NCBI RefSeq assembly: GCF_041381155.1
Contig: NC_091143.1
Coordinates: 23,649,695-23,713,694 of the forward strand
DNA from: Argopecten irradians
Taxonomy: Eukaryota > Mollusca > Bivalvia > Pectinida > Pectinidae
DNA length: 64,000 nt
Direction of reading: 5' to 3'
Positions within the stretch are counted from its first letter, which is position 1. Every line of letters begins with the position of its first letter. Below are positions 1 through 64,000 of the stretch, piece after piece. Both the position numbers and the translations under genes were made by a program. The notes under the pieces are model-generated. The model was not told the DNA's origin. It saw nothing but the letters and a program-made list of their open reading frames with translations, and did no database searches.

Positions 1-416
1 AAGAACCTACAAATACACGTATCATTTGAGCTTGTCTTACAACCAAACTAGCCAAACCCTAACCCAAATACAAAGTAAACCATGTCTCTTTCACACATTT
101 TTGTCTGTTTGTTGTTGGTAATCGGTAATATATATGGTCATTATGTTTTTATACTATGGGGTTAATTTTATCATCTGTTATTTTTGTGCACAACTCCATT
201 GACTTACAAATCTGTATAGACTTATTGTATTTTACTTTCTTATCAAAACCGCATGATATATATTTGATGTAAATATAAGTTGTCATAATTAAAACAAAAT
301 ATTGGGTGTGTATATTTCTTTGGTTGATTACACAGTAAATGATGTAGATAGTGACATTTGTGTCACATCACGGTGATATTGAAAATAATATTACTACCAT
401 CTCTCTAACCACTCAC

Positions 417-3400
417 CTGAACCTGTGGTGTTGTCTCCCGTGACGAAGACTCGGTCACGGACTGTCAGTGGACTTTGGGTCCTTTCCCACAACACATACT
501 CTGGATCCCTGGCCGGCGGAGCGAAGCCACATACGTTCACCTCAAAGTCACATGACAGTGGGAGCAGAACAGCGGGGGGCTGGGTGGTGGTGGGGACTGT
601 CGTAGTTGTTGTTAGTGTAACTAAAAACCGAACGATGATAAAAAGAGTGTTTTGTAACCACAATTGCAGACTAGGAATTACTTTACAATTATCTGGTTTG
701 ATAATTGTTTTTATCAACTGTATTGAAGTGATTTATATACAATAAAAAGTAGTGGGAAACAATAGGTAGTGTAAGAACAACGAATAGGAGTATAATGAAA
801 TCGAACATTATAACATGATGTAAAGGTCTAATTCCGTCTTTGCATATCTAAATGTTATCTGCCCTCGAGGGTATATATTTATATCGTGACGTCATTTGAT
901 CGCAAACGTAACGTCACAATCTATACCTTCCTGCATGGGAGATAACTCTGTAATATGAAAAGTGGAATAGTACATGTATACTACTTACCATTTGTGAGAA
1001 CAGTGTCGTCGATTGCCAGGTCACTTAGATAGTGGTACTTGGTTGTTGCCTCGAACAGTAGCTATAACAATAATAATAGGATATAATATATTACATGTAC
1101 TAGTTATATTGTGTCATAGGGCAAAACTTTTCCTAATCATGTATTGCGTTTTTCATTAAGCAACAAGTAATAGAGAAACCTTATTCCACAGATTTTTAGA
1201 AATATATTTTGCTGAGGACTCAACATGGGTTAAGAACAAGACTATTTTAAATATTCCTTTCAATGAAATATCGATACTAACATCTTTTCCGTGAATGTCT
1301 TAATTAATATCATATATCCTTTTTGTGAAACATTTCGAAATTGCTTTTTAATCATCCTTTTCATAGTCCTAAAAATGTATTCTCTTGCATGATGATTAAT
1401 ATTATGGGAAAAAATGTATTCAAATATAATAGGAACAATTAGCAGTCATATAATAAATGAACCACTTACTGTGTATGACCCAGGAGAAAGTTCAACAACC
1501 GCCTGCAACCAGTCTGGTCCCTGACGGCCTTTACGTGACCATACAATGTTTGAGTTGCCATTGGAAAAGTTCTGATGCAGACTGAGGGAGCCGACCCCCA
1601 AGCCATTCATTATATACCAGAATGAGAACTGGAGGTGTACATCGGAGTCAATGACGTCACTAGCTAGCACAGCCTTCCAGGACGAGTTTCTAGCTTCGAT
1701 TCCCCGGATGTAGGCGTATTTGCCATCTAGTGTGGATACAAATAATAAATGATAATTTCGTAAAAAAATAAACAATAAAAAAAAAAACAAGCAGAATTAG
1801 TCTATCTTTTTTTACATTTTGGGGCTGAACAATTATACCTGACATAGAAAAATAATAGGTACTTTTCTAGAAAAATCTCAGGATCACAGACAAACACGTA
1901 CCTCCATTGGTATGATCGGTTTTAGGAGCAGACAATCCCCGCACTTCGTTAGTATCACCAATGTGCCAGTCGAAATCACTATGGCTACCGATGTGCCATG
2001 TACAAGAACTGCTCTCAAACGTGCAGTTAATGGCGGAATCATTTCCTGTCAGGTAAAAACAGATTAATCACAAATAATAACGTATATTAAATTCCATTAA
2101 AAACGCGCCATTGTAGTAATCTTCATGATTTATCAGAACTAAAGTTTTTCATTGAATACCTTGCAGTAAGGGTATTCTATGTCTACTGATTTTTTTATTA
2201 TTTGTTTTTAAATCATGGTTCGAAAATTTCCATTGAATTAACAAAAACCATTTACTGCAAAACATATTCACTTTGAAGTAATTAAGAACAATAAAAAGAA
2301 CTACCTAAGAATTCCCGGGAAATTGTTGCCGTTGTCGTTTCGTCTAGGTATGTTGCTGCTGTCGGCTGCTCCCAATATAGATGGGTACCATTTGGTCTAT
2401 TGGCTGACGTTACCGTGTAAACACTGACGTCATCTAATCCTGTGACGTGAGAACTGTCCTCTTTCTCCATTTTAAAAATTACCTACAGTGATGAGAGTCA
2501 CCATATATCATGGTTGGTCATTTATCTCATTACTAGCATACACATTGCAAGAGACCACGAAACGGTTATCCATAATAACACGACCGAAAAGGTGCAAGAC
2601 ATTACATTTTGTGAATTATAGAAATAATAAATGATGCGTTTTTGTTTTTCCTTAGTTCGAGTTGAAATAGATTATAGCAGTTAAACGCATGCATACTTGA
2701 GATGTTATCGGATATTTTGTTTGTTTTAAGTTTGCCATTTCTGAATAAAGTTATTGTTTTGTTTTAATGATTACCATAGGCCAGCATTGCGCTTAATGAT
2801 ACTATTAAATACACGTTAAAAATGATGTGCAACATATCTACCTTAAAAGAAATGTCCATCTTTAGCATTAATGCCACTTTCTTCCATTTCTTGTCATTTG
2901 TATAACCTCGCCAGGCTGTATCCCGGTGACCAGTGGAATACTCCACAACGACTTGCAGACCTGACGCGGAGTTCCCGCGTTTGTCAAACCAGAACTCCAC
3001 ACACACTGCGCCCATCGGCAGTTCTGGAAGCGCCAACTCGAACGAAGTACCGGTGATTGAACGTGAAGAAGTCACTTTTGGCCGAGCATAGTACCCTAAA
3101 CAAGAAAATCTGGTTACAGTAAATTTGGTTAAAGATATACTAAATGTGTTGATATCCTGCTATGTTTTGATAGGATTTGTTTCCAGTATAAAAATGAGAA
3201 GGCAAAGTTTAAATGGATTAAAGATAAAAAGTATAGTAAATACATTGACATTAGCCGCAAAAAGTAGTTGTTTTGTTATAAAGATACAATTTATGCCCCT
3301 CCACACATTTCAAGAACAACTCAACAACTAAATGAAATTGAAATGGCAACCCCAAAAAGGATGACATTTAAATTAATTGTTAATGATCCACCATGTTGAT

Positions 3401-6400
3401 TCAAACAAGGAACAGGAAAATATTTGGAACCAAAATCATGATTAAATATACAATGAAACTTATCAAAATTTATTAATCAAAGTGGGGATGACACAAAAAC
3501 CGCCACTGTCAAACAAAAACAATAACTGTCACTTAAAGGGTGGGTTAAGGGTGGGTTTGAAAACTTTTCAAATATTATAGTGCTTGAAAGGAAAATCAAA
3601 GATGGCTGCTGATCGAGAATAGGGATGCGTACCCTCAGGCCACACTAACCAATCAAAAGCCTGCGATATCATTCCGTCATCAGCAGCCAATCAGAAAAAA
3701 TATTGATTCTATAAAAGATTCCTTGTCCAAATTAAAAGACAGTATATATCATAGTTTTAAAGAGTCAAACTTCATTTTTTTAAAATCCAAATTAGACATT
3801 CCTTGAAAAAATCCTGAAATAATTACAAAACATATTGATATAACTTGATATGAGTTACAAGCATAAAATAATCTAATTTCTTAGCTAGCATTTATGCCCC
3901 TTCACATATATCAATAACAACTGAACAACTAAATGAAATTGAAATGGCCACCCCAAAAATGGTGACATTTAAATTTATTGTTAATGATCCACCATGTGGA
4001 TTAAAACAAGAAATGACGATTATCAATGCAAAATCAAAATCACCACAACTAAAGAATAAAATTTTATCAAAATCATGTTAGCCTAAGTGGATTGGCCCAA
4101 ACCCCCCCACAAATACCTATATGATACAAAACCTGCGATGTCATTCCGTCATCAGCAGCCAATCAGAAAAGATATTGATTCTGTTAAAGATTCCTTGTCC
4201 AAATTATAAGACAGTATACATCATAGTTTTAAAGAGTCAAACTTCAAAAAAAATTTTGAATCCAAATTAGACATTCCTTGAAAAAAATCCTAAAATAATT
4301 ACGAAACATAAAAATATAGCTTGATATGAGTTACAAGCTAATTTCTAAGCTAGCATTTATTTATGCTTAAGGAAAAATGACTGTTCTACACATTGGACTA
4401 CATATATTACCTTTATTATTGGTATGTTCACCTGTCCCTCCAAATCCAAAGAATCCTCCAATTTTATCTTGTTTTAACTCCCATATGGCACCAGGATTAA
4501 GATTCTGATATGAACACAAGTCACTGTCAAAAGAACAACTGGCGTTTGTGATAGTATGGTTCTTTACTGAGGCACACGAGCTCATGACCCATACCTTTCC
4601 CGCATACGGAGAACTGGCGGCGACATTACCTTTAAAACATATAAGTCATATTGATTAATAACACGATTAGCATAGGCAAAAGTATAATCAGTATTATTAG
4701 GTTAATAACACAGGCAAAATTCTAGTATCTTCCTTACCGATTTTACTAGAAAATTGATTTACCTGTAATTCGTTCGAGGTTTTGCCTGAAACTGACATGG
4801 AAATGATTTAATTGTCACTTGAAGGAAACTTCATGTTAGTTTCAGATGAACAGTCTAAAATTGATTAGAAAAATGGTTTTTGAACCGAAACTATCATCAT
4901 TTTGGAAGGTTTCTGTTTATCCCCGATTTTCTCGAGGAATAAAACGAATGTTTCCACCTAAAATATTATGTTCAAATAAAATGTTCAAAATATTCATTTG
5001 TAAATAAAAAACATGAAAAGAATAAGTATGGTAAAACAATCAGTGACAATCGATGACCATCTCTGTGCACATCTTCGCTAGCCAAGGCTTCTAATTACGT
5101 TACACTTCAAGTGTAACGTAATCAGAAGCCTTGGCTAGCGAAGATGCTATGTGCACTGCATCCTCGATATTCCAGGGTTCCGATCACTTGCGATCTCTAC
5201 ATCCCTTGACTATCTCATAGTAGAACTGGAGGCAGCTCAGAGAAAAGAATCTTAACCAAACACAGACCAGCAAACATTTAAATACATAGTCCAGGGGTGT
5301 AGCGATCGTAAGTGATCGGAACCCCTGGAGTATCAAAGATGTATGCCTTGATCCGATCTGATCAGATATCGTACTACATCCAGTGGTCTGGTAAGAATAT
5401 CATTACATCAATTATAATTTCCAAAATTACGAAAATATTTAGAAATATCATGGAACAATTACAAGTTGTTACGTAAAATATTTATCATCAATCAAAACCG
5501 TAAATGTATGTAGAAGAATAGGTATTATCAATATGATAGCGAAATAAATACTCAAAGTTCGTTTATTGAAGGTAAATATATTCATTGCAGGTAAAATGAG
5601 TGTAACGAAGACACATCGAGATGTAAGAGTCAATTCGATCCTTCCGGGTTCTTCATCAGGTAAAATACAAATGATAGAACTGCTATATGTATACTTATTT
5701 GACTTGTAATCGCAGATGGAAGCAGAAAACTTCTCATATGGGATCATAAAGTGATCTAAATTGTGATGCCAGAACAGATCATAGTTTATAAGATTATCAG
5801 GAAACACAATTTCTTAAGTGATCCTACGATTATTCATCTTTAGCCGAGTTGAAGAGTACTTCAATGCTGTTCTGAACAAGTACAGATAACATGTCTTTAT
5901 CACAAGACGTATCTCGTACTATTTTCAGAAATAGACCGTGACACCACTTTAATATGATACACATGTTGAACGTATAATTATGATTTCTAATACTCCTACA
6001 ATCTTTCTTTTTAATGTCTTTTTCTATGTCTTTTTTAGTCTCTGTCTCAGCCGTTAAGATTTTAATGTAAAAAAAATTAAAGCACTATATAAAAATGTAA
6101 AGAAAGCGATTCAATGCACTTGATTCAAAAGAACCATGAAGCATTTATGTTTGGTGCAAGATTCCTAAACTTGTTGGTGATGTTGAGATTTAATAAAAAT
6201 TGAACAGAAACAAAACGTGTTGGAAGGTGTAGAATTAATTAATTTGTTTTCCGTTTTATCACAAAAAATCAGGTTGTATACAAATTATATTAGATCTAGC
6301 ATGTTTTTTTTTCATTTCGTGTTAACGACACGGTTAAGGAAGTATGAAGTTATACAAATATCTTGTTTCGACTTTGGCTTTCGAGAGTTTAATTGATACG

Positions 6401-6659
6401 TCGAATTTAATTTCATAAAAATATACCGGAAAACAATTGCTAATGAAAACTGGCAGCACATTGCAACATCTAGTGTGTCGAAATTGCATAGGGCAAGGAA
6501 TTATCAAATCAAATTATATATAGAAAATTTTCAAATGTGAAGTTTTTATTAAAAAGAAAAAAGAAAGAAAATTAATTAAAAATTTAAACAAATATTGAAC
6601 TTACCTAATATTACAAACAAAAACAGCGAGTTCCACAAAACCTTCAATATAATATCCAT
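417..6659 (-). CDS. Secreted MAM-domain protein, 5' part (eight exons, 3' end outside window)
   Basis: Exons on the minus strand: 6659-6605, 4629-4411, 3095-2842, 2482-2305, 2045-1902, 1726-1470, 1061-989, 620-417. All have GT..AG borders and the phases join without a break (1384 nt, 461 codons plus one base). The start was chosen because it opens a hydrophobic signal peptide (MDIILKVLWNSLFLFVILG). MAM domain 1 spans about residues 50-197 (CSFDSDLC at 50-57, CVEFWF at 123-128, LDDVSVY near 192). MAM 2 spans about 243-390 (CTFESSSC, SFWYIMNG at 318-325, LAIDD). A Thr/Pro-rich linker (TLTTTTTVPTTTQPP, from 395) leads into MAM 3, which begins CDFEVNVC at 417-424 and is cut by the window edge. 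MAM domains are extracellular adhesion or oligomerisation modules of about 160 residues; the ligand cannot be told. Exon borders recur at similar places in MAM 1 and 2, as expected if the gene grew by domain duplication. MAM 1 shows three of the usual four cysteines. Further MAM repeats or a membrane anchor could lie beyond base 1. Confidence 0.88.
836..960. mobile_element. Foldback element of the 'AGATAACTCTGTAATATG' family
   Basis: Sits in the intron between exons 7 and 8 of the MAM gene. The left end reads TTTGCATATCTAAATGTTATCTGCC and the right end GGGAGATAACTCTGTAATATG, roughly complementary, with paired TGACGTCA-like and ACGTCACA segments inside. The same ends occur around the COPS2 3' UTR foldback at 61,788-61,976, and partial ends recur in the segmental repeats. 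It has no coding capacity, so it is a non-autonomous element. Confidence 0.6.
3290..4340. repeat. Diverged tandem duplication inside a MAM-gene intron
   Basis: Copy A (about 3290-3865) and copy B (about 3890-4340) share the same ordered landmarks: AACAACTAAATGAAATTGAAATGGC, then TTAATGATCCACCATGT, then ATTCCGTCATCAGCAGCCAATCAG, then GACATTCCTTGAAAAAA and TTGATATGAGTTACAAGC. Copy B lacks about 120 bp from the middle of A, and the two differ by scattered substitutions. It lies within intron 2 (3096-4410), so it should not alter the protein. Confidence 0.75.
5065..5156. repeat. Near-perfect 92-bp hairpin
   Basis: GTGCACATCTTCGCTAGCC at the left is answered by GGCTAGCGAAGATGCTATGTGCAC at the right. 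The arms are about 43 bp and meet at an ACACTTCAAGTGT centre with almost no loop. It lies in MAM-gene intron 1 and touches the next foldback element. It is probably a foldback element or a cruciform-forming insertion, and encodes nothing. Confidence 0.8.
5159..5341. mobile_element. Foldback MITE, 'CATCCTCGATATTCCAGGG' family
   Basis: Terminal inverted repeats of about 50 bp: the left end begins CATCCTCGATATTCCAGGGT and runs through GATCACTTGCGATCTC; the right end reads GATCGTAAGTGATCGGAACC, then CCCTGGAGTATCAAAGATG. The interior carries CAGCTCAGAGAAAAGAA and ACACAGACCAGCAAACATTT, also found in the copy starting at 18,975. No ORF. This is the most compact complete copy in the window; the segmental repeats carry parts of the same family. 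Confidence 0.75.
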
Positions 6660-9513
6660 TATGGTTATCGGTGGACGAGGATTTTCTGAATGAAATGTAC
6701 TAGTGTGTGTGATAGGATTATATATTGATAGGGTCCCGTAGATAGGTCGACCTGTCTGTTCGCGACCCGCCACATGATGATAACATCCCAGCTCACACTG
6801 ATAACATTGTGAATATCTTTATTTGTATTGCTCTATAATTCTTTTAATTGATATGCCAAATACGACAGGGCCAAGATTCAAAGTGTGTTATGGGGTCAGT
6901 TGGGAGCTTGATGCCAGGGTATCTACCGTGTTTTTTTTATAAAGCGGGTCTGTCAGCTAGTTACCCGAACATAACATCCATCAACAGGAATGTTCAAAGC
7001 AGCGATGACGTATTGATACCATTAACTTTTCTCCACCTGAAGTATTGATGACCTTCCAACAACATGACCTTCAGACACACCTCCAACATGGTCGACAAAA
7101 GGACACACATCCATCAAGTTTTCCTGTACTTATTGCGAAATCTAAAAATGTGCAAGTAAATGAAACATTAACGATCTTTTTTTAATTGAACTTCAAAATA
7201 TTAAATTAAAAGACGCCATTAAAATGTTTTACTAGCAATGTCTGCATAGTTAAAACATTTTACGAAATGGCTTATGAATCTATGAATGCACAATGAAAAC
7301 AGAACGCGTGTTCTTTTCCTCCATTCGACATAACATTTATTATGAATTTCGCAGGTTTATTAGTATTAATAAGATTCATTATCTCAAAACAACATCATTA
7401 GTTATTGGGAATAGGGAATAATGTGAAATACGCTTTGGTTCTATATAATTATGCACTTTTTAATATGGAGTTATATATTTATTTATTACAGTCTTTATAT
7501 ATGGCTGCTGTTATGCATCATGTTTCGGCGACATTATCAATTGGTTATTTTTTTCACTAGTAAGCAGTAGTAATTGACGAGACCTATTGACAAGAACGGA
7601 CGAAAAGTATGTTACTGGGTCAGTTACCGAGAAGGATAAGCAAGTTTGTACGAACGTTATGACCTTATAATGGTAATTTATCAGTGGAACTGGTCAAAGC
7701 GCGTAAGGCGTATCACCGAAACATTGACGACCTTCCAACAAACTGACCTTAAGACACACTCATTCCCTTGTAATAACAAACATACCCGATTTATTCTACA
7801 TTTACTAAATACTACTTCCGACTTTTTTATTTACTCGAAAGTATTTATATATATACATATATAAACAAATAATAATATCACCGCTAATATTTATTGAAAA
7901 GATATGAAACTTAATTCAGTTCAGACGAATATTTAAATGGAAAAGATGCTTTTCTTTTCGAAAATAAAAATATACATTTAGAGGCAAATTGTGTCCATGA
8001 TGTTTGTTATGAAAAAGAGCTATTGCGATTAAAATATTATAAATATACTTGCTATTTACAAATGGTTTGCGAAATCACATAAAGGCGCCTTATTTAAGAT
8101 ATTGCCAAAAATATGGTATTCGTTATGACATTTTCAAAGCCAATTTTAATTAACTTGAATTACATGTATTTAATATCAAAACCCATACCAATAATCCGTT
8201 TCGTTTTTTTCATCTTAATTGCAAATATTTGCTCTATACAAATGCAATAGTACATGTATACTTAAAAAGTAGTATTCTTTCACTTACATATATCTACAAA
8301 TGTTTACATTGAAATTCAATAGATTTAGTTTATACAAAATAGACGTAACAAAGCTAGATTAACGATAATGTTTTTCAGATACATTTGTACATTCATCACA
8401 GTCCTAATCAATTATTTCTATAGTTTGACCGACCTAGTTCTATATTTGGAGTTAAAGCAATCTAATTTATTTGGTCAAGTACACCTATGAAAAGTCTAAG
8501 ACCACCTTGACACATTTAATCCAGCCAAAACAAGAAATTTGTCATCCCAAATCATTTAAACTAAAACGCCCCGTGTGCACATTTCAGCCAATCTAATGTA
8601 TCATCGATAACACTATTTTCCTATGGCAAATATCCCATTTTCTTTTAATTGATTTTCTTTCAATGTGGGTATTAATAGTTATATGACTTAATATAAATCA
8701 GGTTACAAACGATATGTTAAGATAAATAATCAACTTAACATTCCAATTACTTTAACTTGCCTTATTAATGCAGTATTAGTTATTTTTTATGAGTCAAAAC
8801 TTGATCATTCTTATTTAAAATACACATAACAAAATTGTATTCCAAAGAATTCGGTCATGATACCAGGATTTAAGGCTATAAATGTTTAAGATTGAATGAT
8901 TTATTGATACTTCATGGATCACAATTTTACGCATCAATTGATATCTCAATGATTGCGAAAATAATCCGCTGTCAAAAGTAAATAAATAAATAAAAAAGTG
9001 TGAAGTCTATATCCATTCTTTCATATATATAGATTCAATCAGGATATTTGATCCAGTTCTTGTATTAGCTTGAGGTATTTCCTATTTTATGTTAAAACAA
9101 TTTGTAAGGGTCGTTGAAGTAGAAGACGCTGATGTTTCCGGAGCACCGAGTCTGATAGACCTTATACAAAGTTAGGCTTCTCGTTTATTTACGTCTTTGT
9201 AGGGCATGCTTAGAATATAGCGATCATATCATATAATGCCTTATAAAAATATAAACATTTTGTTAAGTGAACCTTCTGAAAAGCTGTGTCAATGTCGATT
9301 CCTTATAGTGTTTTTTTTTCTTTTTAACTAAAAAGAAACTAAGTATTTTGCACCTGACAAAATGGGTAATTTCTGTAACTGATGTTTATGAAGTTATGAA
9401 TATATAATTGCACTTAACATGTTCATTATTTCACCAAGCTCTCACATACTATTTTGAGAGATAGGTGGGGAAGATCAGGATGAAGATGATACCAGTAATA
9501 CACTTCACGTTAT

Positions 9514-9696
9514 GTGTTGGTTGTTCGTCTCCGCTATATGTTCATAATTTACGTTTTACTGTGTTTGAATGCTGCTATCGCCGGTACTCGATCGCTTGAT
9601 GTGATAACACCATCGCGAGAAGATAGATTAGTGAGCACTCTTAATGTCCCATCCTTTGTGTTCAGGTCTAAGTGGTTTAGTGAAGATAACAGTTGA
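9514..9696 (+). CDS. Weak candidate: short secreted-peptide ORF or lone first exon
   Basis: A 60-codon ORF. From the second methionine it reads MFIIYVLLCLNAAIAG, a plausible signal peptide with an AIAG cleavage site, followed by about 35 residues rich in Ser, Arg and Asp with no cysteines. I recognise no family. There is no clear TATA box or poly(A) signal, and an ORF this short arises by chance in AT-rich DNA. It could also be a first exon, since CAGGTCTAAG near the end resembles a weak donor. Treat it as a lead only. Confidence 0.2.
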   Translation: MLVVRLRYMFIIYVLLCLNAAIAGTRSLDVITPSREDRLVSTLNVPSFVFRSKWFSEDNS

Positions 9697-12359
9697 CTTG
9701 AGGAGTAGCTAACTCAGGTCAATCTAAACGACTACGGTAGAGAATCGCATTCATTATTTGGTGTTATGATAAATACAATTACTAAGATAATAATAAAACA
9801 TTATTTATTGGGGATGAAAACCTATTTAGCAAAGCTGATCATCAACAGGGTTATTTAAAATTGATTATTCTTCGGAGTAATATGCATCACAGATAGTTAT
9901 TTAAGTTGAATAATTGTCATAATGAAACGGACAAAATTATTACAGTATGTAATTAATTAAATTGTTCATTATTACTGTAATATAAGCGATGCATAATATA
10001 TACATAATACCAATTAAGCATATGACAGAAAATGTTTAAATTCACAATTATCACATAAACGCACAATTAAAATTTTCACAGATCACAGATGTAATGTATG
10101 ATATGTTTATCAAATACTACAAATCAATTTATTGTTATTGGTAATCTATAGGCTTATAACATGTACTGTAACTAGACATATTACAAAAATGTTATAAACC
10201 GACAGTTTCAATTAAAAGTAATCGATGATATTTGATTTAATAATATAAACCGCCATATACTTCTCGTAAGTAATTATTGTATGTCTGATGCTGTTGATGT
10301 TTATAAAATACATAAATTTTATTATAGTTATATAATATTATGTTCTTTGTATAAATCACTGTAAAAATAATATTTACAATTTTACCTAATCCAAAACATT
10401 TTTTCTTCCAAATTGTTGTCTTCTGATGTGAAACGCTTAGACGCCGAATATGTATCTTTATAATCGGTTATTCGCTTTGGTGTAAATTTGGCAAAACATC
10501 TTTTGTGATGCTCATTTATGTCAAAAGCTACAACACTTTGTAAGTATAGCATGAATTATGGGACATCCCGTTTAAATGTGTATTAATATCAGTATTGGTG
10601 TTTATAAAATGATTTAGTTCGATACATTCAGCCAGCAATTGGTGTGGATAGATTATCGACATAGTATTGGGTACTCGATCTTTATATTATATACATATGT
10701 ATATCATGACACTATTGTTTCCCCCGAAATAGGATGATACTGGATTTGTAAAGTGTGTAAAGTCAGTGTCGATGAGAATGTTCGATGACAACCACCCCAT
10801 GATATCAAAGCGTATTAAGACATGCATGGAATACTGAACGGTAAAGCAGGTAATGGCTGGGAAGAGCGGTTTTCAAGAAATATTTTTGATTTTCGAAAAT
10901 TGATAATTGATAAACATGTTTATTATAAGTCTACAAAATATAATTATTAGACAATCCGATATGCTATTAATTTAGACGTATTATACACTTACTGTCCTCG
11001 TATACATGAAGGATAGTGGTAATATTTGGATTCGGAACCATCAAACAACGTTTTTTTAAGTTTTATTTCTTTTTTCATAAAGGATATTAAGTTGGAATGT
11101 TAGTAAAGATGGTACTAGACTCCTCTTGAGAATTCTTGTAAACACTAAGATCCTCATACGAAGGTATTAAGTGTTTACGCAGACGTCTGGTGAACCCTTT
11201 GTCTCCTGTCGATTGTTCTCACAGGTACAGCATCGCTCGACCATGAGCAGTCTGGCCTTGGATTGTGGACCTTCCGACGCTAGTTCCTTTAATTCATGAC
11301 CAAGGTAAACGTGGGTTCAATGCCAGGTTATGTCTACTGTTTATTATCAAACAAATAGTATCGACATGAATTAATACGTAATAAACTGAAAGAAAGTGTA
11401 TTCTAACCTGCGAAAAAGTTTATCATAGGAGTTCACTCCGAATTTTGTCGCATAAAATCATAACACATTAAATAAATCAGATTGAACCATATAATTCAAT
11501 CTTCTATCATGCATAATTCCCCAATTCTAGGGTTCTTTTTCTACGAATTTATTTCGTACAATTGTACTCTTCTCTGCCGATTAAGAGCGACTTTATATAT
11601 GGCGACGGCATTTTCATTTTCACGAGGTGATAACAAAACAGAGAATTGTATATATTTTTTTAATTAATAAATAATATGAAATTATTAAAAAAAATCTGAT
11701 TCTATGATTACATTACTATTTTCGTTCTATTTCTACCTTGAAGCTGCTCGTTAGAACATAACGGTTCCGTTTATCATACCCCATATCTCTGTTTAGATTA
11801 CAATTATATCAAGATTCAACCTGGGTTACATCTTCCGTACATCCAGTTATCTACTAGGGCCATTTTTTCGCTATCCTTTCATGGTTTATATAATTCAACT
11901 AATTCTCCAATTTCGCGCATCAATTTTATGTGTGAGCAATATATCCCCCCCCCCCCGAAAATAATCGGCTACTTGTATACAGTATATCAAGAATCAATCT
12001 GGTTTTGTTCATCTTGAATTATTTCAAACGTCATTACTTTATTTTAATCATCCCGTGTGCTTTGAGTTTACTATACGACCAGATTCTTTCATATGTATGC
12101 ATGGGTTCTTAATCAGGTATCGCCGTCCCTGTGAAATAGAGCAAGAACGTGAGACCAATTTATAAATAAACCACACACGACAATGTTATCGAGAGAGATG
12201 TCCACGTTGAAAAGCGACCGCGTGTGGATATTGATAATATAAGGATACGATTCCCAGCAACGTTGACAGCGGAAGTGACGTAGATGCCTTCAAGATGGCG
12301 TGGTAATTATCTTATCTGTCTTAAAGGTATCACGCCACCAACTAGCTGGATATCACGCC

Positions 12360-12470
12360 ACACCTGATTGCCCGCTCAAACTGGAGGGCCACGTCATGAA
12401 GATATAAAGGGCTCCTTTTCTCAAATCTCGTGTGCAGGGGCTGATGCAACCCGTTCATCAACAATCGTCC
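12360..12470 (+). promoter_or_regulatory. Possible TATA-box core promoter without an assigned gene
   Basis: GATATAAAGGGCTCC near 12,399 looks like a TATA box. The flanks (12,180-12,470) are more GC-rich than their surroundings and carry CRE-like GTGACGTAG and CACGTCATG and a direct repeat of ATCACGCCAC. No coding exon is evident downstream, so this may be part of a dispersed element instead. Confidence 0.2.
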
Positions 12471-13574
12471 ACTAGGCCTAGCTACTATCACGATAGTATG
12501 TGGCTTAAATCAACGAATCAAGAACGATAAAAAAAGCAAACAGATGGGTTTTTATAAATACGCGATTGGAACCTTGCTACCAGATGCACACACATTTTTA
12601 ACATTGATACACAGGGCTAAAATTTATAACAATATTGCCTTCAATATACACACTCTAGATAAGCGTTTTGAAATTAAATTGGAGAAAATTGATGAAGGTA
12701 CTGTTATTGATGTTTGTCCCTGAAGACGTTTTCGTAAATTCGTGACATTTGCTAATGGAAGTATCATGCTTATATCATGAATATTAATACTAAATTTTCC
12801 TTCATTACAAAAATGAACAAATAGTTTCAAGTACAAAGTATCACGACACCTCATCTTACACATTTCAATTAATTTACCCTAATACCACTTTTAATTCACC
12901 TATCAAATGACAACTTTACTTTATGTGAATTTGACCTCATTTTAGGTGACTTAAACTCCGTGCTAATGTTCATGTGTTAGGTATTATTACCTGAACTGCT
13001 CTTTGTAATTTGTATACCTGAAGATGATACAACAGGTGCATCGGTTTACAGACCTTCCTAGTTCACGCTTCGTTCACTGGTACTACACACAGCTCCGATA
13101 AACACACTTGACTTATTTTATCTTATCACGACAAATTATCGTAAGCCTTGACCATGAAAAATATGTAAATTCGAACATGCAGCAATGTAAGAGGGGACTG
13201 TGAGTTAACGGATGTACGACAATAGTCCTGATATAGTTATCATTAAACACAGAATAAATGTTAATGAACTGTCGGCAGGAACGTTTATCAGGATCATCAA
13301 AGGTTTCTATGTGGAGGAACATCTCAAGGCTATGAAATGTATGATTATCTACTGAATGTCTATATCTTACCTCATGTTATCATGGATACTTCAATTGACT
13401 CAATATTTCCAATTTGAGAATAATAAAGTTATGATGTTTCCAAATTGAGCTATAATAAAAAGCTCATTAATGTAACATATGTTTGTTACTTATAATTTTG
13501 ATATTTACACTTGTTTCGGCTATCTTGTAATAGGTTGATGGAGAATGTAAGTAAGTTGAACGTTCAACATAATT

Positions 13575-13776
13575 ACTGTAAACCAACTTTCTTTCGCGGC
13601 TATTAAATTTAACGATTTCATTTCAAGGCATGTTCACGGACTGAAAAAAGGAATGAAAATTCATATCAATAAATATCATGTACATAGTTATTCGTGGAGA
13701 CAAACTTTCGTAAAAGTTCGATCGCGAAATTCGCGAAAGTAAATCGCCGCATGCCAAATAAAATTGGTTTACAGTA
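13575..13776. mobile_element. MITE with 'ACTGTAAACCAA' inverted ends
   Basis: The left end ACTGTAAACCAACTTTC is answered at the right by AAATTGGTTTACAGT. The interior contains TTTCGCGGCTATT and its near-complement GCGAAAGTAAATCGCCGC. It is about 200 bp with no ORF of its own. A related fragment (ACGTAAACCAATTTTCTTTTGCGG) lies in COPS2 intron 7 at about 57,914. Confidence 0.65.
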
Positions 13777-13779
13777 TGT

Positions 13780-14340
13780 CACCAGGAAATACTCCATTGC
13801 AATAAGACTTGTTAAGTGTTGCCTTATATGCCCAAGAGTTCCTTGTGCCGGACCCGTTTTGGCCTGGGTTTTTGGGTCGCATGTATCGTCGATAGAGTAG
13901 AGAACGCTTAGAGTTCTATTCGCCTTCTCCTTTGCAATGCGTCCCCATAAATATATCTTGATTTTGTTTCTAGTTAACGATGATCACTTTCCTGATTAAA
14001 TGATACGATGTTGTTATTCTGTCGATATATAGATATTTTTTTGTTTTTGATAGAAGTGAATACTATTTCGTTTTTGTTTTTTCTTGTTTTTTTATTTTTA
14101 TTTTTTTGTTTTCTTTTTAACGTTGATGAAAAGGGAAACTATAACAGTTGTCTAAACATCAAAGTAAAACTTCGGAGATTCATCAGCCTAGAGGAAGTTG
14201 ATGTCACACTCTCGTTATCTGTATAAGTGTACATTAGCCGTGTGATCGGGTGATTATACCTGATAAAACCAACAGGTAAACGATAAGTAAACATGCTATC
14301 TTATATAACCCGGGAAGGTTACTATCACAAGGTTGGTTGA
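13780..14340. other. Intergenic spacer, no gene seen
   Basis: Contains a T-rich tract (about 14,030-14,120) and otherwise unremarkable sequence between the MITE and the minisatellite. Confidence 0.5.
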
Positions 14341-14344
14341 GGAC

Positions 14345-15600
14345 ATATTCTACTGTCATCAAAATCAGCTAAATAACCTAAGCCTGTGGCACCATTTTCT
14401 ACCATACAAACCAGCAAAATATCCCAAGGTTGACTTGGGACACAATATTTTGGCATACAAAACTGCAAAATATTCCAATGTAAGTTTGGAAAAATATCTT
14501 CGGCCATACAAAATTACAATAATTACTATAATAAGGTTGGCCTGGAACAACATCTTCGGCCATAAAAAACTACAGCATATTCCAAGGGTGACTTAGAACA
14601 CCATCTTCGGCCATAAAAACAGTAAAGTATCGAAAAGATTGGCTTCGGACACAATATTCTGGCATACAAAACAGCAAAATATTCCAATGTTGGCTTGGGA
14701 CAGCATCTTCTGCCATACAAAATTACAACATATCCTAAGGTTGGCCTGGGACAACATCTTCGGCCATACAAAACTACAGCATATCCCAAGGAAGACTTAA
14801 AACACCATTTTCTGCCATAAAAAACAGCAAAGTATCGAAAAGATTGGCCTCAGGCGACCTATTCTGCCAAAATAAAACCCTAAATATTTCAAGGTTGGAT
14901 TGGGACAGCATTTTCTGTAAAATGCCAAGGTTGGCTTGGGACAACATCTAATATCATATAAAAGAGCAAAAATATCCCAAGGTGACCTGGGCTAACATCT
15001 TCTGCTTAGGACGCAATTTAATATCATACACAAATATTCCAATGTTGGCTTGGGACTACATCTTCTGTCATATGAAACAGCAACATATCTATAGGCCTAC
15101 CAAGGTTTGAATGGGTCAGCATCTAAAGCCATAACAAAGAACAGAAAAATATCCCAAGGATGGCTGGGAGAGCATCTAATGTCATTTAAAATATCAATAT
15201 ATTTCATAGTTACCTTAGGACATCATCTTATGTCATATAAAAGAGCAAAACATGCCACTATTAGCTTAAGACAGCATATATCCTGTCAAAAAACAGCAGC
15301 ATATTCCAAGGTCTGTATTGGGAAATCCATTAAATGCCATAAAAAGAAGCTAAATATCCTTATTTTGACTTGGGAAACCATCTAATGTCATAAAAGACAG
15401 CAAAATGTCCCAAAGATTGGGTTGGGATAGCATACTCCGCCATAAAAATATCCCAAGGTTGACTTGGGACATCATTTTCTGACATAAAACTAGACAAAAA
15501 TATCGCAATACAATATACATTATGCAGTAAAAACAATAGTCTGCCTTCGGACATCTTCTACCACATAAATCAGCAAAATATCATAAGGCGACAGGAAATA
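14345..15600. repeat. 51-bp minisatellite with a 204-bp higher-order period
   Basis: About 1.25 kb of imperfect tandem units near 51 bp. The pattern per unit is CAAAATATCCCAAGG, TTGGCTTGGGACA, CATCTTCTGCCATACAAAA. In the first half some unit variants recur every fourth unit: the GTATCGAAAAGATTGGC variant appears near 14,627 and again near 14,832, giving a period of about 204 bp. The right half is more decayed. Because 51 is a multiple of three, stop-free stretches appear on both strands (a 17-residue period such as LGYFAVLYGRRCCPKPT). They have no other sign of being genes. Confidence 0.85.
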
Positions 15601-15604
15601 TAGC

Positions 15605-17020
15605 ATCATTCTAACGTGAAGAAATTCATGCATATTTTGCTGTTATTGCAAAAGAATAAAAATATTTCACCCCATGGAATTACGGTATTAATGATATTAA
15701 ACTTCCAACATGACACGAGAATGACCGAGCCACGCGGCCCCTGTGGTGTGTGAACGACCTTGTGTAAGGTCATCGCAGTGATGTACTATATCTAATGTTA
15801 CATTATCTTCTGTCAATATTTACAGAGCTCTGCGGGATAACAACATTTAATTGATTACTCTGTAAAGGTGAAGATATAAAAAACATTTGTGTCAGAATGT
15901 GTTTTTTTTATTACATTTGTTGTTGGACAGGATTTGAATGTGTACTCGTGATGCTCCAAAAACTGCATCTTTTACTCAAATTATTAGGATAGAATATACT
16001 TGCAAAAGTGCACAAATTGTTATTTCCGTTAATCAAAGATGATATACATATATTGATGTAGTGTGTCACATCCTGATGTTGTTTTATAACTGGTAATGTG
16101 CGAGAGCATAAACCCCCTCATCTCGACTCTTTTCTATCGGGGGCAATAAGCCTTAACATATTCACGCTTTGCTTGCCATGCTTTCATATATCTGAAACAA
16201 TCTTCACTGTACATTTACCGCATTAATAAACTCTAAATCTCTTTAAAGAGTGATGATTACTTTTAGGAGTTTAATCTGTAAGTTCTTACTATCATTAGTA
16301 TCGAGATTACCACCGGACTCGACTACATACGTATATCTGTATTGTCAGCGTGATTTACCAATCGAACCAAAGTGTAAATTCTCATATGATTATCGTATTT
16401 GACCGAGTGAATCGAGATCTGAAAAATTCCTTATACTATACATACGGGATAAAACTTAATTATGAAATTCGTATTTAAAAAAAAAACATCGATGTGATAA
16501 ATGGGAGTGGGGGATGTGTGTCACCCTATTCTTACATCACACATACGCACACAAACGAGAAGTCCGGGAACATTTACAGATCGTGTTTTCCACCACTTTC
16601 TACCATTATCCACATTCACGATGAAGTAGTCGAAGTTTTATGGAGCTTGGACTGTTTCATTTATAAGGAAGCAGCATTAAGTAAGACTTGCGTATATTTT
16701 TATATCGGTTTTGCTATATAAGGAATAAACTACACATATGACCCTGGCTGTTACATGTAACAGGACGTATTTAACTTCACCAAACTAAAGTACACATGTC
16801 ATGATAATTAATTGAGCGGGATCACACTTATCATAATGAACTAGTTTGGTAGTATTGTTATATAAAAAGGTCGGTAGTAAGGTCAATATACAATAAACAA
16901 ATTTGATATCTAGATATCGGTGCTCTAATTTCTCCGTCCTACTTCTGATCTGTAAAAACAATAAACTGATTAATAACCTATCAGGTCACTATATCAGCTC
17001 GTAATCGTTTCATATACTAG
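15605..17020. other. Intergenic region, no gene seen
   Basis: AT-rich sequence with no exon-like structure, no clear repeat and no promoter that I can support. Confidence 0.5.
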
Positions 17021-17023
17021 TAA

Positions 17024-17190
17024 ATGGTCGCCGACGCTTACTTTTGCGGTTCACTCTGTCCTATTCTATATGCGTCCATTAGAAAATATTTTGTTTTATC
17101 AGTTATGGCCGACGACGCTTATTCTTGTGGTGCAAACTGTCGAATTTTTCATGTATCCATTAGAAAATGTTTTTGATTAATCAGTTGTGG
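17024..17190. repeat. Diverged direct repeat, two units of about 83 bp
   Basis: Both units carry GTCGCCGACGCTTA or GGCCGACGACGCTTA, then TTGYGGTKCA, CTGTC, TCCATTAGAAAAT and a TCAGTTRTGG end. They differ at many positions, so the duplication is not recent. It lies just upstream of the TATA-like motif near 17,246. Confidence 0.65.
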
Positions 17191-17239
17191 TTTCGTCGCT
17201 ATATCGATAGTAGTTGGCGTTTTAAGTGTCGTTTAGTAA

Positions 17240-17325
17240 TTCTATGCATATAAGAGCGACCTCAGCTGGAGTAGAATCCTGTGGTTTAAATTTATTCAAT
17301 TTTGCAGCAATGTCCATTGTGTAAG
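17240..17325 (+). promoter_or_regulatory. Possible TATA promoter and first exon
   Basis: GCATATAAGAGCG near 17,246 resembles a TATA box. About 60 bp downstream ATGTCCATTGT is followed directly by GTAAGTAG, a good splice donor. That is the layout of a gene whose first coding exon holds only three or four codons. I could not find the next exon, so no gene is called. Confidence 0.2.
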
Positions 17326-17329
17326 TAGT

Positions 17330-18970
17330 ATTTTTTTAGAATGTTGTTGACTATTGTGTTTTCGCGATATTCAAGAATTTTGTGTAATTCTGTATAATTC
17401 TGTAATTCTATAATTCTGTGAGAGGGCTCGAACATGTATTTCAATATTTCTCGAATGATTGTATAAATGTATTACATTAATGTCCGATTATCAGTAAAAG
17501 TTCATAAAGTAGTGAATGCGAGGAAATAAAGTGATTCACAGTAACACATTTTATACCACACAGAACTGGCACAGTGAAGTATATTGCATATAAGAAGCAT
17601 CAAATGTTTCAGACGCACCTTTGTCAAGTTGAATAATATCAAGTGTTTGAGGAACATTACTTTTTGAACATTTATTATAATCGCGATTTGTTTTGTGCAA
17701 TGGTATCACTGTGTAGAGTAGGCCATATACATTACATGGTAAAAATAGAAGAAATAACTTACCGTGTATCCGGCTTATTTGGCAGGGATTGTATTTTCGC
17801 GTTGTCGCTAGACTTTGCTTGGTCGCGAAAATTGATAGAAGCCCGGATAATTAAGAAGCATTGGAAAACTAAAACATATTTTTTTTTAATTTTGCAAATA
17901 CATAAACGAAGCAACTTGGTAAGGTATACAAGACTCTTGCATATGTGAATATCAAGGATAGGGATATTCTACCCGAGGGTCACAAAATGTTGTAAAACCC
18001 GAGACTAACCTGGAGTTTACAACATTTGTTGATCTCTCGGGTAAAATATCCCTACCTTCATATCCACGAATGCGCCATTTTGAAATAAATTGGGAGGGGG
18101 CGGGGGGAACAAACAAACAAACGTGACAGCAATTCAATTCTCCATACATGAAAATTGCGTGATATTTTCAAATCCAGATGTTAGTATCTTTTAAAGTAAA
18201 TCCAGCCAAGTTTGGAAAAAAAATACCAAAAAGAATAGTTATTTTGTTAACGCTATGGCGTCATGAGGCGTTATAGCTTCAGACGACATGAGTGTATTGC
18301 CCTGGACCAGACAGTATTACAAGTGTAGGTATGAGAGAAAAAATGTTAATAGATGCCACGACTTTTAAGTAGCCCATTACAGGTTTTATCTTAATAACTA
18401 ATTAAAAGTATTAATGCTATATGATCAAATAATTCTTTTCCAATAATGTTTGAACACTAGATTACAAAAGTAATTATAAACAAATAGTAGACATTTAGAC
18501 GCGTAAATGATAAATAGTTATCTCTCACTATAAAGAGAAAATAATCTAGAGTAAACAGGAATCTGAGAGTAAATTGATGATAGGTTATATAATTGATAAC
18601 AACTGCATGCGCGCTATATATGTTATCATTATATTAATAGATAAAGGATACTATATATTTGTTGTATTAGTGACCCAAATCTACAAAACAAATCGGGCAA
18701 CAAAACAAGAACATTAAACATCCTCATATTTCAGCACGTAATTTGTTAGGTAGATTTCAAGCATATTTTCAAAATGATGTACTGAGTACTGTAATGGATT
18801 TTATAATATTGTTAGCATGCTTAGTATTAAAAAACAATCCAAACTCGATTTAACAGTCTACATCAAGTATATGGCTTTTTATATACGGTGTCCTTAATTA
18901 GCTGGATTTTTTACCTATTCAAAATCATGGAAGATAGTTTCGATCGGAATTGTAATGGTTTTCTTATTCT
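17330..18970. other. Intergenic region with an imperfect inverted repeat near 17,958-18,062
   Basis: GGATAGGGATATTCTACCCGAG and CTCGGGTAAAATATCCCTACC face each other around paired TGTTGTAAAACCCGAG and GAGTTTACAACATTTG, forming a foldback of about 105 bp. The 101-codon ORF at 17,643-17,948 shows no domain or splice context and is not called. Confidence 0.5.
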
Positions 18971-18974
18971 TTTC

Positions 18975-19321
18975 CATCCTCGATACTCCAGGGGTTCCGA
19001 TTACTTACAATCTCTACACCCCTGGACTATCTCATAGTGGAATTGAAAGCAGCTCAGCGGAAAACATTTGACCAATCACAGACCAGCAAATATTTCCTTT
19101 GAAGACTACAGAATGGTCGACGCCTAACATCAAAGCCACACAGTCAACCACAGTGTACCGTTATACGGCTCTTTTGATGTACATCAAATGACTAAATTAC
19201 CTGTTCTGTTCTGTTGTCTCAGTTTTACTATGGGATAGTCCAGGGGTGAAGAGATCGTAAGTGATCGGAACCCAGGGGTGAGAGATCGTAAGTGATCGGA
19301 ACCCCTGGAATATCGAGGATG
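18975..19321. mobile_element. Foldback MITE, 'CATCCTCGATATTCCAGGG' family, with doubled right end
   Basis: The left end starts CATCCTCGATACTCCAGGGG; the right end finishes CCCCTGGAATATCGAGGATG. The right terminal repeat (AGAGATCGTAAGTGATCGGAACC) is present twice in tandem, separated only by CAGGGGTG. The interior shares CAGCTCAGCGG and ATCACAGACCAGCAAAT with the compact copy at 5,159-5,341. It leads into the first unit of the segmental array. Confidence 0.7.
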
Positions 19322-20375
19322 ATTCTTTTCATCACCTTAACCCATTGCTATAGACTCTGCCAAGAATTATTCCCCAAATGACTGTGCAATTTGTATATAT
19401 TAGCTTACTTACTATAGGTCCAATTTCAGGACTCTAGACCTTTCAGAACTTGACAAGAAGTTGTTTGAAGATTTCAGGTTTTGTAGCCCCTGTGACCATG
19501 AATAGGGGGCCCCCCGACACCAAAAAATTATTATTATTTTTTTTTTACTCAAGTATATGATTTTACATAGACTTGAGAAAAAATCTGTCTGAGAAAGTTT
19601 TATGGTGCCGGGCCCAGATCAATGTTAATCATAATTGACAAACTTAGTAGACATTGAGTCATAATACGTCACGTGACATTTTTACCTGTAGTGTATTTTT
19701 AGCTCGAGCAAGAGCTGTGCGCGGCAGGCGGAAAGCGACCATACCTAAAAGTTCTTCCTATATATTCTGAAAGGTCCAATGTCAATGATAAAAACTTTGA
19801 GCATCTCTTATTCGAAAGGCGCTGGTCAAATGAGCTTAATAAGTGGAAAAGTTGATGTATCACTGGTAATTTCGTTTACAACTGTAATATTCTAGCAGTC
19901 ACGCCTTGAGTACACCATATGGTAAAACTACACAACCAATGCAGGTTCTTTGGCATTTGGATGACTGGTACAACTTGTACTCTCTGACGTTCCACCAAAG
20001 CGTTGAGAAACAGAAGAAAATCGCCATCCAGATTGAAGTGCCGGTCGTTTGCAATATATAATGACATGTAGAACGATAATGATGTCATCTTGGGATAGGT
20101 ATATTCGGTCTTGTTGTGCTGGTGAAATTCAGATGGAGTTAAAGGTGGTATTGAAGATGATGACGACCGACTTGCATAACATAGGTAACAAATCCACAGC
20201 TGTATCATCTCATCATGTAATAGCAATCGTGCTGGTGTGACATAGAAGTTTATAATGTTTATAAGAATGAGCACTGGTTCAAAATATTGAAGTATCCTGC
20301 AACACCTCATGATTCATTGTAATGATTTGTTTCCAAATAAATAAGTACAAAGTCGCCAACTTAATTTCTTCTCAG

Positions 20376-20505
20376 ATTTATTTCCCCCTTCAATTCCATA
20401 CAAATATCATACATCTATACAGTTGTCATTCCCGGACAACATGCCGGCCAGCTATCCCAGAGATACACAGAGACACGGAAAACAAGCCACCAGCTACTAC
20501 AGCAG
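20376..20505 (+). other. Exon-like module repeated in the array (unassigned)
   Basis: The stretch follows TTAATTTCTTCTCAG, a good acceptor, and ends AGCAG|GTACA, a possible donor. Inside, ATG at 20,441 opens MPASYPRDTQRHGKQATS... for 21 codons plus two bases; without splicing it stops five codons later. Copies sit at 25,164-25,293 and 31,232-31,361, the last with one Gly-to-Arg change, and a degraded-looking version near 38,590-38,720. I recognise no family, and preservation may reflect only recent duplication. Confidence 0.25.
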
Positions 20506-20695
20506 GTACACAACAGACTGATCACAGTACAGACAGCACTAACAGATCACAGGGGATTAGCATGCGCATCTGACCTACAGTCATTACACATCCATAGTAT
20601 AATGATATATGGGTCATAGATTGGTGTCAAGCCCCTGTGTTACATTTGGTAAGTACTGAGTTTTGCACTGTGTTTTAACTGTCTATTTGATCCCC

Positions 20696-20825
20696 CAATC
20701 TGATTAAAATCAGCTGTTTGAAACTCCGCTATTTTCGTGCAGCAAAAAATCAGCTGTTTGATACTCCGCTAACTTCGTGCTCCACAAAGTTAGCGGAGTA
20801 TCAAACAGCTGATTTTAATCAGATT
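20696..20825. mobile_element. Foldback element, 'CAATCTGATTAAAAT' family, array copy 1
   Basis: It starts CAATCTGATTAAAATCAGCT and ends with the complement AGCTGATTTTAATCAGATTG. The left arm contains the AATCAGCTGTTTGA...ACTCCGCTA block twice; the right arm has it once. Equivalent hairpins sit at 25,484-25,613 and 31,552-31,681, with an error-rich one near 38,935-39,080. The same termini close the larger foldback at about 62,896-63,030, so this is a dispersed family. Confidence 0.8.
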
Positions 20826-21366
20826 GCTTGATCTCTTACATGTTCTTTGAGATCTACCAAAAACAAAACTTCATCATGAAAGATAGATTATACTAAATTA
20901 AGACAATTAGTTTATATCTCTGTCAACTGGACCTCAATAATACAATTCAAGTCTTGTTAGAAGTTTGGAAATATCTAGTATTCTTCTGCAAAAAAGCAAC
21001 AACTCAAAGCTGTTTTCAACAAAATATAATAATTTCACAATAAAACACATATTATATCTTAATAGTAATTAATATTTAGATTAAAGTCATTTCTAAATTT
21101 CATGAATTACACTTTAAATCAATTCTTTTGATATTTGATTTTGAAAATAATATACTGTACATGCATCATGAATTATGCATAGAAGCAGGCAAATCACTAG
21201 ACACAAAATTGCTGTAAATTGAAGCCATTTTCATTGATGACCCATCAAGTGCCCTTCCCATGTTACACAGACCCCAATTTCACTTACATCAAATAAAATG
21301 TTGACAGAAACAATGAAAACTGTATTGGTTTCTTTATTTGAATTCCTTTGGAATAAAACAATAAAA

Positions 21367-22164
21367 CAAGAGGCCCAGAGGGCCTGTATCGCTCACCTGG
21401 TTTGTAATGCCTAGGAATGTTCTGAATATAAGTTCATTGTTTCTTTTCCGAATTCCCCTATTAGGGTCCACTCTTTCTGCTCCAGGGGGTCAGAGCCAAA
21501 ATTTATACAATTTTCTGTTCTCCTTCCCCCAAGGATGTTTCTGGCCAAATTTGGTTACAATCCATGCAGAACTCTAGGACAAGTAGCCATTTATAGGATT
21601 TACATCTATTTCCCCTATTGGGCCCCACCCCTCTTGCCCCGGGGGATCAGAGCCAAAATTTATACAAGTTCTGTTCCCCTTCCCCCAAGGATGTTTGTGG
21701 CAAAATTTGGTTACAATCCATGCAGAACTTAAGGACAGGTAGCGATTTATAGGATTTACATCAATTTCCCCTATTGGGCCCCGCCCCTTCTGCACCCGGG
21801 CGGTCAGAGCCAAACTTTATACAAGTTCTGTTCCCCTTCCCCCAAGGATGTTTGTGGCCAAATTTGGTTACAATCCATGCAGAACTCTAGGACAAGTAGC
21901 GATTTATAGGATTTACCTTTATTTTCCCTATTGGGCCCCGCCCCTCCTGCCCCCGGGGGGTCAGAGCCAAAATTTATACAAGTTCTGTTCCCCTTCCCCC
22001 AAGAATGTTTGTGGCCAAATTTGGTTACAATCCATGCAGAACTCTATGACTAGTAGCAATTTAAAGGAAATGTTGACGGACGGACGGACGGACGGACGGA
22101 CGGACAGACGATGGACGCCGCGCTATGACATAAGCTCACCGGCCCTTCGGGCCAGGTGAGCTAA
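21367..22164 (+). mobile_element. Pearl-type (Helentron-like non-autonomous) element
   Basis: The left end CAAGAGGCCCAGAGGGCCTG is followed by GCTCACCTGG, whose complement CCAGGTGAGC closes the right end. The body has four tandem cores of about 156 bp, each with GGATGTTTSTGGC, AAATTTGGTTACAATCCATG and CAGAGCCAAAATTTATAC. Then comes an (ACGG)n run at about 22,077-22,107, then the hairpin GGCCCTTCGGGCC followed by AGGTGAGCTAA. Tandem core, ACGG microsatellite and hairpin 3' end are the described layout of bivalve pearl elements, which relate to Helentrons; the terminal CTAA would fit a CTRR end. It is absent from array copies 2 and 3, where only an A run occupies the site. ORFs here are core-repeat shadows. 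Confidence 0.8.
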
Positions 22165-24103
22165 AAACGATTCATGGCATACTTCGTGTAATATCTTTTC
22201 TGAAAGGTTACCCGGAAGTCCAAATTTGGTCCTAATAAACACCCTCTCATTTTTCTTAAGCATTTTAGGTACTTTTTGGGGTCAAATACAGTCAATTAGA
22301 TTGAATTTTTCATATTTAAAAAAAAAATGTATTAAGTGATGAAAACCTGTGCTTACAGTACTATCAGAAATGTATTACTTTCTTACCATAATTTATAATG
22401 CAAAACATAGAAAACATGCATCAAGTTAAGTATAAACAGCGTGATAAGGTGTTACTGGAAAACTTTAAATAACCTTAGATAGAATATTAGACAATGTGGA
22501 AGGAACCATCATGAGGGAAATAAGATATAAGGAATAGTGTCATTGTACTTAAGTTTTCCAGAGTTGTCTCACCTTGCAGGTAGGTATCAATTGTTACGAT
22601 GTGTTGTGAGCATAACGTCATATTTCCAGAGAAATTTTCTCTCACAAACCAATGATGTCACAATGTTTCCTTCAAGGGCAGATAACTCTGTTATAAATAG
22701 AAAACGTGCATTTTGTTATCAGCCGACGTGTTACACATTTTAACCAGAATGAATTCAGTCAGACAACATTCACTCGTTTTAACTGAAGGTGCTTAGGGGA
22801 GGTAACTCTTGATTATTCTGCATACTGTCAAGTTAATCCATATACAGCTTTTAAACTAAAAACATTCAGTGACCATGAGTTCCATCAATTGGTCCAAATT
22901 GTACAAGATTTCTAACTACAGCTGATGTGCAGCATTCATTGCATATAAACCATCCAAGACACACTAACATTCCATACATGGCGGTGCATATTGATTACAT
23001 CAACAAACATTTCCTGACTCTGTGTCAAAACTTCTATTCTGAGAAGAAACACATTTGTTATCCACTAACTTGATAGATCAAAAGGTCTACATATCTCACA
23101 TTTCATGACAAACCTATATGAATTAGTTGTTAATTTTTTAACGATGCAAAATAAATTTCAAAATATTTTGACCTATGACCGATATATTCAGGTATAAATA
23201 AGCATATTTAACACATTATCAAAATCACATGTCAGCAAAATTTACTGTAACATATATTTTCATTTCACTTAAATCCAGTGAAAATGTACATCAGGATTTT
23301 TATACTATCATACTGGTAATTTTGTTCAAAGCATAATAACATCTTTATTGACATTTAAAAGATTTTTTTTTCCATTTAGCAATATCAAAAATTGAAATGT
23401 ATCTGTATTAAGCTGCTTTAAAAGTGAAATATGAAGTAGTATCACATCTTAATGGACCAAAGACCCAGCATAAGCTCCATTAATATGTAGTGTGACAGAA
23501 AAAGTAAGTGCAAAAACAGGTCACAATGACCTACTTTTGATGTATTACATTCTTTCTCACACAGGTCAATTGACCCATATTAAAAGTTTTAATAGTGTTT
23601 GAGATGGAGACATGATAATAAGAGCAGAATGGATACACAGCATAGAACTATAGAGTTCTCACCGGGTAAAAAATCCCCCTCACAATTAGGTGTAAAAAGA
23701 CGGCCATGTTTGTAGAATTTTATTATTTTGCTCAAGATCTGCTCTTTTAGCTACCAGTTGAGATATTTGTCAAACATCATATCTATATACACTGTAATTT
23801 TTATATATACATTTGTGATTTACTCTTGTAGGTAGGACATGTTTGTGATGTTTATTAGAAGTTTATCAGAGTAATTTATTGTCAAATATTTTTGCAGTCC
23901 TAACATTTTATAATTTTCATTTGAAATTAGAAAATCAAATTTCTTTGAAAATTTAGAGATTTTTAAGTGCATGTTAATTAAGAGTAAATATAACCTTATA
24001 TATACTACATCATGTCAATGTCCCACACTATGGTGACATTATAGTGAGATACAACAACCCCCATCCTCCAAAGAAAAGTAACAATCTAATGTTCATAAGA
24101 TCA

Positions 24104-27100
24104 TCAAATGACTAAATTACCTGTTCTGTTCTGTTGTCTCCAGTTTTACTATGGGATAGTCCAGGGGTGAAGAGATCGTAAGTGATCGGAACCCAGGGCT
24201 GAAGAGATCGTAAGTGATCGGAACCCCTGGAATATCGAGGAAGATTCTTTTCATCACCTTAACCCATTGCTATAGACTCTGCCAAGAATTATTCCCCAAA
24301 TGACTGTGCAATTTGTATATATTAGCTTACTTACTATAGGTCCAATTTCAGGACTCTAGACCTTTCAGAATTTGACAATAGTGAAATTGAAGGCAGCTCA
24401 GCTGAAAATATTTGACCAATCACAGACCAGCAAAGATTTCCTTTGAAGACTACAGAGAGAGCGACTCCCAACTTCAAAGCCACATAGTCAACCACAGTGT
24501 ACCGTTATACGGCTCTTTTGATGTACATCAAATGACTAAATTACCTGTTCTGTTCTGTTGCCTCCAGTTTTACGATGAGATAGTCCAGGGGTGTAGAGAT
24601 CGTAAGTGATCGGAACCCCTGGAGTATCGAGGATGCTATGAGATAGTCCAGGGGTGTAGAGATCGTAAGTGATCGGAAGCCCTGGAATATCGAGGATGGT
24701 ATAACTTGTACTCTCTGACGTTCCACCAAAGCGTTGATAAACAGAGGAAAATTGTCGCAAAAGTATAATTGCACCACTTGAATAGATACAAATCGTCATC
24801 AAGTTTGAAGTGCCGGTCGTTTGCAATATTGTACGTGTAGCTCTAACGACATGTAGAACGATATAGTGATGTCATCTTGGGATAGGTATATTCGGTCTTG
24901 TTGTGCTGGTGAAATTCAAGATGGAGTTAAAGGTGGTATTGAAGATGATGACGACCAACTTGTATAATATAGGTAACAAATCCACAGCTGTATCATCTCA
25001 TCATGTAATAGCAATCGTGCTGGTGTGACATAGAAGTTTATAATGTTTATAAGAATGAGCACTGGTTCAAAATATTGAAGTATCCTGCAACACCTCATGA
25101 TTCATTGTAATGATTTGTTTCCAAATAAATAAGTACAAAGTCGCCAACTTAATTTCTTCTCAGATTTATTTCCCCCTTCAATTCCATACAAATATCATAC
25201 ATCTATACAGTTGTCATTCCCGGACAACATGCCGGCCAGCTATCCCAGAGATACACAGAGACACGGAAAACAAGCCACCAGCTACTACAGCAGGTACACA
25301 ACAGACTGATCACAGTACAGACAGCACTAACAGATCACAGGGGATTAGGATGCACATCTGACCTACAGTCATTACACATCCATAGTATAATGATATATGG
25401 GTCATAGATTGGTGTTAAGCCCCTGTGCTACATTTGGTAAGTACTGAGTTTAGCACTGTGTTTTAACTGTCTATTTGATCCCCCAATCTGATTAAAATCA
25501 GCTGTTTGATACTCCGCTATTTTCGTGGAGCAAAACATCAGCTGTTTGATACTCCGCTAACTTCGTGCTCCACGAAGTTAGCGAAGTATCAAACAGCTGA
25601 TTTTAATCAGATTGCTTGATCCCTTACATGTTCTTTGAGATCTACCAAAAACAAAACTTCATCATGAAAGATAGATTATACTAAATTAAGACAATTAGTT
25701 TATATCTCTGTCAACTGGACCTCAATAATACAATTCAAGTCTTGTTAGAAGTTTGGAAATATCTAGTATTCTTCTGCAAAAAAGCAACAACTCAAAGCTG
25801 TTTTCAACTAAATATAATAATTTCACAATAAAACACATATTATATCTTAATAGTAATTAATATTTAGATTAAAGTAATTTCTAAATTCCATGAATTACAC
25901 TTTAAATCAATTCTTTTGATATTTGATTTTGAAAATAATATACTGTACATGCATCATGAATTATGCATAGAAGCAGGCAAATCACTAGACACAAAATTGC
26001 TGTAAATTGAAGCCATTTTCATTGATGACCCATCAAGTGCCCTTCCCATGTTTTACACAGACCCCAATTTCACTTACATCAAATAAAATGTTGACAGAAA
26101 CAATGAAAACTGTATTGGTTTCTTTATTTGAATTCCTTTGGAATAAAACAATAAAAAAAAAAGATTCATGGCATACTTCGTGTAATATCTTTTCTGAAAG
26201 GTTACCCGGAAGTCCAAATTTGGTCCTAATAAACACCCTCTCATTTTTCTTAAGCATTTTAGGTACTTTTTGGGGTCAAATACAGTCAATTAGATTGAAT
26301 TTTTCATATTTAAAAAAAATGTATTAAGTGATGAAAACCTGTGCTTACAGTACTATCAGAAATGTATTACTTTCTTACCATAATTTATCACGCAAAACAT
26401 AGAAAACATGCATCAAGTTAAGTATAAACAGCGTGATAAGGTGTTACTGGAAAACTTTAAATAACCTTAGATAGAATATTAGACAATGTGGAAGGAACCA
26501 TCATGAGGGAAATAAGATATAAGGAATAGTGTCATTGTACTTCAGTTTTCCAGAGTTGTCTCACCTTGCAGGTAGGTATCAATTGTTACGATGTGTTTGT
26601 GAGCATAACGTCATATTTCCAGAGAAATTTTCTCTCACAAACCAATGATGTCACAATGTTTACCTACAAGGGCAGATAACTCTGTTATAAATGTTTTTAT
26701 TCGAAACTCCCAAAACTCCAGAAATACAGTGGTGAGTTTTAAGGGGTTCCGAAGATTTTTCTTTCTATAAACTACAGTGATGAGTCCCAATGGGCTCTGA
26801 AGAAGGCCATTTTACTAATGACCATCTCACAATAAGTATACTTATCAATTTAAAGCCTGGCCTTTAATCCGACAAACAATAAAACATGCTATGCGAGGAA
26901 TTTAACAGATCAAAAATAATGTACATGAAAACATAGTGTAGATATGCTCTAAAATGAAAAATAGCTACATATAAATATTGTGTATACAGATGATTAACAT
27001 TAATGTTTTAATAAAAATGATTTGGCTGATGAAGAAAAAAATATAACTGTTGTACAGACTTTTCTTTTTTGATCTAAAAAAACCTGAACTTAGGAGAGTG

Positions 27101-29630
27101 CCCAGCTCTTGGGCTTCTTATTGCAGGTTTTAGTAAAATAAGTCCAAAAATGGGGCTCAATTTTCTGTTACTGCTTTTTTTTTCTTCTTCACATGTAAAA
27201 CCAAGAACTACTCTGTCTAGGATCTTTCCCAGAATACCCTGATTAGCTAAGTTTTTATACACTCTCACTCAGTCCTATGAATATTTTTTCTGCAGAATTC
27301 ATGTTCACTTAATTATCTCTTGAAATATGATGAAACTTAGTCAGTACAGATATCTAATCAAATCATGCCAGTAAAATGTATTGCATAAAACATACAAAGC
27401 ATTATATAATAGTCTACTGCCATAACAGGGGTACAAACTGCAGCTCAAACATATGATGAACGCTCTCTACACATAAAGATGTTCAAGTACATCGACTGTA
27501 AAAGTCTTCATGTAACTCATAAGATATAATTCTTCTTGGTTTTTTTGTAACCAACAAGGCTCATTGTCATTCTGACCTAACAGAGTTACTTCCCCTCGTT
27601 TCACTTGCTCAGTACTGATGGAGGGAAACAAAGATAAGTCATTCTGATAGATCAATTTAGACAAACAGTTGCACGACTTTAAAGCTCATGGACTAAAAAA
27701 CAAACCCCAAATATTAGCTGTAACTTCGGTAATCTTGCTTTGTTCCTTATCAGTGATTCTATTGCCTTTCAAATAATCAAACTGTTTTTCCCCTGACATT
27801 GTGATGATATTCAGTGTTTTGTGATGACCATCCATAATAGGGTTGGTAAAACATTGATACATTTTGATTTCAATCTACCAAGTATTCAAAAATGTTTTTT
27901 TTCTATGAAGCCCAAGATAGAATAAAAATAGTTTTGTCTTAAAACACTTAACATCTTTTTCTAATTTAAAAACTTTACATGATATTGATAGGACTTGTAT
28001 ACATATATATGAACAGTACAACAAATGATGTACATGAAACTGTACATATCTCACAATACAGGAAAGTCTATAGACAAGTAACACTTATATTACTCATCAA
28101 AGAATGAGTCAAAACATTTGTTAAACTTTTAATGTGGGACATTTCAAATAACCAGTACATATAGATCTAGTGGGACAATTACCATTAACTATATCAATAA
28201 ACAATACTCGTAATCTTAATATGCATATAATTAATTTACATTTTACCACCAGAATCTGGAGCAATATCTTCATAGAAAGTTTGCGTGCATTTTGTTATCA
28301 GCCGACGTGTTACACATTTTAACCAGAATGAATTCAGTCAGACAACATTCACTCGTTTTAACTGAAGGTGCTTAGGGGAGGTAACTCTTGATTATTCTGC
28401 ATACTGTCAAGTTAATCCATATATAGCTTTTAAACTAAAAACATTCAGTGATCATGAGTTCCATCAATTGGTCCAAATTGTACAAGATTTCTAACTACAG
28501 CTGATGTGCAGCATTCATTGCATATAAATCATCCAAGACACACTAACATTCCATACATGGCGGTGCATATTGATTACATCAACAAACATTTCCTAACTCT
28601 GTGTCTAAACTTCTATTCTGAGTATGAAACACATTTGTTATCCACTAACTTGATAGATCAAAAGGTCTACATATCTCACATTTCATGACAAACCTATATG
28701 AATTAGTTGTTAATTTTTTAACGAAGCAAAATAAATTTCAAAATATTTTGACCTATGACCGATATATTCAGGTATAAATAAGCATAATTAACACAATATC
28801 AAAATCACATGTCAGCAAAATTTACTGTAACATATATTTTCATTTCACTTAAATCCAGTGAAAATGTACATCAGGATTTTTATACTATCATACTGGTAAT
28901 TTTGTTCAAAGCATAATAACATCTTTATTGACATTTAAAAGATTTTTTTTTCCATTTAGCAATATCAAAAATTGAAATGTATCTGTATTAAGCTGCTTTA
29001 AAAGTGAAATATGAAGTAGTATCACATGAAGTAGTATCACATCTTAATGGACCAAAGACCCAGCATAAGCTCCATTAATATGTAGTGTGACAGAAAAAGT
29101 AAGTGCAAAAACAGGTCACAATGACCTACTTTTGATGTATTACATTCTTTCTCACACAGGTCAATTGACCCATATTAAAAGTTTTAATAGTGTTTGAGAT
29201 GGAGACATGATAATAAGAGCAGAATGGATACACAGCATAGAACTATAGAGTTCTCACCGGGTAAAAAATCCCCCTCACAATTAGGTGTAAAAAGACGGCC
29301 ATGTTTGTAGAATTTTATTATTTTGCTCAAGATCTGCTCTTTTAGCTACCAGTTGAGATATTTGTCAAACATCATATCTATATACACTGTAATTTTTATA
29401 TATACATTTGTGATTTACTCTTGTGGGTAGGACATGTTTGTGATGTTTATTAGAAGTTTATCAGAGTACTTTATTGTCAAATATTTTTGCAGTCCTAACA
29501 TTTTATAATTTTCATTTGAAATTAGAAAATCAAATTTCTTTGAAAATTTAGAGATTTTTAAGTGCATGTTAATTAAGAGTAAATATAACCTTATATATAC
29601 TACATCATGTCAATGTCCCACACTATGGTG
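24104..29630. repeat. Segmental tandem array, copy 2
   Basis: Same landmark order as copy 1. It lacks the pearl element but keeps the 1.6-kb block missing from copy 1 (26,693-28,283). It lacks the CACGTGACATTTTTACC stretch, which is replaced by foldback-family sequence at 24,375-24,700, and is shortened by roughly 100 bp near 27,075 against the copy at 42,540-42,650. It ends early at CACTATGGTG, where foldback end sequence follows. ORFs of 60-106 codons recur between copies only because the DNA is duplicated. Confidence 0.85.
24580..24698. mobile_element. Two tandem right ends of the 'CATCCTCGATATTCCAGGG' foldback
   Basis: GATAGTCCAGGGGTGTAGAG, then ATCGTAAGTGATCGGAA and a TCGAGGATG close occur twice in succession (ending at about 24,634 and 24,697). 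Another doubled pair is at about 24,158-24,241. Repeated right ends without a matching left end suggest rearrangement or unequal exchange between copies. Confidence 0.65.
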
Positions 29631-29683
29631 TATCGTAAGTGATCGGAACCCCTGGAATATCGAGGATGATTCTTTTCATCACC

Positions 29684-30104
29684 TTAAAGGTCCACTACCT
29701 TTTCCGAAACGGCTTTTAATTTTTAAAATGGGAATGTAAAACAAGATCGATAATTTTGTAGAGTCTTAAGAATTATTAACTTACCGTTAATACTACATTC
29801 ATCACTACATTCATCATCACCTTCTGAACGTTTTGATTAAAATAAATAAAATGTTTATTTTCATAACGCGGGTCGTATTATGTTTCCCGCCTTCGTCCTA
29901 AATACCGCGCGGTAGTTGACTATCACTGCACTAGACGGCAAAACAGCGAATTGACTCTCCACTGTTTTCATATATTACGCAGGAAATCTTGCATATGTTT
30001 GGTGTCGTAACCTTATTTTAGGTCATCGGCATGCATTTTCTGATGTTATTAATGTTTTTTAAGAAACCTTTATATTTTGCTCCGGAAAGGTAATGGGCCT
30101 TTAA
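29684..30104. mobile_element. TTAA-flanked MITE with an empty site in sister copies
   Basis: It begins TTAAAGGTCCACTACCTTTT and ends AAAGGTAATGGGCCTTTAA, so the ends are inverted (TTAAAGGYCCAYTACCTTT) and both carry TTAA. At the matching place array copies 1 and 2 read CATCACCTTAACCCATTGC with no insert, the empty site. TTAA targets are typical of piggyBac-type transposases. This 421-bp copy has no ORF and must have been mobilised in trans. Confidence 0.85.
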
Positions 30105-33029
30105 ACCCATTGCTATAGACTCTGCCAAGAATTATTCCCCAAATGACTGTGCAATTTGTATATATTAGCTTACTTACTATAGGTCAAATTTCAGGACTCT
30201 AGACCTTTCAGAACTTGACAAGAAGTTGTTTGAAGATTTCACAAGAAATCATTGGAAGATTTCAGGTTTTGTAGCCCCTGTGACCATGAATAGGGGGCCC
30301 CGACACCAAAAAATTATTATTATTATTTGTTTTTTTTTTACTCAAGTATATGATTTTACATAGACTTGAGAAAAAATCTGTCTGAGAAAGTTTTATGGTG
30401 CCAGGCCCAGATCAATGTTAATCATAATTGACAAACTTAGTAGACATTGAGTCATAATACGTCACGTGACATTTTCACCTGTAGTGTATTTTTAGCTCGA
30501 GCAAGAGCTGTGCGCGGCAGGCGGAAAGCGACCATACCTAAAAGTTCTTCCTATATACATGTATTCTGAAAGGTCCAATGTCAATGATAAAAACTTTGAG
30601 CATCTCTTATTCGAAAGGCGCTGGTCAAATGAGCTTAATAAGTGGAAAAGTTGATGTGTCACTGGTAATTTCGTTTACTACTAGCAAGGACGTATATCAC
30701 TTATAAATCCTTGCTTAGTAATATTCTAGCAGTCACGCCTTGAGTACACCATATGATAAAACTACACAACCAATGCAGGTTCAAGTGGTATTTGGATGAC
30801 TGGTACAACTTGTACTCTCTGACGTTCCACCAAAGCGTTGAGAAACAGAAGAAAATCGTAATCCAGATTGAAGTGCGGTCGTTTGCAATATTGTACAGGT
30901 AGCTCTAATTATATAATGACATGTAGAGCGATAGTGATGTCATCTTGGGATAGGTATATTCGGTCTTGTTGTGCTGGTGAAATTCAAGATGGAGTTAAAG
31001 GTGGTATTGAAGATGATGACGACCGACTTGCATAACATAGGTAACAAATCCACAGCTGTATCATCTCATCATGTAATAGCAATCGTGCTGGTGTGACATA
31101 GAAGTTTATAATGTTTATAAGAATGAGCACTGGTTCACAATATTGAAGTATCCTGCAACACCTCATGATTCATTGTAATGATTTGTTTCCACATAAATAA
31201 GTACAAAGTCGCCAACTTAATTTCTTCTCAGATTTATTTCCCCCTTCAATTCCATACAAATATCATACATCTATACAGTTGTCATTTCCGGACAACATGC
31301 CGGCCAGCTATCCCAGAGATACACAGAGACACAGAAAACAAGCCACCAGCTACTACAGCAGGTACACAACAGACTGATCACAGTACAGACAGCACTAACA
31401 GATCACAGGGGATTAGGATGCACATCTGACCTACAGTCATTACACATCCATAGTATAATGATATATGGGTCATAGATTGGTGTAAAGCCCCTGTGCTACA
31501 TTTGGTAAGTACTGAGTTTAGCACTGTGTTTTAACTGTCTATTTGATCCCCCAACCTGATTAAAATCAGCTGTTTGATACTCCGCTATTTTCGTGGATCA
31601 AAACATCAGCTGTTTGATACTCCGCTAACTTCGTGCTCCACGAAGTTAGCGAAGTATCAAACAGCTGATTTTAATCAGATTGCTTGATCCCTTACATGTT
31701 CTTTGAGATCTACCAAAAACAAATCTTCATCATGAAAGATAGATTATACTAAATAAAGACAATTAGTTTATATCTCTGTCAACTGGACCTAAATAATACA
31801 ATTCAAGTCTTATTAGAAGTTTGGATATATCTTGTATTCTTCTGCAAAAAAGCAACAACTCAAAGCTGTTTTCAACTAAATATAATAATTTCACAATAAA
31901 ACTCATATTATATCTTAATAGTATTTAATATTTAGATTAAAGTAATTTCTAAATTCCATGAATTACACTTTTAAATCAATTCTTTTGATATTTGATTTTG
32001 AAAATAATATACTGTACACGCATCATGAATTATGCATAGAAGCAGGCAAATCACTAGACACAAAATTGCTGTAAATTGAAGCCATTTTCATTGATGACCC
32101 ATCAAGTGCCCTTCCCATGTTTTACACAGACCCCAATTTCACTTACATCAAATAAAATGTTGACAGAAACAATGAAAACTGTATTGGTTTCTTTATTTGA
32201 ATTCCTTTGGAATAAAACAATAAAAAAAAAAAGATTCATGGCATTACTTCGTGTAATATCTTTTCTGAAAGGTTACCGGAAGTCCAAATTTGGTCCTAAT
32301 AAAACCCATCTCATTTTTCTTAAGCATTTTAGGTACTTTTTGGGGTCAAATACAGTCAATTAGATTGATTTTTTTCATATTTAAAAAAAATGTATTAAGA
32401 GATGAAAACCTGTGCTTACAGTACTATCAGAAATGTATTACTTTCTTACCATAATTTATCACGCAAAACATAGAAAACATGCATCAAGTTAAGTATAAAC
32501 AGCGTGATAAGGTGTTACTGGAAAACTTTAAATAACCTTAGATAGAATATTAGACAATGTGGAAGGAACCATCATGAGGGAAATAAGATATAAGGAATAG
32601 TGTCATTGTACTTAAGTTTTCCAGAGTTGTCTCACCTTGCAGGTAGGTATCAATTGTTACGATGTGTTTGTGAGCATAACGTCATATTTCCAGAGAAATT
32701 TTCTCTCACAAACCAATGATGTCACAATGTTTACCTACAAGGGCAGATAACTCTGTTATAAATGTTTTTATTCGAAACTCCCAAAACTCCAGAAATACAG
32801 TGGTGAGTTTTAAGGGGTTCCGAAGATTTTTCTTTCTATAAACTACAGTGATGAGTCCCAATGGGCTCTGAAGAAGGCCATTTTACTAATGACCCATCTC
32901 ACAATAAGTATACTTATCAATTTAAAGCCTGGCCTTTAATCCGACAAACAATAAAACATGCTATGCGAGGAATTTAACAGATCAAAAATAATGTACATGA
33001 AAACATAGTGTAGATATGCTCTAAAATGA

Positions 33030-34200
33030 AAAATTAGCTTACATATAAATATTGTGTATACAGAAGTTTAACATTAATGTTTTAATAAAAATGATTTGGC
33101 TGATGAAAGAAAAATATAACTGTACAGACTGTTGATCTAAATAAAATCTTCCCTTTTTTCTGTCTTCTTCTCAATTCCTCTTTGATATGACCCATCAAGT
33201 GCCTACCATGTTACACTGACCCCATTTTCAATTACATCAAATAAAATGTTGACAGAAAACAATGAAAAATTCCTTTGGTATAAAACATAAAAATAAAAAA
33301 CCGATTCAATGGAATACTTCGTGTAATATCTTTTCGGAAAGGTTTTTGAGAAGAAGTCAAAATTTGGTACCTAATCAGTGGAAAAAAATTGTACTTAAGC
33401 ATTTTAAGTACTTTTTTATCAGGGGTCAACTGTACAGTCAATGGATTGAATTTTTCATATTATTGAAAAAAATGTTTTTGAATGGAAAAGACGGGGGCCC
33501 AGTTCTTACAGTCTATCATCCTGTTTTGGGTCTGTATTACTTATGTACTTATTCGTGTAATAATCTAATGCAAAACAAAAAAAAAGTGCATTTTAAGTAT
33601 AAACAGCGTGTAATTTGTTACAGAAAACTTTAAAGTAAAAATTAGATAGAATATTAGACAAATTTGGATGGAACTTTCTCATTTTTAGAAGGGAAAAAAT
33701 ATAAGGAATTCGAGCCCTGTGTCATTGTTTACACAGTTTTCCAGAGTTGTCTCACCTTGCAGAGTCAAAACTAGGTAAAATCAATTGTATACAGAACTTG
33801 TTTTGTGATGCATCTACTACAAATTTTAGATATATAAATTTTTCAATCCTCACAAACCAATGATGTTTCACAATGTTTAATGCAAAAGGGACAGATAACT
33901 CTGTTATAAAAGTTTTGTAACGCAACTTTTTCCTCAAAACTTTACAGAAATACATTGGTGAGAGATTTTTAAGTTTTCCATAATTTTTCTTTCTAAACCA
34001 ATGATACAGTGATGAGTCCCAAATGTGGCTTTGAATGAAAAACATTTTTCCGACTAAATTTTTCCATTTCTAAAACTACAATAAAATACTTAAAAATTTA
34101 AAATTGGCCTTTTGATCCAAATAACAATAAAAAGCATGGCCTTAAATATGCGACAGGAATTTAACAGATTTTTTTCAAAAATAATTTACATGAAAACATA
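33030..34200. other. Low-quality sequence block 1
   Basis: It aligns by eye with 32,095-33,165 but has an extra or changed base every few positions, mostly insertions, unlike the almost identical clean copies around it. Clean sequence resumes near 34,200 and then matches 42,420-43,040. The pattern fits uncorrected long-read gap filling rather than old divergence. Do not annotate genes here. Confidence 0.7.
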
Positions 34201-34828
34201 GTGTAGATATGCTCTAAAATGGAAAATAGCTACATATAAATATTGTGTATACAGATGATTAACATTAATGTTTTAATAAAAATGATTTGGCTGATGAAGA
34301 AAATATAACTGTACAGACTGTTGATCTAAATAAAATCTTCCATTTTCTTTCTTCTTCTCAATTCCTCTAATACAAACACTTGTGTATGACTGCAGTTTAT
34401 AGGAGCAGAAAAACAAGACTAAATTCTAAAACCACCTGAACTTGAGTGACCAGCTCTTGGGCTTCTTATTGCAGGTTTTAGTAAAATAAGTCCAAAAATG
34501 GGGCTCAATTTTCTGTTACTGCTTTTTTTTTCTTCTTCACATGTAAAACCAAGAACTACTCTGTCTAGGATCTTTCCCAGAATACCCTGATTAGCTAAGT
34601 TTTTATACACTCTCACTCAGTCCTATGAATATTTTTTTCTGCAGAATTCATGTTCACTTAATTATCTCTTGAAATATGATGAAACTTAGTCAGTACAGAT
34701 ATCTAATCAAATCATGCCAGTAAAATGTATTGCATAAAACATACAAAGCATTATATAATAGTCTACTGCCATAACAGGGGTACAAACTGCAGCTCAAACA
34801 TATGATGAACGCTCTCTACACATAAAGA

Positions 34829-37800
34829 ATTGTTACATAGTACATCGACTGGTAAAGTACTTCATTGTAACTCATTTAGATAATAATTTTCTTGTTTTTT
34901 TTTGTATCCAACAAGGCTCATTGTCATTCTGAACATAACAGAGTTACTTCACACGCGTTTCACTTGTTGTAATGATGGTGTGGATACAAAGATAAGTCAT
35001 TCTGATTGATCAATTTAGAAAACTGGTGCTCGACTTAATGTTCTATGAACTAAAAAACAAACCCCAAATATTAGCTTTAAACTTCGGTAATCTGGCTTTT
35101 GATTATTTATAAGCTGGTTTATTTTGCCTTTCTAATATAATTTCTAACTGTGTTTTTCCATGATCTTTGTAGATGATTTTCTGTGTTATTTGTGATGACC
35201 TTTTCATAATAGGGGTTGTGGAGCTTTTTGGTATTATTTTAAATATAACTTTTGTTTGAATTTTGTTTTCTATTACTCCATAAAGTAATTCAAAAATGTT
35301 TTTTTTTAGTGCTTTTCTATATGAAGCCTAGGTTATGATTAAATAAATTAGGTTTCTTGTCCTTTAATAAAAAGTTTAACATTCCTTTTTTTTAATTTAA
35401 AAATAAACTTTACATGATATTGCTTAGGTCTTGTTCTACATATAAATGAAACAAAGTACAACAATTGAATGTACATGAATATGTACATTAGCTAACAATA
35501 CAGGAAAATGTCTTTAGGTACATGTTACACATTAATATTTAATCATCCAAAGAATTTGAGTCAAAAACATTTGTTTAAATTTTTTAATGTGGGGTAGCAT
35601 TTCAAAATAACAAGTTCATATAGATCATTGTGGGAATTTTCACCTTTTATTTAGTTTTCTATTATCAAGACTCGTAATCTTAATATGCATATAATTAATT
35701 TACATTTTACCTCAGGATTATGGAGCAATTTCTTACATTGTAAGGTTTTGTGCGTGCATTTTGTTATCAGCGACGTGTTACTCAGTTTTACCTGGAAAAA
35801 TGAATTCAGTCAGACAACATTCACTCGTTTTAAATGATGGTGTTTAGGGGGATGGTAACTCTTGATCTATTCTGCATTACTGTAATGTTTAATCCACTAT
35901 ATAGCTTTTTATCTAATAAAATTCTGTTGATCATGAGTTCCATCAATTGCGTCAAATTGTTCAAGAATTCTAACTACAGCTGATGTGCTAGCATTACATT
36001 GAACTATAAAGTCATCCAAAGAAACACTAACATTCAATACTTGGCGTTGCATATTGTTTACATCAACTATCATTTCTTTTATATGTGTCTATTACTTCTA
36101 TTATGAGTTTGTATCACATTTCGTTTTATCACACTTATATTGATTGATTCATAAAGGTCTACAATAATCTACACATTTCCGTGGACGATAACTATATGAA
36201 TTAGTTAGGTGTTAAGTGTTTTTAACGTTGCAAAATATATTTACAAAATATTTTTGCCATATGACCGATATATCCAGGTATTAATATGCATATTTAACAC
36301 ATGATCCAAAAAATCATATCGTAAGCTAAATTTACTGGTTTAAAAAAAAAACTTATATTTACATTCTCATTTTTAAATCAGTGAATATGTACATCCAGTG
36401 ATTTTTTTTATATCCATAATGGGAATTGTGTTTTCAAGCACATTAACATCTTTATTGACTTTAAAAAGATTTTTTTTCCATTTAGCAATTTCAAAAAATT
36501 GGAAATGTATCTGTATCAATACTGCTTTAAAAAGTAAACATATGAAGTTGAAGTAGTATCTAGTTATTAATCAACACTTCTTATTGGAACAAAGGACACA
36601 GCATAAGCATCCATTAATATGTAGATGTGACAGAAAAAGTATAGTGTCAAAATATGGTCTAAATGAAACTACCTTTTTGTTGGATTACATTCTTTTCTAA
36701 ACACAGGTCAATTTGACCCTTATTAAAAAAGTTTTTAATGTGTTTGAGATTGGAGACTTGTTTTTTAGAGAAGAATGGATTACCAGCTCTTGAAAATTTA
36801 GAGTTCTCACACGGGGTCAAAAATCCCACTCACAATTAGGTGTATAAAAGACGGCCATGTTTGTATGAATTTTTTTATTTTGCTTCAAGATTATATATTT
36901 TAAGATACATGTTGAGATATTTTGTCAACACTTCATGTCTTATATACAACTGTAATTTTTATATATTCATTTCGTTGATATTTTCGTGTGGGTAGGGTCT
37001 TGTTTGTGATAATGATTAGAACGTTCTATCAGTGTTCTCTTATTGTCAAACTATTTTTGACTGTCCTATACATTTTATAATTTTCATTTGAAATAAAGTA
37101 GAAAATTCAAATTTATTTGAAATGTCCATGTGTCAACCGTATATATGGTGCAATTTTAGGTGAGATACTACTACCCCCATTGCCAAAAGAAATAGTAACA
37201 ATCTCATGTTCATAAGATCATTCAAATGGACTAAATATACCTGTTCTCGTTCTGTTGTCCTCAGTTTGTTATTTGGGATTGTACAGGGCGTGAACGAGAT
37301 CGAAAGTGATAGCGAACCCCTGGGCTGAAGAGGATTCGTAAGTGATCGGAACCCTGGAATATTCGAGGAAGATCTCTTTTCCATCACCGTAACCCATTGC
37401 TATAGATTATGCCCAAGATATTTATTCCCACAAATGACTGTGCTATTTGTATTTATTTGCTTACTTTCTATAGGTTCCTCCCACACATTTCAGGTACTCT
37501 TAGACCTTAAGATATTGTAACAGAAGTTGTTTGATGTTTTCACAGAATATCATTGGAAGTTTTCAGGTTTTTGTAGACCCTAGTGGGACACAGGATTAGG
37601 GGGCCTCCCCGACACCTAAACAAATATTATTATTATGTTTTTTTTTTTTACTTCAGTGTATATGATTTTTACATAGACTTAGCAGATAAAATCTGTATTC
37701 GAGCAAAGTTTTATGGGGCCGGGGCCCTGATCAATGTTAATCATAATTGACAAACGTAGTAGAAATTGCAGTCATAATTCGTCACGTGACATTTTTCACC

Positions 37801-40800
37801 TGGAGTGTATTTTTTGCTCCGACGCCAAGGAAGCTGTGCGACGGGGCAGGCGGGAGTAAGCGACCATACCTAAAAGTTCTTCCTATATACATTGGCCCTG
37901 ACAGGTAGGGCGTTAGGAAATTGTACTGCGTTTTGCCCCTTTTGCATGATCGTTATAATGGCGATTCAGACGTTCAGGGGTCTTTGTAGAGATCGTAAGG
38001 TGATCAGATGCCCTGGATATCGAGGATGGTTGTATTAACTTGTACTCTCTTTCCCTACTCTATGACGTTCCACCAAAGCGATTTGATAAACAGAGGAAAA
38101 TTGAAGTTCAACCAAAGCGTTGATAACTGATGGAAAATGTCGCATAAGTATTATAGATCCATTGATAGATACAAATCGTCTTCAAGGTTTAGTGCCGGTC
38201 GTTTGCAATTATTGTTCATTGTAGCTCCTATATAACGACATAGTAGAACGAATTATTGTGATTGTCATCTTGGGGATAGGTATATTCGGGTCTTGTGCTG
38301 GAGTGAAATTCAAGATGGAGTTAAAGGTCGTTATTGAAGATGTTGACGAACAACGTATTTATATTTTGGGTATACAAAATCACAGCTGTTATCATCGCAT
38401 CTTGTTATTGCAATCGTGCTGGTGTTCTTGTGGACTTTAGATAGTTTTTAATGTTTATAAGAGATGTGCTACCTGGTTCACAATATTCGAGTTTCAATTG
38501 CAATATATTCCCTCATTGTTAATATCTGTAATGATTTGTTTCAAAATAAATAAGTTCAAAGTCGCCAACTTAATTTCTTCTCAGATTTATTTCCCCCTTC
38601 AATTCCATACATATTTTCTTGCCATCTATACAGTTGTTCATTCCGGACAACATGCCGGACAGCTATCCCAGAGATACCACAGAGGAACGGATAATCAAGC
38701 CACAGCTACTTACAGAAGGTACACAAACAGAACTGAATTCAGTTACAGACGCAACTAACTGATAACTGGGGATTAGGTTGCAAATCTGAACTAACATGTC
38801 ATTTACACATCCATAAGTTACTATGTATTATTGTTATTTGCGGGTCTTAGTTTGGGGTTATGCCCCTGTTTGGTATTACATTTGGTATAAGTACTGAGTT
38901 TTGCACTGTGTTTTAAAACTGTCTATTTTGATCCCCAATCTGCATAAAATTCAGCTGTTTTGTTCCTCCGATATTTTCGTGGAGCAAAAACATCAGCTGT
39001 TGATTACTACGCTAAACTTTCGTGCTCCACGAATGTTAGCACGATACGAGTATCAAAACAGGCTGATTTTTAATTCAGATTGCTTGATACATTACAAGGT
39101 CTTTGAGGATCTACCAAAAACATAACTTCATCTATGAATGATATATTATACTACAATTATGACAATTAGTTTTATATATCTGTCAACTGGACCTCAATTT
39201 TACAATTCCATGTATTGTTTGAAGTTTGGCATGTATCTTGTATTTCTTCTGAAAAAAAAGCAACAAACTCAATGCTGTTTTCTAACTTAATATAATTAAT
39301 TTCACATAATAAAACACTTCATTATTTCTATAATAGTAATTTATATTTAGATTTAAGAGTAATTTCTAAATTCCAATGAATTAACACTTTAAATCTCTTT
39401 CTTTTGACTATTTGATTTGTGATAATAATATACTGTTCATGACATATATGAAATTATTGCATAGAGATGAAGGCAAATCACTTGACACAAAAATTGTTAT
39501 TTTACTGTTATATTGGAAGCCTTTTTCATTGTATGACCATCAAGTGCCACTTCCCATGTTACCACAGACACCAATTTCCTTATAAATAATTAAAAATGTT
39601 GACAGAAACAAATGAAATCTGTAATGGTTCATCATTTATTTGTATTCCTTTGGAATAAACTATATAAACAAGTGATCCCAGAGGGATTTGGCGCCCACAA
39701 AGATATGGAACTATGTTGACAAAGGAGGAAGAGGGATCTTTTCCCTGCTTTTCAACTTTTTCAAACCCACACTACTATAAATTATGAGACCAGATCGCTA
39801 TAGTAACTGTTCTAAGAAATTAGTGGTAACTAACTTCAACAATGAAATCTAAGATGGCGGCGGTTGGCCTCTTGTTTACCCGATCAGTCCAAAAAGCATA
39901 TTGCATCAGTTCCTAAAAGGTATAATGCACAACTAGGGTACAAGAGGAACCTATCAATGAATTTGAGAAAGTCCCTACGTACTTTCTGAGAAATAGCTAT
40001 AACAAAATTAAACTATCAAAATCCAAGATGGCTCGTCGGTCAGGCAATCTTGTTCATTGATCGGTCCCAAAATGCCAATCATGCTCAACTAGGGGTCTAG
40101 GGGAACATGTATATGAAATTTGAGAAAGATCCCTTCAGCATTTTTTGAGATATAGACGGTTTCAATATTCAACTATCAAATTCAGATGGCCGACAGGCGG
40201 CTCTATCATCTCCCAAAATGCAATAGCACAACTAGTGCCTAAGGTCCTATATTGAAATTTGAGAAAGTTTAAACTTTTAGAATGATCAGCTGGTAACAAA
40301 ATATTTAAGTATCCTAAACATCATGATTCATTGTAGGCCATCTTGTTTCCACAAAAATAAGTACAAAGTCGCCAACTTAATTTCTAGGGAAATCAGATTT
40401 ATTTGAGAACCCCTTCAGTACTTCCATACAAATAGTGGTCAAACTTTACTATCAAAATCAGATTGTCATTCCCGTTTTCACAAAACTTGGTAGGCCAGCT
40501 ATCCCAGAGATACACAGGCCCACACGGAAAACAAGCCATCAGCTACTACAGCAGGTCACAAAGACTTTTAGCTCAGTAACAAACTTTGCCTAATGAAGGT
40601 CAAGGGGATTATTTGAACATCTTGACCTACCTCATCACATCCATAGTTGTGACCGATCAGGTCAAAATGCAATATACCCCTGGGCCTAGGTAACCTGTAT
40701 ATGAAATTTGAGAAAGTCCCCTTCAGCATTTTTTGTGGAAATAGCGGTTTCAATATTTATTTATGAAATCCAAGATGGCGACAGGGCGGCCTCTGTTCAT

Positions 40801-41635
40801 CGATCGGTTCCCAAAATGCAATATGCACAACTAGGGTGCCTAGGGGACATGATATTTGAAATTTGAGAAGATCCTTCAGTTCTTTTGGAGAAATAGCTGG
40901 GTAACAAACTTTAAAAATATCAAAATCCAAGAATGGCACGGACCTGTCGTCCATCTGGCTTACACTGATCGGTCCCAAAATGAATATGCACAATAGAGGT
41001 CCTAGGGGAACCTGTATAAGAATTGAGAAAGATCCCTTCAGTACTTTTGCTAGAATTAGCGGTACAACTTTAACTATTCAATAATACCAAGATGGCCGCC
41101 GTCGGCCATCTATGTTCACCGATCGGTCCAAACAGCCTAATTTTGCCACAACTAGGGACCTAGGCGGGAACCTGTATAGGGAAAGTTGTTTAAAGAGTAT
41201 AGCCTCTCAGACACCCTGTGACCCTTAATTGGAAGTCACAAACATTTAATTGAACAAAATCCTTGGTGGCCGCCCCCCTGTCGGGCCAGCTTCCTTCACC
41301 GCCTCGATTTCCAGAATGCCATATGGCACTTCTAGGGTTCTCTCAGGGGAACCTATATTTGAAAGTCGTTGAGAAAGAATGCATTCCGTAATTTTGAGAT
41401 AATAAGCATGGGGGGGTGACAATACCTTGAATGACTTTCAAGGTCATTCATTTGAACAACTGTCGGCAACTCTTCATCACCGAATCGGTTCCAAAATGCC
41501 AAATATGCACAACTTGGTACCTAGGGGAAACAAAAGTTTACGGACGGCGGACGGCGGACGGCGGACGGCGCACGACGACGGACGGTGCATGATGACAATA
41601 GGTCATCCTGACCCTTTGGGTCAGATGACCTAAAA
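34829..41635. other. Low-quality sequence block 2
   Basis: At 34,828 the match to 43,040 breaks from identity to dense insertions; at 41,636 identity returns at once (compare 22,166 or 26,165). Between, every landmark of the repeat unit is present but distorted, including the foldback near 38,935-39,080, whose arms no longer pair well. Substitution-led decay would not stop at sharp borders. Confidence 0.75.
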
Positions 41636-44600
41636 ACGATTCATGGCATACTTCGTGTAATATCTTTTCTGAAAGGTTACCCGGAAGTCCAAATTTGGTC
41701 CTAATAAACACCGTCTCATTTTTCTTGAGCATTTTAGGTACTTTTTGGGGTCAAATACAGTCAATTAGATTGAATTTTTTTCTCATATTTAAGAAAAATG
41801 TATTAAGTGATGAAAACCTGTGCTTACAGTACTATCAGAAATGTATTACTTTCTTACCATAATTTATAATGCAAAACATAGAAAACATGCATCAAGTTAA
41901 GTATAAACAGCGTGATAAGGTGTTACTGGAAAACTTTAAATAACCTTAGATAGAATATTAGACAATGTGGAAGGAACCGTCATGAGGGAAATAAGATATA
42001 AGGAATAGTGTCATTGTACTTAAGTTTTCCAGAGTTGTCTCACCTTGCAGGTAGGTATCAATTATTACGATGTGTTTGTGAGCATAACGTCATATTTCCA
42101 GAGAAATTTTCTCTCACAAACCAATGATGTCACAATGTTTCCTTCAAGGGCAGATAACTCTGTTATAAATGTTTTTATTCGAAACTCCCAAAACTCCAGA
42201 AATACAGTGGTGAGTTTTAAGGGGTTCCAAAAATTTTTCTTTCTATAAACTACAGTGATGAGTCCCAATGGGCTCTGAAGAAGGCCATTTTACTAATGAC
42301 CATCTCACAATAAGTATACTTATCAATTTAAAGCCTGGCCTTTAATCCGACAAACAATAAAACATGCTATGCGAGGAATTTAACAGATCAAAAATAATGT
42401 ACATGAAAACATAGTGTAGATATGCTCTAAAATGGAAAATAGCTACATATAAATATTGTGTATACAGATGATTAACATTAATGTTTTAATAAAAATGATT
42501 TGGCTGATGAAGAAAATATAACTGTACAGACTGTTGATCTAAATAAAATCTTCCATTTTCTTTCTTCTTCTCAATTCCTCTAATACAAACACTTGTGTAT
42601 GACTGCAGTTTATAGGAGCAGAAAAACAAGACTAAATTCTAAAACCACCTGAACTTGAGTGACCAGCTCTTGGGCTTCTTATTGCAGGTTTTAGTAAAAT
42701 AAGTCCAAAAATGGGGCTCAATTTTCTGTTACTGCTTTTTTTTTTCTTCTTCACATGTAAAACCAAGAACTACTCTGTCTAGGATCTTTCCCAGAATACC
42801 CTGATTAGCTAAGTTTTTATACACTCTCACTCAGTCCTATGAATATTTTTTTCTGCAGAATTCATGTTCACTTAATTATCTCTTGAAATATGATGAAACT
42901 TAGTCAGTACAGATATCTAATCAAATCATGCCAGTAAAATGTATTGCATAAAACATACAAAGCATTATATAATAGTCTACTGCCATAACAGGGGTACAAA
43001 CTGCAGCTCAAACATATGATGAACGCTCTCTACACATAAAGATGTTCAAGTACATCGACTGTAAAAGTCTTCATGTAACTCATAAGATATAATTCTTCTT
43101 GTTTTTTTTTGTAACCAACAAGGCTCATTGTCATTCTGACCTAACAGAGTTACTTCCCCTCGTTTCACTTGCTCAGTACTGATGGAGGGAAACAAAGATA
43201 AGTCATTCTGATAGATCAATTTAGACAAACAGGTGCACGACTTTAATGTTCATGAACTAAAAAAACAAACCCCAAATATTAGCTGTAACTTCGGTAATCT
43301 TGCTTTGTTCCTTATCAGTGATTCTATTGCCTTTCAAATAATCAAACTGTTTTTTCCCTGACATTGTGATGATATTCAGTGTTTTGTGATGACCATCCAT
43401 AATAGGGTTGGTAAAACATTGATACATTTTGATTTCAATCTACCAAGTATTCAAAAATGTTTTTTTCTATGAAGCCCAAGATAGAATAAAAATAGTTTTG
43501 TCTTAAAACACTTAACATCTTTTTCTAATTTAAAAACTTTACATGATATTGATAGGACTTGTATACATATATATGAACAGTACAACAAATGATGTACATG
43601 AAACTGTACATATCTCACAATACAGGAAAGTCTATAGACAAGTAACACTTATATTACTCATCAAAGAATGAGTCAAAACATTTGTTAAACTTTTAATGTG
43701 GGACATTTCAAATAACCAGTACATATAGATCTAGTGGGACAATTACCATTAACTATATCAATAAACAATACTCGTAATCTTAATATGCATATAATTACTT
43801 TACATTTTACCACCAGAATCTGGAGCAATATCTTCATAGAAAGTTTGCGTGCATTTTGTTATCAGCCGACGTGTTACACATTTTAACCAGAATGAATTCA
43901 GTCAGACAACATTCACTCATTTTAACTGAAGGTGCTTAGGGGAGGTAACTCTTGATTATTCTGCATACTGTCAAGTTAATCCATATATAGCTTTTAAACT
44001 AAAAACATTCAGTGATCATGAGTTCCATCAATTGGTCCAAATTGTACAAGATTTCTAACTACAGCTGATGTGCAGCATTCATTGCATATAAATCATCCAA
44101 GACACACTAACATTCCATACATGGCGGTGCATATTGATTACATCAACAAACATTTCCTAACTCTGTGTCTAAACTTCTATTCTGAGTATGAAACACATTT
44201 GTTATCCACTAACTTGATAGATCAAAAGGTCTACATATCTCACATTTCATGACAAACCTATATGAATTAGTTTTTTTTTTAAATTAGTAATTTTTTAACG
44301 ATGCAAAATAAATTTCAAAATATTTTGACCTATGACCGATATATTCAGGTATAAATAAGCATAATTAACACTTCTATTTATAGCAATATCAAAAATTGAA
44401 ATGTATCTGTATCAAGCTGCTTTAAAAGTAAAATATGAAGTAGTATCTATTATACACAACACATCTTAATGGACCAAAGACCCAGCATAAGCTCCATTAA
44501 TATGTAGTGTGACAGAAAAAGTAAGTGCAAAAACAGGTCACAATGACCTACTTTTGATGTATTACATTCTTTCTCACACAGGTCAATTGACCCATATTAA

Positions 44601-45120
44601 AAGTTTTAATAGTGTTTGAGATGGAGACATGATAATAAGAGCAGAATGGATACACAGCATAGAACTATAGAGTTCTCACCGGGTAAAAAATCCCCCTCAC
44701 AATTAGGTGTAAAAAGACGGCCATGTTTGTAGAATTTTATTATTTTGCTCAAGATCTGCTCTTTTAGCTACCAGTTGAGATATTTGTCAAACATCATATC
44801 TATATACACTGTAATTTTTATATATACATTTGTGATTTACTCTTGTGGGTAGGACATGTTTGTGATGTTTATTAGAAGTTTATCAGAGTACTTTATTGTC
44901 AAATATTTTTGCAGTCCTAACATTTTATAATTTTCATTTGAAATTAGAAAATCAAATTTCTTTGAAAATTTAGAGATTTTTAAGTGCATGTTAATTAAGA
45001 GTAAATATAACCTTATATATACTACATCATGTCAATGTCCCACACTATGGTGACATTATAGTGAGATACAACAACCCCCATCCTCCAAAGAAAAGTAACA
45101 ATCTAATGTTCATAAGATCA
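37221..45120. repeat. Segmental tandem array, copy 4
   Basis: Left half (to 41,635) low quality; right half (41,636-45,120) clean and nearly identical to copy 2. It carries a different pearl-type element at 39,669-41,633, in the same place where copy 1 has its pearl. It has a small local change at about 44,270-44,460, where about 540 bp of copy 2 (28,790-29,030 region) is shortened. It ends at CATAAGATCA, after which unique sequence leads to the DDA1 3' end. Confidence 0.75.
39669..41633 (+). mobile_element. Second pearl-type element (low-quality copy)
   Basis: The left end CAAGTGATCCCAGAGGGATT is analogous to the copy-1 pearl. Tandem cores share AAATCCAAGATGGC, CGATCGGTCCCAAAATGC, ACAACTAGGG and AATTTGAGAAAGATCCC. 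A GGACGGC-type run at 41,533-41,586 leads to the hairpin TGACCCTTTGGGTCA followed by GATGACCTAA. Its core differs from the copy-1 element, so it is another family of the same design. Core copies in reverse orientation lie at 62,515-62,890. Base-level content is unreliable, particularly at 40,290-40,640. Confidence 0.65.
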
Positions 45121-45691
45121 GCTAACTTAAAAATACTACCAAAATGGAAGTGTATAAAGTTTTCCAATGTTTCTGGCTATACATCTATTCGTTACACATT
45201 ACAGATGAAAAACTTCTACTCATCAGAGACTGTCAAACTATACATCATTTATCCCACATATATATCCGTGAAAAATCCCTGTGAACCATCACACAACCCT
45301 TCAACCCGACCAGAAGCTACAGCACTGTCTACTTATCGAATAGCGAGTATTCTACCTTTTAATAGACCTTGGTTTGAAACCTTATCATCATCAGAGAAGA
45401 TGTAAATATACTCAGTGACATCTCACTTACACTTATAATTCCTTTAAAAAAATCTGTAAGCTACAGGTAATGTATGTACAATGGATATATTTATAATTGT
45501 CTAAACAAAATAAAAAAAAAAGCATCATGGTAACTATTTGTCAACCATGTACATCAATAAAACTAATTCTTCTCTGACAAACCAGCCAATGGAAAGCCAT
45601 GTAACTTCATTCTCTCCATTCCCGCCACATCCAACAACTGTTGATTTGTAAGAAATACTGTGATTGGCCAGTCACACATCATTCTTCTCCA
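45121..45691. other. Unique sequence between the array and DDA1; likely DDA1 3' UTR
   Basis: Directly downstream of the DDA1 stop on the minus strand. I see no AATAAA on that strand; ATTAAA (TTTAAT on the plus strand, 45,358-45,363) is the only candidate poly(A) signal. A plus-strand ORF crossing the array border (45,061-45,405) has no recognisable feature. Confidence 0.45.
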
Positions 45692-48600
45692 TTAGGATCC
45701 CTCATCCTGAGAATTTAAACGTGGCATTTTGGTAGAAGGAGAATTTGTAGATTCTGATGAATCTAGACTGGCTTTACTGGAATCTCTTTTCTTGCTGACA
45801 TTCTGAAATGAAAAAAAGACATACCAATAATACAATACAGTTGTCAGTATTCCTTATGATGTGTGCTCATGTAAACAGAATTTAGAGATCCTTTATCAAA
45901 TTTTTAGATGAAACCTTACAAGCCAAAGTGTGAATTTATCTTTAAAGACTAAAACTAATTCTTTTAAAGGTAGGTTTCGCCAAACCAAGTAAATATTTAT
46001 TTTGTAAAATCCAATAAACGGAAGAAAAGGTGAAAAAACATATTAAAAATACCTCATTATTTAATTTCTTAATGCGTATGAGATTGAACAAATGTGTCTT
46101 GAATACAAAATTGAAGGAAATCCTTGATTTATTACGATCGTCAGGCTGACAGGGTTGTATGCAAATGAAGCTGGATTGTGTTGTCGAAGTTTCGCGCATG
46201 CCCATTTTTATGCACTAATAGTAAACAAAATGGCTGAACGAAAGTGTGTGAGAAAAAACTATGTATCAGAATCGGCATCAAGGAGTAGGAATTTAGAATG
46301 GAATCGGTAGCATCCTATGATATCTCTTGGGAATGAAACTCAGAGATGTCATGTAGCAATAGAAGAAACAGAAGCCACTTCAGACTCGCCCAGATTCTGT
46401 TGGGTCGTGTTGCACGTTGTGAGTTAAACACATATGCCAGCGCACATACAGCGGCAGACTAACTACATATATGTTTGGTGTACTAAGCTAGCGAGTTTAT
46501 GTCAGTAACTTGAAGTATTATAGGTTATATGACATGTAGGGTATGAACAATCCATCGTACTTTGATTTGTTGTTGTTGTGTTTTAACTAAACATGCTGTG
46601 GCAAGACTGTCACTTCTATCTGACATTTTGTTGCACCCTTCCGTTTGTTGATGCGACCTTGTTTTGGAAAAAAAAATGTCATGTTCTAAGTAAAGCTTGA
46701 CTTCGCTCTATTTTTAGAGGAGTATTTTCCTGGTCAAGCTAGGCAACTGACCACCCATATTATTCGCTGTATGCATAGAAAATGATCTGAAGATTATATC
46801 TATGAACAGGATAAATTTCAATTTCGTAAACTTTATTTCATTGGGCGAAACCTACCTTTAATGTAATATTACCGTATTTTTGCGCGTATAGTGCGCACTT
46901 TTTTTGATAAATTATCAAGTGAAAAGTTGGGGTGCGCATTATACGCAAGTACAGGCCCCCGAGTCATGATCATCGACCGGCAGGTCCAAGCTAAAGTGTG
47001 CAGTAGCCTAACATTTTGTACATGTTGAGAGTTATGATTAAATACTTGGATCTTTAAGTCAATATTCAATGCATATATTCAATATAAAATGAAAAGCTCA
47101 CTTGAAATTTATATCTTTAATTTCTTGAAACTCCGTTTGGGAGCACGTGTTCATGACCGGACACATGTTACGATCGTGAATCTTCAGTAAGGTATATCTC
47201 CAAATCTAAATGGCTTAATAAATGTAGTCTGGAGCTTGAAACGATGTATAAGTATGTAATTGATTCGTCACGTTAAACTCATTACCTTATAAATATATTT
47301 CGCCAGCATGTGAAAACTTTTGAACTTGCAAATGTTTACGGAAGTGAGTGTTATGGCTTCATGCAGAGTCAGCAAATTAAATACGAAATTAAAACCTTCT
47401 TACATTAAAACTGACCAATCGGTACTATAAATGATGGTATGTCTGTCAAATACACTCTTATTACCATCTTTTGAAATGGTTCTATAAAATCTCATCTTGA
47501 TTTCAATACTGATCGAAATAATTGAGAATACGGAAGTGTGCAGTCAGTACTCAAATATGGCGGCCAGCTGTGGTTGATTAGCCTAGCTCGGTTGGCTTTC
47601 CAGCTAATATCTTGGACATAATTAAATCTAAATGCCCATCAGATATACAATAGACTTGATTGATACCACTTGGAATTACACAAGGTATGATTAATTATTT
47701 TATTGTAAAAACATCGTGGTTGAGACCTCATTATAGAGTCGCCGGCAATTCACAAGCTAACTAGGCCTGTCGCTATTGCTGTGTAAACAAAGTGTCCATC
47801 ATCGTGTCAAACTCCTCTCGACAGTTAATTTTAATGAACAGAAGGTTGTTTTAGGCACTGATAAACAATAGGAAGAGTTTTATTTTGTTCTTGAAGTTCT
47901 TGAAGAGTGTTTGGAGCCTATGCAAAACGTTTTGAATGAAGATGCAAAAATAAGATTTTTTTGTAAAAAAAATTTTTTTTCAAAATAAAACTCAAAAACG
48001 TACCTGCGCACTATACGCGGGTGCGCACTATACGCGCAAAAATACGGTATACATTAATATAGGGATCAACCAACTAAATAAAAAAAAGACCTTCGAAATG
48101 GCCCCTGTGTATACAAGATTGAGCCCAGGATAGAATTTTAACCCGGCCACTGATTGGCTGGCTAATTATGAATTTCAAAAGTAAAAATGTTTTCTGACAG
48201 GTAATTATTCCTAGATAACCATGATATCAATTTGGAAATTCATATTGAGATTTAGGTTCAAAATATCAATTTTGATAATGAATAGGTAAAAACATTAGAA
48301 TTTCAGGATTTTTTAGTGCAAAATGCGCCTGATTTCAATAAAGCTACCCTGGTTGGAGTTTGAGCAGAAGGACCCAAACTTTTTTTTCTATCTAGTGTTA
48401 TATGAGAACCTAGACTTTAATTATAGAACACAATAGCTAACTAATATTCCTTTGTTTTAATAATACAGTACAAAACTTTAACCAAGTTTAACACTGTGGT
48501 CTATGTAAAATTCTTTAGTTGGTTGCTCTCTATATAAATCCCTCCATTTAAACATTTCACAGGTAAATTAAATAAGTCTCTGGGATTCATGATCTTTGAG

Positions 48601-51600
48601 AAGTTGTTTAAAGGTAAAAGTTGATGGCCGTACATGTACAGATGGACGACAGGCACTGCATTATGCCCTTCAGGCAGGTAATATAAGCCCAAAATGTTCT
48701 GAAGTTGAGTCAAAATACCCCAATCTTTCGCCTGTTCTCACCTACCTTTTTATCCCACTGTTGGTGGAGATACCGTAACAGTATATTGGTCTTTTCTGTT
48801 GTTATCACTGAAAATAGACCAGTATTTTCTGTAAATATTTATCAAATCTCAAACAATGGGAATAATTCATATACCACATGATAACGTTTGTGTGGGACTA
48901 GTATCTCCAGTGGTGATGGAAAGTAACTTTTTGTAATTTCTCGCTGAAATGACGTTAGCACACGATATCATCATTTGATGTCATTCCATCAATCGCAACA
49001 ATACGTAGTCCCACAAAAACGTTATCATGTATCACATGGTACTTGAATTAGTCCCATTCAAAATGTTACCATACCAACAGAATGTGAAAGCAAACAATGA
49101 AAACTTGTTAACATGAAGTCAACAATACCCTTATAGATTGACCCCAATTTGATTAAAATACATGTGTTCACTATATACATTATGTATAGTGAAAGATCTG
49201 TATCTGTATCAGATTGATATGACCCCATATCAAAATCAGAATAGAAAGGAATGAGACAGGAAAGGACGAGGCAGGATGTACATGGTTATGGTGAGCCATA
49301 ACTATAGAAGTGTAAATCAATGCAGCTTGATGTTCGAATGACACTTTAGTTTAGGTGACAGAGCGGACAAGAAAGTGACAAAATGTAGACCTATGATCTT
49401 ATAATTATATAACCCTGATGAGAAAGAAGAAGTTATAAGTAGTAGTAGGATTATCGTTTACAGTTACAGATGTATGGTTGTAGGTTTACTCACCTTGTTC
49501 TGATGGGAAATCTTTGGTGGATATATATACACCAGGTTTTCTCACCTAGATAATATCAAAATTTAAGTGTAAATTCACTTAAACCTTTAGAATTAAATAT
49601 TAAATAAATTTATAACCCCCCCCCCCCCCTTATATATTTATATTCAAGAGCAGAGTACAAAAAATTTGAACTATGTAAGACTTAACTTATAATTCTTTGA
49701 TATTCTTATGATTTAACTTGTACAATTCAAATATATAATACTCCTGAATTCGCCGTAATTAGCACCCAGGCCGCTTAATATATTGTAACAAAGGGGGGCG
49801 CTTATGATGAACCAAAATGAAAGTTGTGGGCGAAAAATGTCAGCCATATTTTAGATCTTCCTCTTCTCATGGTATAATCTGTTACAGTAAACATACATAT
49901 GCATTTTATCGTTTAAGACACATTATTATTTCGTGATTCACATGTAAAAGATTCGCAAGTTCATGTAATATGGGATACAATGCTGATGTTAGAGGCATCA
50001 TATGTTGTAAAACATTGTTAAATCTATGGAATTGGGGTTTTCAAACAACTTCAACTTTCCTCATGAAAAGGGGAGGGGCACTTATTTATTTAATTACTTA
50101 ATACGACAAATACAATATATCAAAATTTGGAATGAATCTGCAGCATGAATCTGATCACATATCTAATTATTATGTAAATTAATAAAATCCCATTTGGAAT
50201 GTACATGTGGTGTGATGAATCTAGTTTCACTGACACAAAAAATTATGTACTTACCCCCACTTTGCAACTTGAATCTGTGTGGAATTTGGTAAAATTACTT
50301 TCATTGTGTGATGGTAAGCCTTTGAGAAAATCCGCCTGAAACATAATATATATTTTTTCATTCTCATTTAATAAAATATTCAATAAACATCTGAAAACCA
50401 TATCTAAGCATACAGAACAACTTATCTAAGGTTCATGTCCCTTTAAATGTATATGTGTCATTTAATTATGTGCATGTATACCTAATTAACTTTATGTTAT
50501 ATATTTTAGCCATATCTTTAAATCTTTCAATTCCTTGATGATGTTACAGTACACATGTATAACAGTCCTGGATCAGGTTGATTGCCAGCAGTCGATCATA
50601 CTCAATTGGTAGAGCATCCTGTCAAAGTTTGGAGGATCCTGGGTATATTGCCATGCATTTTCCCACTTCTACGTTTAACATATGTAGCAGAATCAAGTGG
50701 AAAAATGAAAAGTGGTCAGAGGTTGACGTCCAATTCATCTTCATTCTTCATATATACACACTTTAACTTTTCCTGTATGTGTATCCTAGCTTTGTTAATC
50801 AATACTAGTGGGGTCATGCACATGCACCTACTATTTGCTTTATACAATTTTGGTTTGTTTTGCTTAAATAAACAGCTAACATCAGGTGTCAGTACCGCTG
50901 GTAACAGCCCCATATGGGATTTTAACCCAGAGGTGGAGGGCTTGAGTTAATATATCGGGATATATCTAATTATCATACATTCCGCCACTGTAAAAGTAAA
51001 AGTGGCCAAAATTAAGTAAACATGCTTTATACGAGGTTTGGTGTATCATGATCACAATACCAAATTTAGAAGAAGTAAAAGGTTCACAACAACGCCACAG
51101 GTCTCAAACCTATAGGACCTTTCTAAAATCTAGACAGATCTAGATTCTGTTAATATTTTTTAACCAAATGTGCTACACATACTGCAGGCAACTACAGACA
51201 CTTTAAGACTGCAACCTAATCCTGTTAGTACAGTTAACGTGACGCTACCCAAATTGGTACGCTACCCAAATTGGTACACTTTGATATATATGAGGCAGAA
51301 TTTTCAGTTTACACTCTAAACTGACAATAACTGTCCTGAACAAAAATTAAGGTGATTAACAGTAACTGTGACAATTTTTATATGTCATTTTCTTTCCTGT
51401 TGCTTATTATCTCTAGTTAAAAATGAAAATAATGCAATTGTTAAAAAAATCTGGGGAACGACGTCGTGCGACAACCCTAAATACACCATATATTTTGAAA
51501 CACAGAAAACAAGTGCTGAATGGAACTTTTTTGACACATACATGACTTTAATCAATTAAAAATTGTTTGAACTTTCCTTATATGAATTCAAACATTTTTA

Positions 51601-52044
51601 TCATGTCTAGATATTTATTAATCAAATCAAATTTAGGAGGTGTACCATTTTGGGTACTGAAACATGCTAAATCATGTTGAAAAAAGCAAATCAGTGAAAA
51701 AACCAAACATACATGTACCTTGTTGGTATCTGCACTGTACAGACAGTGTACATAGTGGAATTGAAGCTTATTTTGTTACAGTTTACGCAAAAATGATTCA
51801 TTGCGAGAGTCTGGTGGGGAAAAAATGAGAAGTCTGGTGGGGAAAAAATGAGAATGCCAGATGGATATCAACTGGAAAGTGTTTTGTGGTTTTACATTTA
51901 TGAATTGGTTATCGCGTATAAAACTTAAAAACATTATTTTCTTATTTCATAAAGAATGTAATTATCTGTGTGTTATCATTCATAAATAGAAGATAATCGT
52001 CTAACATGTCAAGAATTATTTTAGACTCAACTGTCACTTACCAT
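45692..52044 (-). CDS. DDA1: DET1- and DDB1-associated protein 1 (CRL4 ubiquitin ligase component)
   Basis: Exons on the minus strand: 52044-52042 (ATG only), 50335-50255, 49545-49494, 48807-48746, 45802-45692 (TAA). Lengths 3+81+52+62+111 give 309 nt and 102 residues, the usual DDA1 length. All junctions are GT..AG and the phases agree. The product opens [16 protein letters not shown], continues [13 protein letters not shown], then [18 protein letters not shown], and ends in a Ser/Lys-rich tail (...[11 protein letters not shown]), matching the family along its length. DDA1 binds DDB1 and, with DET1, forms part of CUL4-based ubiquitin ligases that direct proteins to degradation. Start choice: this ATG has a strong context (A at -3, G at +4) and lies exactly against the donor GTAAGT. 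An earlier ATG at 52060-52058 is out of frame. Introns hold transposon-like elements. It is divergent from COPS2. Confidence 0.93.
45964..46861. mobile_element. TTAA-flanked non-autonomous transposon in the last DDA1 intron
   Basis: The left end TTAAAGGTAGGTTTCGCC and right end GGCGAAACCTACCTTTAA are perfect inverted repeats of 18 bp, including TTAA at each border. The body is about 0.9 kb. The one ORF of 87 codons shows no transposase signature. The TTAA target suggests piggyBac-type mobilisation. Confidence 0.8.
46872..48047. mobile_element. TA-flanked transposon with CCGTATTTTTGCGCG ends in a DDA1 intron
   Basis: The left end CCGTATTTTTGCGCGTATAG continues TGCGCAC; the right end GTGCGCACTATACGCGCAAA continues AATACGG. 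These are perfect inverted repeats of about 27 bp with TA on each side, and further GTGCGC...ATACGC motifs lie just inside both ends. It is about 1.2 kb without a credible ORF. A TA duplication and such ends suit the Tc1/mariner-pogo group, an inference from ends alone. It abuts the TTAA element by about 10 bp. Confidence 0.85.
48858..49060. mobile_element. Foldback MITE with about 48-bp inverted ends
   Basis: Left arm: GGGAATAATTCATATACCAC, then ATGATAACGTTTGTGTGGGACTA. Right arm: TAGTCCCACAAAAACGTTATCATG, then CATGGTACTTGAATTAGTCCC. The centre carries GAAATGACGTTAGCAC. Located in DDA1 intron 3, about 50 bp upstream of exon 4 in transcription order. Confidence 0.7.
49145..49226. mobile_element. 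Short relative of the 'CAATCTGATTAAAAT' foldback family
   Basis: The left edge CAATTTGATTAAAATACAT and right edge TGTATCAGATTG resemble the family termini, and CACTATATACATTATGTATAGTG forms a small central hairpin. Only about 80 bp, so a deletion derivative or chance likeness. Confidence 0.35.
49616..49632. repeat. Poly-C tract
   Basis: An uninterrupted run of C of about 14 bases in DDA1 intron 2. Length in such a run is uncertain. Confidence 0.8.
50578..50660 (+). mobile_element. Degraded tRNA-like (SINE-type) sequence
   Basis: CTCAATTGGTAGAGCATCCTG resembles a tRNA D-arm and A box, and GGAGGATCCTGGGTATATTGCC stands where a B box would be, but without the GGTTCGA core. No full cloverleaf can be drawn, so this looks like an old tRNA-derived SINE in DDA1 intron 1. 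Confidence 0.4.
51240..51656. mobile_element. Element with 'GTACCCAAAWTGGTACACY' inverted ends
   Basis: The left end holds CTACCCAAATTGGTAC twice in tandem followed by ACTTTG; the right end GAGGTGTACCATTTTGGGTAC is its near complement. About 0.4 kb, in DDA1 intron 1, no credible coding content. Confidence 0.5.
51806..51853. repeat. Perfect 23-bp direct duplication
   Basis: AGTCTGGTGGGGAAAAAATG followed by AGA occurs twice head to tail. It is a recent replication-slippage event in DDA1 intron 1. Confidence 0.75.
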
Positions 52045-52321
52045 CTTTTCTGTCCGCCATTAAAATATGCACATAAAATTAAAAACTGTTTTCGGGCAGA
52101 AATGTCCGGAAAACTGTTAGGAAAAAATATAAAAACTACTTAGATATTCAGACAAATCATTGGCGTTATTTTTTTTCATGGGGTTTTATTTTAACTTAAC
52201 ATTACATTTTAACTTTGTTTTCTTCAATATAAATTTTATTTTGCATTGAAAATGATATTCCGGAATTATCCTCACGGTCTGAAAATATTATTGTGAACGT
52301 TTATGTCCCCAAAAATCCAAC
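52045..52321. promoter_or_regulatory. Bidirectional promoter between DDA1 and COPS2
   Basis: The 277 bp between the two start codons must hold both 5' UTRs and promoters. Two CCGGAA sites (52,106-52,111 and 52,260-52,265) fit ETS/GABP binding, and ATTGG at 52,159-52,163 is an inverted CCAAT box. All three are common in divergent housekeeping promoters. I see no TATA box placed for a single start. Site function is inferred from motifs only. Confidence 0.7.
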
Positions 52322-61043
<8,722 letters not shown>

Positions 61044-61787
61044 TGACAGCTAAAGACTGACCGTTGAATAACTTATTTATACCATCGAATTAGTGTGATT
61101 GATCATCGTACAACTTGTGTGGCCTGTACACTTCGTGGTCAAATGATACTTGTAAGCATGAAGATTTGCTGGATGTCTGAATCATCATGATGCTGGCAGT
61201 TTCATCAGCTGCTAGGATTGAGACTGATGAAAGAGAGAGAATCCTTGCAACCCCACAAGTTTTTATAAACAAAGACAATTGATTGCAATATTTGTAATCA
61301 TAAAGACTTCAGCTGTTACCTATGTGTGACAAATCTGGTCATTTTTGCTATGTACACCAAATTAATTACCTCGTTTGAAAGGTAACATGTGAATGGAACA
61401 CAGATAGTGCTGGTTTGCCAAGGACTAAGATAAGTTGATTCCACATGGAATGTCAACAGACTCTTTGTCAACTAGTGCAGACTATTCAGTTGTGTTGCAA
61501 TGGAATCTTGTGTGTCAGGATTTCAATGTTAAAGAAACAGTGCTTTTAAGAGTATATTGATAATTCCTGATAATTTTGCTTGAGGGTTGTGTTTACCTTC
61601 ACATATTCATTTGTACATATGTAGGGTCAAGAGTACTGTTGTCCAGCTGGTTGAAGTGTATAATTTTGCTCACAAGAGGAAGTGCCTGGGATTGGTCCAT
61701 GGATGATATTGCTTATCATGATTCAGACCATTGGATTTTTTTTATGAAGACTGTTAATGCCTACATTTGCCATTGTGTTACAGGAAT

Positions 61788-61976
61788 TTGTATTTGCATA
61801 TGACAGATTTAGCTCCCTTATGGGTAGGTATCCCATTGTGACATCATTGTTTTGTGTGTGAAACTTGCATTGTTTTCTCTGGAAAGTATGACATTACCTG
61901 TATCCTATCAAACTGATGACGTCACAATCAATTCCTACCCGTAAGGGAAGGTAAATCTGTAATATGCAAATACGGA
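61788..61976. mobile_element. Foldback element inside the COPS2 3' UTR
   Basis: The left arm GTATTTGCATATGACAGATT leads to TAGCTCCCTTATGGGTAGGTA; the right arm CTACCCGTAAGGGAAGGTAA leads to ATCTGTAATATGCAAATAC. The arms are about 41 bp. The centre has TGATGACGTCACAATC, as in the relative at 836-960. No ORF. Confidence 0.75.
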
Positions 61977-62185
61977 GTAACAGACAGGTCTAAAAGATTT
62001 ATATAACAGATGTAAAGTATCAAGACTGAAAATGTTTTCTCTTCATGTATGGTGATTTGCTTACAGTTCCATTGTACTATGATATCAGCCACTTACAGTG
62101 CTTTTAAATATTATACTAAAGTTATGTGGAGAGATATCAAATCATGATTATATACAACAAAGGTTAGGTAAGTTTGTGGAAAGAT

Positions 62186-62209
62186 AATAAAACAAACTAA
62201 TTTAATAAA
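62186..62209 (+). terminator. COPS2: Candidate COPS2 poly(A) signals
   Basis: Two AATAAA hexamers 18 bases apart, about 1.14 kb after the stop codon, with GATTTGGTTGTCATTT (GU-rich in RNA) about 15 bases beyond. Confidence 0.55.
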
Positions 62210-62514
62210 CTAAAGATTTGGTTGTCATTTATCAGATTATAAGTCCCCTGTTGATGAAATTATAGGGGAATTTAGTGTTTGTCCAGATGTTAACTGAGCA
62301 GAAATTGAATGGATTTGAAAGAAACTGGTTTAAGTAATTGAATAGCACTAAGTAGCATAAGATTTGGATCAAAAGGTCAATTACATATTGGTCACTGTAG
62401 ACTGGCCACCAGACCCTAAGATATTGGTAAGATTTTCTCTGTAGAATTCTAACAATATATAGATTATCTCCCTCTAGTTTGAATCTAGAATCAATCCCGT
62501 CCTTTCTAATTCAT

Positions 62515-62890
62515 ATTTCAAATTTAGGTTCCTCTTGGGCCCTAGTTGTGCAAATTGCATTTTGGGACTGATCGGTAAACAAGATAGCCGAGTACAGGCT
62601 GCCTTCTTGTGTTTTGACAATTGGAGTTTGTTACAGCTATTTCTCAGAGAGTACTGAAAAGATCTGTCTCAAATTTCATATATAGGTTCCCCTAGGTTCC
62701 TGATTGTGAATATTGCATTTTGGGACCGATCGGTAAACAAGATGGCTGACAAGCTGCCACCTTGGATTTTCACAATTGAAGTTTGTTACCTCTATTTCTC
62801 AGAAAGTGCAGAAGGGATCTCTCTCAAATTTCACATGTAGGTTCCCCTATGGCCCTAGTTGTGCATATTGCATTTTGGGACCGATCGGTC
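62515..62890 (-). mobile_element. Pearl-type core repeats, reversed fragment
   Basis: Two full core units and part of a third with a period of 156-157 bp: GCATTTTGGGACYGATCGGT recurs at about 62,557, 62,714 and 62,870, with CAAATTTCAYATRTAGGTTCC between. It is the reverse complement of the core in the 39,669-41,633 element. No ACGG run or hairpin end is attached; the fragment runs into the foldback at about 62,896. Confidence 0.75.
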
Positions 62891-62895
62891 ACAAG

Positions 62896-63030
62896 ACAAT
62901 CTAATTAAAATTAGACTTGTAATTCCGCTCCCACTACGATACTCTACGTTATGCTTCAATATTGCATTGAAGCGTAACGTAGAGTATCGTAGTGGGAGCT
63001 GTATTACAAGTCTAATTTTAATAAGATTGG
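62896..63030. mobile_element. Large foldback element, 'CAATCTRATTAAAAT' family
   Basis: The left arm CAATCTAATTAAAATTAGAC leads to TTGTAATTCCGCTCCCACTACGATACTCTACGTTA; the right arm is its near-perfect complement, ending GTCTAATTTTAATAAGATTG. Arms are about 62 bp with a very small centre (CAATATTGCATTG). The termini match the array foldbacks at 20,696 while the inner arms differ. Confidence 0.85.
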
Positions 63031-63039
63031 GTAAAAGAC

Positions 63040-64000
63040 AGCTAGACATGATACATTAATATATGCAGTGTAACAACAGTGTGTATTGTCATTGATTTCA
63101 TCAATTTTGCCGCACAACAGTGTTGCAACACATCTGAAATTCCATCATTTTTTTAAGCATGGTAGAAAAATAATCCGATATGGGCCATTTATTGGACAGG
63201 GATAACTCAACTCTCATCTTAGAATTTTGCTCTTAACACTCGGCATGCCTAGTTCTAACAAGCTAACAACTTACTAGAGGGTTGTTATTATCCTTGTCCA
63301 CTTGACACACCAATGTAAGATTTTACTAATCTAGCCAACCTGATTGATATTTATTACATGTAGTATAAATGGTTAACAGCCGATATGTTTTCATCATAGG
63401 TAAAAAAAATAACCGACAACTAGAACAAATGTATTAATTTTATTTCAGTCTGTAAACAATGTGAAAATATGAGTTTATAAACTACAATACTGAGTGTAGG
63501 AATGGTCCTTTATGTAATATCACAGTTCGTGTGGGGTTACATTCGCAGACAGTTATCTAGGTGTCACTAAATAACAACATTGGTCCAAATTCAAAATTAA
63601 TACCAGCTTAATCTTAAATTCAAAATTATCAGATACAAATATTAATCAATGCATTAATATATACACATTTGCTGTGTCACTTTCATATTTTGAATGATAA
63701 AACTTTGTAATTCTTTGTCATTTAATCAATAAATACATTTAGAAACATTTTTTCATTTTAATATCAGAAAAAATATACGAGAAAAATGTTTAATATCCTT
63801 TAATAACCTATTAAAATTAATTTGTTCTCTATATTTGACTAAAACTGACATTAGTTCTGAAGCACATGGTCATAATTAAATTCACTCGCTTAAAATGAAA
63901 AGTTTTGAAAAGGATGAATTCAATCATAGTGAATTTGATGAAAATAAATTATTGTTTTTGAAAATATTGTTGAAATCACTTAACTGACAAACATTTTGTA
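63040..64000. other. AT-rich intergenic sequence, no gene seen
   Basis: Downstream of the COPS2 3' UTR and the repeats I see no exon, promoter or structured repeat up to the window edge. Confidence 0.5.

Follow-up and report, generated by a model that had tools for sequence, protein, structure and literature searches.

The window studied here, a stretch of 64,000 nt in all, corresponds to positions 23649695–23713694 of contig C10 in the 845.8-Mb genome of Argopecten irradians; this contig comprises 43,336,331 bases, or 5.1% of the genome searched. According to our coding models, the window carries DDA1 on the minus strand and COPS2 on the plus strand, adjacent and head to head, with transcription running apart. 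The ATG of DDA1 lies at 52044–52042 (minus strand) and that of COPS2 at 52322–52324 (plus strand), leaving a gap of 277 bp (52045–52321), a distance measured from ATG to ATG, whereas the criterion for a bidirectional pair (less than 1 kb) concerns start sites. The original prediction had named both genes, called them complete, and put their starts 277 bp apart on opposite strands; the identities are borne out by Pfam and solved-structure matches, the completeness holds for coding parts of five (DDA1) and 13 (COPS2) exons, and orientation and interval agree exactly.

Gene models and copy number

Only GT-AG introns were allowed in the models by construction. For DDA1 this left 16 in-frame splice combinations, among which forms of 100 and 102 aa were chosen because they can be aligned with the solved human DDA1. 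On the minus strand, its coding exons extend from 52044 (ATG) to 45692 (stop). Exon 1 (52042–52044) is the ATG alone, followed by GTAAGT, in keeping with the MADF start of the solved human protein; exon 2 occupies 50255–50335, with an alternative donor giving 50261–50335, and the database scallop DDA1 (P0001) fits the longer form. The splice model places exon 3 at 49494–49545, exon 4 at 48746–48807, and exon 5 with the stop codon at 45692–45802. The 100-aa form matches the Pfam family DDA1 (PF10172) over the whole profile (1–66 of 66) with 98.2 bits against a curated cut-off of 24 (3.1e-28), and the best solved-structure match is 6pai_E (4.1e-35). The 102-aa form equals P0001 from residue ADF onward. 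P0001 itself begins MFQADF, from an ATG directly upstream of exon 2, and its extra N-terminal residues correspond to the last part of intron 1. We read this start as an annotation artefact; a second DDA1 promoter is possible. The database DDA1 proteins of scallop, oyster, and chiton (P0001, P0010, and P0017) all read in from upstream (MFQADF, LQADF, and ...FQADF), and an ATG-only first exon would account for the odd starts in oyster and chiton.

COPS2 extends over 52322–61043 on the plus strand and encodes 442 aa. Its 13 coding exons in the splice model are 52322–52369, 54233–54346, 54843–54923, 55473–55598, 56094–56261, 56684–56788, 57211–57280, 58304–58403, 58733–58864, 59352–59449, 59782–59864, 60209–60267, and 60899–61043, the last including the stop codon. 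Compared with human CSN2, 380 of 441 aligned residues are identical. The best solved-structure match, 6r6h_B, covers residues 3–442 (7e-252), the best chain of proteasome RPN6 reaches 5.7e-26, and the PCI domain scores 80.3 bits, so the protein is a full-length CSN2 match distinct from RPN6. The Pecten maximus COPS2 (P0121) carries MSKKSN ahead of MSDE; in A. irradians the ATG at 52303, 19 nt before the main ATG, is out of frame. When viral and prokaryote collections were scanned with P0121, 12 and 26 pattern-matching stretches were returned, respectively, none encoding a relative.

Both genes are single-copy in whole-genome protein searches: DDA1 gave four exon matches (E up to 1) and COPS2 gave 12 (E up to 0.001), all at the window locus.

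The 277-bp interval

The interval between the two ATGs (52045–52321), a putative bidirectional promoter, is AT-rich and has no second copy in the genome: 283 bp across the gap, searched against the whole genome with a method that skips very common words, matched only itself. COPS2 intron 1 contains a high-copy interspersed repeat (52706 to at least 53000) that lies outside the unique 277 bp, starting ∼380 bp past the COPS2 ATG, and that recurs at 39 other genome places with 92–98% identity among 40 scored of 3063 candidates. A 12-mer common to the gap (52050) and this intron (52859) was considered as a second promoter element and was dropped because the intron copy sits in the high-copy repeat.

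The two CCGGAA sites and one CCAAT box on which the original prediction had drawn are present. CCGGAA occurs on the plus strand at 52106–52111, lacking the GT of CCGGAAGT, and again at 52260 within the palindrome TTCCGGAA (52258–52265), which holds the core on both strands; the CCAAT pentamer is on the minus strand (52159–52163, ATTGG on the plus strand). The CCGGAA cores are ETS-like, and AATGGCGGACAG on the minus strand (52050–52061), which includes an out-of-frame upstream ATG at 52060, holds a YY1-like core. CCGGAA/TTCCGG occurs 13 times in the 64-kb window, three of them inside the 277 bp; when 10,000 sequences were simulated with a dinucleotide Markov model fitted to the window, at least two matches per 277 bp arose at a frequency of 0.0031 and at least three at 0.0002, in a test that was made post hoc and counts the palindrome twice. 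The full CCGGAAGT, the GABPA/ETS consensus of bidirectional promoters, is absent, the sites reading CCGGAAAA and CCGGAATT. Because neither is the full consensus, we give the motifs little weight, and CCAAT, with a window density of 0.58 per 277 bp, is uninformative. CCGGAA and CCAAT together are weak evidence for a common promoter. Relative to the window, the CpG count of the interval (7; 69th percentile) is ordinary, and its observed/expected ratio (1.25; 93rd percentile) is high. Out-of-frame ATGs lie just upstream of both genes, at 52303 for COPS2 and 52060 for DDA1, and therefore either transcription starts very near the main ATGs or short upstream frames are present in the mRNAs.

Linkage and adjacency in other animals

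For comparison across species, the host-sequence lengths and locus tags printed beside protein matches were compared by eye, using the 120 matches listed of 412 for DDA1, 120 of 3986 for COPS2, and 120 of 3526 for an amphioxus COPS2 query. Fifteen species besides A. irradians had both genes and a length among these matches and were counted; species with a single gene were excluded. Among the matches listed, DDA1 and COPS2 lie on a contig or scaffold of identical length in 14 of the 15, namely all 13 spiralians and one sea urchin (Diadema setosum). By group, the spiralians are the bivalves Mytilus galloprovincialis, Mercenaria mercenaria, Solemya velum, and Sinanodonta woodiana, the gastropods Patella caerulea, Lottia gigantea, and Littorina saxatilis, the chiton Liolophura sinensis, the annelids Capitella teleta, Owenia fusiformis, and Paralvinella palmiformis, and the nemerteans Lineus longissimus and Tubulanus polymorphus. 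In the tick Ixodes scapularis, the two host sequences differ in length. Where several contigs stood behind a match, the longest is the one shown (DDA1/COPS2 contigs: Mytilus 4/2, Diadema 3/3, Ixodes 29/1), and a further partial Mytilus COPS2 is on a contig of 131,543 bp.

Since most of the shared sequences are whole chromosomes, these lengths speak to linkage rather than adjacency, and conserved chromosome-scale linkage by itself could explain most of them. Closer placement can be read from locus tags, which are numbered for both genes in seven of the 15 species. They are consecutive in Patella caerulea (SNE40_005060/005061) and Littorina saxatilis (V1264_001756/001755), two apart in the freshwater mussel Sinanodonta woodiana (ACJMK2_043253/043251), ten apart in Paralvinella palmiformis (58g18068/58g18078), and far apart in Solemya (018484/017511), Lottia (203011/181363), and Capitella (190994/151084). 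The Lottia and Capitella numbers are presumably model numbers that do not follow map order, and in Capitella teleta both genes are on one scaffold of 538,631 bp, i.e., near each other. The Solemya numbers count against adjacency in that species, unless numbering there departs from the map. The head-to-head orientation was read in A. irradians; adjacency elsewhere is judged from the tags and the Capitella scaffold.

The original prediction, which gave the right identities, completeness, orientation, and spacing, had also held that the pairing would be lineage-specific, which the same-length host sequences in 14 of 15 other species among the matches listed do not support. Linkage extends to other molluscs and to annelids; adjacency is supported by the tags of Patella, Littorina, and Sinanodonta, and the distant tag numbers of Solemya, Lottia, and Capitella would speak against it. 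As judged from database sequences, the two genes appear linked in distant relatives. The linkage is old, the tight pairing may be old too, and its occurrence beyond scallop is supported, not proven.

One alternative is that chromosome-scale linkage alone is conserved and that the close head-to-head placement originated recently in scallops or on several occasions. For the majority of the 14 species, equal host-sequence length is all that is known, the Solemya tags are far apart (the Lottia and Capitella numbers were also weighed in this direction), and C10 also bears GALK2-like, TrmE_N, and TNFAIP8 genes and may therefore be a conserved linkage group. Set against the consecutive tags in two gastropods, the tags two apart in Sinanodonta, and the 539-kb Capitella scaffold, we regard this alternative as rather unlikely. 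Less probable still is that the genes are chance neighbors without shared regulation: the post hoc nature of the motif evidence would suit such an origin, but the small tag differences seen in gastropods and in a bivalve would not, nor would the short scaffold of one annelid.

Function, age, and the vertebrate arrangement

DDA1 is a core subunit of CUL4-DDB1 ligases, and CSN2, the product of COPS2, serves as scaffold in the COP9 signalosome, the complex that strips NEDD8 from these same ligases. Dda1 was reportedly found through a COP9 interaction network (Olma 2009). The functional tie that the original prediction implied has been published: loss of DDA1 increased the association of COP9 with CRL4-CSA, by a mechanism that the authors present as a suggestion (PMC11286758), and a cancer study describes DDA1 as raising CSN2 via NF-kappaB (PMC4991419). 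On these data, the partners act on one ligase cycle.

The explanation that we favor, and consider somewhat probable, is that DDA1 and COPS2 form a divergent pair that is old and has its promoter region in common. The object would probably be of an ordinary kind, a divergent pair whose promoter is likely shared, although the combination of genes is unusually meaningful. Under this explanation, the genes would be neighbors in annelids and in the majority of molluscs, and a single nucleosome-depleted stretch within or beside the 277 bp would serve two back-to-back core promoters. Breaking that stretch would damage one or both of the constitutive genes, and the pair would stay together because of that damage. 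A further and weaker step would be selection also for matched amounts of DDA1 and CSN2. In favor of an old pair are the 277-bp spacing, the complete coding parts, the single copies, and a gap that is unique despite a repeat ∼380 bp into the COPS2 side. Also in its favor are the shared host sequences in 14 of 15 species, the Patella, Littorina, and Sinanodonta tags, the Capitella scaffold, the DDA1-COP9 link, and a survey in which related function was commoner in strongly conserved than in poorly conserved divergent metazoan pairs (PMC2871058). Against it are the far-apart tags in three of seven species, the Ixodes lengths, the ordinary CpG count, and the P0001 start. To these may be added two published statements: that neither fishes nor non-vertebrate animals show an enrichment of close divergent pairs (PMC2871058) and that most human divergent pairs may postdate the deuterostome-protostome split (PMC2670823).

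There is a slightly less than even chance, in our estimate, that the pair is kept simply because two constitutive genes share a compact promoter that is hard to break and low in expression noise, with the ubiquitin-ligase theme a coincidence. This is compatible with an old divergent pair and contradicts only the inference of matched amounts. Human bidirectional pairs are often co-expressed and rarely related in function, with noise reduction proposed as the benefit (PMC5572396), members of human divergent pairs tend toward different processes (PMC3815023), and of the 924 human divergent pairs that are spaced by under 1 kb and also found in another species, GO counts only 8.5% as functionally related (PMC2871058). 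The action of DDA1 and COPS2 on the same ligase cycle (PMC11286758) and the enrichment of related function among strongly conserved metazoan pairs noted above point the other way. A literature search outside subscription papers and supplementary tables returned no report of a DDA1-COPS2 gene pair, and the words "cops," "csn," and "signalosome" are absent from the available main text of PMC2871058, its gene-pair tables aside.

A close parallel to the old divergent pair proposed here is HSPD1-HSPE1, which has been given as a conserved divergent pair with a presumed bidirectional promoter (PMC2871058) and which shares the opposite strands, the long-kept linkage, and partners that act together. 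In contrast to the subunits of one chaperonin, DDA1 and CSN2 are members of separate complexes acting on each other; moreover, their head-to-head order is shown in scallop only, adjacency is supported in a few other molluscs, and shared transcription is putative. Human bidirectional pairs seldom unite one pathway, and here a CUL4 ligase subunit is joined with the scaffold protein of the ligase-inactivating complex. If the pair is kept in molluscs, and perhaps annelids, it would offer a clean natural case of whether a shared promoter is selected for protein balance or for low noise only.

In human, COPS2 is at 15q21 and adjoins GALK2, an arrangement that resembles the scallop one in setting COPS2 beside a close divergent neighbor. 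The scallop partner is instead DDA1, and the scallop GALK2-like gene, although it shares the contig, is separated from COPS2 by ∼20.7 Mb. We think it unlikely, more so than recent adjacency on an old linkage, that a bilaterian-old head-to-head pair, whose promoter set the ratio of the CUL4 core to its COP9 off-switch, came apart in vertebrates through reciprocal loss following two genome duplications (DDA1 at 19p13.11, COPS2 at 15q21) rather than by translocation. Published work places human DDA1 at 19p13.11 (PMC4991419) and duplicates across both regions, namely TNFAIP8L1 at 19p13.3 and TNFAIP8L3 at 15q21.2 (PMC5489176), ONECUT1 at 15q21.3 and ONECUT3 at 19p13.3, and CERS3 at 15q26.3 and CERS4 at 19p13.3 (PMC2211742). 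PBX4, at 19p13.11, is listed there with sisters on 1q, 6p, and 9q and none on 15q (PMC2211742). Reciprocal loss is weakened because the three 15q-linked families sit at 19p13.3, not 19p13.11, and because PBX4 is without a 15q sister.

Scallop chromosomes were compared for six gene families, chosen from their human positions. TrmE_N (GTPBP3) and TNFAIP8 had matches on C10 only. The galactokinase family gave eight matches (E up to 10) on C5, C10, C12, and C3; one on C10 at 3.04 Mb is GALK2-like, another C10 galactokinase is at 9.29 Mb, and a GALK1-like gene is on C5, both names being assigned from motifs. The DTW family is spread over C10, C4, and C1, and searches of the scallop genome with dUTPase and ribosomal L34 gave no match and were uninformative. 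These data are compatible with reciprocal loss following genome duplication and do not demonstrate it; the pair does give a concrete prediction of how vertebrates lost the linkage.

Elsewhere in the window, which has 35 open frames of at least 85 aa, 10 such frames were scanned with Pfam, and MAM domains, in two of the 10, were the only ones found. These frames are on the minus strand at 1446–1796 (9.9e-10, above the cut-off) and 2764–3159 (2.3e-5, below it). Four plus-strand open frames (20313–20573, 25101–25361, 31169–31429, and 38441–38758) share nearly the same stretch, INKYKVANLISSQIYFPLQFHT, and represent a family of repeats that has been duplicated inside the window. Two tandem arrays are also present, one at 21453–22068 with a 157-bp period (3.9 copies, 90% matches) and one at 14390–14917 with nested periods of 51, 102, and 209 bp.
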